Origin: a virus
IMG/VR virus record: IMGVR_UViG_3300044730_000222
Span: 37,846-101,845 of that record
DNA length: 64,000 nt
Direction: 5' to 3' (one strand)
Shown here: positions 1-64,000 of the stretch, piece by piece
Numbering within the stretch: position 1 is the first letter of the stretch
Layout: the number at the start of each line of letters is the position of its first letter
The notes under the pieces: model-generated
What the model saw: the letters and a program-made list of their open reading frames with translations, nothing else
What the model was told of the DNA's origin: nothing
Database searches by the model: none
Translations under genes and position numbers: made by a program

Positions 1-1
1 T

Positions 2-496
2 TTGTTTGAGCCTAATCCAAAGGTTTGGTCACACTTTCCATTGTTGTGGAGTGCCAATAATTTAGAAATGCCACTTGCCTCTATTCCTGGGTTTGCATCT
101 GATAAAGATAACAAACTTGCACGTATTTATTATAGTGAGTTTCCACCAGAGGCTGATGCACCAATTGAGGCAGCACATGGATTTAAAGAACTGCAATATG
201 AAGCAGACAAGTATGGTCAAACAAAGATTGATACTTTAGTTTATGAAAAGGGATTAAAACCACCTACAGCAATTTCACTTGATGTTGAAGGAAGTGAATG
301 GCGTGTACTTGGCGGAGCAGAAAAGGTTATGAGAGAGTTTAGGCCAAAGATTTGGCTATCTGGTCATCCAGAGTTTATGATGATGTACTGGAAAGAATAT
401 TTGTATGATCTAAGGCAATTCATTAAAGGTATTGGGTATACAGAAACTTTGCTTGATTATCAACATGAGGTTCACCTTTACTATGAATCATGCTAA
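2..496 (+). CDS. FkbM-family methyltransferase, 5'-truncated
   Basis: C-terminal part of a SAM-dependent O-methyltransferase of the FkbM type, a family that methylates sugars or secondary metabolites. The reading frame is open from the window edge, so the true start lies upstream. The core motif SLDVEGSEWRVLGGA, followed by a hydrophobic strand and a conserved SGHPE segment, is typical of FkbM C-terminal domains. It is the first gene of a five-gene plus-strand operon and overlaps the next start by 14 bases. Its glycosyltransferase neighbours suggest it decorates a glycan, either on the virion or on the host surface; that role is inferred. Confidence 0.75.
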   Translation: MFEPNPKVWSHFPLLWSANNLEMPLASIPGFASDKDNKLARIYYSEFPPEADAPIEAAHGFKELQYEADKYGQTKIDTLVYEKGLKPPTAISLDVEGSEWRVLGGAEKVMREFRPKIWLSGHPEFMMMYWKEYLYDLRQFIKGIGYTETLLDYQHEVHLYYESC

Positions 497-1031
497 AACT
501 TTTTGGGATAATGCTGCATTGGATCCAGAAGTAAGATATAAATATATTGCAGATGAATGGGCATTTACTGAAACATTTTTAGATCTTATAGAAAATAATA
601 ACGATAGTTGGAGTAATGTTTTAGAGATTGGTTGTGGAATAGGAAGATTGCTTGATCCACTTTCAGAAAAATATAAAGAATGTAATTTTTATGCAATAGA
701 TATCTCTGATGAAATGATAAAACTTGCACCTAAAAAAGATAATATAAAGTATCAAGAGGTTGCAAACAATCTTGACCTAGTATATTCAATGTTAGTTTTT
801 CAGCATATTGAACATCAAGAAAAAATTAACTATGTAAGACTTGCTTACGATAACTTAAAAAATGGTGGCAACATATATTTTCAATTTGTTATTGGGGAAG
901 AAAATTCACCATACTCTTATCAAACATCTAAGTCAGAAATTCAAAAGATGTTGACTGACATAGGATTTAATAATTTAATTTTTGAAAACCATATGCATCC
1001 ACAATGGATGTTTGTTAAGGCTACAAAATGA
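483..1031 (+). CDS. class I SAM-dependent methyltransferase
   Basis: Predicted 182-residue methyltransferase. The SAM-binding motif LEIGCGIGRLL is followed by FYAIDISDEMIKLA (acidic end of strand beta2) and a motif-IV-like strand, YSMLVFQHIEH. The length suits a compact Rossmann methyltransferase. The ATG at 483 is chosen because it begins the conserved protein and overlaps the end of the FkbM gene. An upstream in-frame extension to 432 would lie wholly inside that gene. The stop overlaps the next ATG (ATGA). The substrate is unknown; the surrounding glycosyltransferases make a sugar or lipid-linked glycan likely. Confidence 0.75.
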   Translation: MNHAKTFWDNAALDPEVRYKYIADEWAFTETFLDLIENNNDSWSNVLEIGCGIGRLLDPLSEKYKECNFYAIDISDEMIKLAPKKDNIKYQEVANNLDLVYSMLVFQHIEHQEKINYVRLAYDNLKNGGNIYFQFVIGEENSPYSYQTSKSEIQKMLTDIGFNNLIFENHMHPQWMFVKATK

Positions 1032-1876
1032 TTAAAGCCTATCTATATTCTATTGATCCACTTGATTCTGCTGATGGTAAATGGGATTATGGTCTATTAA
1101 AACAAACCTTTGATAGAAATCATATTGAGCAGGTAACTGTAAAGCAGATACCAAATGAAGAACGTGCCTTTGTTGTTATTCCTGGACAGGGAAATGCAGG
1201 GGCAGAAGAAAAAATAAATCAACAACTATCTAATATACAAAGAGTAGTGTTGTTTATTACGGGTGATGAGTCTGCAAAGTTTAATGTAGATAAAATAAAA
1301 CATCCTAATATTAGTATTTGGGTTCAATACCCTCACAAAAAACATGAAAAATATAATAGATTTTTTATAGGTGTTCCACAGCATTTAAAACAAAATCTTC
1401 CAGCCTATCCTAGCAAGAAATATGACGTTTATTTTGGTGGACAGATAACTCATCAACGCCGTAAACAGTTAGCAGAGGCTATGCCAAGCCTTCAAAATGC
1501 CCTTTATAAGCCCACAGAAGGCTTTGCACAGGGAGATACACCCAAAGACTACTACCAACACCTTTCTACAGCCAGAATCGCCCCGTGCCCCGCTGGAGCA
1601 CAGGTTGTTGATACCTTTAGATTTTTTGAAGCAATAGAAATGTTAGCCCTACCAGTAGGAGATCTCATAGATTCAAAGGGTGTAGAAAATGATTATTTTC
1701 ATTATGTATATCAAGCAGATACCCCTATAGTAAAAGTTAAAGATTGGAATATTTTATCTAGTATGGTTCCAGATTTAATTGATCAATACCCTGCAAATAT
1801 GCACAAGGTAGTGTGCTGGTGGATCAAGTACAAAAGAGACTTTGGCATAAAAATAATGGAGCAAGTAAATGAATAA
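1028..1876 (+). CDS. exostosin-like glycosyltransferase
   Basis: A 282-residue protein. Its C-terminal half resembles exostosin/GT47-type enzymes: KKYDVYFGGQ, then HQRRKQLAEA, and a later PAGAQVVDTFRFFEAIEMLALPV segment (read here in two parts) that matches the nucleotide-sugar binding region with its conserved FFEA/EAI acidic residue. No signal peptide or membrane segment is visible, so it would act in the cytoplasm. It is translationally coupled to both neighbours (4-base and 8-base overlaps). The family call rests on motif resemblance; the donor and acceptor sugars cannot be read from the sequence. Confidence 0.6.
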   Translation: MIKAYLYSIDPLDSADGKWDYGLLKQTFDRNHIEQVTVKQIPNEERAFVVIPGQGNAGAEEKINQQLSNIQRVVLFITGDESAKFNVDKIKHPNISIWVQYPHKKHEKYNRFFIGVPQHLKQNLPAYPSKKYDVYFGGQITHQRRKQLAEAMPSLQNALYKPTEGFAQGDTPKDYYQHLSTARIAPCPAGAQVVDTFRFFEAIEMLALPVGDLIDSKGVENDYFHYVYQADTPIVKVKDWNILSSMVPDLIDQYPANMHKVVCWWIKYKRDFGIKIMEQVNE

Positions 1877-2627
1877 AAATGATATAACAGTTGTATTAGT
1901 AACTTCTGTATTGCCAAGTCATCCAGACACACATATTATTGATGAAACTATTAGTAGTATTAGATCTCATTTTCCAGATAATGAAATTATTTTACAGATT
2001 GATGGATTAAGGGATGAACAAAAACATCGCAAGGATGCGTATGATGAATGGAAAAATCGTGTGCTTTGGAAATGTATGCATCAATGGAAAAACGTTCTGC
2101 CATTTGTATTTGAAGAACACTGTCATCAAACAACCATGATGTCAAGAACTATTAATGAAATAACAACACCTATTCTTTTGTATGTTGAAGGAGATGCCCC
2201 GCTGGTTCCTGATAGGCATATAGATTGGGACAAATGTTTGTCAATGTTGTCTAGCAATAGAGCATACACAATTAGATTTCATTTTGAAGAAACTATTCCA
2301 GTAGAGCATAATCATTTAATGCTAGGTCACGAAGATGATTTTATGAAAACAATTCAGTGGAGTCAACGACCACACCTTTCTTTTGTAAATTACTATAAAG
2401 AAAGTGTGCTTAGATTTTCCAAACAAAACTTTTTTATTGAAGACATCTTCCATGGTGTGGTTCAAGATGATTATTCTAAATATGGAAATGCTGGTTGGAG
2501 TAGACATAAACTTTGGATATATTATCCAGATGGTGGAAATAAAATAAAAAGATCTTATCACTTGGACGGCAGAGAGGGAACTAGAAAGTTTACTTCAGAT
2601 GATGATGTTTGGGGATACAAAGAATGA
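1869..2627 (+). CDS. GT2-like glycosyltransferase
   Basis: A 252-residue protein with a GT-A-like start: hydrophobic strand ITVVLVTSVLPSHPD, then an ETISSIRSHFPDNEIILQIDG segment typical of family 2 nucleotide-sugar binding. Further on, LLYVEGDAPLVPD is in the position of the metal-binding DXD-like loop. The C-terminal half (SYHLDGREG) is not recognised. It sits in the overlapping plus-strand cassette, sharing 8 bases with the previous gene and 4 with the next. The GT2 assignment is moderate because the DXD is degenerate. Confidence 0.55.
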   Translation: MNKNDITVVLVTSVLPSHPDTHIIDETISSIRSHFPDNEIILQIDGLRDEQKHRKDAYDEWKNRVLWKCMHQWKNVLPFVFEEHCHQTTMMSRTINEITTPILLYVEGDAPLVPDRHIDWDKCLSMLSSNRAYTIRFHFEETIPVEHNHLMLGHEDDFMKTIQWSQRPHLSFVNYYKESVLRFSKQNFFIEDIFHGVVQDDYSKYGNAGWSRHKLWIYYPDGGNKIKRSYHLDGREGTRKFTSDDDVWGYKE

Positions 2628-3655
2628 GATTGGGCATTATTGCAAGATCAGATAACACAGGTCTTGGAAACCAAACAAGAGATTTGGTTACAATGTTAAA
2701 TCCTCATAGAATTATGCTAGTAAACTCTATGAACTTTAACAGAAACAAACAACATCCAGAGTGGTACAACGGATACGAATGTTTTCATGTTCGTGGATTA
2801 CCAAGAACTGGAGATTTAGAGCCTTTTATTCGCAGCGTTGATATTGTTTTAACCTGTGAAACATTTTATAACAATAGTTTTATTGAACTTGCAAGAAGAA
2901 GAAATGTAAAAACAGTTCTTCAATACAACTTTGAGTTTTTGGAGTATATTCATAATCAAAAGTTAGCATTTCCAGACATCATGATCGCTCCTAGTTTGTG
3001 GAACTATGACAAAGTTGCAGAGATTTCTGAAGGCAAAACTAAACTAATTCATCTACCGCCACCAACCAATACAGCAATATTTGATAATGTTAGAAAAATT
3101 AATCTATCAAAAAGCCATGGCAGGCTACTTCATGTCGCTGGCAATCCAGCAACAAAAGATCGTAACGGAACACATAGCATATTAGATATGTTAAAGTATT
3201 CTAAAACAGATTATGAACTTGTTGTTACTGCTCAGAAAGATCTAGGAATTGTTCCTAAAGACTCTAGATTAAAGATAGTGGTAGGCAACTCAGACAACAG
3301 GCAAGACCTTTACTCTGGGTATGATGCAATGGTTTTGCCTCGTAGATATGCAGGCTTATGTCTTCCCATGAATGAAGCACTTATAAGCGGATTGCCAGTT
3401 TTTATGACAAATATATCTCCAAACAACACAATACTTCCTCAAGAGTGGCTTGCAGCATCAGAAAAACATGATGAGTTTAGAGCAAGAACAACTATTGATG
3501 TTTATAATGCGGATCCAAAACATTTAGCAAAGATTGTAGACAACTATATGCACTCTAGAAAGAAAGATGAGATTAAAGAACAAGCAGTTGAAATAGGATT
3601 TAAAAACTTTGCTATGGAAAATCTAAAAGATAAGTATCTTGATATATTAAAATAG
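2624..3655 (+). CDS. GT4-like glycosyltransferase
   Basis: A 343-residue GT-B-type enzyme. It has the N-terminal glycine-rich donor loop GLGNQTRDLV and a middle strand GRLLHVAGNPATKDRNGTHS that resembles the linker and second Rossmann domain of GT4 enzymes. The C-terminal YAGLCLPMNEALISGLPVFM matches the E-x7-E nucleotide-sugar region (G-L-C-L-P-x-N-E-A). The ATG at 2624 is chosen because it overlaps the previous stop as ATGA and has GGGGA upstream. It is the last gene of the operon, and its stop codon lies inside a terminator hairpin. Confidence 0.75.
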   Translation: MRLGIIARSDNTGLGNQTRDLVTMLNPHRIMLVNSMNFNRNKQHPEWYNGYECFHVRGLPRTGDLEPFIRSVDIVLTCETFYNNSFIELARRRNVKTVLQYNFEFLEYIHNQKLAFPDIMIAPSLWNYDKVAEISEGKTKLIHLPPPTNTAIFDNVRKINLSKSHGRLLHVAGNPATKDRNGTHSILDMLKYSKTDYELVVTAQKDLGIVPKDSRLKIVVGNSDNRQDLYSGYDAMVLPRRYAGLCLPMNEALISGLPVFMTNISPNNTILPQEWLAASEKHDEFRARTTIDVYNADPKHLAKIVDNYMHSRKKDEIKEQAVEIGFKNFAMENLKDKYLDILK

Positions 3656-3680
3656 GGCGAGTCCATTTCTAGACCCGCCC
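3655..3680. terminator. bidirectional terminator hairpin
   Basis: GGGCG-A-GTC pairs with GAC-C-CGCCC around an 8-base loop, with one A/C mismatch. The hairpin lies between the convergent plus-strand glycan operon and the minus-strand holin-like gene. On the minus strand it is followed by TATTTTAAT. Its position between convergent blocks supports use in both directions. Confidence 0.65.
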
Positions 3681-3697
3681 CATTATGACTAACTAAA

Positions 3698-3949
3698 TTA
3701 CTTAGCAGCCTTCTTCTTTGCCTTTGCAGACTTGAGAGCCTTATCAACGGCTGCTGCTGCTGGCATACGACCAAATGCTGGATCGTTTGGATTAACTGCA
3801 CGTGCTAGTACTGGGATAACCGCTCCTACGAGTGCTGCCCATAGATCCTTTGGATCTGTTACTCCTGCAACGTATAATGCTGATGCTGCACCTACAACTG
3901 AACGGCCATATGATGCGAGCATTGCCTTGTGTTCTTTTTTAAGTTCCAT
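3698..3949 (-). CDS. holin-like small membrane protein
   Basis: An 83-residue protein with a short charged N-terminus (MELKKEHK), hydrophobic stretches SVVGAASALYVAGV and LWAALVGAVIPVLARAV, a conserved NPNDPAFGRM motif, and a lysine/alanine-rich tail (KSAKAKKKAAK). This layout is that of small phage holins or other inner-membrane lysis proteins. The start follows a strong AGGAGG five bases upstream. It is the last gene of the minus-strand block and lies far from the endolysin at 16.2 kb, so holin function is inferred from architecture only. Confidence 0.55.
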   Translation of the reverse strand: MELKKEHKAMLASYGRSVVGAASALYVAGVTDPKDLWAALVGAVIPVLARAVNPNDPAFGRMPAAAAVDKALKSAKAKKKAAK

Positions 3950-3958
3950 TTTTTCCTC

Positions 3959-4117
3959 CTAGGATAGAACCTTTATTAGTATAGCATAACCAGCCCAAAG
4001 ACCAATAATTCCTGCGACTCCCGCAAAAACTGGTGGCGCTGGGACTGGTAATTTGAATGCTGCGAATATTGCGCCACATCCAAAACCTGTTAACACTGAT
4101 AAGATTATTTGATTCAA
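3959..4117 (-). CDS. XapX-domain membrane protein
   Basis: A 52-residue protein starting at TTG, with AAGGGGG about 7 bases upstream. It has two hydrophobic segments around the XapX signature: LTGFGCGAIFAAFKLPVPAP, then PVFAGVAGIIGLWAGY. XapX (DUF1427) proteins are tiny inner-membrane proteins of unknown function found in bacteria and phages. The start overlaps the upstream stop by 4 bases (TTGA), and the stop (TAG) is part of the holin-like gene's ribosome binding site, so the two should be co-translated. A longer open frame over the same bases (3939-4142) is not protein-like. Confidence 0.7.
   Translation of the reverse strand: MNQIILSVLTGFGCGAIFAAFKLPVPAPPVFAGVAGIIGLWAGYAILIKVLS
3978..3986 (-). 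promoter_or_regulatory. extended -10 promoter for holin-like gene
   Basis: TGCTATACT on the minus strand, inside the XapX gene, about 28 bases upstream of the holin-like start. It matches the TGnTATAAT pattern seen at many other gene starts here. No good -35 is visible. Confidence 0.45.
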
Positions 4118-4329
4118 AACTTTTCCCCCTTGTTTTTAGCATCTGGATCTGTTTCAGGATTGTCTAGAGGAGTTGGTGCGGTAGCCAAAGCACCACACTC
4201 ATGACACTGAATATCTAAATGGTACATTCCTACAGTATAGGTCTCAGGATCAAAAGAAACAAGTGCTCTAAACAAAGTTCCTCCACAGTTTGGGCACACG
4301 CAGGTGGGAATACCCCTAGCGTCTATCAT
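4114..4329 (-). CDS. zinc-ribbon protein
   Basis: A 71-residue protein with two Cys pairs, CVCPNCGG near residue 10 and CHEC near residue 42, separated by strand-forming sequence: a classic small zinc ribbon. The C-terminus is acidic and proline-rich. The function is unknown. Zinc ribbons of this size in phages often bind DNA, RNA polymerase or other proteins. The start overlaps the end of the preceding coiled-coil gene, and the stop overlaps the XapX start. Confidence 0.7.
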   Translation of the reverse strand: MIDARGIPTCVCPNCGGTLFRALVSFDPETYTVGMYHLDIQCHECGALATAPTPLDNPETDPDAKNKGEKF

Positions 4330-4750
4330 TAGAACTTTCTGGTAAGAATTTTTTTAACTGTTCAATTTCTTTAGAAATTTTCTTAATTGTAAAATCATGT
4401 GAGGGAATTATACCTTCAATAACCGATCCATACTTATTGTAGTATTCTAATTGAGGGCTAATTTCTTTTATAAATTTCTGTAATCCATTTTGCACATCTT
4501 CAATATACTGATAAGCCCAATCTCTAGAATCAGAAAGAAACTTGATAAAGTTTTCTTTATGAATTTCTTCATCGCTTCTTTCTAGTCCCACACTTTCTCT
4601 GTTGTTAACTAAAAACTCTTCTAAGGTTGCTTGTGATATATAGAGTTTAGCAAAAGCCTTGGCTAATTTTCTTATCTTTATAATAGAAAAAATGAAGGCA
4701 CTAAAAAAAGAGATGCTTGCCACCCCTAAAACAACGACTAGTATTTCCAT
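4316..4750 (-). CDS. membrane-anchored helical protein, unknown function
   Basis: A 144-residue protein with one N-terminal transmembrane helix (ILVVVLGVASISFFSAFIF, residues 3-21), then a basic KIRKLAKAF segment and a long charged helical region with coiled-coil character (EEIHKENFIKFLSDSRDWAY; EIEQLKKFL). I do not recognise a family. The topology suggests a membrane-tethered protein with a large cytoplasmic helical domain. It is followed by a zinc-ribbon gene with a 14-base overlap. Confidence 0.65.
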   Translation of the reverse strand: MEILVVVLGVASISFFSAFIFSIIKIRKLAKAFAKLYISQATLEEFLVNNRESVGLERSDEEIHKENFIKFLSDSRDWAYQYIEDVQNGLQKFIKEISPQLEYYNKYGSVIEGIIPSHDFTIKKISKEIEQLKKFLPESSNDRR

Positions 4751-4752
4751 AC

Positions 4753-5703
4753 CTATCTCTTTTCTGACAGTACTATTGTACTATCATTCTCAGAATTTGT
4801 CAAACCATACATTTTCTTAAAGTCAAAACCTATAAGTTTTTCGTATGCCTTTAAATGCCTATAGTTTCCAGCACCAAAGGTACCTTTTTCTATACCGCAT
4901 AAAACACGCTTTTGCTTATCTTTTGAGATATCCTCTATCTCTTTCCATGATAATTTTCTTATATTACGGTCTTTCCATATTTTTTTATAGTTACCACGGT
5001 GATAAAAATGATGAAGTATTGTCACGCTTGGAGAATAAATATCCCAACCTCTTGTCCAAGCCCTCATAGCAAAACATATTTCTTCTCCAAAGAATGATAT
5101 CTCTGGATCATATGGAACTTCTTCTACAATGCTTCCAAGGGTAAAAACAAAACCAGCAAGTATGGTGCTTGAAACTTCTGGATAGGATTTATTCTTGTCG
5201 GACAGTTCAACTCTTTTAGCCGTCCACTCATTTCTCCTGTTTAGGCTTGGCACTTGTTTAGTTGCATAAGGGGGCTTGTCTTTGTCTTTTGTAATGTAAC
5301 TAATAACATTGTTTGTTTCAACATAAAATCCTGGTGGAAAATGAGACAAGATTATATTTTTATTTTTAGCAATTTCTTGAGCCTTTTGTAATTGACTGAT
5401 GCACATTATATCCCAATTCTTTTCAAAAATTGTATGCGAATCAATCTGAAGATAATAGTCTTGCTCAGAATAAAGAGACATTGCTTTTGCTCTTGCAAAC
5501 CCCGCACCCCTTGCTTCTCTTGGGTGCATAGTAATAATCTTAGAATTTTTTAACCAAGACAAATCTGGAATTTCTTTATCAAAGTCTTGTATTACTAAAC
5601 CAAAATATATTTCATTTAGTTTTGATGCGTTATCAATAGCAGACTTGATAGTTCTAACTAACTCAGGATCACGATAACTTGCTATTGATATAAAAATGCT
5701 CAT
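4753..5703 (-). CDS. GlcNAc-type glycosyltransferase (GT60-like)
   Basis: A 316-residue protein opening with ISIASYRDPELVRTIKSA, the hallmark of the Glycosyltransferase (GlcNAc) family (PF11397, GT60-like). LQIDSHTIFEKNWD supplies the D-x-H metal-binding motif, and FGEEICFAMRAWTRGWDIY with LHHFYHRG are the conserved acceptor-side motifs. The enzymes transfer GlcNAc to protein or glycan acceptors. It is a second glycan enzyme, separate from the plus-strand cassette and oppositely oriented. The ATG overlaps the upstream stop as ATGA. Confidence 0.8.
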   Translation of the reverse strand: MSIFISIASYRDPELVRTIKSAIDNASKLNEIYFGLVIQDFDKEIPDLSWLKNSKIITMHPREARGAGFARAKAMSLYSEQDYYLQIDSHTIFEKNWDIMCISQLQKAQEIAKNKNIILSHFPPGFYVETNNVISYITKDKDKPPYATKQVPSLNRRNEWTAKRVELSDKNKSYPEVSSTILAGFVFTLGSIVEEVPYDPEISFFGEEICFAMRAWTRGWDIYSPSVTILHHFYHRGNYKKIWKDRNIRKLSWKEIEDISKDKQKRVLCGIEKGTFGAGNYRHLKAYEKLIGFDFKKMYGLTNSENDSTIVLSEKR

Positions 5704-6191
5704 TGATTATGGGTTGGCCAGTAATATTTACATGGCTCTTTGCGGTCTGGGCAGCATGGAGCATTATTAATACTAGTTACTGCATATTGAAAGTGTACAT
5801 AATACAAAGGATCTTTCTTAAAAAGATTAGCACGATGAGTTGTCACAACCCTAAGAAGTTTATTGTCATCATGCCAGAATGCTGGCACTTCATTACCCCA
5901 GTCTTCCCAACACTGATCTTTTAGATTATTAAGATTAGCCTCATTGTTTTCTGTTTTAATACCACGAAACTTTGCTTGAGCAATCATAGCCTGAACATAC
6001 TCCCACAGACCACGCTCATATCCACGCCACATTAGAACTGCTGGATGATTGCGCCAACCACCAGTTTTATATTTACCAGATAATACATTAAGAATTTGAT
6101 AGCCCTCTAATATCTGTTTATTTAGTCTCTTATTATCAAGCATGTGAGCAGATACATGAAAATCTTTTTGTGGTAAAAATGTTTGCACCAT
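5700..6191 (-). CDS. pyrimidine-dimer DNA glycosylase family protein (MSMEG_6728-like)
   Basis: A 163-residue protein of the Pyr_excise family (PF03013), to which T4 endonuclease V (DenV) belongs. The N-terminus QTFLPQKDF with LDNKRLNKQILEGYQIL, and the later WRNHPAVLMWRGYE, match the actinobacterial MSMEG_6728-type branch. DenV uses the alpha-amino group of Thr2 as its nucleophile; residue 2 here is Val and Thr is residue 4, so catalysis by the DenV mechanism is not assured. It probably acts in repair of UV damage, plausible for a phage of sunlit water. It has its own promoter with an overlapping inverted repeat. Confidence 0.7.
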   Translation of the reverse strand: MVQTFLPQKDFHVSAHMLDNKRLNKQILEGYQILNVLSGKYKTGGWRNHPAVLMWRGYERGLWEYVQAMIAQAKFRGIKTENNEANLNNLKDQCWEDWGNEVPAFWHDDNKLLRVVTTHRANLFKKDPLYYVHFQYAVTSINNAPCCPDRKEPCKYYWPTHNQ

Positions 6192-6210
6192 ATCTCCTTT
6201 TTAATAAACA

Positions 6211-6239
6211 ACTATACACTGTTTTGTGTATAAAATCAA
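6211..6239 (-). promoter_or_regulatory. promoter with overlapping operator-like inverted repeat
   Basis: On the minus strand, TTGATT (6234-6239), a 17-base spacer and TATAGT (6211-6216) precede the glycosylase gene. A perfect inverted repeat TATACAC-N6-GTGTATA (6213-6232) covers the spacer and most of the -10, the position expected for a repressor site. Confidence 0.55.
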
Positions 6240-6242
6240 ATA

Positions 6243-6944
6243 CTACTTAAATATTTTTCTTGCTCTTTTTGATGAGTAATATCCATAAATTTTTGTTTTT
6301 AACTTATCAATTTCAAATAATGTTTTATCCTTTCCAGGATTTGTAAATTCAGACTCCCAAGACTCTCTTTTAAATGGTATAAGTTGAACCATAGGTGTGC
6401 CTTTTTCAATTACTCCCTCAAAACCATCTTTGATAAAAAATGGACAGTTTATCGGAGTAGTTAAAATATCTGTATCAACAATACCAGCAATTGATCTTAT
6501 TGGTAGATTCTCATATGCTGGTGGATGAATAAACATCGTTGACCAGCCTGGTGGAGTTTTTATGTTCCATCCATGCAAATACTTAAATGCTGGCGTACTA
6601 AATCCATCTGGTATTCTGAAACCAGAAAGTTGCTCATTAGGCCATGCGTCAATTATTGGCTCAGATATTTCTATATGGCTAATCAAGGGTTGATAGTTTA
6701 CTTGTCTAACTAAAATATCTGAGCATAGCGTTATTATATAGCCAGAAGTGAACATGTCAATGGTTGGAGCGCATTGTTTTACCGTTATATTTGCTGCTGG
6801 ATTTATTACAAGTTCTTTGTTTCCAATATACTTTGAAATATTTTTCCACCACTCTGGAACAAGTTTTGCTGCAGGAATAGGCCTTTCTCTAACATTAAAA
6901 ACATGATCATTTTTTGCTTCAAAAATAATTTTGTTTGCTTTCAT
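6243..6944 (-). CDS. DUF6065-like family protein, paralogue 1
   Basis: A 233-residue protein of unknown function, clearly homologous to the one at 11426-12130 and more distantly to that at 15342-16138. Shared landmarks: PEWWKN near residue 30, CAPTIDMFTSGYII, KTPPGWSTMFIHPP, GIVDTD, and EKGTPMVQLIPFKRESW. The last three correspond to TPPG, GVIETD and the pre-C-terminal strand of DUF6065. No catalytic motif is recognised. The fold is probably all-beta. The start overlaps the stop of a 44-residue Cys-rich protein, suggesting the two are made together. Confidence 0.6.
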   Translation of the reverse strand: MKANKIIFEAKNDHVFNVRERPIPAAKLVPEWWKNISKYIGNKELVINPAANITVKQCAPTIDMFTSGYIITLCSDILVRQVNYQPLISHIEISEPIIDAWPNEQLSGFRIPDGFSTPAFKYLHGWNIKTPPGWSTMFIHPPAYENLPIRSIAGIVDTDILTTPINCPFFIKDGFEGVIEKGTPMVQLIPFKRESWESEFTNPGKDKTLFEIDKLKTKIYGYYSSKRARKIFK

Positions 6945-7075
6945 TCTGCAATTGCCATTTCTTCACACCTAGTGCACATTTTATAATTGTTGCCTGTAAA
7001 AGGGCACTTGCCAATTTCAACAAAAGAATGATCTTTTACTATGCAAATAAAAGAATTGAGTATATTACGAATCAT
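6941..7075 (-). CDS. small Cys-rich (zinc-binding) protein
   Basis: A 44-residue protein, too short for most gene callers. It has four cysteines (ICIV, KCPF, MCTRCEE) spaced as a treble-clef or zinc-knuckle. The ATG overlaps the upstream stop (ATGA at 7072-7075), and its TGA overlaps the ATG of the DUF6065-like gene, so it is translationally coupled on both sides. Paralogue 2 of the DUF6065-like family is also preceded by a small zinc ribbon (FmdB-like), so the pairing may be functional. Confidence 0.6.
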   Translation of the reverse strand: MIRNILNSFICIVKDHSFVEIGKCPFTGNNYKMCTRCEEMAIAE

Positions 7076-7302
7076 CGTATAACCTCTCTAGTTACTAACA
7101 CAATAGCACCCTCCATCTCTAAAGCCTTTTTTACCATAGCAACGTATTTCACTGCGTCTAGTTTTTCATCATGACTCATATGAATAAAAGACCTTTCATC
7201 TAGTTTTATCGTAATAAAAGCCCCATTGTCAATAAGATCAACACCGAAATTTTTGGGTGCAGATATAGAATGAAAAGCCCTACGCATATCATTTGTATAC
7301 AC
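7072..7302 (-). CDS. hypothetical protein
   Basis: About 76 residues. The frame extends upstream to 7341, inside the WhiB gene, but a GTG at 7302 with GGAG five bases upstream, just past the WhiB stop, is the better start. The sequence alternates short strands and one helix (HDEKLDAVKYVAMVKKALEM). No family is recognised. Its stop overlaps the next ATG. Confidence 0.5.
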   Translation of the reverse strand: MYTNDMRRAFHSISAPKNFGVDLIDNGAFITIKLDERSFIHMSHDEKLDAVKYVAMVKKALEMEGAIVLVTREVIR

Positions 7303-7304
7303 AA

Positions 7305-7586
7305 TTACTCCATTGTTAATGCTTGCCAGGTATAAGACCAATCTTTTTTAGTCTTATGATTGTTAAACTCTTTAGATATTTCTCCGCTTTCTAGATAAAT
7401 ACCGCCCCAAACGCCCCACTCTTTACCAGACACACCAACAGCAAAACATTGTCTTGCTACTGGGCATGTTCTACAAAGAGCATCTACAAATTCTCTTGAC
7501 TCTAAATTTTCTTCATAGTTATCAAAAAATATATTTGTGTCAGATCCAAGACATTCAGCATTATCTTTCCATAAATGCTGTTTCAT
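7305..7586 (-). CDS. WhiB-family iron-sulfur transcription factor
   Basis: A 93-residue Wbl protein. The four cluster-ligating cysteines are C12, C38, C41 and C47 (LCRTCPVARQC), followed by the invariant turn GVWGG (58-62). These bind a 4Fe-4S cluster and, in known Wbl proteins, contact the sigma factor of actinobacterial RNA polymerase. The family is essentially restricted to Actinobacteria and their phages, so this is the strongest host marker in the window. It may redirect host transcription or block superinfection, as proposed for mycobacteriophage WhiB proteins; the target here is unknown. The basic C-terminus is short. Confidence 0.9.
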   Translation of the reverse strand: MKQHLWKDNAECLGSDTNIFFDNYEENLESREFVDALCRTCPVARQCFAVGVSGKEWGVWGGIYLESGEISKEFNNHKTKKDWSYTWQALTME

Positions 7587-7589
7587 GGC

Positions 7590-7799
7590 TTATCCCTTAT
7601 ACTTGTTCGGAATATCCCATCCATTGCGAGTAACTGTGTAAATGCGCTGAACATACCAGACTCCATCTACCCTAACCCCATTGACGGCAGTACGACCTGC
7701 TTCAGAACGTTTACGATCCGCTACATCCCAGCCAACCCAATATAGGTTGTTGTTGCGAGCAACGATCTTTTCCATTCTTTCTAAATTATTTACAATCAT
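7590..7799 (-). CDS. hypothetical small protein
   Basis: A 69-residue protein with an aromatic-rich core (LYWVGWDVADR; GVRVDGVWYVQRIYTVTRNGW) suggesting a small beta-sheet. The ATG is preceded by AGGAG at a good distance. No recognised family. It lies just upstream of whiB in the same direction. Confidence 0.55.
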   Translation of the reverse strand: MIVNNLERMEKIVARNNNLYWVGWDVADRKRSEAGRTAVNGVRVDGVWYVQRIYTVTRNGWDIPNKYKG

Positions 7800-7807
7800 T
7801 GTTTCTC

Positions 7808-8158
7808 CTAATATCTAAAAATTCCTACTTCAACATTTTTTAGTTCTGCTTCAGCAACCAATTTTGATATAGGCTGTTTTGGCTTACTTAAGAATGCAAA
7901 GTAATTTATGTATTCCATATTCTTACTAATCCAAGAAGGAGGAACTTTGTAGTTTTTTATTTTCATTCCACGGGCCTTCATACCACGTTCAGAAAGATTA
8001 CAAAATTCTAAAACCATAGAATTAATTTTTACTGGGCCAGCAGAATAAATATTTAGTTCTTTGTCTTCGCTATTCATGCTAGACATCGCTACACCCATAG
8101 CACGTAAAAATACATTATAGTCACTAAAATCACTAGTGCCTTGAACTGCTACTATCAT
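7808..8158 (-). CDS. hypothetical protein, possibly SLOG/Rossmann-like
   Basis: A 116-residue protein beginning MIVAVQGTSDFSDYNVFLRA, with a later LNIYSAGPVKINSMV strand-turn-helix. The GTS and SAGP turns after predicted strands are reminiscent of SLOG nucleotide-binding domains, but no diagnostic motif is certain. The start follows AAGGGGG. Function unknown. Confidence 0.55.
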   Translation of the reverse strand: MIVAVQGTSDFSDYNVFLRAMGVAMSSMNSEDKELNIYSAGPVKINSMVLEFCNLSERGMKARGMKIKNYKVPPSWISKNMEYINYFAFLSKPKQPISKLVAEAELKNVEVGIFRY

Positions 8159-8161
8159 TCT

Positions 8162-8542
8162 CTACCCCCTTTTTAAATTATCCAATACAAACATCATTTT
8201 GTCAACATCTTGTTGAGACATTTTTGATGTATCAACTGGCTCAGCATTAGCAAAATCTGGAGAATCTTTTATTAGTTCTGCAGTATAAAAAATATTATCT
8301 GCTACCCAATATGCTCTGTCTTCAATTACTACTACCTTTATTGAATTTTTTCTTGCATGTTTTTTCAATTGAGAATCTGGCTTTTCTTCCATCTTCTCTG
8401 GAACATATCTTCTTAAAAGATTGTGCATATCGCTCTGACTATGCATAACACTTTTTGCAGATATCTTACTTTTTTGATTAACTATAACAATTATAGCAAA
8501 GGACACTATAAAAGTCAATATGATTGACCATAAATAGTCCAT
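8162..8542 (-). CDS. membrane-anchored hypothetical protein
   Basis: A 126-residue protein with one N-terminal transmembrane helix (LWSIILTFIVSFAIIVIV, residues 4-21) and a charged cytoplasmic part of about 100 residues. The latter includes a basic segment (KKHARKNSIKVVVIEDRAYW) and a C-terminal helix (QQDVDKMMFVLDNL). No family recognised. Confidence 0.55.
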   Translation of the reverse strand: MDYLWSIILTFIVSFAIIVIVNQKSKISAKSVMHSQSDMHNLLRRYVPEKMEEKPDSQLKKHARKNSIKVVVIEDRAYWVADNIFYTAELIKDSPDFANAEPVDTSKMSQQDVDKMMFVLDNLKRG

Positions 8543-8552
8543 TTATTTCCTA

Positions 8553-8723
8553 CTACTCAGATTTTGTTTTTGTTGTTTTAATTGCTGGAACTGGCGCAGC
8601 CTGATTAATGATTAGTTTGTTTAACTTCAATTGAAGTTGTAAAACTTGAAATTCTAGATCAGATGCTTTTTGTTTGTAGAAGTTAACTAATTGTTTAACT
8701 TCATCAATACCTAAGTCTTCCAT
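8553..8723 (-). CDS. small coiled-coil protein
   Basis: A 56-residue protein starting at an ATG preceded by AAAGGGGG. Residues 8-40 form one continuous amphipathic helix rich in Leu and Gln (EVKQLVNFYKQKA; DLEFQVLQLQLKLNKL), followed by a Pro/Lys/Thr tail. Probably an oligomerising helical peptide; function unknown. Confidence 0.6.
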   Translation of the reverse strand: MEDLGIDEVKQLVNFYKQKASDLEFQVLQLQLKLNKLIINQAAPVPAIKTTKTKSE

Positions 8724-8726
8724 TGC

Positions 8727-9137
8727 CTACCCCCTTTTTGTGCTAAATGCAGAACCCTCCCAGGTCTTTTCCGCTTTGCGCTTTTCACGCTCTACGATTG
8801 CACGAGACCAAGAAAATCCTGCGTCTCCACCCCAAGCATCCCACATAATCCTACCATTTGAAGGATTACTATTATTATAGAAGTCTTTTCCCTTTTTGTC
8901 AACTTCATGACGAGAAAAGAAAGAAAACATTCTTTTTACAGTAGATAATGACATTGATCTACCAGCAACAATATCTGTGGCACGACCCCAACCAACTGGG
9001 GTTCCAGCACCAGTTGCCTTGCCCTCTTCTTTCCAGCGAAGGGCACGTCGTGCTGCTGATTTCATACCAGATGTAGGGGTATATGTTTCTGCTTTATGAA
9101 CATCTGATGGTTGTACTACCTTTGTTCTACTTTCCAT
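8727..9137 (-). CDS. conserved phage protein with SAARRAL and FFSRHEVDKK motifs
   Basis: A 136-residue protein with TPTSGMKSAARRALRWKEEG, a middle SLSTVKRMFSFFSRHEVDKK and a C-terminal MWDAWGGDAGFSWSRAIVE. This combination recurs in phages and is sometimes attached to head-maturation proteins, but I know of no tested function. The ATG at 9137 follows GGGGAG at about 7 bases and is preferred to upstream in-frame starts at 9161 (TTG) or 9152 (ATG). Confidence 0.65.
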   Translation of the reverse strand: MESRTKVVQPSDVHKAETYTPTSGMKSAARRALRWKEEGKATGAGTPVGWGRATDIVAGRSMSLSTVKRMFSFFSRHEVDKKGKDFYNNSNPSNGRIMWDAWGGDAGFSWSRAIVEREKRKAEKTWEGSAFSTKRG

Positions 9138-9264
9138 TTTTTTTCTCCCCATATTTTCCAAGAACTGCTTTTAAAGTTCCATCTTTACGAAGTCTAACAA
9201 TCATGCCGTCTTTAATTTGCACGGTATTAAAACCATCATGTCTTTTAAATTTTCCAGATGACAT
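9127..9264 (-). CDS. small basic hypothetical protein
   Basis: A 45-residue basic protein (GKFKRHDGF; MIVRLRKDGTLKAVLG) with a likely beta-hairpin. Its ATG overlaps the previous stop by one base (TAATG) and its end overlaps the following gene. Too short for standard gene callers, but the tight fit between neighbours supports it. Confidence 0.5.
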   Translation of the reverse strand: MSSGKFKRHDGFNTVQIKDGMIVRLRKDGTLKAVLGKYGEKKNGK

Positions 9265-10088
9265 TATTTTTTAAATGGATTAGGATCTAAAAATGATCCG
9301 CTCCAAAGACCTTTCGTTGTTTCACCTTCTTGAGACTTGTATGTTCCTCCACGACGTTTATATTCTTGCACTACCCATCCATTAGCAACTGCTGAAGGAT
9401 AAACGTCAAACTTATCTTTTGCTTCTTGTACAATTCGTGCATAAAGTCTTGGATTTGAGGGAGTGCTTCCACCTCTACGTGGCTGAATCATTTCTCCATA
9501 GTTAGGCTTTTTAGCCTTATCAAGTTCCTCATTAATCATTCTGCGTCTTGCCTCTTCAATCTCATCATCTTCGTCTTCCATTTCTCTTTCAGAATTTGCA
9601 TCTTGGTATGGGGCATTTGCAAGTGTTTTTTTATCAATATTAGATTTCATTGTTTCTTCTGCATCCATTTCGTGCTCCTTAATATCTATTTTTTGTGCAT
9701 CTGCATACATCATGCCAATACTATATGCAGTTGGTTCCCATTCGCCATCTTCTTCTTCATAAATTCTTACAGACATAGCAGGATTTTCTGGTGGCATAGA
9801 AACAAGAGCATATTCAGATCCAGGAGTTCCAAGAGTTCCACCTTCAGTCATGATATGTTCAATCATTCCATGAATAAGACCTTCTGTTGTAGCACCCATA
9901 ACAAAATCACCCTCTTTAAGAGTGTGCATAGTTTTGCCTATATTGCCCTCAGATTGGTTTATAGCGTAGATCTGTGCTGCTGCCTGTGTACGAGTATCAT
10001 GACAGCCCATTACCTCATTGGTACCCACCTTTAAAGCAGGGTAGCCAGAACAACCGTATGAACCCTTAGCACCTACACGATATGGCAT
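9264..10088 (-). CDS. conserved phage protein, two-part
   Basis: A 274-residue protein. The N-terminus (residues 1-50) has CSGYPALKVGTNEVMGCHDT with two cysteines and an AAAQIYAINQSE helix. A middle acidic region follows. The C-terminus (NPRLYARIVQEAKDKFDVYP, SAVANGWVVQEYKRRGGTY) is a helical module often found next to phage head proteins. The acidic linker suggests two domains joined flexibly. A TATAAT lies six bases upstream of the ATG, so the mRNA is probably leaderless. Confidence 0.6.
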   Translation of the reverse strand: MPYRVGAKGSYGCSGYPALKVGTNEVMGCHDTRTQAAAQIYAINQSEGNIGKTMHTLKEGDFVMGATTEGLIHGMIEHIMTEGGTLGTPGSEYALVSMPPENPAMSVRIYEEEDGEWEPTAYSIGMMYADAQKIDIKEHEMDAEETMKSNIDKKTLANAPYQDANSEREMEDEDDEIEEARRRMINEELDKAKKPNYGEMIQPRRGGSTPSNPRLYARIVQEAKDKFDVYPSAVANGWVVQEYKRRGGTYKSQEGETTKGLWSGSFLDPNPFKK

Positions 10089-10094
10089 ACTCTG

Positions 10095-10103
10095 ATTATA
10101 TCA
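10095..10103 (-). promoter_or_regulatory. extended -10 promoter, leaderless
   Basis: TGATATAAT on the minus strand. Six bases separate TATAAT from the ATG at 10088, so transcription should start at or next to the A of the start codon. No clear -35. Confidence 0.65.
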
Positions 10104-10466
10104 GAGTTCTTGGCTTTTAAGCAGCCTCTTTATTTCCTCTATAGACCACTGATCTTCTTTAGATAGTTTAGATATTTCTTCAAGATCATGGGATTTTGGA
10201 GCAAGCCTAACGATGGGGGTATCAGACATAAGATCTATGTCAAGAAATCCTTTTTCCCATAACCCCATAAGTTTATTGTTAACATCATTAAGATGTTCAT
10301 GATATAGTTCTGGCATTATTTCTTGTATTTTAGGGGTAAATGAGTATAAGAATTCCCCAGTATTTTTATCTATGCCAGATACCTGTAGGCCACCATTTAA
10401 AAGTAAATAGTCAATTGCTGTTTGCTCATCAGGAATTTCTTTTTTATCCCATGAATCAGACATCAT
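10101..10466 (-). CDS. hypothetical protein, paralogue of the gene at 23347
   Basis: About 121 residues. The segment LLLNGGLQVSGIDKNTGEFL, followed by YSFTPKIQEIMPELY, aligns with a segment of the protein at 23347-23583, marking a two-member family in this phage. The C-terminus is helical and charged. The start is placed at the ATG at 10466, 8 bases after GGGGGAG. It overlaps the thioredoxin stop. No function known. Confidence 0.55.
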   Translation of the reverse strand: MMSDSWDKKEIPDEQTAIDYLLLNGGLQVSGIDKNTGEFLYSFTPKIQEIMPELYHEHLNDVNNKLMGLWEKGFLDIDLMSDTPIVRLAPKSHDLEEISKLSKEDQWSIEEIKRLLKSQEL

Positions 10467-10734
10467 GTTCAGCACTCCCCCTATGTCCTATAAAAATTTC
10501 TAAATCTTCTCTAGTTTGTGAACCAATTATTCTTTTTACTTCTATACCGTTTTCAAACAAAACAAAGGTTGGAACAGACTGAACTGTAAATGTTTTAACT
10601 AAATCAGGATTGTCATCAACATCTATTATTTGAAAACGAGCAGTTGTTTGTTCAGTATTTAACTCTTCAACAATTGGGCGTGTCTTTCTACAAGGCTGAC
10701 ACCAGTCAGCGGTAAAGTAGTAAACTGTTTTCAT
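10456..10734 (-). CDS. thioredoxin-like protein
   Basis: A 92-residue thioredoxin fold. It has the active site WCQPC (C12, C15) after strand VYYFTADW, FQIIDVDDNPDLVKTFTVQS, and the cis-proline loop SVPTFVLFENG. Slightly shorter than cellular thioredoxins. It would keep phage ribonucleotide reductase or other enzymes reduced; a class II RNR is encoded at the right edge, so that pairing is plausible. The start overlaps the nuclease stop by 4 bases. Confidence 0.9.
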   Translation of the reverse strand: MKTVYYFTADWCQPCRKTRPIVEELNTEQTTARFQIIDVDDNPDLVKTFTVQSVPTFVLFENGIEVKRIIGSQTREDLEIFIGHRGSAEHDV

Positions 10735-11138
10735 TTTCCAGACTTTTTTCTCTGTGCTGCTAAGGCAGAAAAATCTTTAACCTTGGTTTCTCCCATGTAT
10801 CCCCAAGCATATCCATCATTGATCATCATGTCGTTAAGAGATACGGTGTCTCCATTTATATATACCCAGCCCAAAATGCGACCATACTTTTCAGAAGAAT
10901 CCATCTTTTCAGTTTTAATTACAATAGACTTGGCATCTTTAAGATGTTTCTTTAAATACTCTTTTGATTCAATTCCCAAACTTTTTTCAAATTTGTCTTT
11001 GGTGCGAGATTCTGGAGTGTCTATTCCAGCCATACGAACACGCTGCTCAAAAAGAATATTAAAACCAAGATCAATTACAACATCAATGGTATCTCCATCA
11101 ACTACTGCCCTTACTTCTCTAACGTAGTATTGATACAT
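10731..11138 (-). CDS. thermonuclease (SNase) family nuclease
   Basis: A 135-residue staphylococcal-nuclease-like protein. VVDGDTIDVVIDLG carries the calcium-binding aspartate, VRMAGIDTPESR carries the catalytic Arg and Glu, and KYGRILGWVYING the second catalytic Arg. No signal peptide, so it acts inside the cell, perhaps degrading host nucleic acid. Its ATG touches the DUF7455 stop. Confidence 0.85.
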   Translation of the reverse strand: MYQYYVREVRAVVDGDTIDVVIDLGFNILFEQRVRMAGIDTPESRTKDKFEKSLGIESKEYLKKHLKDAKSIVIKTEKMDSSEKYGRILGWVYINGDTVSLNDMMINDGYAWGYMGETKVKDFSALAAQRKKSGK

Positions 11139-11401
11139 TAATTGTGACTTCCTATCAATTTATTCTCTATCAAACGATCACGCTCATCTACAACTTCTAA
11201 CATAAAAGCCATCATCTTGGTATAGGCATCTGGATTATTCATAATCTTTTCATAGTGATGCCCACAGAACATTAGGTCGCCAGTAGAGCCTTTAACCTGA
11301 ACATATGCTTGTGCTCCGCAACTATCACATCTATCAATAGCCTTAAGCACATATTCTTTTTTAGTTTCCTTAGAAAACTGATCTAGTATTTGGCTACTCA
11401 T
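11138..11401 (-). CDS. DUF7455-like zinc protein
   Basis: An 87-residue protein with DRCDSCGAQAYVQV and LMFCGHHYEKI. The CDxC...FCGHH arrangement matches DUF7455, a short metal-binding family widespread in Actinobacteria and often near sigma-factor genes. Function unknown, but it strengthens the actinobacterial host call. A TATAAT six bases upstream of the ATG implies a leaderless mRNA. Confidence 0.75.
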   Translation of the reverse strand: MSSQILDQFSKETKKEYVLKAIDRCDSCGAQAYVQVKGSTGDLMFCGHHYEKIMNNPDAYTKMMAFMLEVVDERDRLIENKLIGSHN

Positions 11402-11407
11402 TCTTAT

Positions 11408-11413
11408 ATTATA
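11408..11413 (-). promoter_or_regulatory. -10 promoter, leaderless (DUF7455 gene)
   Basis: Perfect TATAAT on the minus strand with six bases between it and the ATG at 11401. The bases before it are GAG, not TGn. Confidence 0.6.
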
Positions 11414-11425
11414 CTCCTAGTTTGA

Positions 11426-12130
11426 TTATTCATAATTTTTTTTCTCCCAAAACATTTTTTTATAAGCATCAATAAATACACTTTTTAATCTTCTAAAGGA
11501 TCTGTCTAAATTAGCCACTCCAAACTCTGATTTCCAAGAATCCCTTTTTATTGGAATAACCTGTGCAATTGGGGTTCCTTTTGGTATTACACCATTAAAA
11601 TTTGAATCAGACAAAAAGAATGGAAACTCTATTGCTAAATCATATGAATCTGTATCAACAATTCCAGGAAGTATTACCATTTTATTATCATGATGCATTG
11701 GTGGAATAAAAAGTGAAGAGTATCCAGGTGGTGTTTTAACTACCCATAAATTGTTAAATTTTGCAATTTTTAAATTTTCATTAAAACTTGTACTTGGATA
11801 GTTTGGAATCTGTACTGTATCATGAAAAGTAATAGTTGGTTGATCTACTGGAGCCATACCCCATTTATAAAACGGTATGCCCTCAACAAATGTAATCTCT
11901 ATATCGCAATATGTTTTTATTAAATAGCCAGAACTCATAGAGTCTAAAAACGGTATGCATTTTTTAACTGACAGATTATTGACTTTTCCATAGTCATTTA
12001 TTGTAGGATATTTAGAATCTATATATGGCTTAACATCCTTATACCATTCTGGTATCATAGTTTTTGCTGGTACAGGCTTAATATCATCAAAAGCATCAAA
12101 GTCACAATAAAATTTTATGATTTTATCCAT
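11426..12130 (-). CDS. DUF6065-like family protein, paralogue 2
   Basis: A 234-residue homologue of the protein at 6243-6944: PEWYKDVKPY, KKCIPFLDSMSSGYLIKTYC, KTPPGYSSLFIPPMHHDN, GIVDTD, and PKGTPIAQVIPIKRDSW are in the same order. The ATG at 12130 is chosen because it starts one base after the FmdB-like stop and has a GGAAAT site; the frame could extend upstream into that gene. Function unknown. The retained GIVDTD and PIKRxSW suggest a conserved binding site. Confidence 0.6.
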   Translation of the reverse strand: MDKIIKFYCDFDAFDDIKPVPAKTMIPEWYKDVKPYIDSKYPTINDYGKVNNLSVKKCIPFLDSMSSGYLIKTYCDIEITFVEGIPFYKWGMAPVDQPTITFHDTVQIPNYPSTSFNENLKIAKFNNLWVVKTPPGYSSLFIPPMHHDNKMVILPGIVDTDSYDLAIEFPFFLSDSNFNGVIPKGTPIAQVIPIKRDSWKSEFGVANLDRSFRRLKSVFIDAYKKMFWEKKNYE

Positions 12131-12131
12131 A

Positions 12132-12305
12132 TTATTTCCTATTATCCGTTCTATAAAAACCGCTGCCATTAAAAATTGCTGGAGTAGCATTCCAAACCCT
12201 CTGCATTAATTGAGAGCAACATGTCGGCCCTCTATCTTCTCCAAATTCTTTGCGAAACTCTATTACGGTTCCACATAAAATACATTTATAGTCATAAACT
12301 GGCAT
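12132..12305 (-). CDS. FmdB-like zinc-ribbon protein
   Basis: A 57-residue protein beginning MPVYDYKCILCGTVIEF, the typical opening of FmdB-type putative regulatory zinc ribbons. PTCCSQLMQRVWNATPAIF and GSGFYRTD follow, also typical. The knuckles are C8/C11 and C29/C30, so the second is CC rather than CxxC. A TATACT six bases upstream of the ATG points to leaderless expression. It directly precedes DUF6065-like paralogue 2. Confidence 0.8.
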   Translation of the reverse strand: MPVYDYKCILCGTVIEFRKEFGEDRGPTCCSQLMQRVWNATPAIFNGSGFYRTDNRK

Positions 12306-12311
12306 ATATCA

Positions 12312-12317
12312 AGTATA
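12312..12317 (-). promoter_or_regulatory. -10 promoter, leaderless (FmdB-like gene)
   Basis: TATACT on the minus strand, six bases from the ATG at 12305. It lies just inside the 3' edge region of the HNH gene. Confidence 0.5.
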
Positions 12318-12319
12318 TC

Positions 12320-12595
12320 CTATGCGGTTCTCATTGTCAATCTAGTATATGTGCGTATTCTGTGGCAATTGGCACATACCACCTCACACTTTTTAATCTC
12401 TTTCATAATTGCCTTCCAAGAAAATCCATCGTGAATCATTCTAGAGACATTGTATTTTTTGTCTCTTATGTGATCAAAATCTAATACTATGTGATTTTTT
12501 TCTCCGCAGTCTACGCATCCACTTGCTATCTTTATTTCAGCAAGTTTCTTTTTATACTGCTGTTTATTATAGTGTGCTAGTTCTTTTTCAGTCAT
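12320..12595 (-). CDS. HNH endonuclease
   Basis: A 91-residue HNH nuclease: zinc knuckle SGCVDCGEKN, the catalytic LDFDHIRDKK (D-H), and CEVVCANCHRIRTYTR (second knuckle plus final H). It is free-standing and probably a homing-type or packaging-associated nuclease. The ATG at 12595 is chosen because the -10 TATAAT lies only nine bases upstream. A longer frame to 12634 would contain the promoter. It lies immediately downstream of the structured RNA candidate. Confidence 0.85.
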   Translation of the reverse strand: MTEKELAHYNKQQYKKKLAEIKIASGCVDCGEKNHIVLDFDHIRDKKYNVSRMIHDGFSWKAIMKEIKKCEVVCANCHRIRTYTRLTMRTA

Positions 12596-12604
12596 AGCAA
12601 TTAC

Positions 12605-12613
12605 ATTATAGCA
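12605..12613 (-). promoter_or_regulatory. extended -10 promoter for HNH gene
   Basis: TGCTATAAT on the minus strand, nine bases from the HNH ATG. The expected leader is 2-3 bases. No -35 match; the upstream 17 bases end in the 3' arm of the RNA candidate. Confidence 0.6.
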
Positions 12614-12626
12614 AAGATTATTTGAG

Positions 12627-12702
12627 CCCCGCATAGGAATTCAAGCACGAAGGCCGAATTTAAGGAAAAGGTAACTAGTCCATCCCAAGGCCTATGCGGG
12701 GA
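12627..12702 (-). ncRNA. structured RNA candidate, about 75 nt
   Basis: Perfect 11-bp arms (12691-12701 and 12627-12637, CCCCGCATAGG/CCTATGCGGGG) close a 53-base interior. On the minus strand the interior can form two hairpins: one using GGGA-TGG with CC-TTTTCC around ACTAGTTA, and one AATTCGGC(CTTCGT)GCTTGAATT with one bulge. Several pairs are G-U on the minus strand and would be A/C mismatches on the plus strand, which favours a minus-strand RNA. A TATAAT lies so that transcription would begin right at the first stem base. No known RNA family is recognised. No protein frame fits the interval between hsp20 and the HNH gene. Confidence 0.55.
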
Positions 12703-12707
12703 CTTCT

Positions 12708-12713
12708 ATTATA
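12708..12713 (-). promoter_or_regulatory. -10 element for structured RNA candidate
   Basis: TATAAT on the minus strand just downstream of the hsp20 coding end. The start would fall near 12701-12702, the base of the 11-bp stem. TTGCTA occurs upstream but only 13 bases away, so no proper -35. Confidence 0.5.
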
Positions 12714-12718
12714 CTCTT

Positions 12719-13150
12719 TTACTTTTTAGCAACTTTAATAGCAATTTCCTTTGGCTTTTTTTCCTCTGGAACAATGCGATCAATGTCAATGTGAAGCATT
12801 CCATCTTTCATCTCTGCTCCAGTTACTTCCATATATTCACCAAGAGCAAATGTGCGGGTAAACTTGCGTGTTGCAATACCCTTATGAATTGCTTCTCCTT
12901 CAGTTTCTGTAGTGATTTCTCCCTTAACCACAAGAGTTCCATCTTCAACAGTTACTTTTACATCATCTTTTGTGAAGCCAGCAACCGCTACAGACAACTT
13001 AAAGGTATCTTCATCTACCTTAATTAAATCATAAGGTGGATAAGATTGACGTGTTGCGGTATTGTGTACATGATTAAAGCGGTTCAATTCACGATTGAAA
13101 CCAATAAAAAAAGGATCTTTAAAAAGATCCAGGGTATACGAACTTACCAT
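12719..13150 (-). CDS. Hsp20 small heat-shock protein
   Basis: A 143-residue alpha-crystallin-domain protein. It has the N-terminal arm (DPFFIGFNRE), the domain from YDLIKVDEDTFKLSVAVAGF, DDVKVTVEDGTLVVKGE, the signature GAEMKDGMLHIDI, and a C-terminal IAIKV anchor (I-x-I). It acts as an ATP-independent chaperone. The ATG at 13150 follows AAAAGGAG. A longer frame upstream is rejected because it would include the promoter at 13208. Small Hsp20 genes recur in aquatic phages, probably protecting capsid or host proteins. Confidence 0.9.
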   Translation of the reverse strand: MVSSYTLDLFKDPFFIGFNRELNRFNHVHNTATRQSYPPYDLIKVDEDTFKLSVAVAGFTKDDVKVTVEDGTLVVKGEITTETEGEAIHKGIATRKFTRTFALGEYMEVTGAEMKDGMLHIDIDRIVPEEKKPKEIAIKVAKK

Positions 13151-13180
13151 TTTATTCTCCTTTTCAGCGAGTTTGTATGC

Positions 13181-13201
13181 GTACCCCCATTTGGCGGGTA
13201 C
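13181..13201 (-). promoter_or_regulatory. 5'-UTR inverted repeat of hsp20
   Basis: GTACCC-N9-GGGTAC, placed directly after the -10 so that the predicted transcript begins with the stem. It could be an operator, a 5' stabilising hairpin or a thermosensor. It does not match the CIRCE or HAIR consensus. Confidence 0.45.
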
Positions 13202-13207
13202 AAAATA

Positions 13208-13237
13208 ATTATAGCATATCCTTAGCCAAATACGCAA
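13208..13237 (-). promoter_or_regulatory. hsp20 promoter
   Basis: Extended -10 TGCTATAAT (13208-13216) with TTGCGT 18 bases upstream of the TATAAT. The leader would be about 50 bases and contains the inverted repeat at 13181-13201. Confidence 0.6.
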
Positions 13238-13574
13238 TAGCCCTATTAAGTCTATCTATGCTATCTTGAAATACTCCAAGACCTCTATTACAATTATGGC
13301 ATAAATGTCCTCTAAAACTATCTTTGATATGGTCATGATCTACTACCCAAACACTAGCATTTCCACCAGTACCTTTTAATTCTTCTTCATTTTTTAAACA
13401 AATAGGACATACATATCCTTCTGGTGGATAACCATGTAATTTTTTAAGAATATCTCTTTCTTTAGATAATTTATTTGCACAAGACTTACATTCAGGTCTT
13501 AAATATTTACCACCTGAAGATGGAGAAAATTGAGAATCATCTAAACTTGTTTTACATTTACTGCAAGTCTTCAC
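13209..13574 (-). CDS. endonuclease VII-like HNH nuclease
   Basis: A 121-residue protein. An N-terminal zinc ribbon (TCSKCKTSLDD, CKSCANKL) is followed by the recombination endonuclease VII core: YVCPICLKNEE, WVVDHDHIKDSFRGHLCHNC (catalytic DHDH and the second Cys pair) and NRGLGVFQDSIDRLNRAIAY. T4 gp49 resolves branched DNA before packaging. The GTG start lies three bases after the tRNA-Thr acceptor sequence AGGAGG, apparently its ribosome binding site. Its 3' end overlaps the hsp20 promoter. Confidence 0.85.
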   Translation of the reverse strand: MKTCSKCKTSLDDSQFSPSSGGKYLRPECKSCANKLSKERDILKKLHGYPPEGYVCPICLKNEEELKGTGGNASVWVVDHDHIKDSFRGHLCHNCNRGLGVFQDSIDRLNRAIAYLAKDML

Positions 13575-13575
13575 G

Positions 13576-13647
13576 AGCCTCCTATAGGATTTGAACCTAT
13601 GACAACCCGCTTACAAGGCGGGTACTCTACCCCTGAGTTAAGGAGGC
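13576..13647 (-). tRNA. tRNA-Thr (TGT)
   Basis: Complete cloverleaf: acceptor GCCTCCT/AGGAGGC, D-arm ACTC/GAGT, anticodon stem CCCGC/GCGGG with loop CTTGTAA (anticodon TGT), and T-arm ATAGG-TTCAAAT-CCTAT. No encoded CCA. Confidence 0.95.
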
Positions 13648-13651
13648 AAAG

Positions 13652-13722
13652 AGCGGATAGCGAGAATTGAACTCGCACATTAACCTTGGCAAGGTTACGA
13701 ACTACCACTATGCAATATCCGC
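13652..13722 (-). tRNA. tRNA-Gly (GCC)
   Basis: Acceptor GCGGATA/TATCCGC, anticodon stem TAACC/GGTTA with loop TTGCCAA (anticodon GCC), and T-arm GCGAG-TTCAATT-CTCGC. The D-stem pairs poorly (GCAT against TTCG region), but the other arms are perfect. No encoded CCA. It is four bases upstream of tRNA-Thr, so both probably come from one transcript. Confidence 0.88.
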
Positions 13723-13741
13723 CTTAGCCTACAAAAATAGA

Positions 13742-14584
13742 CTAATTGTTTACATCTACAAACAAATTAGTTGTAAATGATTCTAACGATGCAGGCTTAG
13801 CAACAGACTTTAGATAATTATAAGTATCAGAGAAGTTACCCTTATAATTCTTAGCCCAATAAGCAGCAAGTGCTGATGTAGCAGCAGAAGTTCCCATTGA
13901 TCCGTTTACTGTGCCAAGGGCAAAGAAGTCCACTTCAGCAGATCTATTTGCATACCGCTCAACATTGCCACGAACCCCCACAGAACTAACGGCAATTGCT
14001 TCCGCAACACAGGAAGGGTAGTCAATCCTTGAATAATCATAACGATTGCCAGTTGCAAACAATGAACCTACGCCCATATTTTGTAGATTTACAATGGCAT
14101 TTCTCAATGCTGGATTTACTGGACAGTAATTGCCTTTGGTAGAAAACTTTGTTTCTCCCACTGCTGCAGATACTGCAACAATATTGAACTTAGTCTTATT
14201 CTTTGCTACCCACTCCAAAGCCTGACGAACTGTGCTATTTACATTTACTCCATTACGCATGACATTTCCACGATTATCTTGTGGGAAAATACGAATAAAC
14301 ACAATGTTCATATTTGGATTTACCGACTGTGCAATTTGTACCATCTTAGTGCCATGCTCAAAACCCTTTGTTGCTGGCATATGTGCAGATCCTGGACCTT
14401 CCATATATGACTGCTTATTTGGGCAACGCTTTTCTTCCATAAGGCAAACCTCATAGAAAACACTTACCTGTGTTGTATCAATTGCTGTATCAATAATTGC
14501 AATTGCTGGTTTTTCATTTGCTGATACCGCTGGTAAAAATGCAGCGATAAATAGCATTGTTAATAGCCCCACTATTTTTTTCAT
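13742..14584 (-). CDS. secreted subtilisin-like serine protease (S8)
   Basis: A 280-residue subtilase with an N-terminal signal peptide (KKIVGLLTMLFIAAFLPAVS, cleavage near A22). Catalytic triad: D32 in AIIDTAID, H77 in GFEHGTK and S233 in GSMGTSAA; the oxyanion Asn is N180 in FATGN. Two cysteine pairs suit an exported protein. There is no propeptide-sized insert between signal and catalytic domain, which is unusual for S8 enzymes. Export by the host could serve lysis, receptor removal or nutrient release; the role is unknown. Confidence 0.85.
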   Translation of the reverse strand: MKKIVGLLTMLFIAAFLPAVSANEKPAIAIIDTAIDTTQVSVFYEVCLMEEKRCPNKQSYMEGPGSAHMPATKGFEHGTKMVQIAQSVNPNMNIVFIRIFPQDNRGNVMRNGVNVNSTVRQALEWVAKNKTKFNIVAVSAAVGETKFSTKGNYCPVNPALRNAIVNLQNMGVGSLFATGNRYDYSRIDYPSCVAEAIAVSSVGVRGNVERYANRSAEVDFFALGTVNGSMGTSAATSALAAYWAKNYKGNFSDTYNYLKSVAKPASLESFTTNLFVDVNN

Positions 14585-14592
14585 TGCTCTCC

Positions 14593-14796
14593 TTATATCA
14601 TTATTCTAACTACGTGTTGACATGGGTCGCCTCCTGCTTCCCATTCTTCTAACTCTTCTTCACTCATGTATTGATAGCCACCATCATGAGTATTACAAAA
14701 AGGTTCTGTTACCCAGCCTCTTTCAATACCGTTTTGTAGCCAAATGCCAAACTCCTGATCCTCTGGAGTTAGATCTTCTTCATGAGTATTATTCAT
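14593..14796 (-). CDS. small acidic conserved protein
   Basis: A 67-residue acidic protein with GIERGWVTEPFCNTHDGGYQ and EEELEEWEAGGDPCQHVVR, each with a conserved Cys. Similar short proteins occur in actinobacteria and their phages; function unknown. TATACT six bases upstream of the ATG indicates leaderless expression. Confidence 0.65.
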   Translation of the reverse strand: MNNTHEEDLTPEDQEFGIWLQNGIERGWVTEPFCNTHDGGYQYMSEEELEEWEAGGDPCQHVVRIMI

Positions 14797-14802
14797 ATAT
14801 TT

Positions 14803-14808
14803 AGTATA
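14803..14808 (-). promoter_or_regulatory. -10 promoter, leaderless
   Basis: TATACT on the minus strand, six bases from the ATG at 14796. No TGn extension and no clear -35. Confidence 0.5.
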
Positions 14809-14811
14809 TAC

Positions 14812-15345
14812 CTAAATGCTCAGAATGTCAATAGGGCCTTTGCAAGATGGGGAGTGATTAATAGCAGCCTGAACTGCTGCTGCTGCTCTTTTTCGTGTAT
14901 CTTTTGTTTTTTGTGTAGCATAAAGTGAGCCTAATGCAATATCTCCACCAGAACCCATTGTTAAATAATCTTGTTCGTATTGCGTTAATGACATGTCACC
15001 AGAACTATGCTCATAGATTTTGCCACGAACACAAATTATCATACCAAAATCAGCGGTTGATGTTGTGTCTACCCACCATTCTTCATAAAATTTTCTGAGG
15101 GCTTTAAGAAATCTACTATACATAAATTTATCAATACTGCCACGACCTTCAAATTCTGGCGGTACAAATAAATGTCTTATTCTATCTCCATCCATTGATC
15201 CAGCATATCCAAACAGATAGCCTTCTTTTTTCCAAATCTTTGGACTTGATCCAACACTAATAGAGTTGTCATCTGAAATACCACGATCACCAGCCATCCA
15301 GATTTTGTTGTCTATTTTATCTCTTACAGCAACTATACAAGTCAT
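14812..15345 (-). CDS. proteasome-like Ntn hydrolase
   Basis: A 177-residue protein of the Ntn-hydrolase fold, resembling proteasome beta/HslV subunits. The sequence MTCIVAVRD would expose Thr2 as the N-terminal nucleophile after Met removal. IWMAGDRGISDD supplies the D-x-G motif, GYLFGYAGSMDGDRIRH the characteristic second hairpin, and LTMGSGGDIALGSL the glycine-rich strand. No proteasome alpha subunit or ATPase is seen nearby. The phage version may be a self-assembling peptidase or a decoy; the function is unproven. The ATG overlaps the previous stop as ATGA. Confidence 0.8.
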   Translation of the reverse strand: MTCIVAVRDKIDNKIWMAGDRGISDDNSISVGSSPKIWKKEGYLFGYAGSMDGDRIRHLFVPPEFEGRGSIDKFMYSRFLKALRKFYEEWWVDTTSTADFGMIICVRGKIYEHSSGDMSLTQYEQDYLTMGSGGDIALGSLYATQKTKDTRKRAAAAVQAAINHSPSCKGPIDILSI

Positions 15346-16138
15346 TTATTTTTCCTAGGCAATTGATGATCTAAAAATTTATTTTTTCTTATATCCATAC
15401 CTCTGTAATATAGTTTGTCCTGTCCAAGATTATTGTTATTTCTGTTATCCCTATCTATATTATGTTCATTAATTATGTCTAATTCTTCATTAATTGCTGA
15501 TTCCTCTAAAATATCATATGCATTTTCTAACTTAAAAGAATCACAAAAGTATCTTGGTATAGGAAGTATTCCCATTATTGGATAGTTCTTTTTTACAGTA
15601 ATTGGAGAATTTATAAGATCTATTTTAAAATTTAGTGTAAATGTAAATTTTAAATTATCTGTTTCTATAACACCAGTCATTGGGCTTATTCCAGGTAATG
15701 GAAAATTTGGTGCTGCAATTGTCATTAAATTAACCCCTGGAGGAGTTTTTAAAACTACTGGAAAATGAGCGGTAAAAATTCCATGTCCAAATTCTGACTT
15801 TAAATGAACATGGTTCATATCATATGGAGCATCACTATCATTTTCTGCAAATATTTTAATAGCATCTTCTCCATCGTTACCGTCCCATACAACAGTAAAA
15901 GTAAAAGGAACACTAAAGGCAAATCCCTGCATATTACCTATTGATAATGGCAAACATCTATAAAAATTAGCAGTAAACCATTCTCTTTCATGACTTTCAT
16001 TTAATGGTTTTAAAAAAGTTGAAATATCTCCATCAAATCTATTTAAATTATTGCCTGGAGTCAAAGGTATAAATGCAACGGTTTTATCTGGAATATTTAA
16101 CACAAAAAAGTTTCCAATGTTTTTAAATAAAAAGTCAT
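15342..16138 (-). CDS. DUF6065-like protein, paralogue 3, with apparent -1 frameshift
   Basis: The main frame (15342-16103, 253 residues from a GTG with no ribosome binding site) resembles DUF6065: ANFYRCLPLSIGNMQGFAFS, SEFGHGIFTAHFPVVLKTPP, TGVIETDNLKFTFTLNFKID, and NYPIMGILPIPR. TPPG, GVIETD and the late proline strand align with paralogues 1 and 2. The only start with a good AAGGAG is an ATG at 16138, in another frame, which reaches a stop after 13 codons. The heptamer T-TTT-TTG at the T6 run (16104-16109) would let a -1 slip join the two. Otherwise the gene carries an indel or uses the weak GTG. Confidence 0.6.
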
Positions 16139-16166
16139 TCTAACTCCTTAGTTTTCTTGTCTTTAT

Positions 16167-16175
16167 AGTATATCA
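16167..16175 (-). promoter_or_regulatory. extended -10 promoter
   Basis: TGATATACT on the minus strand between the endolysin gene and the DUF6065-like paralogue 3. The leader of about 25 bases ends in AAGGAG before the ATG at 16138. This supports 16138 as the true translation start. Confidence 0.6.
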
Positions 16176-16202
16176 GACAGATTTTTGTAAGTCAAATACC
16201 GT

Positions 16203-16778
16203 TTATTTTACAGTTTGTCCACAAGTTGGACAAGTCTTTGTTTCACTAACAGGATTAGCAGTCTTTGCTTCTCCTGCTCCTTTAAATTTAGGACGACCAA
16301 AGCCTACGATAGAAATCATAACCCCAGCCTTATTTTTCTTGTAGGCACGAAGTTGTTTGCAAACTTCTCCACCATTTCTTTGGCTTCCCTTTTTACTTGA
16401 AGATGTATTTCCTTCAATGCACCAAACAGTTCCATCTTCATTATCTTTAATAACAATACCAACATGAGAAATACGATCTACGCCATCTCCTGGAAAATCA
16501 AAATACGCAATATCTCCTGGTTCTGGATCACATATTTGTGCATCGTACCAACGTCCTGATTTCTTAAATGCTGCTGCACCTGAAGGAGTGTAAACAGTAT
16601 TAGGAACTTTTACTCCTGCTTGATCTGCACACCACATTACGAAACTTCCACACCAAGGTTGAAAGTCTGACTTAGTAAACTTGCCATACTTTGTTTCATT
16701 ATCTTTTGGACCTTCAATAGTTCCAACTTCTGCTTTAGCAACTTCAATAAGTTTTGCTGCTGTTCCCATATCTGCCAT
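16203..16778 (-). CDS. CHAP-domain endolysin
   Basis: A 191-residue peptidoglycan hydrolase. The CHAP catalytic residues are C43 in QPWCGSFVMWCAD, H105 in ISHVGIV and an acidic E122 in IEGNTSS; DPEPGDIAYFDF is the conserved CHAP turn. The C-terminus ends in a small CPTCGQTVK zinc-ribbon-like piece. There is no signal peptide, so release would depend on a holin. The 17-kb region next to it carries candidate membrane partners. Confidence 0.88.
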   Translation of the reverse strand: MADMGTAAKLIEVAKAEVGTIEGPKDNETKYGKFTKSDFQPWCGSFVMWCADQAGVKVPNTVYTPSGAAAFKKSGRWYDAQICDPEPGDIAYFDFPGDGVDRISHVGIVIKDNEDGTVWCIEGNTSSSKKGSQRNGGEVCKQLRAYKKNKAGVMISIVGFGRPKFKGAGEAKTANPVSETKTCPTCGQTVK

Positions 16779-16780
16779 GA

Positions 16781-17191
16781 TTAATCCTTATCCCAATCTT
16801 CATCTACTGGTAGTTCATCTGGCATCTGATTATTAGGTTTAGTAGATACTACTTCTTCTACTTCGTCTACCGTTTTTTCAGCAACCTCTGACAAATCAGA
16901 AACCTGACTTACACTGTTGTTTTTTTCTTCAATAGCATTAATCATTTCTTGTGCACCGCTACGACCAATCAGCAAACCTGCGAGGGTACCAGTAATAAAT
17001 GTCGCAACACTACCAAGAACATTAAAAAACATCTTATCATTTTCAGATTGTGCTGTTACTGGTTGTGAAACAAAAACCAAGGCATATAGAATACCCATGG
17101 TTGTAAATAATAAAATTGCCCCTAAAATAATCCCTAAAATAAATTTTAATCTTGCATCTAAATCAGATGGGGTTAGTCTTGGCTTACTCAT
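16781..17191 (-). CDS. two-TM membrane protein, holin candidate
   Basis: A 136-residue protein with a basic N-terminus and two transmembrane helices (FILGIILGAILLFTTMGILY, residues 17-36; NVLGSVATFITGTLAGLLIG, about 57-76). A long acidic cytoplasmic tail follows. The pair of helices and the location immediately upstream of the endolysin make it a holin candidate, though the acidic tail is unusual. Confidence 0.6.
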   Translation of the reverse strand: MSKPRLTPSDLDARLKFILGIILGAILLFTTMGILYALVFVSQPVTAQSENDKMFFNVLGSVATFITGTLAGLLIGRSGAQEMINAIEEKNNSVSQVSDLSEVAEKTVDEVEEVVSTKPNNQMPDELPVDEDWDKD

Positions 17192-17411
17192 TGTTTGTCT
17201 CTTCCTCTATTACGCTCTCATTTGATGTTCCGTTTACAACATCTTCCCCTACCAAATCTTCTGGACAAGCACCGTTTACTGTACAAATTGGTGGCTTGCA
17301 TTCAGGGTTACCCCAATTGGCTGGATCTTGGCAAGGATAGCGGTAGTGACCATCATAGCCACATCCCACAAGCAATACTCCAAGAAAAGCAGTTAGGATT
17401 ATTTTTACCAT
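17184..17411 (-). CDS. small lipoprotein
   Basis: A 75-residue lipoprotein. The start is set at the ATG at 17411, seven bases after TATAAT, because the upstream in-frame ATG lies inside the -10. MVKIILTAFLGVLLVGC has a perfect lipobox (LVGC), so the mature protein begins at C17. The conserved segment GYDGHYRYPCQDPANWGNPE is seen in many aquatic phage lipoproteins of unknown role, possibly lysis-related. An acidic tail follows. Confidence 0.75.
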   Translation of the reverse strand: MVKIILTAFLGVLLVGCGYDGHYRYPCQDPANWGNPECKPPICTVNGACPEDLVGEDVVNGTSNESVIEEETNNE

Positions 17412-17418
17412 ACCCACC

Positions 17419-17427
17419 ATTATAGCA
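17419..17427 (-). promoter_or_regulatory. extended -10 promoter, leaderless (lipoprotein)
   Basis: TGCTATAAT on the minus strand. It overlaps an upstream in-frame ATG and lies seven bases from the ATG at 17411, fixing the start. Confidence 0.65.
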
Positions 17428-17428
17428 G

Positions 17429-17809
17429 TTATTCGTCTTTTTCCTCACGAAGGGGTATTGTGACAAGCCATAAAATAGTAGCCGCTATTGTGGAAATTCC
17501 TACGATTTGTTGGGCGGTACCAGTAAGAGTAAGCCATGCAATAAAGAATCCTAGCAGTGTCCATACCTGAGCAATGCTTTCTTTTACAGCCTTACCAAAC
17601 CATACAACAAAGCCCTTAACAAGCCTATAAGCCAATCCTGGAGCCTTTTTGAGTAGGTCTATAGCCTTTATTAAGGCTGGCTTTGCCTTATTAAGTAAAG
17701 GCTTAGCCTTCTCAAGTAAAGGTTTAAGGTTTGGTGTTTTTACCTTAATACCCTTTATTTTGCCAATAAGGGACTTTGCTTGATTAACTAACTTATCTAT
17801 CATTGTCAT
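17429..17809 (-). CDS. amphipathic-helix membrane protein
   Basis: A 126-residue protein. The first half is a lysine-rich amphipathic region with a short repeat (LKPLLEKAKPLLNKAKPALI). A hydrophobic half follows, with two likely membrane helices (VWTLLGFFIAWLTLTGTA and GISTIAATILWLVTIPL). GGAGG lies upstream, overlapping the end of the previous gene (TTATAATATG). It may be a membrane-active lysis protein; not recognised. Confidence 0.55.
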   Translation of the reverse strand: MTMIDKLVNQAKSLIGKIKGIKVKTPNLKPLLEKAKPLLNKAKPALIKAIDLLKKAPGLAYRLVKGFVVWFGKAVKESIAQVWTLLGFFIAWLTLTGTAQQIVGISTIAATILWLVTIPLREEKDE

Positions 17810-17810
17810 A

Positions 17811-19427
17811 TTATAACCTCCTTAGTGACATAACAGAACTAACTATGTTGGATACCAGAATTACTGGGATAATAACTTCTTGAGCCTTTTCCCTCTGGTC
17901 ATCCGTCATATCTTTGCCCCATTCTGAAGGGCTAAATACTTTGTCAAAATCTATATCTGTCAGTACTCCCAAAGGATCTGATAAAAATGCCTCTGTTTGA
18001 AGTTCAGTAACAGCATCTGCCAGAGTGTATGGCATAGGAGCATTTTCATTGTCTGCTGACATTTCTGCAAATTGAACCACTGCTGTAGCAACTGAAGGAT
18101 TGTCTTTCGCCATTTCAGCAATCAATGCAATCTCTTCTGTTTTAACTCCAAGATCTAAAGCAAAAGATTTTTTATTTTCTGGAGATAATTCAATTAAAAG
18201 ATTGGATACAGCAGCCATTAATTTAGAATCATTTACACTAATTAATTTATTTAGTTTATTGAGTTCTTCTTCTGATATACCGTTTTTATTTATATCATCC
18301 GTGTTATCATTATCAGATAATGGACCTACAACTTCTTCGTCAACAGGTTGCTCAGGTTCAGGCTCTTGAATTGAATCTGTACCCTCTGGCTGAGATGAAG
18401 GCTCTTCTGAGGGCTCTGGAGTTGGATCAGTCTCTTCGCTCTCCCCATCTGTGGTATCAGGGCTTGGAGAAGGAGTGGACTCATCTGGTTCAGTTTGCTC
18501 AGGATCATCAGGAAATCTTGGATCCTCTGGAGTAATTACTTCTGGTTCTACTTCAACATCTGGATCTGGAAAATCTGGTTCTTCTGTTGGTTCAGGTTCA
18601 GGTTCTTCTGTCGGCTCAGTAGTTGGTTCTGGTTCTGGCTCATTAACTTCTTCGCCATTTATTGCTGCAATAAGATTATTAAGATTGGCAATGTCATTTG
18701 CTAGGGTAACTGCTTCAACAATTTCTGCTTGTACTTCTTCTGGAGTCAATGGCTCTTCTGTGGGTGTTGGCGTAGGCTCTGGAATTGGTTCTGGTGCTAA
18801 GGTTGGAGTTGGATCTCCAGCCTGTATTTGCGTAGCACCCCATGCTTCAAGAGAAACTATTGAGCCATCATGCAGACGAACCCCAGTTCTAAGATTTTGA
18901 TACTCAGGTCCTTGATAACTATACGAAACTGCCAAGCCACCAGTATTTGTAATTGCTACTAATATATTAACTGTGCTTGGCTCTGCTCCGTAATTTCCAA
19001 ATGGAACCATATTAAGATTTAATTGAAACCCGCCTTCTGAATAATATATATCTAAACCAGTTGTATTGCTTACTCCTGGAAACCAGTCCATTGAATATAA
19101 AGAGATAGATGGTGTATTTGGATAAGCCCAGTATGTATTATCTGGTTGTCCAAATGTAATTATAGAGTTTGTTGTTGCATAAATGTTTTCATACTGTACC
19201 CCGTCAAAAGTAACGGTGGTTGCAATTGGTATTTGATAAGATGTGTCGTCACCTGAGCAAGTATCCATATGATGCACTATAGGTTCAGCATCGCCTTCAT
19301 ATGCTGCTGCTATGGTTTGTGATTGAATATAGTTGACACAAGTTGCGTGTGCATTTTCTGGAAAACCAAAAAGACTTGCAAATAAAATTCCCACCACTGT
19401 GATTATGCGTAGGATTTTTTTGTTTAT
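17811..19427 (-). CDS. exported surface protein with Pro/Glu/Thr-rich linker, probable ATA start
   Basis: The nearest canonical start (GTG 19397) lacks a ribosome binding site and would remove the positive end of the signal peptide. An in-frame ATA at 19427 lies eight bases after AGGAG and gives NKKILRIITVVGILFASLFG...AHA, a complete signal peptide, so ATA initiation is proposed (538 residues). After it come a beta-rich domain (TTNSIITFGQPDNTYWAYPN), about 150 residues of Pro/Glu/Thr repeats (EPEPEPTTEPTEEPEPEPTE), a helical domain, and a C-terminal hydrophobic helix IIPVILVSNIVSSVM plus RR. That is the layout of a membrane-anchored surface protein, rare in phages. Confidence 0.65.
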   Translation of the reverse strand: MNKKILRIITVVGILFASLFGFPENAHATCVNYIQSQTIAAAYEGDAEPIVHHMDTCSGDDTSYQIPIATTVTFDGVQYENIYATTNSIITFGQPDNTYWAYPNTPSISLYSMDWFPGVSNTTGLDIYYSEGGFQLNLNMVPFGNYGAEPSTVNILVAITNTGGLAVSYSYQGPEYQNLRTGVRLHDGSIVSLEAWGATQIQAGDPTPTLAPEPIPEPTPTPTEEPLTPEEVQAEIVEAVTLANDIANLNNLIAAINGEEVNEPEPEPTTEPTEEPEPEPTEEPDFPDPDVEVEPEVITPEDPRFPDDPEQTEPDESTPSPSPDTTDGESEETDPTPEPSEEPSSQPEGTDSIQEPEPEQPVDEEVVGPLSDNDNTDDINKNGISEEELNKLNKLISVNDSKLMAAVSNLLIELSPENKKSFALDLGVKTEEIALIAEMAKDNPSVATAVVQFAEMSADNENAPMPYTLADAVTELQTEAFLSDPLGVLTDIDFDKVFSPSEWGKDMTDDQREKAQEVIIPVILVSNIVSSVMSLRRL

Positions 19428-19442
19428 TTAGGGCACTCCTAA

Positions 19443-19458
19443 TTAACTAGTTAGTTAA
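19443..19458 (-). promoter_or_regulatory. palindrome in leader of surface-protein gene
   Basis: Perfect inverted repeat TTAACTA-GT-TAGTTAA between the -10 (19463) and the ribosome binding site, a position suited to an operator. Confidence 0.45.
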
Positions 19459-19462
19459 TCAT

Positions 19463-19471
19463 ATTATACCA
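19463..19471 (-). promoter_or_regulatory. extended -10 promoter for surface-protein gene
   Basis: TGGTATAAT on the minus strand; a second TATAAT overlaps upstream (19471-19476). It directly follows the terminator of the preceding gene. Confidence 0.6.
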
Positions 19472-19476
19472 TTATA

Positions 19477-19504
19477 AAGAAAAAGGCGCAGATTTCTCTG
19501 CGCC
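19477..19504 (-). terminator. rho-independent terminator
   Basis: GGCGCAGA-N4-TCTGCGCC, a perfect 8-bp stem (19485-19504), followed on the minus strand by TTTTTCTTT. It lies just after the stop of the 19524-20642 gene. Confidence 0.85.
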
Positions 19505-19523
19505 CTAGTCTTTAATTTGTTAA

Positions 19524-20642
19524 TTACTTAACAAGTGTAACCTTTGCTGAAGGGTTTTTCTTATTCCACTTCTTAGCAAGATCATTGAATGCCTTCTTCA
19601 TTGCAGCAATTGCAGCATTTGAATCAGCAAGAGCCTTTGCATTCTCAGCCTTAACAGCATCTAGTTCTACCTTAGCAGCAGCCTTAGCATCTGAAATAGC
19701 CTTATCTGAAGCAACCTTAGCGGTTACAGCATCAGCCTTTAGAGTTACAACTTCTGCCTTAAGAGCAAGAATTTCTGCATCAGCAGCAGCCTTTGCATCA
19801 GCAAGAGCCTTAGCAGCAGCAGCCTTCTCAGCAGCGAGTGCAGCAGCAGATGCTACCTTCTCAGCAGCAAGTGCAGCAGCAAGATCAACTGTTGAAACAA
19901 TTGCAGATGCAGATGTTACTGCAGTAGCAAGTGTTGGAACAGCGGTTGGTGCTGTAATTGATGCTCCAACAGCAGATGATCCACCAGTTGCTGGAAGTGT
20001 GATCTTTGAAGTATAAAGACCAGTTGTAACTGTAGATGTTTCTACAGTACCAGCAGTTGCATTAATTGCTGTGAATGTTGGAGCAGTTGCTTTTGGATTA
20101 CCAAAAATATCTGTAACAGTAGCAGAAGCAGTTACGGTTCCACCAATATTTCCTGAAGCAGGAACAGATAGTGCAACATTAAATGCTGGTCCAGCAATAC
20201 CCTTTACATAAAGAGTTGTGCTTGCACCAAGAACAGAAACTGTAACAGCAGAAGCACTTGTGCTTGTTGTATATAGATATGCAACAGCAGTAGTTGATGC
20301 TGGAGTTACTGTTAAAGAAGATACGCCAGAAGCCGAATTAGGCGCTGGAGTAAGAGTTGTAAGCAACTTAGCGTTGCCAGTTGTAGCAAATGTAACTGGT
20401 GTTCCAGATACAACAGTTGCTGTAAGAGTTAGTACCTCAGAAGTTGCGGTAGCGGTATCGCTAATAACATTATCAAAAGGAACATTTACTGTAAGTGGCG
20501 CTGTAGCAGATCCAGTGTCAGCATCAACGGCTTTCGTTGTTACTGCTACTGATACTGTGTTGGCACTTGCAGGTGTTGCAACAATTGTGCCCAAAGTCAT
20601 GGCTGCAACCAGACCAAGAGCAATTTTCTTAAATGAATTCAT
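19524..20642 (-). CDS. exported Ig-like/coiled-coil surface protein
   Basis: A 372-residue protein with a signal peptide (KKIALGLVAAMTLGTIVATP, cleaved near ASA). About 210 residues of Ala/Thr/Val-rich beta sequence with bacterial Ig-like character follow (VTASATVTDIFGNPKATAPT), then an alanine-rich coiled coil (AALAAEKVASAAALAAEKAA) and a basic C-terminus KKWNKKNPSAKVTLVK. It resembles S-layer-like or secreted surface proteins of actinobacteria, so capture from a host is plausible. AAGGAG precedes the ATG, and it has its own terminator. It sits between the terminase and lysis genes. Confidence 0.7.
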   Translation of the reverse strand: MNSFKKIALGLVAAMTLGTIVATPASANTVSVAVTTKAVDADTGSATAPLTVNVPFDNVISDTATATSEVLTLTATVVSGTPVTFATTGNAKLLTTLTPAPNSASGVSSLTVTPASTTAVAYLYTTSTSASAVTVSVLGASTTLYVKGIAGPAFNVALSVPASGNIGGTVTASATVTDIFGNPKATAPTFTAINATAGTVETSTVTTGLYTSKITLPATGGSSAVGASITAPTAVPTLATAVTSASAIVSTVDLAAALAAEKVASAAALAAEKAAAAKALADAKAAADAEILALKAEVVTLKADAVTAKVASDKAISDAKAAAKVELDAVKAENAKALADSNAAIAAMKKAFNDLAKKWNKKNPSAKVTLVK

Positions 20643-20658
20643 TTTTCTCCTTGTTTAT

Positions 20659-22440
20659 TTAAATTAGTTTATATTCATTTAGAAACTCCTGAATATCTTC
20701 AGGAATCTCCTTGTTATCCAATTCTACCATAGCCTTCTGCTTATCCGCAAGTCGGCTGGCAGAACTCCAAGTATGAACCTCAATTTCTAGATTAGAGTCC
20801 TTACTTGTATGGGATATTGCTCCAAATACCGCCCCACAAACGGCATCTGCCAAGTCCTTAGATTTCTTGCGTGGATGATCAACTCTATTATTTTTCATAA
20901 TTTTAAGTTCACTCATCTCCTCAAGCAATAAAGGAATCATGGGCATTGCAATTCTCTCTTCATATATCATCATGGCTAGGTCTTCATAGTGTTTTTTAGC
21001 AACAGAAACAGTCTCTGTTTTTATGCCTACCGCTTTTAATTCCTGCTGAATATCAAAGGACTGCCAGCGGTCAAAGGTGACCATGCCAATGTTAAAACCT
21101 TCTCTGCGTAAATTCTGTATCCACTTTTTAACCTCAGATAAATCTACAGGACCCTCTACCTTTGGTTCCCACCAAGCAACGGCATCTACGATAACAATTG
21201 GCGCTACCTGCTCGTAATCTTTAATTACCTGAATGTTTACCCAGCGTTCAACGTGTGCGATAGCAACAGCACACTTATCATGTCTTTGTGCAAGGTCAGC
21301 ATGGATATAATATATTTTTTCTGGATCTGGCTTAAAACCAGCATCAAATCTTCTGTGATTGTCTATAGGATTTCTTAATGTCATACACTTTTCTAGTTTT
21401 TCTTTTTGCTTAAAGAATGAATCAGAGGAATATGTGGGGGTACATAAAAATCTCATCATTGCATCGCCTATATCAGTTAAAAATGCAATCTTAAAATCAT
21501 CAATCTTTCTAGTAGGATTTACTTCCCATGTAGGTCTTTTTAATGCAAACATTCTGGGGTACTTATATGATTTGATATGGTCTTCTTCCCATACTATTTC
21601 AAATTCATTATCTGGTCCTTCTGGTAGTTCCTCATTAATAACAAACTTATATCTACGTTCTATTACATCTTTTTCCATGATTACTTCTTCATACCGTTTT
21701 GAAATAAAGTCTCCGTTGTAGCGAGGGAATGAAAGAAGAACTACTTTGCCAAGATCTGGAAAACGAGAGTCTACTGTACCTCTAAATGCTTTATATATAT
21801 TGTCAGCAGTCTTACCCTGATCATTTCCTGTTCCTACTTCTGTAACGAAGCCAGAAATTTCATCAAGTACCGCCATAAATAAGTTAAGACCCTCGTGTGA
21901 TTCACGCTCAGAGTGACCTGAGTAAACGGTAATAGATTTATCAAAACCAATAGAGTTTACCTTTGGATCATACTTTCCAGCAAACCATGGAGACTTCTCA
22001 ATCTTAGTTTTAAAACCTTTGAAGAAAACATTTTTAGCCTGCTCAGCGTTAATAGCAACGTTGATAATATCTATGGCATCACCACTTGGTTTTCCATAAT
22101 ACCTTGCAGGATCTTTAAGGCAAAGAAGTTTATAAACAACATAGGCACAAGCAACAGTAGAGACAAAGTCTTTTCCACTACCCTTTCCTAGTTGTAAAAT
22201 AATCTCATTCTTAGTATATTTAGCAAAATGTTTGTCGCCCTCTTCATGCCCCATCAACATTTGCAAATCTTCTTTACGATAGATCTGGCTCATTGCTTCA
22301 ACAATGTCATACTGAATGGCAGACAATGGCGGTTGATTTAGAAAGTCTGGAGACTCAACAAAGGTCTTTGCATCTACAGGGGTTTCTTCAAATTGATTAT
22401 CTTGAAGGGCTTCAAAGAAATCATTGAACTTGGTGGACAA
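20659..22440 (-). CDS. terL: terminase large subunit
   Basis: A 593-residue packaging ATPase/nuclease. Walker A is GKGSGKD (85-91) and Walker B is FMAVLDEIS (D193, E194). The C-terminal nuclease acidic residues are in YIHADLAQRHDKCAVAIAH, MVTFDRWQSFD and KSKDLADAVCG, the RNase H-like triad. The start is TTG, preceded by GGGGAAG inside the upstream gene, with which it overlaps by 20 bases. It drives DNA into the prohead at the portal. Confidence 0.92.
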   Translation of the reverse strand: MSTKFNDFFEALQDNQFEETPVDAKTFVESPDFLNQPPLSAIQYDIVEAMSQIYRKEDLQMLMGHEEGDKHFAKYTKNEIILQLGKGSGKDFVSTVACAYVVYKLLCLKDPARYYGKPSGDAIDIINVAINAEQAKNVFFKGFKTKIEKSPWFAGKYDPKVNSIGFDKSITVYSGHSERESHEGLNLFMAVLDEISGFVTEVGTGNDQGKTADNIYKAFRGTVDSRFPDLGKVVLLSFPRYNGDFISKRYEEVIMEKDVIERRYKFVINEELPEGPDNEFEIVWEEDHIKSYKYPRMFALKRPTWEVNPTRKIDDFKIAFLTDIGDAMMRFLCTPTYSSDSFFKQKEKLEKCMTLRNPIDNHRRFDAGFKPDPEKIYYIHADLAQRHDKCAVAIAHVERWVNIQVIKDYEQVAPIVIVDAVAWWEPKVEGPVDLSEVKKWIQNLRREGFNIGMVTFDRWQSFDIQQELKAVGIKTETVSVAKKHYEDLAMMIYEERIAMPMIPLLLEEMSELKIMKNNRVDHPRKKSKDLADAVCGAVFGAISHTSKDSNLEIEVHTWSSASRLADKQKAMVELDNKEIPEDIQEFLNEYKLI

Positions 22441-22960
22441 CTGTAATCACTTCCCCATTTTTGGCAATTGCAGATAATCTTTGCATGATTAGGTCACGAA
22501 CCTCTGGATGCTCAGAAGCGATATCACGAAGAATGCCAACAAGAACTTCTTGTCTCTTCTCAATTTCAACTATCTCTTCTGCTAATTCTTTATTTTCTAG
22601 CAAACCAGCCTTTTGTAGCATATCAATTCTTCTTGCCTCAATATCCATTACAAGTTTAATTGCACTAGTTTTAGCAGTCAGGTTTGCTGTAGTAGTTGCA
22701 TCATCAATAACTTCATAGGCTTGCTGTATTAATCTTGTGTAATGTGCATCTGCTGCCACTAAAGCATCTTTTGCACGAGCACGAATAGCATCGTTTGCAG
22801 ATGCCATGGTTTTCCATTCATTTAAATGTGCTACCACACGAGTTCTTGGAATAGCAAGATCTTTAGATATCTTAGTCGGATCATGACCTTTTAGATATTC
22901 TTCAACAACCTTATTTACTTCATCAAGATGTTTAACTAATTCAATTTCAGTGTCTGACAT
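22421..22960 (-). CDS. terS: terminase small subunit, probable
   Basis: A 179-residue helical protein directly upstream of terL and overlapping it. The N-terminal region has a helix-turn-helix-like segment (HDPTKISKDLAIPRTRVVAH). Central and C-terminal helices follow (YTRLIQQAYEVIDDA, EEIVEIEKRQEVLVGILRDI), suited to oligomerisation. The assignment rests on position, size and HTH rather than on a strong motif. Confidence 0.7.
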   Translation of the reverse strand: MSDTEIELVKHLDEVNKVVEEYLKGHDPTKISKDLAIPRTRVVAHLNEWKTMASANDAIRARAKDALVAADAHYTRLIQQAYEVIDDATTTANLTAKTSAIKLVMDIEARRIDMLQKAGLLENKELAEEIVEIEKRQEVLVGILRDIASEHPEVRDLIMQRLSAIAKNGEVITVVHQVQ

Positions 22961-23195
22961 ATTTTCCCTCTAGTCTATTGATTTCATCCTGAATATAAAA
23001 TATTGCCTTCTTTAAGTCTTCTATGTGTTTGGCTTCATCCTTTATGCCCGCCCTCCAAAGATACTTGATGGCGTTGCCAATATTGAAGTTTCTATGTCTT
23101 GTAATTTGTATAGCCTCTACACCACTTGGGTCAGACGTGTAATGGACAGGGTGATTTACTTGATCAACCGTAATATGAAACTTGTCTTCGCTCAT
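22947..23195 (-). CDS. DUF3310 protein
   Basis: An 82-residue protein with the DUF3310 signature: VNHPVHYTSDPSGVEAIQIT, NFNIGNAIKYLWRAGIKDE and EDLKKAIFYIQDEINRLEG. Common in phages and sometimes annotated as a nucleotide-kinase-like protein, without firm function. It overlaps its neighbours (ATGA at the start). Confidence 0.85.
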   Translation of the reverse strand: MSEDKFHITVDQVNHPVHYTSDPSGVEAIQITRHRNFNIGNAIKYLWRAGIKDEAKHIEDLKKAIFYIQDEINRLEGKYVRH

Positions 23196-23344
23196 CGCCT
23201 ACTCTTTCTTAAACCAAATTTAGCAAGGTATACATAGATAGTTTCTACGCTTACCCCACACTCTTTAGCAATATCTTCTGGAGATTTTTTATCCATATGA
23301 TATCTTTTTTTAAGCCATACCTCATTAGTATACATCTTCCCCAT
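23192..23344 (-). CDS. small helix-turn-helix protein
   Basis: A 50-residue protein. SPEDIAKECGVSVETIYVYL is a clear helix-turn-helix, preceded by a basic segment (LKKRYHMDKK) and followed by FGLRKSRR. Likely a DNA-binding regulator. It starts three bases after the previous stop and overlaps the DUF3310 ATG. Confidence 0.7.
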   Translation of the reverse strand: MGKMYTNEVWLKKRYHMDKKSPEDIAKECGVSVETIYVYLAKFGLRKSRR

Positions 23345-23346
23345 GA

Positions 23347-23583
23347 TTATTGCAACCTAAGATTCCATGGAACTGACTCAGGGCCAGCGTCTAATTGTTT
23401 AAATAAATCTTCTTGATATTGTTTTTTTATGCCATAATAGGTGTCAGGGCTAACCTCTTTTAATTTAGGGGTTATGTTATAAAGAATATCCCCAGTTACC
23501 TCATCTATACCAGCAAACTCTATGGCATTTTGCAATAACAAATGTTCTATCATTGCTTCTCTTTGTAATGGCATTCTATTCAT
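23347..23583 (-). CDS. hypothetical protein, paralogue of the gene at 10101
   Basis: A 78-residue protein. LLLQNAIEFAGIDEVTGDIL followed by YNITPKLKEVSPDTYYG aligns with the protein at 10101-10466 (LL-x-N, GID-x-x-TG, TPK-x-x-E-x-x-P). This copy is shorter and lacks the C-terminal helical part. Function unknown. Confidence 0.6.
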   Translation of the reverse strand: MNRMPLQREAMIEHLLLQNAIEFAGIDEVTGDILYNITPKLKEVSPDTYYGIKKQYQEDLFKQLDAGPESVPWNLRLQ

Positions 23584-24148
23584 ATTTTATCGCTTTTTCC
23601 CAGTTATTAATGGCCCAGTGACCTATGCCAGCAGCATCAGCCACATCATAGTCATCTATTGTTTTATCATAAGCCACTTCTAACAGTTTAATTGTTCTGC
23701 GTTTTCTAAAGTCACGCTCATAAGATTTATACCAAGATAATGATTTTCCAGGATTAACAGATCTTATCTGCAATTGTTCTTCTTTAGATAGTTTTTTATT
23801 ACCCAAATAGTTTTGCCATGTTATTGGAGATACCCTGCCAATTGTAGAAATGCCAGCCAAACCAGCACCACCAAGAATTGCTCCCTGTACCAACGCAAGA
23901 TCTGCTGCAGTTTTGGGGGAATTCATAAAAACGGTATGCTCAATAACAATGGCACTAATCATATTATAATGATCAAACAATGCCTTAGTCTTAGCAGTAG
24001 CATCTATTACTTTTTGATATATATTGGCACCTTCAAAGTTTATTTTTCCATATCCAGTTAAGGTTTTATATGTATAAAATGCAAAGGCAAGACTATTGGT
24101 ACTAGCATCAATAGCACAAATGTTAGATGGCTGACTAATCTTGCTCAT
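23576..24148 (-). CDS. RuvC-like Holliday junction resolvase
   Basis: About 190 residues with an RNase H-like fold: first aspartate in ICAIDASTNSLAFAFY, glutamate in AIVIEHTVF, and the C-terminal acidic pair in DDYDVADAAGIGHWA, the arrangement of RuvC. ALVQGAILGGAGLAG and SPITWQNYLGNKKLSKEE are the helical and basic regions that bind the junction. It would resolve branched DNA for packaging. The start is placed at the ATG at 24148; a TTG six bases upstream is possible. Confidence 0.75.
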   Translation of the reverse strand: MSKISQPSNICAIDASTNSLAFAFYTYKTLTGYGKINFEGANIYQKVIDATAKTKALFDHYNMISAIVIEHTVFMNSPKTAADLALVQGAILGGAGLAGISTIGRVSPITWQNYLGNKKLSKEEQLQIRSVNPGKSLSWYKSYERDFRKRRTIKLLEVAYDKTIDDYDVADAAGIGHWAINNWEKAIKYE

Positions 24149-24425
24149 AATCAATTATTCCTTTAAGTTCTTTTATCATTTTTTCTACTGCCTTTTGGCT
24201 TACATTGCAATTAGAACAAAATCCAGAATCGTTATATATTGAAAGTTGTACTCCACAACCACCAAGACATCTGCGAATCTTACCTATTCTTTTTTGCCTG
24301 CGAGAAACATTATACCTTTCGGCAATCTTATCTTTTGTAGCAGAGTCTCTGCACTCTGGGCTACAGTATATTTGATAAGTTACCTTTGGCTGAAAGCGCT
24401 TATCGCATCTTTCACACAGTTTCAC
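24135..24425 (-). CDS. double zinc-finger protein
   Basis: A 96-residue protein with two Cys clusters: CERCDKRFQPK...YCSPECRDSA (residues 4-29) and RRCLGGCGVQ...GFCSNC (about 52-74), separated by a basic helix (RRQKRIGKIRR). A nucleic-acid-binding role is likely. It lies between two nuclease genes, with 14-base overlaps on each side. Confidence 0.7.
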   Translation of the reverse strand: MKLCERCDKRFQPKVTYQIYCSPECRDSATKDKIAERYNVSRRQKRIGKIRRCLGGCGVQLSIYNDSGFCSNCNVSQKAVEKMIKELKGIIDYEQD

Positions 24426-25245
24426 TCAGCCCCTCCATAGATTTTATTTTAATAACTCCTGGCTCTGCAGTAGCGCAAATAGCCTTTACTGGACAACCCT
24501 TACATATCTTAGAGTTAGCCCTGTAATTTTTTTGTGGTAAAGTTTTATCTTTCCACGCTTGACGAACAACACGCATCCACTCAAATGTATTTTCAATCCA
24601 TTGTCTGTAAAGATCTGTTACCTCTATAGGAAATACAATAAGTTCATGATTGTTCTTGTTTTCATAAATCAAAACACCCTTAGCCTTTTTTAATATTTTC
24701 ATATATATTAATAACTGCATAAGATGTCCAGTTTTTGGCTCGCCTTTTATTCTAAAGTGTTCAAAAGCATCATGTTGCATTGTTTTGATTTCAGCAATAA
24801 TCTCTTCTTCTTCCCAATTAAGAATGGCATCTCCCCATCCAAATATTGGTGGATCAGAGTGAGTAACCTTAAACTCTGTAGTCTCTACTTCTTTTCCAGT
24901 TTCTTCAAGAACCTTTTCATCAATAAACTTTTTTGCTACCCCAGAATCCATCATTGCCTGTTGAATTCTGTCATGAGAAAGTGTTCCACTAGTCATATTT
25001 GCTACACCGTATGGCGTGTTGTTATCTTCAAATATGTTTCCCTCAAAAGCAAAATACCAATATCTTGGACATTCTCCATGACCCCATACTAAAGTAGATG
25101 GAGCAAAGGTTTTCTTTTGAGTATGCTTTGGACCACGCTTTGCAACGTATCCAGAGTTAATCTTTTCTATCAAGGCCTTTGTGTCAATTATTTGTGGTCT
25201 ATCTTCAGGCCTTATCATTATATTTTTCAGCAAGTTTTTAGTCAT
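24412..25245 (-). CDS. Cas4/RecB-like PD-(D/E)XK nuclease
   Basis: A 277-residue nuclease. GWGDAILNWEEEEIIAEIKT supplies the aspartate and the E-x-K catalytic motif. HFRIKGEPKTGHLMQLLIYM is the QxxxY-type helix of RecB/Cas4 enzymes, and KICKGCPVKAICATAEPG supplies C-terminal cysteines that may bind an iron-sulfur cluster with an earlier Cys (GECPRYWYF). It would resect or degrade DNA in recombination. AAGGATG precedes the ATG. Confidence 0.8.
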   Translation of the reverse strand: MTKNLLKNIMIRPEDRPQIIDTKALIEKINSGYVAKRGPKHTQKKTFAPSTLVWGHGECPRYWYFAFEGNIFEDNNTPYGVANMTSGTLSHDRIQQAMMDSGVAKKFIDEKVLEETGKEVETTEFKVTHSDPPIFGWGDAILNWEEEEIIAEIKTMQHDAFEHFRIKGEPKTGHLMQLLIYMKILKKAKGVLIYENKNNHELIVFPIEVTDLYRQWIENTFEWMRVVRQAWKDKTLPQKNYRANSKICKGCPVKAICATAEPGVIKIKSMEGLSETV

Positions 25246-25261
25246 ATCATCCTTTTTATCT

Positions 25262-25270
25262 ATTATATCA
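25262..25270 (-). promoter_or_regulatory. extended -10 promoter for Cas4/RecB-like gene
   Basis: TGATATAAT on the minus strand, 16 bases upstream of the ATG at 25245, with an AAGGA site in the short leader. Confidence 0.6.
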
Positions 25271-25271
25271 G

Positions 25272-25586
25272 TTAACGCATTATGTATTTGAGCGCTGAAA
25301 CCAAGTCGTTGATTGACTCTGCTGCAGTGTAATAAATGTTTTTCTTGCCTCTGTCTGTCTTGTCAACATTTGTCATCCAAGTAGCCCTGAATGCCATCTT
25401 TGCTGCAATAGCCTGAAGCCTAACAATTTCAAGACTTGCTACCTGTGGTGGAATGTCTGGTTTTATAATTAACTTAGCAATCATTGTTAAAGCGGTAGTT
25501 AATTCTTCATCTTCCATATAAGTGGCTATCTCAGATAACCCATTAATCATCTGTAGTGTTGTTTGTCCACTTTCAGATTCCTTCAT
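25272..25586 (-). CDS. hypothetical helical protein
   Basis: A 104-residue, mostly helical protein (LQMINGLSEIATYMEDEELT; ESINDLVSALKYIMR). No family recognised. The ATG follows GGGAGG and overlaps the previous gene by 14 bases. It is co-transcribed with recombination genes. Confidence 0.55.
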   Translation of the reverse strand: MKESESGQTTLQMINGLSEIATYMEDEELTTALTMIAKLIIKPDIPPQVASLEIVRLQAIAAKMAFRATWMTNVDKTDRGKKNIYYTAAESINDLVSALKYIMR

Positions 25587-25878
25587 TTTTAGCCTCCCAT
25601 GTTAATTGATCTAGTAGTTCAAATTCTATAACTGCAAGCCTGGTCTTTTTATTACCCTCTCCTAATATAACTACTATGGCTGGAGATTTATCAGTACCCG
25701 CTTTTATTGAATCGGTAACAGCCTTTGCCCAAACATCTTGATTTAGAGTAAAGGACTTAGATGTTTCTTTAAAATCAATAACAAAATTTCTCCAGGTTGC
25801 ATCACCCTTCTGATTATTACGACCAGAATTTTTGTGCTGTTTAGCACCTATTCTTTTACTCTCGTTCTTCTCGCTCAT
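25573..25878 (-). CDS. Hjc-like PD-(D/E)XK resolvase
   Basis: A 101-residue protein resembling phage and archaeal Holliday-junction-resolvase-type nucleases: KQHKNSGRNNQKGDATWRNF with an early Asp, VIDFKETSKS (the D-x-K motif) and PAIVVILGEG (the third strand). Its basic N-terminus suits DNA binding. A second resolvase in addition to the RuvC-like and endonuclease VII-like enzymes is notable. It overlaps both neighbours. Confidence 0.65.
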   Translation of the reverse strand: MSEKNESKRIGAKQHKNSGRNNQKGDATWRNFVIDFKETSKSFTLNQDVWAKAVTDSIKAGTDKSPAIVVILGEGNKKTRLAVIEFELLDQLTWEAKNEGI

Positions 25879-26041
25879 AATCCTTCTTTGTTTTAATTAA
25901 TGCTGCTCTAGAAACGTGTTTCTTGCTACACATCCATGTAAGATCTGTAGTCTCAAGCCAAAGCCTTAAAGATGTAACCTCTTCCTTACAGGTATGACAA
26001 GGAAACTTTCCTTCAAAAACCTTAAATTTAACATCAGACAT
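25856..26041 (-). CDS. small zinc-binding protein
   Basis: A 61-residue protein with FPCHTCKEEV and WMCSKKHVS, three Cys and a His suiting one zinc site, and a charged C-terminal helix (KTKKDYEREERE). Function unknown. It overlaps recA by 8 bases and the resolvase gene by 23. Confidence 0.6.
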   Translation of the reverse strand: MSDVKFKVFEGKFPCHTCKEEVTSLRLWLETTDLTWMCSKKHVSRAALIKTKKDYEREERE

Positions 26042-27050
26042 TATTTAGTTTGGCCTTTAATGCTTCCTGTAAATCTAAGTCTTCTCTAACTCTAGCGATA
26101 AGTCCATCACGACCTTGAACCTTTGTGCCATCATCTAGTTGATACCAGGCCCCAGTTCTGTTTATGTGTCCAGCCAATTCAGCAGTGTCAACAAGGTCAC
26201 CAATAAAATCAATGCCAAGGCTGTCACCCCTAAAATAGAAATCATACTCTCCGCTTTGAAAAGAGGGTGAAGTTTTAGAGAACTGTAAATCCCATCTAAC
26301 CTTGCGACCAATTTTTTCTTCAATGATTTTATCTCCAACATGTATTTTTCCTTTTATGGCTTGATTATCTGATTCAGACGAAAACAATTTAATAATTGTA
26401 GACGAATAGAATTTTGTAGCCTGACCGCCAGTTGGCTGTTGGCTTGTGTACATTGCATTAATATTATTACGAGATTGACTAATCAAAACAAACAATGTTG
26501 GCTTTACCTTATTGTTTGCATAGTTAATCATTTTCCAAGCATTGCTAAAGTCTCTAGACTCTGCACCAATTTGTTTTGTATTTTCTAACTGCTTCAATTC
26601 AGTAGAATCTTTTTCAAAATATATTGCTGGCAGTAGAGATGTAACTGAGTCAACAACAATAAGATCAACTCCAGCCTCCATTAAACTTACCCCAACATCA
26701 ACCATCTCATTAATGGTTCTTGCTTGTGAAACTATTAACTTAGAGGTATCTACTCCTAATTTTTCTGCCCAAACTTTGTCATATGACATTTCTGCATCAA
26801 TCCAAGCACAGACTTTGCCTTCTTTTTGTGCCATGCCAATCATTTGCAAGCACAGAGAAGACTTTGCACTAGACTTGCTACCCCAGATTAAAACCTGTCT
26901 GCCATATGGCAAACCACCATTTAATGCTCTATTCAAACCATAACTAGGAGTAGCAGCATATTCTGTCTTTGGTATTTCATCTCCAACAAGAATACTCTTC
27001 CTTAGTTTAGGATTTAACTGTGAAAGAACTTCTTCTATTGTCAGTGTCAT
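26034..27050 (-). CDS. recA: RecA-like recombinase
   Basis: A 338-residue RecA/UvsX-type ATPase. Walker A is GSKSSAKSS (near residue 56) in place of the cellular GPESSGKTT, and Walker B is VDLIVVDSVTSLLP. SQSRNNINAMYTSQQPTGGQ is loop L2, and RKVRWDLQFSKTSP belongs to the C-terminal core. It catalyses strand exchange in phage recombination-dependent replication and repair. The Ala in place of the P-loop Gly (SSAKSS) is a real departure from the family. Confidence 0.88.
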   Translation of the reverse strand: MTLTIEEVLSQLNPKLRKSILVGDEIPKTEYAATPSYGLNRALNGGLPYGRQVLIWGSKSSAKSSLCLQMIGMAQKEGKVCAWIDAEMSYDKVWAEKLGVDTSKLIVSQARTINEMVDVGVSLMEAGVDLIVVDSVTSLLPAIYFEKDSTELKQLENTKQIGAESRDFSNAWKMINYANNKVKPTLFVLISQSRNNINAMYTSQQPTGGQATKFYSSTIIKLFSSESDNQAIKGKIHVGDKIIEEKIGRKVRWDLQFSKTSPSFQSGEYDFYFRGDSLGIDFIGDLVDTAELAGHINRTGAWYQLDDGTKVQGRDGLIARVREDLDLQEALKAKLNNV

Positions 27051-27367
27051 TAGAATCTTACCCCATGCTTCTTTGGTCTATGTGTATTTCTTTCCATCTT
27101 TTCTTTGATAGCATAATCAAGGGATTTCTTTACATACCCTGCTTCTGCAATACCAGCATACAAGTCAAGGGTACGAATAATAATATCTGCAAACTCATCT
27201 GATATCTGATCTGGATCCATGTCTTTACGAAGCGCTTCCATAGCCTCTGATACCTCAGAGACAATCATCATCATTTGTTTTGCTACAAAGATAGGGTCTA
27301 CGGTTTTATCCCAGAAACCTTTTTCTACTGCATTCTTGTGTATTTGTTCTGCTAACTCATCAAACAT
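27050..27367 (-). CDS. MazG-like nucleotide pyrophosphohydrolase
   Basis: A 105-residue all-helical NTP pyrophosphohydrolase. The metal-binding motif is EVSEAMEALRKDM (E-x-x-E) and ISDEFADIIIRTLDLY (E-x-x-D), with a C-terminal KMERNTHRPKKHG. MazG proteins hydrolyse NTPs or dNTPs and may alter (p)ppGpp or remove non-canonical nucleotides. The ATG overlaps the DNA polymerase stop by 8 bases. Confidence 0.85.
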   Translation of the reverse strand: MFDELAEQIHKNAVEKGFWDKTVDPIFVAKQMMMIVSEVSEAMEALRKDMDPDQISDEFADIIIRTLDLYAGIAEAGYVKKSLDYAIKEKMERNTHRPKKHGVRF

Positions 27368-30300
27368 TTTTTACATCCTCCATTATTACTGTGCCGTCTT
27401 TTGTTTTGCCAAACTCAAATCTATATACACTACCTGCTTCAACATTCATATATGCTTTTGGAAATGCCGTTGGAAATACTGTGACTGCGTGTAATTCTCT
27501 AGCAGCATCAGCCAGAGTTAAAGATGCCATCTTCTTGCCAGTCTTAGTAGTTCTTGGCTTAAAAGAAACAACAAACATCTCATCATCTTTATAAGGTAAC
27601 ATCTTGTAGTTTAAAAACTTAATCAATGGATCTTTAGAATCTTTTATTTCGTCAGCAGGTATGGCGCTAACAACACGATTATCATTAGCCAAAATGATAT
27701 ATGTACGACCAGCCTCAATGGTTGTATTTTCTTCATCAAAGATTCCCACACTCCCAGTCTTATCTAAAAATTCTATTCTTGACCAACCTTTTGATCTCTT
27801 AATTGATTTTACCATGCCCATCAAAACAAATGCGCCCTTTTCTTCATACTCTTCAATATCATTTATGTAGGCATAATAGTGTTGTGGTACTGGCATGTTA
27901 AACTCTGGAAGATTAAGATATTCATATAGATTTTCCTTAACCTTTTCTGGATCTGCTGGGTTATCTGTAAAAGTCAGAGCACCTATAGAATTCATTGCTT
28001 GAAGTGCACGAGAATTTACTCCATTACCTTTTGTAAATGTAAACTGTTCAACATCTTGATATGAACTGAATGGTCGTGCTGATATATATCTTTCTGCAAT
28101 TTTGTCAGAGATAAACTTAATAGCACTAAGTCCAAAGCGAATGCCCTTACCTTCAATCTTAAAGTCAATATCTGAATCATTAATATGAGGCAACTTTATG
28201 CTAATGCCCATTCTTTTTGCCTCAATAAGATATTCAGTTCTTGCATCTTTATCTTTTTCGTTTTTTAACAATGCAAACATAAACTCTATTGGGTAGTAGT
28301 ATTTGAGCCACGCCGTCCAATACGAGAGAGTAGAGTAAGCAACGGCATGTGATTTGTTAAACGAATATCCCGCATGTGCTTCAAAATCGTGCCAAAGATC
28401 CAAGGCATCATTAGGAGCAACATACCTAGAAGCCCCTTTAATAAATTTGTCTTTAAACTCATCAAACTCCCTCGCATCCTTTTTCTTACCAATAATCTTA
28501 CGAACCTTATCTGCCTCTGCCATTGTCATACCGCCAAGTTCAACGCAGGCCTGCATAACTTGCTCCTGATACAAAATACAACCATAGGTTTCTTCTGTAA
28601 AAGGTTTCATAATCTGATGAAGATAATTAATGTTTTGTATACCGTGCTTACGCATAATATAATCTTTACCAATAGTATTCATAGCACCTGGACGAACAAG
28701 CGCATTAGAAGCAGCAAGTTCTGCCAAATTCTTTACACGCATCTTAACAAGTAGATTGGTATACGGCGCTGCTTCACACTGAAACACGCCTTTTGTATAT
28801 CCATCAGATAGCATGTCATAAACATTTTTATCATTCATGTCTATAGACAAAACATCTATCCTTGTTCCTTCTCGCTCTTTTATAATATCAATACAGTCTT
28901 TCATTACGCTTAATGTCTTTAGTCCAAGCGCATCAATTTTAATTAAGCCAATCTTTTCAGCCTCTTGCATATCAATTCCAACAACTGGGATACGCTCATC
29001 AGAACCAGTTGATGATCTTGTCTCTAGTGGAGCATGTCTGAATATTGGCTCTTTGCTAGTAACCACACCAGCAGCGTGAATTCCAGTTCCCCTAATTCTT
29101 CCACGCAACTGTTCTCCATAGACTTCAACCTCTGGATATTTTTCTCTAAACCATACAGTTGTTTTTGATGTGCAATACTCATCCCATGTATCAATAGTCT
29201 TTAGAACTTTATTTACATCTGTTAGTGGTATGTTAAGTACCCTCGCAACATCACGAACAACACCTTTGTCTTTAAACGATAAGAAGGTTGCAATAGATGC
29301 TACGTGGCGATATTGTCTAACTAGATAATCTTTTACATCTTCACGACGAGAGTCTTGAATATCTGTATCAATATCAGGAAAGTCATTACGCTCAGGATTA
29401 ATAAAACGGAAGAACAATAGTCCATGCTCTATCGGATCAATCTCTGTTATGCCAAGAAGGTAACAGACTAGAGAACCAGCAGAAGAACCTCTACCTGGAC
29501 CAACCAGAATTCCTTCTTTTTTAGCCCAGTCAATCATATTTTGAACTACTAGAAAGTATGCAGCAAAGTTTTTATCTTTGATAATTTGCAATTCTTCACG
29601 AAGTCTTTGTTCATATATGTCGTTGCCAAGCAGTTCAGATGTAAGTTTTTTTTCTTCAAGTCCTTCAAATGCTAGGTTTGCCAACTCTTCATCAGGGTTT
29701 TTATATTGTGCTGGTAGCAAATCTAAGCCGTCTTTAATATTATAATCAGAAACAGACTCTGCTAATAATAATGTGTTTGAGTATATGTCTGCTCTATCAA
29801 TACCCTGCGCTTCCATGGCTAACTTAATTTCTTCATAAGATAGAAGATGGATTTTAAAATCTTTAAAAGTCATTTCTCTGTCTTTGCCATAAAGAGCATC
29901 AAGCCTGTCCATCATAGATGGACTCTTCTTTGCCTTATCATAAGAAATATCTTTGGCAACCTTAGCATGGGTATTCATTAACAATTTAAATTCTTGTACT
30001 TCTCTTTGAGACTCATCAACGTGGTGGCAGTCTGGAGTTACGACAACCTTTACGCCAAACTCATCTGCCAAATCTATAAGATATTTATTTATCTCTGGCT
30101 TATTGTGTGGCATTACTTCTATATAATAGTCTCCACCAAAAGTATCCTTAAACCAAGAGATATACTTTTTGGCTATAGCAAACTCTTCTTCCTCAAGTGC
30201 TTTAACTAGAACACTGCTTGGGCAGGCAGAAGAAACAATAATTCCTTCTTTATATTTTTCTAGTATCTTAAAATCAAATCTAGGCTTCTTAAAAAATCCT

Positions 30301-30647
30301 TCTGTCCAGGCCAACTCACTAATCTTATTTAGATTCTCTAATCCTTTTTGATTCTTGGCTAGAAGGATAATGTGATTATAAACAAGATCTTGTTGACCTT
30401 CTCTTTCAGATTTATCTCTTGTATCAGAGATATCTGCACACATATATCCTTCTAGACCAAGGATTGGTTTAATACCCTTTTCTTTTGCAGTACGATAAAA
30501 CTCACGATGACCAGAAAGAGTTCCGTGATCTGTAATCGCAATTGCTGGCATACTCAAACTTACTGCACGGTTAGCGTACTCCTCTGGAGTACCTATTCCG
30601 TCAAAGAGTGAGTAATGAGTATGAAGATGTAAGGGTACGTAATTCAT
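27360..30647 (-). CDS. dnaE: DNA polymerase III alpha subunit (DnaE-like)
   Basis: A 1095-residue replicative polymerase of family C. The PHP domain has LHLHTHYSLFDGIGTPEEYA and later intact metal-binding motifs (ITDHGTLSGHREF). The polymerase domain has GPGRGSSAGSLVCYLLGIT and the catalytic aspartates in FPDIDTDIQ (D425, D427), with a third in LIKIDALGLK. YNKSHAVAYS-like FNKSHAVAYSTLSYWTAWLK is the palm/fingers helix. A C-terminal OB fold ends the protein. No DnaQ-type exonuclease is seen; the PHP domain may proofread, as in actinobacterial DnaE1. Confidence 0.93.
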   Translation of the reverse strand: MNYVPLHLHTHYSLFDGIGTPEEYANRAVSLSMPAIAITDHGTLSGHREFYRTAKEKGIKPILGLEGYMCADISDTRDKSEREGQQDLVYNHIILLAKNQKGLENLNKISELAWTEGFFKKPRFDFKILEKYKEGIIVSSACPSSVLVKALEEEEFAIAKKYISWFKDTFGGDYYIEVMPHNKPEINKYLIDLADEFGVKVVVTPDCHHVDESQREVQEFKLLMNTHAKVAKDISYDKAKKSPSMMDRLDALYGKDREMTFKDFKIHLLSYEEIKLAMEAQGIDRADIYSNTLLLAESVSDYNIKDGLDLLPAQYKNPDEELANLAFEGLEEKKLTSELLGNDIYEQRLREELQIIKDKNFAAYFLVVQNMIDWAKKEGILVGPGRGSSAGSLVCYLLGITEIDPIEHGLLFFRFINPERNDFPDIDTDIQDSRREDVKDYLVRQYRHVASIATFLSFKDKGVVRDVARVLNIPLTDVNKVLKTIDTWDEYCTSKTTVWFREKYPEVEVYGEQLRGRIRGTGIHAAGVVTSKEPIFRHAPLETRSSTGSDERIPVVGIDMQEAEKIGLIKIDALGLKTLSVMKDCIDIIKEREGTRIDVLSIDMNDKNVYDMLSDGYTKGVFQCEAAPYTNLLVKMRVKNLAELAASNALVRPGAMNTIGKDYIMRKHGIQNINYLHQIMKPFTEETYGCILYQEQVMQACVELGGMTMAEADKVRKIIGKKKDAREFDEFKDKFIKGASRYVAPNDALDLWHDFEAHAGYSFNKSHAVAYSTLSYWTAWLKYYYPIEFMFALLKNEKDKDARTEYLIEAKRMGISIKLPHINDSDIDFKIEGKGIRFGLSAIKFISDKIAERYISARPFSSYQDVEQFTFTKGNGVNSRALQAMNSIGALTFTDNPADPEKVKENLYEYLNLPEFNMPVPQHYYAYINDIEEYEEKGAFVLMGMVKSIKRSKGWSRIEFLDKTGSVGIFDEENTTIEAGRTYIILANDNRVVSAIPADEIKDSKDPLIKFLNYKMLPYKDDEMFVVSFKPRTTKTGKKMASLTLADAARELHAVTVFPTAFPKAYMNVEAGSVYRFEFGKTKDGTVIMEDVKNV

Positions 30648-30650
30648 TTA

Positions 30651-31304
30651 TTACCAGTCAATATTCGTTGCCGAATTGCCTGGAGTGTCAAATCCAAGAT
30701 AGAACGCTTCTTGCTCAGCATAAGGAATTTTATTTAAAGCCTTCTCCAATGGAAATGGCGTTACCTTAGACCAGTCAAATGGTTCTTTATCTGGACTACC
30801 TGGAATTAATGTGTAACTTGTTTCAGTTCCCTGTCCGTTACGCTTTAACTTCCATGAAAGATTAGAGATGCTACCTGTTTCAAGTGCATACTCACGAATT
30901 GTATTAAATGCAGATTGCTTGCTTATTCCCATAGCCCAAATTGCAGCATATGGCTCTTCAATGCCATCATCAACAAGAACATTGCAATAGAAGCGAAGGC
31001 GACCTCTCCAGCCAGCCTTTGGATCTTTACGATGCATTTCTTCTGCCCAGTCACGACCTTCTGTTTCCATTGTGTCTAGAGCACGACGCTTGTAGTCTTT
31101 TGGGTTTGTATGTTCTTTTACAACAAGTGCTAGACCACGATCAGCACTATAATTTGCGGACTCATCATCAAGTTCTTCAATGAATCTTAGTTTAACTGCC
31201 TGTCCATCTGCTAGTTTTAGCCAGCGAACTTTTGTTCCAGTTCCTTCGTATTTTGGTTTGTCGACTAGGGCATTAATGTTCTTTAGTCCCTTTACAATAG
31301 TCAT
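30651..31304 (-). CDS. single-stranded DNA-binding protein
   Basis: A 217-residue protein with a basic N-terminal core (TKVRWLKLADGQAVKLRFIE), a middle WRGRLRFYCNVLVDDG strand pair suited to an OB fold, and an acidic/hydrophobic end, NSATNIDW. That end resembles the protein-interaction tails of phage SSBs. It is placed between primase and polymerase genes and driven by the strongest promoter in the window, as expected for an abundant SSB. Confidence 0.75.
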   Translation of the reverse strand: MTIVKGLKNINALVDKPKYEGTGTKVRWLKLADGQAVKLRFIEELDDESANYSADRGLALVVKEHTNPKDYKRRALDTMETEGRDWAEEMHRKDPKAGWRGRLRFYCNVLVDDGIEEPYAAIWAMGISKQSAFNTIREYALETGSISNLSWKLKRNGQGTETSYTLIPGSPDKEPFDWSKVTPFPLEKALNKIPYAEQEAFYLGFDTPGNSATNIDW

Positions 31305-31331
31305 AGTTTTCTCCTTATATAAGTTGTTTAT

Positions 31332-32264
31332 TTATTGTAACATAGCAATGATAGAATTGTCAAATTGGTATTCAAGTTTTTTAATAGCATCATCATCCAT
31401 ATCGCCAATATCTTTGTATTGTTTTTCTAGTTTGATTATTGTTATTTTTGACCCCAATTTCTCAATTAGACGGTCAGCCATAATTGAGCCCGCTTCATCA
31501 TTATCTGCTACTAGTACCACATTAGTGAAATACTTTTCTAATAGTTTCATCTGGCTTGATGAAACGTTAGCCCCCAGCGTAGCAACTGCAGGGAAACCTA
31601 CTTGGTCTAATCTAATTGCATCAAAGGATGATTCAACTACATACGCAAACTTTGATGTCTTTACTCTGTGTAAATTAAATAATATTTTGCTTTTAGGTAA
31701 TCCTGGTGTATTTTTAAATTCTTTACCCTCTATTGTTCTTGCAACAAATCCAATACACATGCCGTCTGGAGAATGCATGGGAACTATTACAGAGTCTTGT
31801 TTTTCAGAGTAGCCTAAATCAAACTTAATCATAGAGTCTTTATTAATTCTGCGACCTTCAAAATAAGACACAGATCTAGGACTCTCCATAGCCTGCTTGT
31901 TTAATCTTTTAATTAATAACTCATCATACTGAACAAAATCAGGAGCAGCATACAAAGCCTTATTAACAACATCTTCAAGATTTGTTTCTATTTCTTTACT
32001 CTTTATATATCTAACAGATTCAAAATAAGATCTACCAGTAGTATGCATTACGAACTCTGGAAGAGTTCTTGTGGTTTGACACCCAAAGCAAAAGAACAAG
32101 CCAGACTCTTTTGAAACTTCTCCAGCAGGTGTTCTGTTGTTATTATGATAAGGGCAAAAGATTATATAATCAGTACCATACTCTGCTTCTATATCTATTC
32201 CTGCGCCAGTTAGCACTCTGTTTATTTGCTGCGCCGTGTAAATATCTCTACTTTTTGTCTTCAT
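31332..32264 (-). CDS. DnaG-like primase
   Basis: A 310-residue primase. The CHC2-type zinc finger is FCPYHNNNRTPAGEVSKESG-LFFCFGC. TOPRIM motifs are AYVVESSFDAIRL (catalytic Glu) and VVLVADNDEAGSIMADRLIE (the D-x-D). It makes primers for the DnaE-like polymerase. The ATG at 32264 overlaps the helicase stop by 17 bases and is preferred to a TTG at 32294 deeper inside the helicase gene. Confidence 0.88.
   Translation of the reverse strand: MKTKSRDIYTAQQINRVLTGAGIDIEAEYGTDYIIFCPYHNNNRTPAGEVSKESGLFFCFGCQTTRTLPEFVMHTTGRSYFESVRYIKSKEIETNLEDVVNKALYAAPDFVQYDELLIKRLNKQAMESPRSVSYFEGRRINKDSMIKFDLGYSEKQDSVIVPMHSPDGMCIGFVARTIEGKEFKNTPGLPKSKILFNLHRVKTSKFAYVVESSFDAIRLDQVGFPAVATLGANVSSSQMKLLEKYFTNVVLVADNDEAGSIMADRLIEKLGSKITIIKLEKQYKDIGDMDDDAIKKLEYQFDNSIIAMLQ
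31334..31363 (-). promoter_or_regulatory. SSB promoter with consensus -35
   Basis: TTGACA (31358-31363), an 18-base spacer and TACAAT (31334-31339) with TGT before it. It lies at the 3' end of the primase gene. It is the only near-perfect -35/-10 pair seen here. An AAGGAG follows in the leader. Confidence 0.75.
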
Positions 32265-33471
32265 AATCCTTGTATCTGTAATAACCTTTATCAAAATCTG
32301 CTTGTACTAAAAAGTCTCCCATAAATCCATTACGATTTTTTCTAAATGCACATTCAATTATATCACTGTTGGACGCTCTACCAAGTGCCAATACCCAGTC
32401 AGCATCGTATGCAATCTGTCTTGACCAAGCGGTTTGACCTAAAGTTGGAACGGTACTCATGTTAGTAACATCATCAGGTGTAGCAGATGATATAGCAATA
32501 ATAGGAATCTCTTCACTAATAGACATTAGTTTAAGTTCACGTGAAAGGTTTTTCATTCTTACCGTTTCATTATCAGACTTTTGGTTTGGTGCCATAAGTT
32601 GTAAATAATCTACAATAATAAAATCTGGTTTATATTGATCAATCTTTCCACGAATAACAGATGGATTAATTTCTCCACCGCTATCATTTGAAATAATATG
32701 AAAAGGTGGCTTACCAGCAATCTTGCTGTCATGCCACTTCTTAAGCATATCAATTTCAATATCTCCATTTGAAATCTTGCGGTGTGACCAAAGACCCTCG
32801 CCCATAATTGCATAAACACGATTACGAACTTCTGTCTCAGACATTTCCAAACTTATAATCATTGGTGTCTTGCCCTGTTTCCATGCCTGTACGGCAAAGT
32901 AAAGAGCAAGCCAAGATTTGCCAATACCTGGGTATGCCAGAAAAATTCCTAATTGACCTGGCATAATCCCTGAAGGCAGATAATTGTCAAATCCTGGCAA
33001 GCCTGTTTTAATTCCAATCTTACCTAATTCTTGTTGCTTTTTTACATTTTCAAAATATGTAACAGCAGACTGAATATCTGTTGCATCAATATCACGAATA
33101 GCAGATGTATTCTTTTTTAATTCGGATGTTTTTGTAATTAATTCTTCAAGGGCTTTTACCCCTTGTCCACCCTGAACATCAGTAGCAGCATTACGAATAA
33201 TATCTTTAAGGCTATCATTTAAATAATCTGCTTGTAATTCTTCAAGATGATGTTTTGTTGCGCCTACCCCTGGAATCGGAGTAAAATCTCTAAACTTTTC
33301 AATGATTAAAGATGCTGGTGGAACGGTACCATTTGATTCTGAGTACCGCTTTATAAAGTGCCAGACATCGCTGTGTGTGCGAAGAAGAGAGTCTATATTT
33401 GCTTGAAGCAACACATGAACTTGCTTATCCTCAAGAACTGCTGATATCAACTTTGCTTCTGAATTACTCAC
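32248..33471 (-). CDS. dnaB: DnaB-like replicative helicase
   Basis: A 407-residue hexameric helicase. The N-terminal helical domain is followed by GLPGFDNYLPSGIMPGQLGI, then Walker A YPGIGKSW (strand LGIFLA before it) and Walker B DFIIVDYLQLM. Further on come the Gln/sensor region IIAISSATPDD and the C-terminal arginine finger area AFRKNRNGFMGDF. GTG start, overlapping the preceding gene by 8 bases. It unwinds the fork ahead of the DnaE-like polymerase. Confidence 0.92.
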   Translation of the reverse strand: MSNSEAKLISAVLEDKQVHVLLQANIDSLLRTHSDVWHFIKRYSESNGTVPPASLIIEKFRDFTPIPGVGATKHHLEELQADYLNDSLKDIIRNAATDVQGGQGVKALEELITKTSELKKNTSAIRDIDATDIQSAVTYFENVKKQQELGKIGIKTGLPGFDNYLPSGIMPGQLGIFLAYPGIGKSWLALYFAVQAWKQGKTPMIISLEMSETEVRNRVYAIMGEGLWSHRKISNGDIEIDMLKKWHDSKIAGKPPFHIISNDSGGEINPSVIRGKIDQYKPDFIIVDYLQLMAPNQKSDNETVRMKNLSRELKLMSISEEIPIIAISSATPDDVTNMSTVPTLGQTAWSRQIAYDADWVLALGRASNSDIIECAFRKNRNGFMGDFLVQADFDKGYYRYKDYEDKK

Positions 33472-33772
33472 TTAACCACTCCCTCGCCAACTTCCTACGC
33501 TCTGCTCTTTCAATTAAATCTTTTTCTACCGCATCCCTACCATTAATAATTTGTTGTGCATTATATGCAAAAAAGTTCCAAGAAGGGTTTTGAGATACCT
33601 CAAAATAATAAGCCAGCAAATCATAACAAGCATTGAGTCCATAAGACTCTATCAAGGCATCTGATGCCCATTGCTCAACATTAAGATTGAGATTAGACTT
33701 TTGCTCGTATCTCTGCAAATGGAGTTTATTGTAGCGACTGAGCAAAGCCATGCGGTCTTTGCGATCAACCAC
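33464..33772 (-). CDS. hypothetical helical protein next to helicase
   Basis: A 102-residue helical protein (MALLSRYNKLHLQRYEQK; ERAERRKLAREWLSE). GTG start after GAGGAG. Its position directly before the helicase, with coupled translation, would suit a helicase loader, but there is no ATPase motif and no recognised family. Confidence 0.6.
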   Translation of the reverse strand: MVDRKDRMALLSRYNKLHLQRYEQKSNLNLNVEQWASDALIESYGLNACYDLLAYYFEVSQNPSWNFFAYNAQQIINGRDAVEKDLIERAERRKLAREWLSE

Positions 33773-33774
33773 GA

Positions 33775-33987
33775 TTACTCCTCAGTTATTGCTTCTCTTG
33801 CTTCCTGTACTTTTTCAACAACCTTCGCTTCAACAAAATCGTATACACGATTCATTGCCTCGTTTGTAGTTTCGCCATCACGAACTGTATCAACTACTCC
33901 AAGGTCAACTCGTAAAGATTGAAAGTTGCCTAGATTAAGAGTGTATCCAAGTGTTGCAGATACCTTTGTTTCATTTCTTTGTTCCAC
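33775..33987 (-). CDS. small conserved phage protein
   Basis: About 70 residues from a GTG at 33987, five bases after AAGGAGG. A longer frame to 34077 would overlap the preceding gene. It has SATLGYTLNLGNFQSLRVDL, then RDGETTNEAMNRVYDFVEAK, and a C-terminal helix. Sequences of this type occur in replication regions of many phages; function unknown. Confidence 0.6.
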   Translation of the reverse strand: MEQRNETKVSATLGYTLNLGNFQSLRVDLGVVDTVRDGETTNEAMNRVYDFVEAKVVEKVQEAREAITEE

Positions 33988-34006
33988 CACTGCCTCCTTC
34001 AAAAGG

Positions 34007-34552
34007 CTAATTAATGCTCTCTGTCCAAACAGGTATGAACCTGCCATCTTCAGTTTTTGTATATGTAAGTATACCATCGCCCATTCTTCGTGTCAACTCT
34101 TGATTCGTAGGCGTTATACTATTTGTTATTAAATTATCTCTTCTTGGTCTACCCATATGTATACTTGCCAGTATATCACGTATCTCTTTTAATTGCGACT
34201 CAGAGTAGTAGGCTCTTATTTGCCATCCTCTAGTACCGCCAACTTGTGCACCTACTGGCGGTGGAATAACTCCTCGTTTAATTAAAGATGGAAAATATTT
34301 ACGATGCCTATTGACAAGTCTTGCAGTTTCTGATACAGTGTAGGCTCTTTCTCTATTACGCCTAAAGTCAGATCTTAAACAAGTTTCTAATCTATCTTTA
34401 GTAATATTGTAAACAGTAACCATTCCAGTTGATCTTGAACTATGGTGCAATCTTACAAGGTTGTTATTTAAAAACCAAATATTTTGGTTACCCTTGATTA
34501 CAGGCTCGCTATTGTAGTTTTTGCTCTCAAGTTTTCTTGGTTTAAAAGCCAT
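34007..34552 (-). CDS. MerR-like helix-turn-helix protein
   Basis: A 181-residue protein with a central DNA-binding segment YTVSETARLVNRHRKYFPSL, then IKRGVIPPPVG and RAYYSESQLKEIRDILASIH. This is the helix-turn-helix, wing and linker pattern of MerR/excisionase-type domains. GGAGGG precedes the ATG. It is probably a regulator or DNA architectural protein at the junction of replication and tail genes. Confidence 0.65.
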   Translation of the reverse strand: MAFKPRKLESKNYNSEPVIKGNQNIWFLNNNLVRLHHSSRSTGMVTVYNITKDRLETCLRSDFRRNRERAYTVSETARLVNRHRKYFPSLIKRGVIPPPVGAQVGGTRGWQIRAYYSESQLKEIRDILASIHMGRPRRDNLITNSITPTNQELTRRMGDGILTYTKTEDGRFIPVWTESIN

Positions 34553-34689
34553 ACACCCTCCCTGCTATCAGAAGGCGGATGATAAAAATTTCTACTTCCG
34601 CAACAGATGCAGTATGTCTCTAGGTGTATAGTGCTAGAGTACTGTCTGTCAACAAACATTCTACCCTTGCATTTTCTGCAATGAATCAT
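34498..34689 (-). CDS. zinc-ribbon protein
   Basis: A 63-residue protein with CRKCKGRMFVDRQ and YCICCGSRNFY, two CxxC pairs spaced as a zinc ribbon. Possible nucleic-acid-binding role. Its end overlaps the MerR-like gene by 55 bases. Confidence 0.65.
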   Translation of the reverse strand: MIHCRKCKGRMFVDRQYSSTIHLETYCICCGSRNFYHPPSDSREGVWLLNQENLRAKTTIASL

Positions 34690-34703
34690 TTAACCTATTC
34701 CCC

Positions 34704-35147
34704 TTAATTAGGAATGCCAATAACAATTAGATGTACAGCCAGAGATAAATCTCCAGAGGCACCGAATCTAACAATTCCCTCTACTCTTGATGTAGTTACA
34801 GATTTTAAAATAACCGTAACATTTTGACCTGCTGGTGTATTACCAGTATTTAAAGCAGTTGCAGTAGCAATTGGAGCATACTTAAAGTCTGATGGAAAGT
34901 CATATGCAAATGTCTTTTCGTTACCAGCGCTTACAGTAGAATTGTTTGCCACATCTACAATACCACCCACGATCCTAGCCTCTGATGTTTTAATGCTCTG
35001 CTTACCAGCGCTAGTAGTGTCTACTGTCGTATAATTATAAGTTGCTGATGAAACCTGTGTTGAAATATCATTTATAGTATCAGCCAACTGATAGATGTAT
35101 GTAACATCTAAAGGTTGTCCTCGTTCTGGTAGCGGTACTTTAGCCAT
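34704..35147 (-). CDS. putative tail/virion accessory protein
   Basis: A 147-residue protein with a helical N-terminus (VTYIYQLADTINDISTQVSS) and a beta-rich C-terminal domain (DFKYAPIATATALNTGNTPA; VHLIVIGIPN). It resembles small trimeric fibre-like or receptor-binding accessory proteins found after tail-tip genes. It is the last virion gene and has its own near-leaderless promoter. Confidence 0.5.
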   Translation of the reverse strand: MAKVPLPERGQPLDVTYIYQLADTINDISTQVSSATYNYTTVDTTSAGKQSIKTSEARIVGGIVDVANNSTVSAGNEKTFAYDFPSDFKYAPIATATALNTGNTPAGQNVTVILKSVTTSRVEGIVRFGASGDLSLAVHLIVIGIPN

Positions 35148-35155
35148 ATATCTCC

Positions 35156-35164
35156 ATTATATCA
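35156..35164 (-). promoter_or_regulatory. extended -10 promoter, near-leaderless
   Basis: TGATATAAT on the minus strand, eight bases from the ATG at 35147. GGAG sits between -10 and ATG but would barely be transcribed. Confidence 0.6.
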
Positions 35165-35914
35165 CTAGATCGTTTCATTTAGCATTCTATATACTTTTAA
35201 AAATGGTGTTCCAGCAGCGCCGTCTGCTCTAGCAATAGGTTGTCCTGTTAGATATACTTCAACACTAACCCTATTTGGTGCTGATGGTTGAACAACTCCA
35301 TTTATTGTATAAAATAAAGGGTATGAATAAGAAATAGACGTTGTTTGAATTCTTTCTTTATAAATCCAATCTCCACCATCATTTCTATCCCATCTTAACC
35401 AAATATCATATCCCGTTGCATTTCTGATTAATGAATTAGTTTTATATGTGCCCGCAGGACTTACTGGTGTAGAAGCAACACTTCCGTGATCTTTATAATA
35501 ACTAAAGGTATTAGTAGTCACTGCATTGATTTGATATGTTCCATTAAATGTAGCATCTACTCCTTCTACAGTTACCCAATCATTTACTGACATATAGTGT
35601 GCATCTGTTGTTGTTAATGTAGCAATATCAGTAGTTAATTGTTTATTATTAATATCTGAAACTGTAGATGTATCTTTTAAAACTATTACGGGATCCCATG
35701 TAAAACTTGCTATCTGTCCACCAGTAGTAAAACTTATGGCTCCAGAAACATAGGTATAGTCTGGAACAATAAGATAAACTGGCGACCAGTGGGAAACTCT
35801 GTTTCTATCTTCAGAAATAATTCTGTATCTTAGTGAATACCCTTCAGTTTCACTGCTTATTGGTGGAAGGTCAGCGTATGCTTGACGGTATTTTTTAATA
35901 CCTGAATCTGCCAT
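35165..35914 (-). CDS. tail protein with FN3-like domains, putative
   Basis: A 249-residue beta-rich protein. YSLRYRIISEDRNRVSHWSP resembles a fibronectin-III strand pair, and DAHYMSVNDWVTVEGVDATF with TYQINAVTTNTFSYY a small beta domain common in phage tail proteins. Probably part of the tail tip or a fibre. It overlaps the preceding gene by one base (TAATG). Confidence 0.55.
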   Translation of the reverse strand: MADSGIKKYRQAYADLPPISSETEGYSLRYRIISEDRNRVSHWSPVYLIVPDYTYVSGAISFTTGGQIASFTWDPVIVLKDTSTVSDINNKQLTTDIATLTTTDAHYMSVNDWVTVEGVDATFNGTYQINAVTTNTFSYYKDHGSVASTPVSPAGTYKTNSLIRNATGYDIWLRWDRNDGGDWIYKERIQTTSISYSYPLFYTINGVVQPSAPNRVSVEVYLTGQPIARADGAAGTPFLKVYRMLNETI

Positions 35915-37065
35915 TATGAAACTCCGACAGTAAATCTAAATTCAATATAGTTGCTCGTGTTTGGGTTTTTAATAACAGTTTCTGCATTTGTATTTTTAAT
36001 AACAGAATACCCAGTTAATCCATAAAGCGGATTAATAGTAGAAACATTTTCTAGTCTTAAAGCATCGTATGCTATGTAATAATCTCCAGTTGGAACATCT
36101 GAGTTCTGGATAGACGTATAAATTTTAACAACAGTTACAGCATCCCAAGTAAAATTAGGAGTAACATAAAGATTTTGCAATTGCTCTGTTATTACATAAT
36201 ATCTATTTTCTTCAAAATCATAAGTTCCACCAGTACCAGAGCCATTATTTAATTCAATTTCAAATCTTGCAAACTCGCCAGATTCTTCTGCATCTGTTGA
36301 AGCAAAATCAACTAAAATACGAACGGTATCTGGAACAGCGCTAGAACTTCCATTTTTGCTTATTATAGAAAAGGCAAGTCTTAATTGATCTGTTGGAGCA
36401 TTCTTTGAAAAATCTACATCAGCACCAGTTAAATGAATGTGATTAGATCCTGGTTCAATATAAAAATGACCACTAGAACTTCCAGTTGAAGGATCAATAG
36501 TAAGGTCAGCATCGTCTCCAACTACCATAATCATATTATTTAAAAATCTACAACGCTCATATCTTGTTGTTCTTGGAGATTTGAAAAATATGGAGTTGTC
36601 AGCATTTGTTTGAAACACTGGATCTGCGGTAGCAATAATATTGTCATCATTAGGATCATCTAATGGCTCTGTAATTGTGGGAATAGCAGATGCAGATGAT
36701 TGATTATGATATTGCCAATTTTCTCCTTGTGTAAAAGCAAAGACAGTTTTGCTATCATAGGCTCCAGCAGATGGGTTTGACCCTGCTGAATATAGCCCTA
36801 TTTCTGTTATTTCATATCTTTCTTCTGTTGGTAATTCTGCTGTTAGGACTAATTTTTCTGTACCGCCATCATTTACGAAACCTCTTGAAGAAATTGGAAC
36901 CCTAAACATCTCAAAATCAAGATTCTCTTTTGCGGAGTAGTCTCCATATGGGTCAGCAGTTGCTAGGGGCTGTGCGCCGCATCCTACGGCTATATAAGAG
37001 GCATAGGCAGGTGCCTGCCCAAGAAGGTACTTACCAATAATAGCCTGTCCAGTATTTGTTATCAT
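35914..37065 (-). CDS. tail fibre/baseplate-like protein
   Basis: A 383-residue protein. The N-terminus (ITNTGQAIIGKYLLGQAPAY, then SYIAVGCGAQPL) and YEITEIGLYSAGSNP resemble the start of phage tail-fibre/baseplate wedge proteins. The middle beta-sandwich (HFYIEPGSNHIHLTGADVDF) may be a carbohydrate-binding domain. It is coupled to the preceding gene by ATGA. Confidence 0.55.
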   Translation of the reverse strand: MITNTGQAIIGKYLLGQAPAYASYIAVGCGAQPLATADPYGDYSAKENLDFEMFRVPISSRGFVNDGGTEKLVLTAELPTEERYEITEIGLYSAGSNPSAGAYDSKTVFAFTQGENWQYHNQSSASAIPTITEPLDDPNDDNIIATADPVFQTNADNSIFFKSPRTTRYERCRFLNNMIMVVGDDADLTIDPSTGSSSGHFYIEPGSNHIHLTGADVDFSKNAPTDQLRLAFSIISKNGSSSAVPDTVRILVDFASTDAEESGEFARFEIELNNGSGTGGTYDFEENRYYVITEQLQNLYVTPNFTWDAVTVVKIYTSIQNSDVPTGDYYIAYDALRLENVSTINPLYGLTGYSVIKNTNAETVIKNPNTSNYIEFRFTVGVS

Positions 37066-37565
37066 AATTCCGCCTCATATATTGTACCACTTGTGGTTAT
37101 TTCTACCTGAATTTGTTCGCCATCTTCAATATTGATAACCTCAATAACCAGCCCACCATTATCTGTATCTATATAGATATGCTCTCCATTGGGACCATTG
37201 CCAACATTGGGCACCTTAGTTTCAAATTTAATTGAAAAGTTTCTAAAATATGTATCTGAGGTAGACTGAAGACTAACAATATTATTAGGGTTGTATTGTT
37301 GTTGAATTGTTGATAGATTTTTAATGGGCTGATAAATAATATTTTGACCATTTACTGTATCATTTCTAGCAATATTAATTAACTCTTGCCCTCCAATATT
37401 TTCAAACAGAAGATCTGCCATAACCTCTACTGGCGTTGTTTCTTCATTTAAAAGAATTGTATCTATTGGTGCAGTTAAAACTGGATTTACGGCAAAAGCA
37501 TTAATGTTAAGTCCAGCGCTGTTTGGAGTCATTGGTAATGGTGATACTGATGTATTTTCTGACAT
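37062..37565 (-). CDS. tail-tip associated hypothetical protein
   Basis: A 167-residue protein. The ATG at 37565 is chosen, seven or so bases after GTGAGG; the longer frame starts inside the upstream gene. The sequence is acidic and beta-rich (DTDNGGLVIEVINIEDGEQI). No family recognised; the location among tail-tip genes suggests a virion role. Confidence 0.5.
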   Translation of the reverse strand: MSENTSVSPLPMTPNSAGLNINAFAVNPVLTAPIDTILLNEETTPVEVMADLLFENIGGQELINIARNDTVNGQNIIYQPIKNLSTIQQQYNPNNIVSLQSTSDTYFRNFSIKFETKVPNVGNGPNGEHIYIDTDNGGLVIEVINIEDGEQIQVEITTSGTIYEAEL

Positions 37566-37566
37566 A

Positions 37567-40500
37567 TTAAACCTCACTTAGATATAGCGTCATGCTTGGA
37601 CCATCTATATCTCTTTCATACTTAATATTATATATTACAAACCTATCTGATGTTGGGGCAACAAGATCAAGACCTGTAGAATCTTTGTAGTTGATTGTAA
37701 CTATGTCCCCAAGTTGTAGTGTTGGAATAGAGAACATATTTACACCTATAGCCTTTTTAGGAACCATAACCTTGTTAATAATCCAGCCCATTAACTGTTG
37801 TGCATCATCTTCACTCTGTATATATGGACTTTCAATTGCAAACTCATTCTTTCCATATATCATTCTGCTTTGTTTTATTTCATCATACTTTGCTTTTTCT
37901 ACAAGAGGTGATGTAATAATTGCACTACCCTGAAATTGTGGATTTGAGAGGTTGCTTGTTTTTCTAAAATACTCGTCTACTGTTAATTCGTAGGTGGTAT
38001 CCTGCGTAAATGTTATTCCCTGAATTCTCAGATAATTACCAGTTGTTTCGTCTAAGTTAAGAGCGGTGTCTGTTGCATTAAATATTAAAAACTCTGCTCC
38101 ATAAGAATCTGCCTGAAAACCAGATACCGTATATCCTTTAATTCTGTTTAAGGTTGGGGATAGTTGTGCATAAAGTGCTGGGTATGAACGATCATATTTT
38201 ATGTCAAAGTATGAGCATTCACGCATAATGGTGCCAAACTCATCAAAGTACATATTATATTTTGGTGGTTGCTCAGAACTTATTCCTGTGAGATATGTAG
38301 CCTGAATAATTCCGCTCATTGCATATTTACGAAATGACTCATTGGCATCAATGCCCTTATCTCCAAAAGCACTAGATAAGGTTTCTCCAACAGTAAACAC
38401 CGTGTTTTGTGAATAATTTTCTGCAAGGGCATAAACATTTTCAAACATTACTCTAGAAGATCCACGAACAAATGGTGCCATGTTGTTATAAATTGGAAGA
38501 GGATCTGTGTCATCAACTATCTGAATTAATTTATTATTAATATACAGGTAAAACCTGCGAGTAGTTCCAATGTCTTCATACTCTACTGATAGGTCATATA
38601 CCGTTGAATTTTCTTCTCCAGACATTCTGTACTGACCAGTAAACCTGCCATCATCTACAATTATATTAGTTAAACCACCCCAAAGTTTTACAGGGATTGC
38701 ATCATTACTTGAAGAGTCTTTTTTAATTTTATAAAACACAACATTGTTAATTGATATGTTTGGATTTCCAGCATTGTCTATCGTAATATATGATTCAATA
38801 TTGTCCTCTGTCATTGCCACTATTTCAAAGTAATAACCATTGTTTGTTTCTGGATTAAGCAATACCGCTATACCGCCAGACCCTCCACCAATGCTAATGT
38901 TTTGATTTGGCAATGCTCCAGTAACCTGGTAGTATGATGTGCTACCAATTGGAGTTTGTGCACGATTTTCATTATTCTCAATCTTGCCAATAATTCTCAT
39001 TCTTGTTCCAAATAGTTTATATGCATCGTCTAGATTTTTATAAACATAAGAAACAAAATTAAGTGGTGTTTCTGTAGTTTTAAAAGATGGACCATTCATA
39101 ACTAAAGCCGATGACTGCATTGTGCCTGCCTGAGTTGACTTTAAATCATTGACTGCAGTTTCAGTCAAATATGTTGTTGACATAAAGTTTTTAATAATAC
39201 CGTTTCTGGTTGTTTGTTTTGCTAAATCATTGCTAACTCCAGCAGCGCCAGTTGTAGTTGATGGGACTGCTGGATCTAGTTCAGTAGTAAACATGTATTG
39301 TGCTTGCATATCACACCCACGAACATAGGCATTGTCACTCCAGTAACTACTTATTCCAGCATTGTGTTCAACTATGGGTGTGCCAAACTGTCCACGACCA
39401 TGTTCGTAAACAGCCCCTGGCTGCAAACGCTCAATACCATCAATTGTTTCATAAAAAGGAACAGAATAAATACGAACTAATCCTGTGGGATAAATTTTTC
39501 CATTAAATGGAAGGGTAGAAAAATATCTTTGATACTCCTGATTACTACTTATCCAAACATTTCCAGTTCCTGTAATATTAAACTCAGCAGCATCAAACCT
39601 GATAATTTCTCCATTAGCATAGAAATATCCTTGATATCTTGTTAACCAGTATACGCTTTCACCTAGATCTATTGTGTTATTTATGACTACCCCGCCAGAT
39701 ACCACGGGTGGGGTTGCTGGTAAGTTAGAATTGATAGGCATAGCACCCAAAACATAGTTGCCTTGTTTTGCAGCAACCTCATTTATTGTCTTAGTGCTTT
39801 CCGTTCCCGCTACTTCCCACAAAAGGGCTGGCTTATAAATCCAAGTTTTTTCTCTATCAATCATGCTTGATTGTCTAATTGATCCATAAGATCTCTGCAA
39901 ATATCTTGTAGTATAAGAAATTTTTCCATCATTATATACTTTTTTATCTTGAGAAGCAATAGATACTATGTTTGGCAAATCTCCAGAAGAAGAATTTTCA
40001 ATAACACCAGTGTCAGATTGATTATTGTTTCCAAGTAATATAAAGTCTGTTGGTCTTTCATCTACAGTTGGCATCAAGTAATTTTTACTCATTACAACAA
40101 AATTATTATACTCATCAAAAAACATTGCTGTTTGTGTTGCTACTGCAAGTTGGTTTAAAACCTCTGCTACGTTTTGATCTGGGGCAACAAAGAAGTATGG
40201 TATGACGGGATCAGATTCTCCATCTATTCTTCTAAAAGTATAGTTTGTAAAACCAATATAGTCTAACAATGTAGTTATTGCAAAACTTAAAGATGCCTGA
40301 GTTAGTAATAATCGTGGTGCTGGCATAGACTCAAGGAAAAAATAAAAATCTCTTAATTCAATATTAATTGATCCCGCATCTACATCAGCCTGTGGGAGTC
40401 CCTCAGAGTACATGGTTTTAACGGGAATGTAATAATCATACAAAAAGCCGTCTGTGTCTTCTACGCTATTAACTACTTCATAAAATAAAAACTTAATATT

Positions 40501-41886
40501 TTTTCTTACATAGTCAGCAATGATACTAGACGAGTTGTTTTCATTAAATGCCTGATCATCATCAAAAACAGACATCGTTCCAGTTGATGCAAGTAATTGC
40601 CCTACTGGCAAAGATGTAACTCCAACATCTGATAATATTTTTGTAATATCATATTGAATTGTTTTATCTGATAAATCTACTAATAATCTTGGTGAGAACT
40701 CAATAAGATCAAATGTTGAATCAAATTTATTCATTACTTCAACAACAATTCTAATGCCACGCATATATTGAAACTCTCTGTAAGATGTTCCACCAGCAAC
40801 AGGATCTGTAAAGGATGCTGGCGAAGTTAGATCTGTTACAAAAGATGTTTCATTTGTAATTACTTCAGAGCCAAGAATCCACCCATATTCTGGTGTAAAG
40901 GTTTCGTAACTATCTCCATCCCAAATATAAAAATTTCCAATGTCTCCAGTATTTTGAATAACAAGATAAGCAGAGCCAACTAGCGGTGCCTCTGGAAGCA
41001 GCGTACTTGAAGATAATGTTTCTGCAAATCTATATATATCTTTATAAGCATCGGGAATAATTAATCCATATTGCAATTCAACATATCCGTCTGGTCCAAT
41101 AATTGCTGATCCATCTGCTCTTGTATCATTTTCTCTAAAAGTATATGCATCTACCCAATTATCCCCATTAAGATACTGCACTCTCCATCTTGTTGGAGTT
41201 CTTTTATTTTGTTCACCATATAATGGGTCAGATATTGATCCCGTTGCAGTACTATATGGTCCTAAATTAATATCTCCAACACCAGTTTGCATTTTTATCA
41301 CAATTCTATTTGCTGGAACTTGATTTTTATAAACTACAAAAGGAGCAGTATCATCTATATAGTTTAAACCATTTGATATATTTTTAGCAATTCCATATTC
41401 AACGTTATCTTCTGTTCTATAAGAAGTCCAATATCTAAACTGATCATATCTTGATGGCATATACCAACGTGGACGCTGTGCCATTGCTGAACCAGAATTT
41501 GGCAAATATGTTCCAGAAAAATATAAAGGCTTATTGATACCAGAACGTGGCCTAAATGGCCTTACACAATCCTCTAAAGAGTAAAGCATTTTCATTTTTT
41601 CTTTTAAAAGAGTAAACTGTTGTGGTGTTCCACTATTATCAAATCCACCATCTACTACTACATCTGCATCTGTGGCGCCTGTGTAATACCCGCCAGAATC
41701 CAAAGAATCAAAAATAACTGGCAAAGTAAAAAAGTCTGAGCCTGCCGTTGTTGGACGGTAGCGATAATTACCAAGCAAAAATATATTGTCTGGCATATTC
41801 ATATTCCACTCAGCAAGAACCAAAGATCTTAGTTGTATTGTTGCTGATGTTTCTAGATGAGTCTTTAATGTTTCATTAATAAACAT
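37567..41886 (-). CDS. large tail-tip/baseplate hub protein
   Basis: A 1439-residue protein, the second largest in the window. The N-terminal part (TSATIQLRSLVLAEWNMNMP) and a later segment (VGQLLASTGTMSVFDDDQAF) resemble central tail-hub proteins that cap the tube. LNQLAVATQTAMFFDEYNNF is the hub-like fold, a beta-sandwich region lies near residue 1000, and the C-terminus (LQLGDIVTINYKDSTGLDLV) is typical of hub proteins. The position after the tape measure and distal-tail gene supports a receptor-facing role. Confidence 0.65.
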   Translation of the reverse strand: MFINETLKTHLETSATIQLRSLVLAEWNMNMPDNIFLLGNYRYRPTTAGSDFFTLPVIFDSLDSGGYYTGATDADVVVDGGFDNSGTPQQFTLLKEKMKMLYSLEDCVRPFRPRSGINKPLYFSGTYLPNSGSAMAQRPRWYMPSRYDQFRYWTSYRTEDNVEYGIAKNISNGLNYIDDTAPFVVYKNQVPANRIVIKMQTGVGDINLGPYSTATGSISDPLYGEQNKRTPTRWRVQYLNGDNWVDAYTFRENDTRADGSAIIGPDGYVELQYGLIIPDAYKDIYRFAETLSSSTLLPEAPLVGSAYLVIQNTGDIGNFYIWDGDSYETFTPEYGWILGSEVITNETSFVTDLTSPASFTDPVAGGTSYREFQYMRGIRIVVEVMNKFDSTFDLIEFSPRLLVDLSDKTIQYDITKILSDVGVTSLPVGQLLASTGTMSVFDDDQAFNENNSSSIIADYVRKNIKFLFYEVVNSVEDTDGFLYDYYIPVKTMYSEGLPQADVDAGSINIELRDFYFFLESMPAPRLLLTQASLSFAITTLLDYIGFTNYTFRRIDGESDPVIPYFFVAPDQNVAEVLNQLAVATQTAMFFDEYNNFVVMSKNYLMPTVDERPTDFILLGNNNQSDTGVIENSSSGDLPNIVSIASQDKKVYNDGKISYTTRYLQRSYGSIRQSSMIDREKTWIYKPALLWEVAGTESTKTINEVAAKQGNYVLGAMPINSNLPATPPVVSGGVVINNTIDLGESVYWLTRYQGYFYANGEIIRFDAAEFNITGTGNVWISSNQEYQRYFSTLPFNGKIYPTGLVRIYSVPFYETIDGIERLQPGAVYEHGRGQFGTPIVEHNAGISSYWSDNAYVRGCDMQAQYMFTTELDPAVPSTTTGAAGVSNDLAKQTTRNGIIKNFMSTTYLTETAVNDLKSTQAGTMQSSALVMNGPSFKTTETPLNFVSYVYKNLDDAYKLFGTRMRIIGKIENNENRAQTPIGSTSYYQVTGALPNQNISIGGGSGGIAVLLNPETNNGYYFEIVAMTEDNIESYITIDNAGNPNISINNVVFYKIKKDSSSNDAIPVKLWGGLTNIIVDDGRFTGQYRMSGEENSTVYDLSVEYEDIGTTRRFYLYINNKLIQIVDDTDPLPIYNNMAPFVRGSSRVMFENVYALAENYSQNTVFTVGETLSSAFGDKGIDANESFRKYAMSGIIQATYLTGISSEQPPKYNMYFDEFGTIMRECSYFDIKYDRSYPALYAQLSPTLNRIKGYTVSGFQADSYGAEFLIFNATDTALNLDETTGNYLRIQGITFTQDTTYELTVDEYFRKTSNLSNPQFQGSAIITSPLVEKAKYDEIKQSRMIYGKNEFAIESPYIQSEDDAQQLMGWIINKVMVPKKAIGVNMFSIPTLQLGDIVTINYKDSTGLDLVAPTSDRFVIYNIKYERDIDGPSMTLYLSEV

Positions 41887-42534
41887 TTAGACCTCTTCAA
41901 GGGTTAGATTTATATTCCAGAAATCATATGTGCTACCACCACGTTTTACGACAGAATAGTTAAAATCTGCAAAATAAACTTCAATAATTTGATTATATTG
42001 TGCTAGGTGTCCAAATGAAGCATCTGTGATTTCTCCACCTGTTTTAAAGTTGCTGTATTTATCATATGCTAGGTACATCCAAAATGGTCCAGGATGTGAT
42101 TGATACCAGTCTAATATTGCTACCCCGCCAGCACCGCCATCTGTTGTAAATTCTCCAGATGTATTTTTATATGGAGATATGCCAGTAGAATCAAAATCTG
42201 CCACCTCAAAATATGCACGGGATGGAAGCATATTCCAAGACATACTAATACTAAGTTTATCTGCGATATGGTATGAACGCATACGACCATTAATTGTGCG
42301 TTGACGCTTTTCAATTCTTTGTTGATCAAAACTAATTTCTCCACGATTATTGTCAGATAAGATTAAGAACTGATCAATTAAGTCTTGATCTGTACCGCCA
42401 GGAACAACAGCCCCAACTTCAAACCCATTTGGAAGATAAATACCACTTGTTAATGTGCCAGAATTGTTAGACCAAAGGACTGCTTCTGGGCGCTGATAGC
42501 GCTTACGACCTGTCATATATGCAGCGGTAGCCAT
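41887..42534 (-). CDS. distal tail protein, putative
   Basis: A 215-residue beta-rich protein between the tape measure and the large hub gene, the usual place of the distal tail (Dit-like) protein. KLSISMSWNMLPSRAYFEVA and EVYFADFNYSVVKRGGSTYD fit strands of a tail-tube-like ring; LTLEEV ends it. No strong motif. Confidence 0.5.
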   Translation of the reverse strand: MATAAYMTGRKRYQRPEAVLWSNNSGTLTSGIYLPNGFEVGAVVPGGTDQDLIDQFLILSDNNRGEISFDQQRIEKRQRTINGRMRSYHIADKLSISMSWNMLPSRAYFEVADFDSTGISPYKNTSGEFTTDGGAGGVAILDWYQSHPGPFWMYLAYDKYSNFKTGGEITDASFGHLAQYNQIIEVYFADFNYSVVKRGGSTYDFWNINLTLEEV

Positions 42535-42536
42535 AA

Positions 42537-45500
42537 TTAAACCCTTTGTCCCTTAATTCTTTGTGAATCAATTTGTTTAATCTGTGTCATTACTGATCTT
42601 GCAATTTCATCAGGATTTGCACCAGATTTAACATTTACGCTTATACTATAATTATACACTGAATCACCATTGTATGTGCCATCATTTATGGCTTTCATAT
42701 TATCAACACCAAAATCTTTTACAGCATATTTACTCATAATAAATTCTCCAGGGGATAACATGGCTGGTATTGTGTCGCTACCCCTTGCAAATCCTCCAAA
42801 ACCAAAATATTTTGGCTTTACCATTCCACCTTTTGCCAACATCTGCATCTCTCCATAGAATCCACCACCACCACCGCCGCCACTAGGCTTAGAAAGACTT
42901 TGTTGATATGCAATTGCTTGTCCAGTATATCTTGCAGTAGACGCTGCCAAAGATGGATCCATACCCTGAAGAGTTAGTCCAGAAAACATTGCATTCGCTA
43001 TATTTGATGCAGATTCGCCAACAGAAACCGCAGCCGCTACTGCATTATTAATTTCTTCGGTAGTGCCTGCTGCAATTATAGTGCTAATTGCGCCTTCTTT
43101 AATTACTTTTTCTAAGGCTAAGGCGGCAGCAGCCGCATCGGCAGCAGCAATTGCTGCTAGTGCTGCTGCATCTGCTGCTGCTTTGTCTGCTGCTGCTTTA
43201 TTTGGATCACTAGACTCTGAAGAATCTGCAACAACGCATGAGGAAAATGTAGATGATTGCATCAATCCATTAACATATTCTTCTATATAGTTTGCTTTTC
43301 CAGAAGCACACTTTGTCTTTGATACGGACTTTACAACAGTTTTAGTTTCTCTTACTACTGCACCACCACTACTGCCCACTTTATTATTTGCTGAATATGT
43401 TCCTCCCATCGCAATAGCAAGTTGTTTTGCAAGACCAATTGCTCTTTCTAATTCCTTATTAAAATTAAAAGTAGCAAGTTCTGCATCAAGAATTGCCAAT
43501 TCTACATCTCCCCAAGCGTCTTCTTCTGCCTGCAAACCAGCAAGAGCAGCCTCAGTTCTTTGTTGAACTTTTTCTAGTGTTAAACGTGCTGCATCTAATT
43601 TACTGTTTTCTATATCAAGTAGTGCTTGTGCAGGAAGCAATTCACTAAGCCTAATAGTAAGGATTTGGCGCTCTTTAATTTCTATTGCATCAAGTTCAAC
43701 CTTACGAGCCTTTTCAATATTATAAATATCATCTTCAATACCACGAAGAATTAATTGTTGCTGTTCTCTTTGTTCTCCAAGAGTATAAATTTGATCTGCA
43801 AGAACGCTCATTTCTCTATTCTTTATTTCTCTTGCTTGTTCAATTGCATATATTCTATCCTGTAATGCAAGAACTCTGATATCTACTAGTTCTCTTTGTT
43901 CTTCAAGAGCAAATATTTGTTGTCCAATAGCAAATTGTCTATCCTCAATTTGTTTTCTAGTCATACCGTTACTTGCAATAACACGACCAATTTCTTGCTC
44001 TCTTGCTAAACGTAAGTTATCAGATTGATCTCCAACAGCCTTTTGTGCAGCCTCATTTCTCATTTCTTGTGCTAGTTGAGCGGCAGCAGAAATATCGCCT
44101 TGTGATAAAGCATCCGCAAGAGATATTCTTGCTTTTTCTTGATTTGCTATATCCTGGTTTATATCTGATATTTTTTGTAATGATTCTTCTTGTTTATCAT
44201 ATTTTTCATTAATAGAATCAACAACTCTATCCATTAACTCTAACTCATTTGAAAGGTCGGATGATTCTTCCTGTAAGGCAGCAATTGGCCGTTCAAAATT
44301 AATATCAATACTACGAGACAATGCATCTATTTGAGACTGTAAATCTTCAATTGGTTTACTAAATTCTAGTTCAACACTGCGAGATAAGTCATCAGATAAC
44401 TCTTGTAGTCTTTCAATTTCTCTAGAAAGATCTGTTTCAATGCTGCGAGATAATTTTTCAGAAGCATCCTGTGCTGTCTTTAACGGTACATCAAACCTTA
44501 ACTCTATGGCAAGTTTTGCTTTATCAATTTCAGTTTGAATTGCATCAATTCTCTTTTGAATTACATTTACCGCTTCTTGTTCTACACGGACACGCTCCTC
44601 AGCAACCCTAACTGCTTCTTCTGCCTTTCTTTTTTCTGATCTAAACTGACGCTCAATTAATGCACGGCGCAACTGAAAATATTTATTTACTTGCGAAGAA
44701 ATTTCATCAATTTGTTTTTTAATTGCAGCAACTATATCTACCTTCATATCAATGCCTAATTGTAAGTCTGCATTAATTGTTACACCTTCAAGTACATCAA
44801 AAATATCTTTAATCTTATTTGCTATTTCTTCTGATGGTACTGCTCCAGATAGTAAATCACTAATTCCCTGCGCTAACTCTGGAGTATTTGCAATTTGTGC
44901 AAGTTGCTCTTTTGTAAAAGTACCGACGCTAATTCCTAATTCTTCTGATAATATTTTTTGTAACTCACCAGTTGTTGCACCAGTAAGTGCAGCAAGCGTT
45001 GTTTGCAGTTCAGTTGTTTTATCTCTAGTGGCTTGGGCAGTTTGTCTTAATGCTAAATTAAGAAGTTCTACCTCTTTCTTAGCCCGTTCTGCCTCATCTG
45101 CCATTGCTTTTAATTCATCTGGCTTAATGTCTTTACTTACAATAGCAATAGCCAATGATTCATCCTTGATCATTTCTAGTGCTTGACCATACTCAACACC
45201 AGCAGCACGTAGTTTTAAAAATGCTTGACGTTGTGCAATAGCCCCTTCTGCAGTGCGTTTTTGACTTTCTTGAAATTCTCCAATTGGTAACTCTGCAAAC
45301 GCCTCATTGGCAGCCTTGCCAAACTCAGTTAATACAACCTTGCCCTTCTTGGTGACCGTAATAAATTGAGCCATGGTTTCTTTATCTAAACCACTAACAA
45401 AATCTAAGAATCCTCTATTGGCCTGTATATCTTTACCAATTACTTTTCCTTTTTTATCTTTTGCTATAACACCCTCTTGTAGTTGCTGTAGCACACCAGA

Positions 45501-48500
45501 GAATTTATTTATTCCTTTACCCTGGGTAATTCTAAGAAGTTCTTTTACTCCACCCTCGGCATTAATAGCAGCATCACGAACCATCTTAAGTTTGTTGAGA
45601 AGATTATCAAGTGCTGTGTCTCTTCCTGCTCTATCCTTCTTTGTTCCATCGCCAGCGCCTGGTGGAACAACATCTGTTGTTGTAGGTGTACCATAAAATG
45701 TTTCAACATCAAGTTGTGCTAATTCTTCATCAGTTTTACCTTTAGCGCCCTCCATTGAAAAACTATAAACAATATCATATACTTCTTTATATTTTTTGCC
45801 CTGAGATGCTTCCATGGCTTTTTTCTTAGCATATCTGCTTAGCCATTCTGCTTTTGCTTCTGGATCCTGGAAATCTGTTCTAAACTGATAAAAAGTTAAA
45901 TATTTTTGTATTGCCTCTTTACGAACCTCTGGTGCAAGTTTTTTATAGTACTCCCAGTTTTCAATAATAGTATCAACGCCACCCTCTGGGAATCCAGCAG
46001 TTTTAAGAGCAATGGCTATTTCTTTGGGATCTTTAGAAAAATCAATTTCTTCTATTGCTGCTAGATCTCTGGAGAATTGCAATAGGCCGTCTTCTCCAAG
46101 ACCTTCAAGCATTACCTTCATATTTATTTCAGTACCATTAAGTTCACTAATTACAGCAATTGCTTTTGATGTTTGATCAAATTGTTCTGTTGGTAAAGCG
46201 GTAACTTTTAAGAAAATGTTTTGTGCTATTGCTTTTGCTTTTTTACCACTTCCAATTCCAGCAAGCAAAGATTGTAATTCAAATGTTTTTGCAGCACCTT
46301 GTGTTTTAACTGATAAGTTTAAAGCAGCACTAAGTGTTCCAAGATTTCCGCCTTCTGTACCACCAAACATCCTAATAATTGATTCAATTTGATCTGGGTT
46401 TGCTAATTTGTTTGCAAGCAAAAGTTGCATCTCTACTTCAAAGTCTTGGGCAGCCTCTGCGGATTCAAATCCTGCTTTTTTAAACTCATCCTGTCTAAAC
46501 GCATTTTCATCACTAATTTTTGAAAGTGTTTCAAGCAATCTATTTGCTGAAGTTTCAAAATCTGTGCCTTTAAAAATATCCTTAACTTTGCCTTTTAATG
46601 CATCAAAATATGCATCTTCTTCGGCATCTCCACCAAAAAGAGATCTCGTAGTTGTATTTTGTATTTCTTTAAATTGTTTTAATGAAATCTTAAGAGATTT
46701 AGCAACTTCAGCAGTTAATGTTTTTTCTCCAGCAATCTGTTGCGAAATAAGCATGTTGATCTCTTGCTGTATTCCAAGTTGTTCTTCTTTATCCTTGGTC
46801 ATAGCAAGTTGGTCTTTTTTAGCCTTTATTTGTTTTTCATAATAAATAGTAAATGCATCCAATTGTGCTTGAGCAAACTCTGCGCTTGTGCCAGCAAGTC
46901 CTGCAAGTTGTGCTGGAGCCTTGCGCCCCCCACCCACAACATCAGTTTCTTTAAGAAGTTCCCGTGCTTTTTTTCCTGATTCTTGGATTAGGTTAACCCT
47001 AGCCTTTAGTGGCTCTCTTAGCAAATCTTCTCCATTAGGACCAACAAGCATAGTTAATTCGCCAGTAATTCTTGCATATAATCCAGCATCTCCAAGATTA
47101 GTAGAGATCTGCTCTGCAACACTTCTGGCTTGTTCTGCTGTCATTACACCATCAGAAATATATGCACCCAATTGTAAAGCAAAGTCTTTTGCTGCTTTTT
47201 CTGTTCCATATACATCTTTGTTTGTCATAAATGCTTTATTAACTTGTTTGCCAATATCAGATGATAAGAACTGACTTCCAAACTGCCTTCCTACACGTCC
47301 TGCTTCATTATATTGTCCTAATACCCCGCTAGTTCTTCTTGTTGCCATTAACTCTGAAGCGCCAACTTTGCCAGTAATTTCAGAAACCTTTTTCATTTGC
47401 TCGGTTGTTGCAGTAATGCTTCTTATAAACTGTTCTTCTTTTCTTGCTCTTTCTGCCATTATTCTATTACCAGCATAGATTATTCCTGCAAATGCAAGGA
47501 CTGCAGCACCAGCAGCAACATATGGATTCATTAACAATGGAGCAAAACTTGCTAAGAAAGATGCACCCATCAATCCCATTCCAAGACCAGTATTGCCTGT
47601 TGCAAAGGCACCCATTGAGGCAACTCCTAGTCCAGCGCTAACTCCGCCAGCAATTTTACCAACCTTTGCTTTTCTTTCTGCTTGTTGAGTTTTCTTTTTA
47701 TCTTCAGCGCTTTGCTGAATCATTGCTGTTTCGTTCTTAATGGCATTAAGCCTTCTTGTTTCCCATCCACGTTTTGCAGCCTGAGATCTTTTTTCTTTTG
47801 CCGCCTCTTCTTGTGGACTTAAAATCATATATGATCTAGCAGCAACATTTCTTTTCTTTGCTGCAGCGCTTAATCCTGCAGACTGAGACTTGACTTCTGA
47901 ATCACCAACACCAAAACTTTGTGCCTTTTCCCCAGCAATCATTGCCTGAATTAATGGCTTATTGGCTGGATCTTGTGCTGACTCTGCAGGGATAACGGCC
48001 TCTCCAGGAGTAAGCATTGCAGGTACGGTGTCTGTTCCTTTTGCATAATATTTTACATTTTTTGTTCCACGATTAAATTTCTTTGGAAGTTTTGATGTTG
48101 CACCCGCTGCTCCTGCCTTACCACCAACAAAAAATCCTGGATTAGTAGCAGCCAAACGAGCAGCAGCAGCAGAAGCCTGATTGTATGCTATAGCAAGTTG
48201 TCTTGCAGCGGTAGCCTCAATATTAAATACCTCTATTAATTTTGTATGACCAGTGTTCATTGCTGCTGTCATTGAAACATTTTCTAATTCAGCAGTTGTC
48301 ATATAATTAAAAGTTGAACCAAGTACGGTAGATGCACCTGTTGCTTTTCTCATTATCATAGTAAAGCCCCATACTGCTTTAACAGTATTTCCTACTAAGT
48401 TACCAAACAGACCAAGGGCCATAAGTACTGCTGGAAAAGCAGTAGCAAATACTAATATAAATCTTTTTGTTCCATCTCCAAGTTCATTAAAGTTTTCAAT

Positions 48501-50138
48501 TATTCTACCAACAAACTTAAGAACTGGAAGCATTGACTCTAAGAATAATTTTCCAAGTGGAAGAAGTTGTAGTTTTACCTCTTCTAATGTTTTTGTAAAC
48601 TGAACACCAATAGCCTCTTCAACTTTACCTAACTCTCTTTCAGATAAAATTGCTAGTTCTTCTGTGCTTGCAGACATTAAATCTAATACTCTAGATGCCT
48701 GTGTTCCATCTTTTATAACATTTTGGAATAGAGTAGACAGACGAGCAAACTGGAATTTACCAAATAATTGCTCAATAGCACGAGCACGATTTAGTGGATC
48801 TAGAGTGTCTAATGCTTGTGCAAAACCAACAACAATAGCACGAAGATTTCCAGCATTGGCTTCTACAATTCCTTTAATATTAATTCCAAATCCAGCAAGC
48901 ATTTCTGATGCCTTATCTGTTGGATTAATAAGAGAAGCAAGGCCAGACTTTAATGCGTTTGCACCTTCAGATGCATTAATACCGCCTTCTTTCATAGCGG
49001 TTAAGAAAAATGCTAAGTCTTTAACATCTCCGCCAAGTTGTCTAATAATAGGAGCAACTTTAGGAATTGCAATGGTGATATCATCAAGCGATACAACAGT
49101 TTGGTTTTCAACTGCGTTTAAAAAGTCAATACTAGATGCTAAATCTTCTGTAGAAATTTGAAGAGCATTTTGCAAAGAAATAGTTGTTTCTAGTGCCTGT
49201 TGTTGCTCAATTTGTCCAAGTACTGCAAGTTTGTTTGCTTGAGTAACCTGTGCTTCTAATGCCTTGCCACCAAAACCTGCTGCTGCAGCATCCGCAGCCA
49301 TTTCCATAGTATCTTTGATCGGAATACCAAGTTTAGCAAACTCTTGTCCAATTCGCATAATATTATTAACTGCTGCATTTGTTTCTGTTTCACTTGTAAA
49401 AAGATCGCCGTAAACACGACGAAAACGGAGTGTTGCCATTTCCATTTCTCTAAAGACTTTTGCAGAAGTAACTCCAAGCATAACTAGTGGCATCGTCAAA
49501 CCAACCATCAACTGACGGCCTGCCCACTGTGTATTTTTACCCCAGTTAATTAGTCCTGTAGCACCCTGTCGCATTGTTGCATTTAGTATCTGCATTCTTT
49601 GTGCTGCCAACTGAGTTTTTGTAGCAAAGTCATCCATTGACTTAAGAGTTGTTGGAGTAATCCTTAAGCCTTCAGTCCCACCAGCAATTCCAGGTTTTGT
49701 TAATCTAATCCACTGAGATTGTAATAGTTTTACTCTATCTTCATACGCTCTACGTAAAATTGTTCTTTCTTGTGCAAACGCATTTCTAATTAACCCTACA
49801 CGCTTGCTTAACGTTTTGCCTAATCCACCCTCTAAAAGTCCTGCAGCAGAATATCTAGCATACTCACGTAGAGTTAGTTTGTTTCGCTCTAGGGCTGTTG
49901 TAAATCTTTCGGTAGTTCCAGTAATTCTTGCTTGGGCTGCAGACAAACCCTGAATAGAATTTACCTGTTGAATTAGTCTTGAGTTAATTGCCTCTTGACT
50001 AATTGCGGCATTACGATTGCCACGAACTACGGCTTGATTAAATTCAGAAAGTGCTGCTTGCAGACGACGAAGTTCTGCAAGCGATTGGCCAGTATTAACA
50101 TTAACATTAATGTTACTGTTATAATTATCTACTGCCAA
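42537..50138 (-). CDS. tape measure protein
   Basis: A 2533-residue tape measure protein, which by the usual rule implies a long tail. TTG start after GAAGGTG. The N-terminal coiled coil is followed by ATKTQLAAQRMQILNATMRQ and a tape-measure core (KVFREMEMATLRFRRVYGDL; FKFARLSTL-like FGKFQFARLSTLFQ). A hydrophobic segment lies near residue 880 (NPYVAAGAAVLAFAGIIYAG). Long coiled coil spans about 1780-2200 with two internal repeat families. The motif DTVPAMLTPGEAVI (near 700) recurs as DTIPAMLSPGEFIM (near 2457). Confidence 0.92.
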   Translation of the reverse strand: MAVDNYNSNINVNVNTGQSLAELRRLQAALSEFNQAVVRGNRNAAISQEAINSRLIQQVNSIQGLSAAQARITGTTERFTTALERNKLTLREYARYSAAGLLEGGLGKTLSKRVGLIRNAFAQERTILRRAYEDRVKLLQSQWIRLTKPGIAGGTEGLRITPTTLKSMDDFATKTQLAAQRMQILNATMRQGATGLINWGKNTQWAGRQLMVGLTMPLVMLGVTSAKVFREMEMATLRFRRVYGDLFTSETETNAAVNNIMRIGQEFAKLGIPIKDTMEMAADAAAAGFGGKALEAQVTQANKLAVLGQIEQQQALETTISLQNALQISTEDLASSIDFLNAVENQTVVSLDDITIAIPKVAPIIRQLGGDVKDLAFFLTAMKEGGINASEGANALKSGLASLINPTDKASEMLAGFGINIKGIVEANAGNLRAIVVGFAQALDTLDPLNRARAIEQLFGKFQFARLSTLFQNVIKDGTQASRVLDLMSASTEELAILSERELGKVEEAIGVQFTKTLEEVKLQLLPLGKLFLESMLPVLKFVGRIIENFNELGDGTKRFILVFATAFPAVLMALGLFGNLVGNTVKAVWGFTMIMRKATGASTVLGSTFNYMTTAELENVSMTAAMNTGHTKLIEVFNIEATAARQLAIAYNQASAAAARLAATNPGFFVGGKAGAAGATSKLPKKFNRGTKNVKYYAKGTDTVPAMLTPGEAVIPAESAQDPANKPLIQAMIAGEKAQSFGVGDSEVKSQSAGLSAAAKKRNVAARSYMILSPQEEAAKEKRSQAAKRGWETRRLNAIKNETAMIQQSAEDKKKTQQAERKAKVGKIAGGVSAGLGVASMGAFATGNTGLGMGLMGASFLASFAPLLMNPYVAAGAAVLAFAGIIYAGNRIMAERARKEEQFIRSITATTEQMKKVSEITGKVGASELMATRRTSGVLGQYNEAGRVGRQFGSQFLSSDIGKQVNKAFMTNKDVYGTEKAAKDFALQLGAYISDGVMTAEQARSVAEQISTNLGDAGLYARITGELTMLVGPNGEDLLREPLKARVNLIQESGKKARELLKETDVVGGGRKAPAQLAGLAGTSAEFAQAQLDAFTIYYEKQIKAKKDQLAMTKDKEEQLGIQQEINMLISQQIAGEKTLTAEVAKSLKISLKQFKEIQNTTTRSLFGGDAEEDAYFDALKGKVKDIFKGTDFETSANRLLETLSKISDENAFRQDEFKKAGFESAEAAQDFEVEMQLLLANKLANPDQIESIIRMFGGTEGGNLGTLSAALNLSVKTQGAAKTFELQSLLAGIGSGKKAKAIAQNIFLKVTALPTEQFDQTSKAIAVISELNGTEINMKVMLEGLGEDGLLQFSRDLAAIEEIDFSKDPKEIAIALKTAGFPEGGVDTIIENWEYYKKLAPEVRKEAIQKYLTFYQFRTDFQDPEAKAEWLSRYAKKKAMEASQGKKYKEVYDIVYSFSMEGAKGKTDEELAQLDVETFYGTPTTTDVVPPGAGDGTKKDRAGRDTALDNLLNKLKMVRDAAINAEGGVKELLRITQGKGINKFSGVLQQLQEGVIAKDKKGKVIGKDIQANRGFLDFVSGLDKETMAQFITVTKKGKVVLTEFGKAANEAFAELPIGEFQESQKRTAEGAIAQRQAFLKLRAAGVEYGQALEMIKDESLAIAIVSKDIKPDELKAMADEAERAKKEVELLNLALRQTAQATRDKTTELQTTLAALTGATTGELQKILSEELGISVGTFTKEQLAQIANTPELAQGISDLLSGAVPSEEIANKIKDIFDVLEGVTINADLQLGIDMKVDIVAAIKKQIDEISSQVNKYFQLRRALIERQFRSEKRKAEEAVRVAEERVRVEQEAVNVIQKRIDAIQTEIDKAKLAIELRFDVPLKTAQDASEKLSRSIETDLSREIERLQELSDDLSRSVELEFSKPIEDLQSQIDALSRSIDINFERPIAALQEESSDLSNELELMDRVVDSINEKYDKQEESLQKISDINQDIANQEKARISLADALSQGDISAAAQLAQEMRNEAAQKAVGDQSDNLRLAREQEIGRVIASNGMTRKQIEDRQFAIGQQIFALEEQRELVDIRVLALQDRIYAIEQAREIKNREMSVLADQIYTLGEQREQQQLILRGIEDDIYNIEKARKVELDAIEIKERQILTIRLSELLPAQALLDIENSKLDAARLTLEKVQQRTEAALAGLQAEEDAWGDVELAILDAELATFNFNKELERAIGLAKQLAIAMGGTYSANNKVGSSGGAVVRETKTVVKSVSKTKCASGKANYIEEYVNGLMQSSTFSSCVVADSSESSDPNKAAADKAAADAAALAAIAAADAAAAALALEKVIKEGAISTIIAAGTTEEINNAVAAAVSVGESASNIANAMFSGLTLQGMDPSLAASTARYTGQAIAYQQSLSKPSGGGGGGGFYGEMQMLAKGGMVKPKYFGFGGFARGSDTIPAMLSPGEFIMSKYAVKDFGVDNMKAINDGTYNGDSVYNYSISVNVKSGANPDEIARSVMTQIKQIDSQRIKGQRV
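43671..43922 (-). repeat. 4 x 21-residue coiled-coil repeat in tape measure
   Basis: Residues 2073-2156 form four exact 21-residue units beginning QQIFALEEQRE, DRIYAIEQARE, DQIYTLGEQRE and DDIYNIEKARK. Each is three heptads. Confidence 0.85.
44256..44453 (-). repeat. 3 x 22-residue repeat in tape measure
   Basis: Residues 1896-1961: units beginning LSRSIETDLSREIERLQ, LSRSVELEFSKPIEDLQ and LSRSIDINFERPIAALQ. A divergent fourth copy (AIELRFDVPLKTAQD) lies just before. Confidence 0.85.
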
Positions 50139-50158
50139 TTTAGCACCTTCTTAAATTA

Positions 50159-50482
50159 TTATTTCATTGCATTGAGCACATCGGCTGCATCTGCAAGTTG
50201 GATTCCAGAGGCTGTCTCTATGACCTGATAAACGGTAGGAAGATCAATACTATCTTCTACCTTTTTACGATCTTCTGCATATGCTGGTGCAAATTGCTGG
50301 AAAGCAATCATTACACAGTCAATGAGAATATCCATAGACTTATCATTGTCATCCGCCACTGCTGCCAACTCTTGAAACTTCTTAGTGAATGGCTTCAAAA
50401 GTGAGATTTTTAAAGGCTTAATCTCTATTTCTGTACCATCAATAAGTTTGATTTTCTTTGGTTCATGAGTTGTTACTGCCAC
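50159..50482 (-). CDS. tail assembly chaperone, short form
   Basis: A 107-residue protein with KKIKLIDGTEIEIKPLKISL, homologous to the N-terminal part of the next upstream gene (KIQLVDGTEIEIVPLKIKYL). The following helical region also aligns (DILIDCVMIAFQQFAPA versus DHLLKCAQIAMKQYRPE). GTG start after AGGAGG. It sits just before the tape measure, where the gpG/gpGT-type chaperones lie. Here the short form is a separate gene with its own promoter. Confidence 0.7.
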   Translation of the reverse strand: MAVTTHEPKKIKLIDGTEIEIKPLKISLLKPFTKKFQELAAVADDNDKSMDILIDCVMIAFQQFAPAYAEDRKKVEDSIDLPTVYQVIETASGIQLADAADVLNAMK

Positions 50483-50508
50483 TTTTCCTCCTATATTAGG
50501 TTATGTCA

Positions 50509-50517
50509 ATTATAGCA
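50509..50517 (-). promoter_or_regulatory. extended -10 promoter for short chaperone
   Basis: TGCTATAAT on the minus strand, followed by a leader of about 20 bases that contains AGGAGG. Confidence 0.6.
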
Positions 50518-50538
50518 TAAAAAGCCTATTTTTTAAAA

Positions 50539-51252
50539 TTATGACTTCATAACAGATGGGTCTCGCATATCATCATAATCTAGACCCATACCAATTCCAA
50601 ACCCAACCTTTTTAGCATTTTCTCCCTGTAGGGCTAGAATATCATTGCTATCTGTTGCCTTACCTTTACTGAATACCCTTGCTTTCATGTCTTCCCATTC
50701 TTTCTGGCCCTTAGACTGACCAGACTGAGCATCTAGATCTACCCCTTGCATTGCTGCTGCAAATTTTTTATCTTGATAATCTGACTCTCTTTTACTTTCC
50801 AAGGTAGCCATTAATTCTGGCATAGATAATGATAACTCTAACTCTTCATAATCTTTCCATATACCCAGCAAAAATACCTCTGATTCTAAAGTTGCTAAAT
50901 CTAGTTCAGACCATTTTTTTCCACTTTTTTGTGCTTGTTCTTTTACTGGTTCTGTAGATTTTTTATTTACCTTAATATTAGCAGCAACACCAATTAGTTT
51001 ATATAGATTATGAATATCTAAATTATCAGCAACATCTTCTGGTCTACCCGCCAATTCTGGGCGATACTGCTTCATTGCTATTTGTGCACATTTTAATAAA
51101 TGATCAATTGATTCTTCATCTGTTCTTTTGGAATCTATGTCCTCAAAAAACAACATAAACTCTCTAAGATATTTAATTTTCAATGGAACTATTTCTATCT
51201 CTGTTCCATCAACCAATTGTATTTTATCTTTTTTATAAATTTCTGTAGCCAT
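50539..51252 (-). CDS. tail assembly chaperone, long form
   Basis: A 237-residue protein. The N-terminal 100 residues are homologous to the short chaperone at 50159; the C-terminal half is charged and helical (SELDLATLESEVFLLGIWKD; EWEDMKARVFSKGKATDSND) and would bind the tape measure. The ATG at 51252 is chosen because TAGAAT lies seven bases upstream; an ATG at 51276 lies on the promoter. No slippery heptamer joins it to the next gene. Confidence 0.7.
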   Translation of the reverse strand: MATEIYKKDKIQLVDGTEIEIVPLKIKYLREFMLFFEDIDSKRTDEESIDHLLKCAQIAMKQYRPELAGRPEDVADNLDIHNLYKLIGVAANIKVNKKSTEPVKEQAQKSGKKWSELDLATLESEVFLLGIWKDYEELELSLSMPELMATLESKRESDYQDKKFAAAMQGVDLDAQSGQSKGQKEWEDMKARVFSKGKATDSNDILALQGENAKKVGFGIGMGLDYDDMRDPSVMKS

Positions 51253-51259
51253 TTTATCT

Positions 51260-51268
51260 ATTCTATCA
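51260..51268 (-). promoter_or_regulatory. extended -10 promoter, leaderless (long chaperone)
   Basis: TGATAGAAT on the minus strand, seven bases from the ATG at 51252. It directly follows the terminator of the tail-tube gene. Confidence 0.55.
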
Positions 51269-51271
51269 TAC

Positions 51272-51308
51272 AACAAAACCCACCCCGTTTAAGGGATGGG
51301 CTTGTTAT
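51272..51308 (-). terminator. terminator after tail tube gene
   Basis: On the minus strand AACAAGCCCATCCC pairs with GGGGTGGGTTTTGTT around TTAAAC, with a U-rich 3' arm. It is placed 20 bases after the tail-tube stop. Confidence 0.7.
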
Positions 51309-51326
51309 TAATCTAAAATTAGATTA

Positions 51327-51962
51327 TTATGATGCTGGAGTCCAAGTACGGTCAATAAGTTTGCCGTACGAAGCACTACTGTCTTCAGGAAGAAGACGGA
51401 AAGAAACCTCAAACATGGAAGGTTCGTCACGCTTTGCGGATACTGTTACATTCTCAATTGAGAGTGCACGGTACGCAGCGTAAACACGCTCTACGTATGC
51501 GGAGTCTTCGCAGTCTCCAGTTCCAGGTCCAACAGCAACAATTCCACGCTCAACTGGGCATTCTCCAATGTCTCCTGCGGAGAGATTAAGAGTTTGTCCT
51601 GCTGAAGTAGACTTGGTTCCTGTTAGGTCGCCGCTTGGAGCAGCAATAGCCAAGAGAAGATTCTCAAGGGTAGCCTCTGCAAAAGCAGTTGCCATATTTA
51701 CTTGCATTCCTTGCTTGTATAACTTAGCAACGTCAAGAAGTTGGTCAACCTGTACTTCACCGAAGTCTGGTTGGAACTGCAATTCAAGACCGTTCATGGT
51801 ATAACCTACGTTTGTAAAATCTGCATCGTCTGCAAGTGTTTCTCTGTAGGACTCTGAAGATGTAAACGCAGGTAGTGAAGTCGAACTCAATGTTGTATCA
51901 GCAACAAAGAAAGCGGCTGCACCAACAATAATGTTGTTTGATGTACCACGTGTATATGCCAT
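51327..51962 (-). CDS. major tail tube protein
   Basis: A 211-residue protein in the expected place (after connectors, before chaperones), with its own promoter and terminator as for a highly expressed structural gene. Motifs: YTMNGLELQFQPDFGEVQVD, VNMATAFAEATLENLLLAIA and VSAKRDEPSMFEVSFRLLPE, a pattern seen in tail tube (gpV-like) proteins of actinophages. Confidence 0.75.
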   Translation of the reverse strand: MAYTRGTSNNIIVGAAAFFVADTTLSSTSLPAFTSSESYRETLADDADFTNVGYTMNGLELQFQPDFGEVQVDQLLDVAKLYKQGMQVNMATAFAEATLENLLLAIAAPSGDLTGTKSTSAGQTLNLSAGDIGECPVERGIVAVGPGTGDCEDSAYVERVYAAYRALSIENVTVSAKRDEPSMFEVSFRLLPEDSSASYGKLIDRTWTPAS

Positions 51963-52022
51963 ATTTTCACCTCTACTTTCAATATTTTCTATATTAAGTT
52001 TTTGGCGGGTTTCCTCAAAACA

Positions 52023-52031
52023 ATTATAACA
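52023..52031 (-). promoter_or_regulatory. extended -10 promoter for tail tube gene
   Basis: TGTTATAAT on the minus strand with a leader of about 55 bases carrying AGAGGTG before the ATG at 51962. Confidence 0.6.
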
Positions 52032-52037
52032 GTGTTT

Positions 52038-52637
52038 TTAGGTGTACTGCTTTGAAAGTGCAGTATTTCCACCATAGTGGTAGTCGTATTCAATGAGTAG
52101 TTTATTAAGGGTTAATCCACGTACCGTCGCCAATTGGGTCAAGTCCCTGGCCTCTTCTAACTGGTATACCTTGATATCATGAAAATATACGTTGGGTTCT
52201 GCTATTTCAGAATTTGGATCTATTGGATTTTTCACTAAAGGGGGCTGTGGAGGAACTGCATTAGTTAGCCTTCCAGCCTGCATATCGGCAACAAATGCGT
52301 TTAAGTCCTCTGCTGCTGCATCTGATCTATCTAATAACTGAGAAATGATAATTATTGCGTCTGTAATTTTTTCTGGTAAACCATATACATAATAAAGAAG
52401 TTGTTCTGTTTTGATGTAATACGATGGACTTCTTCTAAATCTGAGAAGCCTGTCATATTGTACCGCAACATCTGGGTAAGAACCAAGAGTATTTTTATAT
52501 ATGTCATCAATTGCTGTAGGTGTTGACGGTACTACTAAAACATCCTGAAATTGATCTGTATACTTTTTAAGTTCATTAATAATGTATGCATTTACCCACA
52601 TTGGTGGAAAAGGCAAATCCCTGACGCTTAGTACCAT
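52038..52637 (-). CDS. tail terminator/completion protein, putative
   Basis: A 199-residue protein between the connector genes and the tail tube. FPPMWVNAYIINELKKYTDQ, a central helical region (YYVYGLPEKITDAIIIISQL), and VYFHDIKVYQLEEARDLTQL. The location suggests a tail terminator or completion role; no diagnostic motif. Confidence 0.5.
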   Translation of the reverse strand: MVLSVRDLPFPPMWVNAYIINELKKYTDQFQDVLVVPSTPTAIDDIYKNTLGSYPDVAVQYDRLLRFRRSPSYYIKTEQLLYYVYGLPEKITDAIIIISQLLDRSDAAAEDLNAFVADMQAGRLTNAVPPQPPLVKNPIDPNSEIAEPNVYFHDIKVYQLEEARDLTQLATVRGLTLNKLLIEYDYHYGGNTALSKQYT

Positions 52638-53341
52638 TATTCAGCCTCCACTATATCTGCTGCTCCAACAATCCATCTGTATCCTGTTTCAATTCCAGCA
52701 AGTCTTCCGCCTCTGCGTTTCATTCCTTTACGAACTCCTTTTTGGAACGCTTTAGAAAATGGTTTAACCAACATGCCAGATTGCATAAGTCTTGACTGAC
52801 TTAAATATGTAACAAAAAATGTTCTAAAGTTTGAACCAAAAGATCCAACCACATAATTACCGCCAGGATTTTCTACTCTAGAGTGATAGGATGTTACCCA
52901 TCCTTCTAGTTTTTCATCATAGTATTTTAAGTAAGGCTCTTTGTTTGGATAAATATCTAGACTAATTCCGTTTTCCATAATATATGCTTTGTCACGGAAA
53001 GGAACTGTACTGCCACGTCGTTTTTGCAATGTTTTAGATTGAGTGAATACTGAAGAAAATGTCATTCCTGCTTTTGTATAAACTGGAACAATCTTAAATA
53101 ATCTGGCAGATACCATACCAACACGATCCCATTCATAAACATGATGTAATGTCTCTGGCTCCATCTTTGCCATAGTGTCAATATAGTTACCAAGAATTGT
53201 TGCAATTTTTGGCCCCATCTGTTGCATGTATGCTTCTTTTCCATCTTCAAGACCTTGCAGTGTTCCAAGGGTATACTCAATAAAGAAATGCATATCTTTT
53301 TGAAATGGCTTAGGGTCTGTTAATACGCTAATTCTTGGCAT
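52637..53341 (-). CDS. neck/head-tail joining protein, putative
   Basis: A 234-residue protein. SVLTDPKPFQKDMHFFIEYT and a basic stretch (SKAFQKGVRKGMKRRGGRLA) resemble HK97-gp10-like neck proteins. The stop overlaps the next ATG by one base. Confidence 0.5.
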   Translation of the reverse strand: MPRISVLTDPKPFQKDMHFFIEYTLGTLQGLEDGKEAYMQQMGPKIATILGNYIDTMAKMEPETLHHVYEWDRVGMVSARLFKIVPVYTKAGMTFSSVFTQSKTLQKRRGSTVPFRDKAYIMENGISLDIYPNKEPYLKYYDEKLEGWVTSYHSRVENPGGNYVVGSFGSNFRTFFVTYLSQSRLMQSGMLVKPFSKAFQKGVRKGMKRRGGRLAGIETGYRWIVGAADIVEAE

Positions 53342-53790
53342 TAGTCTTCAATTCCCTGATTTTCTGTTCTACGGAAAACAACTTTATAATAATCAATTTT
53401 TCCGAAAGGTCCCATTATTGGTTCCTGACTTGCAATTTCGTAAATAGTTCCTTTTCCAGTCCGCTCTCCAGAGGTTTCTCTGTAAATTAATTCGCCAGCA
53501 GCAGTTCTAATATTAGTAACTAAAACATTGGTGATAGAGTTTTCGTCTTTGTTGTCTGAGACACGAATGTCTGTTCTTACTCTTCCCAATAAAAGATTTT
53601 CAAATTGCAATAAAAATTGTGGTCTAACTTCATCTTCTTGTAGTGAACCTACAGGGGTAGCATTGGTGGCTATAGTTTTATTATATACCCAGTCTTTTTT
53701 GATTTGGCCATAAACATTTTGTGCTGTTATTGGATAGTAAACATCACACAACATTGGATATACAAAATCTGTGGTTTCACATGTTGCCAT
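53341..53790 (-). CDS. head closure/stopper protein, putative
   Basis: A 149-residue beta-rich protein: MLCDVYYPITAQNVYGQIKK, VRPQFLLQFENLLLGRVRTD and FGKIDYYKVVFRRTEN. Small all-beta proteins at this place are head-closure (gp16/gpFII-like) proteins. The call is positional. Confidence 0.55.
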   Translation of the reverse strand: MATCETTDFVYPMLCDVYYPITAQNVYGQIKKDWVYNKTIATNATPVGSLQEDEVRPQFLLQFENLLLGRVRTDIRVSDNKDENSITNVLVTNIRTAAGELIYRETSGERTGKGTIYEIASQEPIMGPFGKIDYYKVVFRRTENQGIED

Positions 53791-54782
53791 TATAATACCC
53801 CAGGCTTACCAAAATTGGTAATGTATTTCTCCAAAATCTTATCCACTAAAAGATTTCCAGTTCCAAAGAAAGAACCCTTGTCATATTCAATTTTATACTG
53901 ATCTGTAGAATACTTTGCTACATATCTCTTATGATAGTCTAATCTTCCACACTTTAAATCATCAATAAGCATAAGGGTTGCATCTTTAATATCATAAGGA
54001 ACTACTTTATATCCCGTCGCTAATTGGAACAGATAGTTCCATCCCATAGGAAATGTTACTCCTGGGGCTACGGCAATTGTGTTTGGGCTATCTTCTGAGT
54101 CATACATATAAATAGAATCGGAGTATGCTAGTGGAACTCCTCTTGGAAAACCTGCTTGACGAATGTAAGAGTCTGTAATTTGAACCCAATCTTTAATAAT
54201 TGCAGTTTTATCTTTTGTTAACAAATAATTCCATTGTCCATCGCCTTGTGCTTGTGGGCTGTCATCATTATCCCAAACAAGTTCATTATTTTCATATGCT
54301 TTAAGAATTAAATAAGTTCTTTCCCACAATGGCATAAAGTCTGTATTATTACCAATTGTTTCATACCAAGATCTCTCATAGTAGAATCCTCCAGGAACAA
54401 TGGAGTCAATAATTGCTCTTGCTAATCCTTCATAATATGTATAGTCTTTGATTTCAGTTGCGGTAGTTCCAAGTGAACTTGGATCCACATATGGTCGCAT
54501 GATCTCAAGATTATCTTCTACAACAATATCGCCTTCTTCTGCGCTTGTAGAAGCAGTAGTATAAACTGCATCATAAATTGTCAAAGAGTATGACTCATCA
54601 TAAGTATTAAATAAATCTGGAAGAATATAAGAAATTTGAGAACTTGCTGAAGATGTTATTGTTTCTGTAACATCATTTACATTTCTAGTACCCTCATTAA
54701 TTACCAGGATGTAGTCTGTATTTGCTTCTGGCACATCATATGTGATAGAAAGTGGATAGGGTGGGAGTCTTAAGATCTGCAT
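53790..54782 (-). CDS. head-tail connector/adaptor protein, putative
   Basis: A 330-residue protein. The N-terminal beta part (LPPYPLSITYDVPEANTDYI) is followed by a helical C-terminal part containing GYKVVPYDIKDATLMLIDDL, RYVAKYSTDQYKIEYDKGSF and VDKILEKYITNFGKPGV. The latter resembles gp6-like adaptor folds, and its position between capsid and neck genes agrees. Confidence 0.6.
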   Translation of the reverse strand: MQILRLPPYPLSITYDVPEANTDYILVINEGTRNVNDVTETITSSASSQISYILPDLFNTYDESYSLTIYDAVYTTASTSAEEGDIVVEDNLEIMRPYVDPSSLGTTATEIKDYTYYEGLARAIIDSIVPGGFYYERSWYETIGNNTDFMPLWERTYLILKAYENNELVWDNDDSPQAQGDGQWNYLLTKDKTAIIKDWVQITDSYIRQAGFPRGVPLAYSDSIYMYDSEDSPNTIAVAPGVTFPMGWNYLFQLATGYKVVPYDIKDATLMLIDDLKCGRLDYHKRYVAKYSTDQYKIEYDKGSFFGTGNLLVDKILEKYITNFGKPGVL

Positions 54783-55132
54783 TATACTTTGCCGTAATGT
54801 TTGGCTACTTCTTCAGGCGTTGCTGATCGCACTGCCTTATGCTTTAGCCACTTTTCGGATACCTCCTTAGTAACAATATTATAACCCCTTTGAAGTTGCC
54901 CCACGCCATTCCAATGAAGATTCTTTTCTGAAAATACCGCTACCTTTTCTTGAACGGTACTTGATTTAACTTCCTGATGATCCTCTCTAGGAACAAAAGG
55001 TAAAATCGCTTCTAATAAGTCTAGTTTTGTAGTTGCACCAAATGTATCAATATTATTTTTTTTAGCATATGACTTTAACTGTGGTACTGTCTTTTTATTA
55101 AATTCTTCTACTACTTCTTTTGTTGTTGCCAT
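54782..55132 (-). CDS. SAP/Rho-N-like domain protein in head module
   Basis: A 116-residue protein. PQLKSYAKKNNIDTFGATTK followed by LDLLEAILPFV has the helix-extended-helix pattern of Rho-N/SAP DNA-binding motifs. The ATG at 55132 follows GGAGG; an upstream GTG at 55144 overlaps that site and is rejected. A C-terminal Gly/Tyr segment (HWNGVGQLQRGYNIVTKE) is like those in small phage head proteins. The role is unknown. Confidence 0.6.
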   Translation of the reverse strand: MATTKEVVEEFNKKTVPQLKSYAKKNNIDTFGATTKLDLLEAILPFVPREDHQEVKSSTVQEKVAVFSEKNLHWNGVGQLQRGYNIVTKEVSEKWLKHKAVRSATPEEVAKHYGKV

Positions 55133-55148
55133 TTTTTCCTCCACTGCT

Positions 55149-55157
55149 ATTATATCA
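55149..55157 (-). promoter_or_regulatory. extended -10 promoter
   Basis: TGATATAAT on the minus strand, ahead of the ATG at 55132, with GGAGG in the short leader. Confidence 0.6.
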
Positions 55158-55163
55158 GAATCC

Positions 55164-55376
55164 CTATCTGTATAAACTTTGTGCTCTTCTTACTCCCGCA
55201 GGAGTCCCACTTATAATTACATTTTCACCAAAATTAGGTGTTGGTATGCATCCCAGTGCATATCTTTCTGTGATAATTCCATTAGGTCCACTAATGATTG
55301 TTCCTATACCGCCAACTGCTATAGCGCCGTCACCACTGTGTTGATGATTTACTGTTGGTTGTCCTGGATATGACAT
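55164..55376 (-). CDS. stand-alone paralogue of capsid N-terminus
   Basis: A 70-residue protein. YPGQPTVNHQHSGDGAIAVG aligns with YPGAPTVAHQHAGDGAFASG of the major capsid protein, and IPTPNFG...SGTPAGV with IATPNFG...TGTPGGI, so the whole gene matches the capsid's first ~70 residues without the HK97 fold. AGGAG precedes the ATG. It may be incorporated as a minor or decorating peptide, or interact with portal or scaffold in place of the full subunit; unproven. Confidence 0.7.
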   Translation of the reverse strand: MSYPGQPTVNHQHSGDGAIAVGGIGTIISGPNGIITERYALGCIPTPNFGENVIISGTPAGVRRAQSLYR

Positions 55377-55391
55377 TTGTTCTCCTAATGT

Positions 55392-55426
55392 GATAAAGGA
55401 GGACAGTTTTACCTGCCCTCCTTATC
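55392..55426 (-). terminator. hairpin after capsid gene
   Basis: GATAAGGAGGGCAG pairs with CTGTCCTCC-T-TTATC around GTAAAA on the minus strand, between the capsid stop and the next gene. There is no long U-run, so it may act as a partial terminator or an mRNA-stabilising stem. Confidence 0.55.
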
Positions 55427-55442
55427 GGTTAGTTTTTACAAA

Positions 55443-56582
55443 CTATGCGGTTGGGTCAGAGGCTGCATCTGCGTAAGCAACTGCATCCTGCTCTTCCCAT
55501 TGCAAGCCAAAACGAACGAATACTGTGTACTCGATTGTATCTTTCTTTGGCTTGTATTCACGGTTTACGGTAATATCTCTCTGGAAACCCCATACACGGT
55601 TAGCAGGGAATGTCAAATCGACATAATCTGCTGGGTAGTAAGGAACTTCCATAACATCAATTCCAAGAACACGAGTTGTACGTGCTCCACCGAATGTCTG
55701 TCCAACACCATCTAGGTATTGCTGACGGTTACGCTCTGTACCACCAGTACGAGGTGCAAACGCTTCAGCAATTGCATCAGCGAGTGTACCGTTGTTCTTA
55801 ACAATTCCCTGGAAAGCATCTGTACCAGCATAGAACTTTAGGTTCTGCTTGATAGCACGATACTTACGTGGCATTGCAAGAATGATGTCCTGCATGACCT
55901 CTGTTGTCCAGTTGTCATCAGTAACAGTAACGAGTGCCTCATGAGCATCTCCGTCATTTTCTACTTTGTAAACAAAGCCTTCCATGATTGAAAGGAATGC
56001 TCCTGTAGAACCATCACCATTAATGGCTAGGTCTTCGATATCGTTAGCAAATGCATTGGTCATCAAGCGAACTAGATGATCTTCCAACGCACCTCCTTCA
56101 ATATTGTCTTCAAGTGATTCTGTAGATACTTCCCAATCAAGACGAATCTTTTTGGTTGTTAGTTCTACCTTAGTGAATGAAGCACCTGTGTTTGTATAAT
56201 CGTTGCTTGCTTGTGCAGCAGCACGAATAACACGCTCACCAACGTTAACCTTCTCGATTTCCATGGTGTTTGCTCGCATTGTAACTCTACGACCATCTTT
56301 GGCGAGAACTGTTGCATCCCACACGTAGTCGATGAAGCGGCGAGCCTGCTCTGGCAGAAGAATACCACCTGGTGTACCAGTTGGACTTACTGCGTTCGGG
56401 CCGTTTGTCACACCAAAGTTTGGTGTAGCAATGTTACCCAGTTGAGCGCCAACATCAGATGTGGTTGGACTGGTTGCTGTTGCACCGCCAATGTCACCTG
56501 AAGCGAAAGCACCATCACCTGCGTGTTGATGCGCTACGGTTGGAGCACCTGGATAATTTTTTACGATTTCTTGTTCCGACAT
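55443..56582 (-). CDS. major capsid protein (HK97-fold type)
   Basis: A 379-residue protein directly after the protease/scaffold gene. The N-terminal arm (YPGAPTVAHQHAGDGAFASG, GTPGGILLPEQARRFIDYVW) is followed by core segments EVSTESLEDNIEGGALEDHL, ANDIEDLAINGDGSTGAFLS and ITVNREYKPKKDTIEYTVFV, which match HK97-like E-loop/A-domain order. The ATG at 56582 lies eight bases after AGGAGG; a GTG at 56591 is inside that site. Confidence 0.85.
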   Translation of the reverse strand: MSEQEIVKNYPGAPTVAHQHAGDGAFASGDIGGATATSPTTSDVGAQLGNIATPNFGVTNGPNAVSPTGTPGGILLPEQARRFIDYVWDATVLAKDGRRVTMRANTMEIEKVNVGERVIRAAAQASNDYTNTGASFTKVELTTKKIRLDWEVSTESLEDNIEGGALEDHLVRLMTNAFANDIEDLAINGDGSTGAFLSIMEGFVYKVENDGDAHEALVTVTDDNWTTEVMQDIILAMPRKYRAIKQNLKFYAGTDAFQGIVKNNGTLADAIAEAFAPRTGGTERNRQQYLDGVGQTFGGARTTRVLGIDVMEVPYYPADYVDLTFPANRVWGFQRDITVNREYKPKKDTIEYTVFVRFGLQWEEQDAVAYADAASDPTA

Positions 56583-56609
56583 ATTGTTCACCTCCTAGTG
56601 AATATACCT

Positions 56610-57191
56610 TTAATTAAATAGGTCGGCTGTTTTGAGGAAACGTCCGCCCCATAGGGATTTTTGAGTTTTCATTTCTGGAAACTCCTGCACGATCTCGCCT
56701 AGATCGCCAGACTTGCGGAAAGCAGTATCTTTTTCTACAAGATCTACTCGCTTTCCAAACTCATTAAAAGTTCCCTTTACTTGGCTTACCTCATTTGCTA
56801 CAGACTTTACTTCGCCTGTAACTGTTTCAAGGGACTTTGTGATTGCTTCAACGTTAGCCTGCATAGACTTAACTGTTTCAGCAAGATTGCTCAAGGCATT
56901 AGTAAGAGAGTCATTGATTTCAGCAACAGACTTTGCAATCTCTGCTGCACTATCAACTACTGCATCTACTGACTTTTCCGCTGCGATGTCAACAACAGGA
57001 GCATCTGCTACTGGTGCTGAATCTGCCACTGGCTCTGCAACAGGTGCTTCTGCAGAAACTTCTGCTGGAGCATCTACTGGAGCCTCTGCTACAGCATCTG
57101 CTGGAGCCTCTGGAGCAACCTCAACATGTTCAACTACTTCTGCTGCATCTGCAACTGGTGCATCTACAACTTCCATTGTTTCTTCTGTCAT
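56610..57191 (-). CDS. nested scaffold protein from internal start
   Basis: An in-frame ATG at codon 248 of the protease-scaffold gene lies eight bases after a strong AAGGAGG. Initiation there would give a 193-residue scaffold lacking the protease, as lambda Nu3 is nested in gene C. The product begins at the Ala/Pro/Glu region and ends with the shared C-terminus. Inferred from the site only. Confidence 0.55.
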   Translation of the reverse strand: MTEETMEVVDAPVADAAEVVEHVEVAPEAPADAVAEAPVDAPAEVSAEAPVAEPVADSAPVADAPVVDIAAEKSVDAVVDSAAEIAKSVAEINDSLTNALSNLAETVKSMQANVEAITKSLETVTGEVKSVANEVSQVKGTFNEFGKRVDLVEKDTAFRKSGDLGEIVQEFPEMKTQKSLWGGRFLKTADLFN

Positions 57192-57932
57192 AGGATTTTC
57201 CTCCTTTGTAATCTTAATTGTCCTAATGCCTTTTGCACTATCAACTAAGAACTTTACTGTTGTGATATCTTCTTGATCTTCAACAAATCCAATGTTTTTC
57301 ATTGAACCATTGCAAGATGGACAAGTTTCATCAGAATCTTTTGAAAGTCTTACGATATCATCTGTTTTGCACCAATAAACTGTATCAACAACTGCCTTTG
57401 CTAAATACCCGCCAAGTTGTCCCTTTTCAATAGAGATAACATTAGCAAATTGATTTGCTGGGTTGTCAACAAGCGATAATTCATGCAAGTCGTACTCTTT
57501 AATTATACGCACTGATTTATCAATTTTTTCATCATACATGTCATCAGACTTTGTAATATTTCCACCAATTGAAAAACCAGTTAAAGTTCCATCAAGGACT
57601 TTCTCCCAAGTATCCTGGGCACCTTTTGAAACATAAGCAGAAACATAGACTCCGCTATAAAACTTTTTTACCTGTGGATCAAAATAGCGATCCTCTTTAA
57701 AAGAAACAACCTTGCCTACAGCACTGGGTTGATGCATCTCACGAAGGTTGCCACGGAATTTCTTAAATGCCTCTATACTTGCTTCTGTCGTAACGATATC
57801 GCCTTGCTTATCTACGTTATCTAGAGTAGCAAAGCCAGAAACAATACGACGTTCTTGATCTACTTTACCAATGGGCATTGAAAAGCGAACATTGTCGCCA
57901 TCAGTAACCCAGTGTGCTTTATTTATAGTCAT
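56610..57932 (-). CDS. prohead protease fused to scaffold (XkdF-like)
   Basis: A 440-residue fusion. Residues 1-170 form a serine protease of the herpes-assemblin/XkdF type: H67 in LREMHQPSAVG, S121 in GTLTGFSIGG, and YDLHELSLVDNPAN as the third-residue strand. About residues 185-210 hold a zinc-ribbon-like CxxC pair (YWCKTDD...CPSCNG), unusual in this family. The rest is an Ala/Pro/Glu-rich stretch and coiled coil (LAETVKSMQANVEAITKSLE), typical of scaffold. The -10 lies nine bases from the ATG. Confidence 0.8.
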   Translation of the reverse strand: MTINKAHWVTDGDNVRFSMPIGKVDQERRIVSGFATLDNVDKQGDIVTTEASIEAFKKFRGNLREMHQPSAVGKVVSFKEDRYFDPQVKKFYSGVYVSAYVSKGAQDTWEKVLDGTLTGFSIGGNITKSDDMYDEKIDKSVRIIKEYDLHELSLVDNPANQFANVISIEKGQLGGYLAKAVVDTVYWCKTDDIVRLSKDSDETCPSCNGSMKNIGFVEDQEDITTVKFLVDSAKGIRTIKITKEENPMTEETMEVVDAPVADAAEVVEHVEVAPEAPADAVAEAPVDAPAEVSAEAPVAEPVADSAPVADAPVVDIAAEKSVDAVVDSAAEIAKSVAEINDSLTNALSNLAETVKSMQANVEAITKSLETVTGEVKSVANEVSQVKGTFNEFGKRVDLVEKDTAFRKSGDLGEIVQEFPEMKTQKSLWGGRFLKTADLFN

Positions 57933-57941
57933 GGCAGTATT

Positions 57942-57950
57942 ATTATAGCA
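57942..57950 (-). promoter_or_regulatory. extended -10 promoter for protease-scaffold gene
   Basis: TGCTATAAT on the minus strand, nine bases from the ATG at 57932; the predicted leader is only 2-3 bases. TTGAGA lies 19 bases further up. Confidence 0.65.
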
Positions 57951-57972
57951 TTACTTTATAATGCTTTCTCAA

Positions 57973-59628
57973 CTATTGAGACGATCTGCCTTCACCTTGT
58001 GCATTTCTTCCAGATATGGTTGTAGGAGAATCTGATTCATTATTTGCTCTTTCAGCATCTCTTTCTCTGTTACCCGCCAAGTTTGCCCTAGCATCTGTGG
58101 CTTGTCTAGCACTCATTGTAAATGGGTCATCTCCATCTGGACGCTGTGACATGTTTAGTATTTCACGTGCCTCATTTGGAGTAATAACCTGAGTCTTGAC
58201 ATACCGCTCAATAATCTGAGATTGGGCAATTTCATCTGTAAGTGTAAGTTCATTAAACTTAAGATCAAGAATGTCAGTCTTTTCCTTAACTATCTTATTT
58301 ACGATCTTCTCCAAATGACGCTGGGCTGGACGAGAAACCTGCTCTTTAAAAGTTCTATCCTGTGCAAGGGCAGCAGCGATAGCAGCAGAGTCAGATCCGC
58401 CAAGTTTTGAAATAGGAACCTGATGGGCAACCAAAATATCATCACGATTTTGTTTACGATATTTTTCAAATGAACCTTCTTGGACACCATTTTCAATAGG
58501 TTGCATACTAAACTCAACCTTATTTCCATCTGTATCTCCAGGAAGTGGAATATATAATGTTCTGTGATTTTGTCCTTTTAGACCTGTTTGCATAAAACGG
58601 AACATCTTGTCTTCAGCATCAGCAGATAGTTTTGCACCTTTTACTGTGATGATATATCTTGGTACCGCTTTGTTTTGGAAATAATCAATATTATACTGAG
58701 CAGCAAGAGAGTCTCCAATAAGAGAAGAAACGGCAGATAAAATATCTGGAACCCCGTAAAATGTATTTAAAGGAGAGTATTGTTTAAGATGTAAAATTTC
58801 GTTTGGTCTTTGATCTGCAGTAAGAGGATTTGTATTTTTTGCACCAAAGTTTCTAAAGTATACTAACTTCTGACCAATGATTTGTACAAAGCCATCACGC
58901 AAACGACGGACACGAACTGTGGTTGCTGGAATGTGTCCAACATAACCAATCTCTCCAGTTACGGTACGACCAATCTCAAGGAAGCCATTTCCTGTAGCCT
59001 GAACATCTGTATAGAACTTCTCCATTGTTTGCTGGAAAGTATCCTCATCATTTAAAGATTCTAGCCAGTCACGAACCTCTAGTTTCATACGCTCTACACG
59101 ACGACGAGCACGATCAACGGCATCATCATCATCGTTCATTTCAAACCTTAACATTGTTCTATCTGTTAATTCAAATTTATAACCAAGACCTACAACATTT
59201 TCTACCTTTGCATCAATAGCAGCATGATTAGCAAAAGAAGTATCATAATAACTTGCTAGTTCATAAAGGTTATATGGTGGTGTGATTACATCAAATAAGC
59301 CATAGCCATTTTGATATACCGTTCCAGGATTAATCTGTTTTGACTGTGCCCCGTCTTTTCCAGAAGGAAAGGCGTTTGCATCATTTAAATATGCAGGAGT
59401 TGGAGCAATTGCAGGATAACGAGGATTGTAAGTCTCTGGAGCCATAGAATACTTGGAAACTGTTCTGCTAGTTCTGCGCTTGAAGTTAGTGTCTATGCCA
59501 GACAGATCTTTAAGTTGGTCCCATGATTTTAAGAAAGGGTCACTCTCAAGAAACTGATTGTTTCCTGTATCTTCTGTGTTTAGGCTTGCTTGAATATATT
59601 CAAATTCTCTATCCATTTTCGTATGCAT
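57973..59628 (-). CDS. portal protein
   Basis: A 551-residue portal. The stem region is recognisable: GFVQIIGQKLVYFRNFGAKN, EILHLKQYSPLNTFYGVPDI and LSAVSSLIGDSLAAQYNIDY (phage SPP1/HK97-portal type). FFQNKAVPRYII-like DYFQNKAVPRYIITVKGAKL follows, and the crown helix has QIIERYVKTQVITPNEAREI. The C-terminal Asn/Asp-rich tail is disordered. The start may be at 59628 or at the next ATG (59616). It overlaps the preceding gene. Confidence 0.9.
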   Translation of the reverse strand: MHTKMDREFEYIQASLNTEDTGNNQFLESDPFLKSWDQLKDLSGIDTNFKRRTSRTVSKYSMAPETYNPRYPAIAPTPAYLNDANAFPSGKDGAQSKQINPGTVYQNGYGLFDVITPPYNLYELASYYDTSFANHAAIDAKVENVVGLGYKFELTDRTMLRFEMNDDDDAVDRARRRVERMKLEVRDWLESLNDEDTFQQTMEKFYTDVQATGNGFLEIGRTVTGEIGYVGHIPATTVRVRRLRDGFVQIIGQKLVYFRNFGAKNTNPLTADQRPNEILHLKQYSPLNTFYGVPDILSAVSSLIGDSLAAQYNIDYFQNKAVPRYIITVKGAKLSADAEDKMFRFMQTGLKGQNHRTLYIPLPGDTDGNKVEFSMQPIENGVQEGSFEKYRKQNRDDILVAHQVPISKLGGSDSAAIAAALAQDRTFKEQVSRPAQRHLEKIVNKIVKEKTDILDLKFNELTLTDEIAQSQIIERYVKTQVITPNEAREILNMSQRPDGDDPFTMSARQATDARANLAGNRERDAERANNESDSPTTISGRNAQGEGRSSQ

Positions 59629-60019
59629 CTCTTCCGTGTGTTTTTAATGTTTTTTGTGCAGCGTCAACAGCGCCTAGATCATTTAGTGAAGGAATAAGTC
59701 CTTGATTAAATCTATCTACCTGCTCGCTATACTCTTCGTCTGTAACTCTCGTTAGACCTGGCACAAATACCGCCTGACCATCACCCTCATCGCCATAGAA
59801 AACTGCTGTTTGTTTTAATTTTGCAATCTGGGCAATATCTCCACGAAGCGACTCAATGTTTAAAACATTGCCATCTCCATCTGTAAACCACTTGCCATTA
59901 GCCTTTTTATAAACATAAAGACCCCAATTGTAGTCTTTCTCAATCACCTTACGGCGAACATTACTTACAATGGGTTTGCCAGTTTTAGGATTAATCAATG
60001 GATTATTTTTAGAACTCAT
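59609..60019 (-). CDS. hypothetical head-module protein
   Basis: A 136-residue protein: basic N-terminus (NNPLINPKTGKPIVSNVRRK), a YNWGLYVYKKANGKWFTDGD hairpin and a helical C-terminus. Not recognised; its place before portal suggests a packaging or head role. TATACT six bases from the ATG gives a leaderless mRNA. Confidence 0.6.
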   Translation of the reverse strand: MSSKNNPLINPKTGKPIVSNVRRKVIEKDYNWGLYVYKKANGKWFTDGDGNVLNIESLRGDIAQIAKLKQTAVFYGDEGDGQAVFVPGLTRVTDEEYSEQVDRFNQGLIPSLNDLGAVDAAQKTLKTHGRDAYENG

Positions 60020-60025
60020 ACCACA

Positions 60026-60034
60026 AGTATAGCA
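60026..60034 (-). promoter_or_regulatory. extended -10 promoter, leaderless
   Basis: TGCTATACT on the minus strand with six bases between TATACT and the ATG at 60019. Confidence 0.65.
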
Positions 60035-60036
60035 GA

Positions 60037-63000
60037 TTATACTGGTGTTGCAACATTGGTTGACCAGATTACCTCTGAATATAGGCTTAATTCGTTCGGT
60101 TCAATACTAAGTCCCTCATCATCATCAATAATAATCTTATTTGTTCCAAGATAGGTCTTATATACATCTACTGGATTTACCCCATATAGTTCAGATGAGG
60201 AAATAATAAGAACACCTTCCCAGATAAAATTATTAAGCCAGAATTCCCATTCAAAGTTTGTTATACCGTCAGTTTCTACCCTGAGCCATGGCCTTGTAAG
60301 ATTACTCTGGACCTGCTGAAGATTATTTGCCTGATAATAAGCAATATTATTAAACACCACTGGACCATTAAGATTAATACCGCCCAGATATAAATCAAAG
60401 TTAAGAGATGTAGAAAATGCTAGACCAAGAACTCCCCATTCTTTAATTGTTATTATTGGCTCTCTTACTAGAATACCGTTCCAATAATAGGCAAGACCAT
60501 TAAAGTTTCCACCAGTTGCTACGCTTTTTGCAAATACTCTTGCTCTTGACCCATCGCTATCCAAGGCCTCCATAAAAAACTTAATCGTGTCACCTTTATA
60601 CTCAATTTCAAATAGTTCTGTTTCTGCTAATGGGAATTTATCTAAATCAGATCTCATCCACATCTGCATGGCGCTTACACGATAGTTATCAGCAATTGTG
60701 CTATTAATTGGAATAGCAATTCCACGACTTACCTGTGGATCATACTGTCCTCGTATTTCTATGCCAGAAGTTCTATTTAGATACAGGTATGGAGTGCTGC
60801 CTTTATAAATGCTAAAAGGATTTTTTGCTTTGTAGTCATAGTAAAGACCAGCACGTGTGTATGGAAATAGGTCAACACCAAATCGTGTTCCAACTGGATT
60901 AAACGAGTTATCATTAAACGCCTGAGATGCAAGTTCAAGTCTACGAAGTGTAATTGGCTTTGTCAAAATACCACGAATATTAAATTCAAGATGATAGACA
61001 ATTGCCAAATCATTAAAGTCAACAGACTTATCAGGATAAATCAGGGTGTTATCTACTACCTCAAATTTTGTAACATCCCAATATTGATAATCTGAAATGT
61101 CTATAACAGATCCTTCTTTAGGTGGCTCTACGGTAGTAAAAGCAGACTGTGGTGAGTTAGCGCCATCTGCAACATACTGAAAAGTTAAATAACTTCTAAT
61201 TGATGCTTCTGTGGTGTCGTATTCATAAAACTTAAGAGACTTAGACTCCATATCCTCATAATTGTTCCAGCCAGTAAACAAGTAGTTGTCTAAATCATTG
61301 TATGTTCTTTGAACTGGATGACGATATTCTTGAAACAGTTCTTCATAAGTCCAGGATGAAGTGGTTTCATCTTCTAACAGTTTTGATGGTTTTGGATATC
61401 CAATATTAAACTGAATAAAGTCTAAATCGTAGTATGATCCACCCTCTTCATTTGTAACAAATTGAGCAAAATATGATAGTGGCAAATAATCTTCCCAATA
61501 CCCCGCAACTCCAATATCTAAATAATATGTGTCGTATGCCTCTGTAGGCAAAAGGGTATAACTTGCGGTATGAGCAAGAAGCGCTTTAGCATTTTCTGAT
61601 TCTGCTGAACCAGTGGCCAAATAACTATCCAAGATTGCAGTTCCGTTTAACTCAAAATGATTTTCAATTTCAGATGCGTTGTATGATGTTGATAATCCTA
61701 CAGAATAGATCTTTCCAGTGAACTGATATGTACCCGTTCCATCTCCACCAACATACATTTTTAATCCATTTTGATTACCAAAGAATGCTGCTACATTACC
61801 GCCAAAATAACTAGACAGGGTTTGGATTTGAATACCAGCAGCATATTTTTCATCTTCTACAATTATGTCTGTAGTGTATATTTGCTCTTCTGTGCCATTA
61901 AAAGTTAAATAATAATGAATTTCATCCGATTCTTTTCTAATACTGAAATCATTACCAGTTAAAGGGTTATAGATTTTGAATAGTATTTCATCTGTTCCCA
62001 AGTCATCCGAAGAAAATACACCATAGATGCTATGAATACCCTCGTTTATAATATTAAATTGTGGGAAGTTAAAGTATGATTGAACAGAAACCCAAGAGGT
62101 GTTTGGTCTAAATGTTATGAAGGTATCATCATTAGGATCTTGAATTGCTTGATTATCATCATAGAGTTCTTGTAGTGTTTTTGTACCAGTGCTTATCTGT
62201 GGTAAAGAATAGGTTGGAGTTGTTATAGATGTTTCTGTTGTTACGAGATTATCAAACGTACCCTGGTCCCAACGGGCAAAGTCTGGATAGTTATAGTTTG
62301 CAGTGTAATCAGCAAACGGATAATCAATAAACGCCTGTGTTCCTCCATAAGCAGAGTTAATAGTTTCTGGAGAAAGAACTCCTTGACCATAAACCCAACG
62401 ACGCTTTGCTACCGTTACCGCAACAGAGTATGGATAGATAGCAATACAATCTAACTCAATTGGACTTACTTCTTCATATGCATAAAATCCAAGCCAGTCT
62501 TGATCATCGCCGTATGCGTCTACAATGTTAGGTAAGTCCAAAGTGTCTGTATTGATACTTAAGCCTATGACTTCTTCTCCATTAATTAGTACGCTAACAT
62601 TATTTCTAATCATTCTAATATGAACCAGCATAGGTCTAAACCATTCACCAACAAAGTGTGAAGAGAATTGTTTTCCAATAACTAAAGTTAAAAAGCCACC
62701 CTCAATATACAAACCATCTGTTGATGCTATAGGACCAAATATTCTTTTAGGGGCAAATGTATTTGAGTTTATCCTCATCCAAAACTCAACAGTGTAATCT
62801 TTGAACTGACCATCTTTATTTAAAAACCCTTTGCCAGGAACGATGAGAGATGGCTCTCCATCATTTTCTCTTAGCCTTGTAATATTTGATGCACCATAAA
62901 CCATTGGAAGAGCAGTATTACGAGCCTTTAGATTATTATCATTAATTAAATAATATCCAACCTGTCCACCAAGACCATAAGGATCTGCAGGAATAGCCTG

Positions 63001-63645
63001 AGCAGTTGTTAGTGGAATGTTTGATGGCAATGAAACTGGGGTAACGCCTAAAGAAACGGCATTAAAATCTTCTGACCATTGTCCAAGAGTAAAACCATTT
63101 ACATAAAATATATAATCAGATGTAGTTCCACCTTGATCATATTGAAACTCTATAACCATTCTTAATTCTGTATCTTCATCTGGTATTTCAAAGGTACCAG
63201 AAACAAAACTCCAAGCCTGAAAGGAGGTGGTATTAAAGGTTTGAAGTTTTTCTACAACTTGTGAAGAGGTTGTATCTGTGTATTGGTATCCTATTGATAC
63301 CGCCGTTAAATAGGGGCTCTCTGAATAAAAATATGCACCAACACAAAATGTTTTTAGGTATTGATCTATTTCTGTAAAGTTTATAATGTTTTGGCTAACA
63401 CAGACAACGCTTTCTGAAGTTACCGCTGGAACATCGCCCTCAACTATAGATGTTACGCTATCTGGAAATGGCTCATTTGAAAAAGAAGAACTTGTTGCTG
63501 TGCCATTTGTGACTGTCCACAGACCTAAATCTCTGTCTGTTTCATTAATAAGGCTAATATAGTCAGCCTGATCATCTAACGCCCACATGATAGTGGGGTG
63601 TTCCGCAAATATCTTTTCTGCGTATAAGTTAGATGGGGTAGTCAT
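60037..63645 (-). CDS. large LamG-like structural protein
   Basis: A 1202-residue protein. EHPTIMWALDDQADYISLIN at the N-terminus is a common start of large virion proteins in aquatic phages. YTVEFWMRINSNTFAPKRIF, LTLVIGKQFSSHFVGEWFRP and VSVLINGEEVIGLSINTDTL form a concanavalin/LamG-like sandwich; further beta domains follow (LKFYEYDTTEASIRSYLTFQ). It probably binds carbohydrate at the host surface or decorates the head. It lies upstream of portal, not with the tail genes. The leader has AGGAG. Confidence 0.6.
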   Translation of the reverse strand: MTTPSNLYAEKIFAEHPTIMWALDDQADYISLINETDRDLGLWTVTNGTATSSSFSNEPFPDSVTSIVEGDVPAVTSESVVCVSQNIINFTEIDQYLKTFCVGAYFYSESPYLTAVSIGYQYTDTTSSQVVEKLQTFNTTSFQAWSFVSGTFEIPDEDTELRMVIEFQYDQGGTTSDYIFYVNGFTLGQWSEDFNAVSLGVTPVSLPSNIPLTTAQAIPADPYGLGGQVGYYLINDNNLKARNTALPMVYGASNITRLRENDGEPSLIVPGKGFLNKDGQFKDYTVEFWMRINSNTFAPKRIFGPIASTDGLYIEGGFLTLVIGKQFSSHFVGEWFRPMLVHIRMIRNNVSVLINGEEVIGLSINTDTLDLPNIVDAYGDDQDWLGFYAYEEVSPIELDCIAIYPYSVAVTVAKRRWVYGQGVLSPETINSAYGGTQAFIDYPFADYTANYNYPDFARWDQGTFDNLVTTETSITTPTYSLPQISTGTKTLQELYDDNQAIQDPNDDTFITFRPNTSWVSVQSYFNFPQFNIINEGIHSIYGVFSSDDLGTDEILFKIYNPLTGNDFSIRKESDEIHYYLTFNGTEEQIYTTDIIVEDEKYAAGIQIQTLSSYFGGNVAAFFGNQNGLKMYVGGDGTGTYQFTGKIYSVGLSTSYNASEIENHFELNGTAILDSYLATGSAESENAKALLAHTASYTLLPTEAYDTYYLDIGVAGYWEDYLPLSYFAQFVTNEEGGSYYDLDFIQFNIGYPKPSKLLEDETTSSWTYEELFQEYRHPVQRTYNDLDNYLFTGWNNYEDMESKSLKFYEYDTTEASIRSYLTFQYVADGANSPQSAFTTVEPPKEGSVIDISDYQYWDVTKFEVVDNTLIYPDKSVDFNDLAIVYHLEFNIRGILTKPITLRRLELASQAFNDNSFNPVGTRFGVDLFPYTRAGLYYDYKAKNPFSIYKGSTPYLYLNRTSGIEIRGQYDPQVSRGIAIPINSTIADNYRVSAMQMWMRSDLDKFPLAETELFEIEYKGDTIKFFMEALDSDGSRARVFAKSVATGGNFNGLAYYWNGILVREPIITIKEWGVLGLAFSTSLNFDLYLGGINLNGPVVFNNIAYYQANNLQQVQSNLTRPWLRVETDGITNFEWEFWLNNFIWEGVLIISSSELYGVNPVDVYKTYLGTNKIIIDDDEGLSIEPNELSLYSEVIWSTNVATPV

Positions 63646-63662
63646 TAATATCTCCTACCCCA

Positions 63663-63671
63663 ATTATAGCA
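63663..63671 (-). promoter_or_regulatory. extended -10 promoter for LamG-like gene
   Basis: TGCTATAAT on the minus strand, 17 bases from the ATG at 63645; AGGAG lies in the leader. Confidence 0.6.
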
Positions 63672-63672
63672 G

Positions 63673-64000
63673 TTAGGATATTTTAATCATACATGTATCT
63701 GTAGTACAATATGCTTCGCCTTCAGCCTCTAAATTGTCTACCCCGTCATAAATGGCAGACCAATTAATCTTCTTTATCTCACCAACATAGGCGTTATATT
63801 CATCTTTTGTAATTTGAGTGTATGGTTGCTGTGGGTATGTCTTGTTACCCATAGGCAAAAATGATACGGCCTTAAGTTGACCCTCATACATATGAAGTGC
63901 TGGAGCAACATGCTCTGTCTCTTTGTCCTTGTCAAATGAAAGGGTAACAGAAACACCATTGTCTGACCAATACTTTTGAGTTGTAGCAGCAAGACCAATC
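63673..64000 (-). CDS. class II ribonucleotide reductase, C-terminal part
   Basis: The frame is open through the right window edge, so only about 108 C-terminal residues are seen. TTQKYWSDNGVSVTLSFDKD and YEGQLKAVSFLPMGNKTYPQ, then QPYTQITKDEYNAYVG, match the C-terminus of monomeric adenosylcobalamin-dependent RNR. The tail YCTTDTCMIKIS carries the Cys pair that shuttles electrons from thioredoxin; a thioredoxin gene is at 10456. It reduces ribonucleoside triphosphates for phage DNA synthesis. Confidence 0.8.
   Translation of the reverse strand, partial: IGLAATTQKYWSDNGVSVTLSFDKDKETEHVAPALHMYEGQLKAVSFLPMGNKTYPQQPYTQITKDEYNAYVGEIKKINWSAIYDGVDNLEAEGEAYCTTDTCMIKIS

Follow-up and report, generated by a model that had tools for sequence, protein, structure and literature searches.

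The window analysed here, a stretch of 64,000 nucleotides, is part of a 101,845-base virus record. On its - strand, a major tail protein gene is followed by two small genes, A and B, and then by an ORF of 2533 aa which is taken, from its length and position, as the tape measure gene (Table 1); the gene at the same place in four Streptomyces phage records (Circinus, EGole, Coruscant and Gilson) is annotated as tape measure. The N-domains of A and B are homologous (36/96 identities, 38%, E 1e-19 by BLASTP). Both proteins match phrog_10504 (E 5.6e-18 for A and 1.7e-16 for B), and phrog_10474 matches within the C part of A, residues 131-209. Searches of Pfam gave nothing above the curated cut-off for A or B, and Rfam gave no match. 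The first-pass annotation had described the short and long tail chaperones as separate, homologous genes. Both ORFs are indeed present, and their similarity is strong already in a pairwise alignment, rather than weak, which had been named as the adverse outcome of a profile comparison. The gene pair thus stands, but the picture of its order does not: transcription goes through the long gene (A) and then the short one (B).

Table 1. Features of the tail chaperone locus, in the order of transcription (window coordinates).
Feature	Position	Strand	Details
Major tail protein gene, upstream of A	51962..51327	-	phrog_2175, E 7.8e-33; phrog_885 (major tail protein), E 6.4e-5
Terminator-like hairpin separating A from the major tail protein gene	51276..51303	-	
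Extended -10 of A, probable leaderless promoter	51260..51268	-	TGATAGAAT, 7 nt before ATG
Gene A, long tail assembly chaperone (predicted)	51252..50539	-	237 aa, ATG at 51252
Domains of gene A			N-domain, residues 1-about 100; C-domain, about 106-237; same frame
Run of seven A, in-frame A_AAA_AAA	50913..50919	-	gene A codons 111-113
Extended -10 before B	50509..50517	-	TGCTATAAT, 26 nt from start
Shine-Dalgarno of B	50487..50492	-	AGGAGG, read from the sequence
Gene B, short tail assembly chaperone (predicted), N-domain only	50482..50159	-	107 aa, GTG
ORF downstream of B, taken as tape measure gene	50138..42537	-	2533 aa; length and position

The predicted model of B (pLDDT 75.6) consists of a beta hairpin and helices, and its best match in BFVD is a protein named tail assembly chaperone (E 1.7e-6, TM 0.77). 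The downstream helices, which had been described as common to the two proteins, agree between the two predicted models. The HK97 chaperone (gp13, 2ob9) is tied first among the PDB rows, at weak scores (Z 4.6 over 89 residues and Z 4.5 over 88), and Foldseek found nothing in the PDB at E 0.001 or better for the A or B model. The profile of B has no sequence match in the PDB; that of A matches six prion chains, which were discarded as chance-level (E 0.69-0.99). The location of A and B between the major tail protein and tape measure genes, the N-domain common to the short and the long protein, and their relation to proteins of that name (Streptomyces phage homologs and the BFVD match) argue for a pair of tail assembly chaperones, and we infer the activity of A and B as the long and short forms. 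The corresponding forms of lambda act at about 30:1, according to PMC5009743.

The host can be approached from another part of the window: a WhiB-family match above the Pfam cut-off, at about 7398-7571 on the - strand, points to an actinobacterium. The window therefore probably belongs to an actinobacterial long-tailed phage, and the uncultured lineage that has the two genes probably consists of actinobacterial phages.

The sequences of A and of B were searched by tblastn against 50,697 phage records. The search with A matched 127 of them, all Streptomyces phages, and its match is split in two pieces in 40/40 among the matches listed; B also matched Streptomyces phages only, at one place per record. 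Circinus, EGole, Coruscant and Gilson have one N-domain ORF, and homology to the C-domain continues in the -1 frame from an overlap with this ORF. Viral contigs were scanned six times, the queries being A, B and N-domains of the frameshift type, which brought the total to 324 rows with the window included; rows overlap on contigs, and the distinct complete genes amount to 144 A, 134 B and 67 of the frameshift type. By profile search, 198 of the 324 rows have the two-gene state (N and C in one frame, then N), and 115 have the frameshift state (a single N with C downstream in the -1 frame), in which no second copy was seen. Nine rows are partial (four with N only, three with C then N, two with N-C) and look like pieces cut at contig ends. 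The last two, L043 and L310, were considered as separate arrangements, a reading which was ruled out: each is the common two-gene state with one frame jump, which breaks B in L043 (5743-6078) and A in L310 (1-647), and these jumps are probably sequencing or assembly indels. No intermediate between the two states was seen among the 324 rows. Six frameshift-type records were searched over their whole length (14-100 kb), and in each of them N and C matched once, with no additional copy.

Two side observations concern these records. The gap between A and B reaches 776 nt in L040 (about 5690-6470), for a median of 50 nt, a possible insertion. In public annotations, the C part of the chaperone is often hypothetical, or started at an internal codon.

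The two states are found at similar base composition, with a median G+C of 0.379 for the two-gene type and 0.390 for the uncultured frameshift type. Base composition as a sufficient cause of the loss of slippage was therefore rejected.

In the frameshift type, a canonical in-frame X_XXY_YYZ heptamer is present in 49 of 60 distinct overlaps (GGGAAAC in 37, CCCAAAT in 10, GGGAAAT and CCCAAAC in one each). The remaining 11, of the Boydwoodruffvirinae type, have at the corresponding place CCCGGAA, which is not a canonical heptamer and is a candidate non-canonical slippery site. Genes of this type (L082, L083, L098-L107) have CCCGGAA where their relatives have CCCAAAT or GGGAAAC. A column-wise scan finds a heptamer at the junction in 42+13 of the 67 frameshift-type genes. 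The same scan finds no conserved slippery site in A, where the best column (54/144) lies deep in the lysine codons of the C-domain, nor in B (best column 19/134). Slippage has thus left no conserved trace in the two-gene group. B is not the start of a longer frameshift product either, a candidate that was ruled out: no open frame continues beyond B, the alternative frames closing within 40 codons in 198/198 cases.

The first-pass annotation had seen no slippery heptamer. This holds for conserved sites, but A of the window itself contains one in-frame A_AAA_AAA (Table 1), after which the -1 frame reads ATG GTC TGA. One may thus ask whether A still frameshifts, A-rich runs near the linker giving a truncated short form, as in dnaX, with B as an extra. 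The early -1 stop in the window would suit such a product, and the column nearest the linker has A_AAA_AAN in 25/144 A genes, so that some slippage to a short product is possible. However, the site of the window is kept in just 2 of 81 rows (the window and L001), the nearby site in no more than those 25 genes, and L002, which is 92% identical over its match, lacks the run at this place; moreover, such runs are common in AT-rich genes. Slippage within A is for these reasons highly unlikely to be the source of the short form.

The signals that precede the two genes are different. Of 102 distinct upstreams of A, 97 have TGNTANNNT with its end 5-9 nt from the start codon, and the other five have TATACT without TG. 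In B, the motif lies 18-38 nt from the start in all 118 distinct upstreams, and in the frameshift type it lies 22-43 nt from the start in 60/60; in shuffled sequence, a distance of 5-10 nt between motif and start arises in 1.9% of cases. The hexamer is TATAAT in 115/118 B upstreams vs 15/97 for A. In the window, TGNTATAAT occurs 14 times on the coding strand and once on the other, for 3.5 expected, which suggests that extended -10 promoters are ordinary in this phage. A and B had been proposed to have their own promoters, which could set their ratio; the conserved extended -10 elements before both genes support the separate promoters. Upstream of A, the 71-nt region of the hairpin folds at -26.8 kcal/mol (z -6.5), and a hairpin is also seen by eye in the listed upstreams of relatives.

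The contrast between A and B in translation initiation exceeds that between their promoters, which the first-pass annotation had missed. In the window, the Shine-Dalgarno duplex energy is -10.2 kcal/mol for B and +0.2 for A. The mean energy of the duplex with the anti-Shine-Dalgarno is -1.87 for A (n=102), -9.97 for B (n=118) and -6.69 for the frameshift type (n=60). The Shine-Dalgarno of B is stronger than that of A in 103/103 distinct pairs, by 8.0 kcal/mol on average; the least difference, 0.5 kcal/mol, is that of one distinct pair. A -10 element 5-9 nt from the start (7 nt in the window), together with almost no Shine-Dalgarno, is what is expected of a leaderless gene, and the mRNA of gene A is thus probably leaderless, as judged from these upstream regions. 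Leaderless mRNAs have been predicted in other actinophages (PMC4351075). Other genes of the window have an extended -10 element 6-9 nt before the start codon (- strand, 57950, 35164, 12613 and 10103), and leaderless mRNAs may therefore be common in this phage.

In a tree of the N-domains, the A sequences form one group (97/96) and the B sequences another (99/94). B groups with the N-domains of the uncultured frameshift type (99/94), the Stanwilliamsviridae-like sequences are apart, and the stem branch of A is long (1.5). The AU test does not reject A and B as a single clade (p 0.26), so a duplication before the split from the uncultured frameshift group and one after it are both compatible with the data. 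The maximum likelihood tree of the tail-tube protein has one change between the two states, with a support of 0 for the key branch. Since both the Stanwilliamsviridae and the uncultured phage group use slippage, the duplication looks derived. The simplest history would be an ancestral slip followed by the duplication, in which B remained close to the former 0-frame protein, and in A the two frames were joined and the Shine-Dalgarno was lost. The idea that duplication took the place of frameshifting, put forward in the first-pass annotation, finds support in these comparisons; the frameshifting relatives, which it did not include, make the change visible.

The reverse history, with two genes as the ancestral state and a later gain of frameshifting by the other groups, would agree with the position of A outside the group formed by B and the uncultured frameshift type. 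However, a stem as long as that of A can pull it outward, and slippage occurs at the same junction in the Stanwilliamsviridae and in the uncultured group, so that this history needs either two gains of the slip or two losses of a copy. In addition, frameshifting of tail chaperones is widely conserved among long-tailed phages (PMC5009743). It is thus quite unlikely that the two-gene state came first.

It is likely that A and B are the long and short chaperones, produced from two genes, and that their ratio is fixed by two initiation signals, not by slippage. B would correspond directly to the ancestral 0-frame protein, and its extended -10 promoter and strong Shine-Dalgarno would yield it in excess. 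A would be the duplicate, its N and C parts now in one frame; its -10 element is weaker and its mRNA probably leaderless, so that little of it would be made, and the terminator-like hairpin would insulate it from the tail-tube gene. B would then coat the tape measure protein, and tail-tube subunits would be recruited through the C-domain of A. The short form is accordingly predicted from the start signals to be abundant and the long form rare, with a ratio probably set at initiation. One can also imagine that A and B each do their own work in tail assembly, for example on different zones of a very long tape measure, instead of being a ratio-controlled pair. Their N-domains are strongly diverged (38% identical) and form separate groups in the tree, and the tape-measure ORF has 2533 aa, but B keeps strong initiation, and the relatives of the frameshift type derive both domain arrangements from a single gene, so that the pair fits the known set of short and long forms. 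Separate jobs are therefore unlikely. As to evolution, the evidence leans towards a lineage that exchanged frameshifting for duplication, in which the long form has a weak, leaderless start and the short one starts from a strong Shine-Dalgarno.

Relatives on either side of the loss of the slip, at similar G+C, allow the purpose of the slip to be examined, whether it fixes a ratio or provides something beyond the reach of the two-gene state. As a related lineage still slips, the switch is directly testable. Annotators should be aware that one long chaperone ORF with a short paralog behind it makes up the whole set. If measurements bear it out, the control of dosage through leaderless as opposed to leadered mRNA would be a simple design rule.

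A and B resemble gpG/gpGT of lambda and gp13 of HK97 in their place between the tail tube and tape measure genes, in the N-domain common to short and long forms, and possibly in fold, given the weak match of the predicted models to the HK97 chaperone. Unlike these systems, in which a programmed frameshift makes the long form, they are two genes; A is a single open frame, and no slippery site is conserved. The Stanwilliamsviridae, which infect Streptomyces (Circinus 34/35, EGole 58/59), have homologous N and C domains in the same gene order, but N occurs once, C lies in the -1 frame, and there is no copy of B. The cluster EA phages of Microbacterium have two chaperone ORFs which appear to be expressed separately, without evident frameshift (PMC7302621); the passage in question is silent on duplication, unlike the case of A and B, and the likeness is one of description only. 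The literature covered, which includes few subscription papers, gave no report of a two-gene arrangement in this chaperone family, nor of chaperone control by leaderless and leadered mRNAs.

T4-like phages are contractile-tailed myophages. They have, like A and B, a short gene and a separate long gene in which the short part is fused to a downstream part, without frameshift (Vladimirov, Gautam and Davidson 2022, as told in a section of PMC10885494), and the principle of replacing the slip in this way is thus already published. A and B belong to another phage lineage, with frameshifting relatives within the same gene family, and they combine a leaderless-like start for A with a strong Shine-Dalgarno for B; the comparison with T4-like phages bears on gene architecture. 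The elements that seem to be new are the two-gene arrangement of this lineage, a related group that still slips, and the contrast between a leaderless-like and a leadered start.
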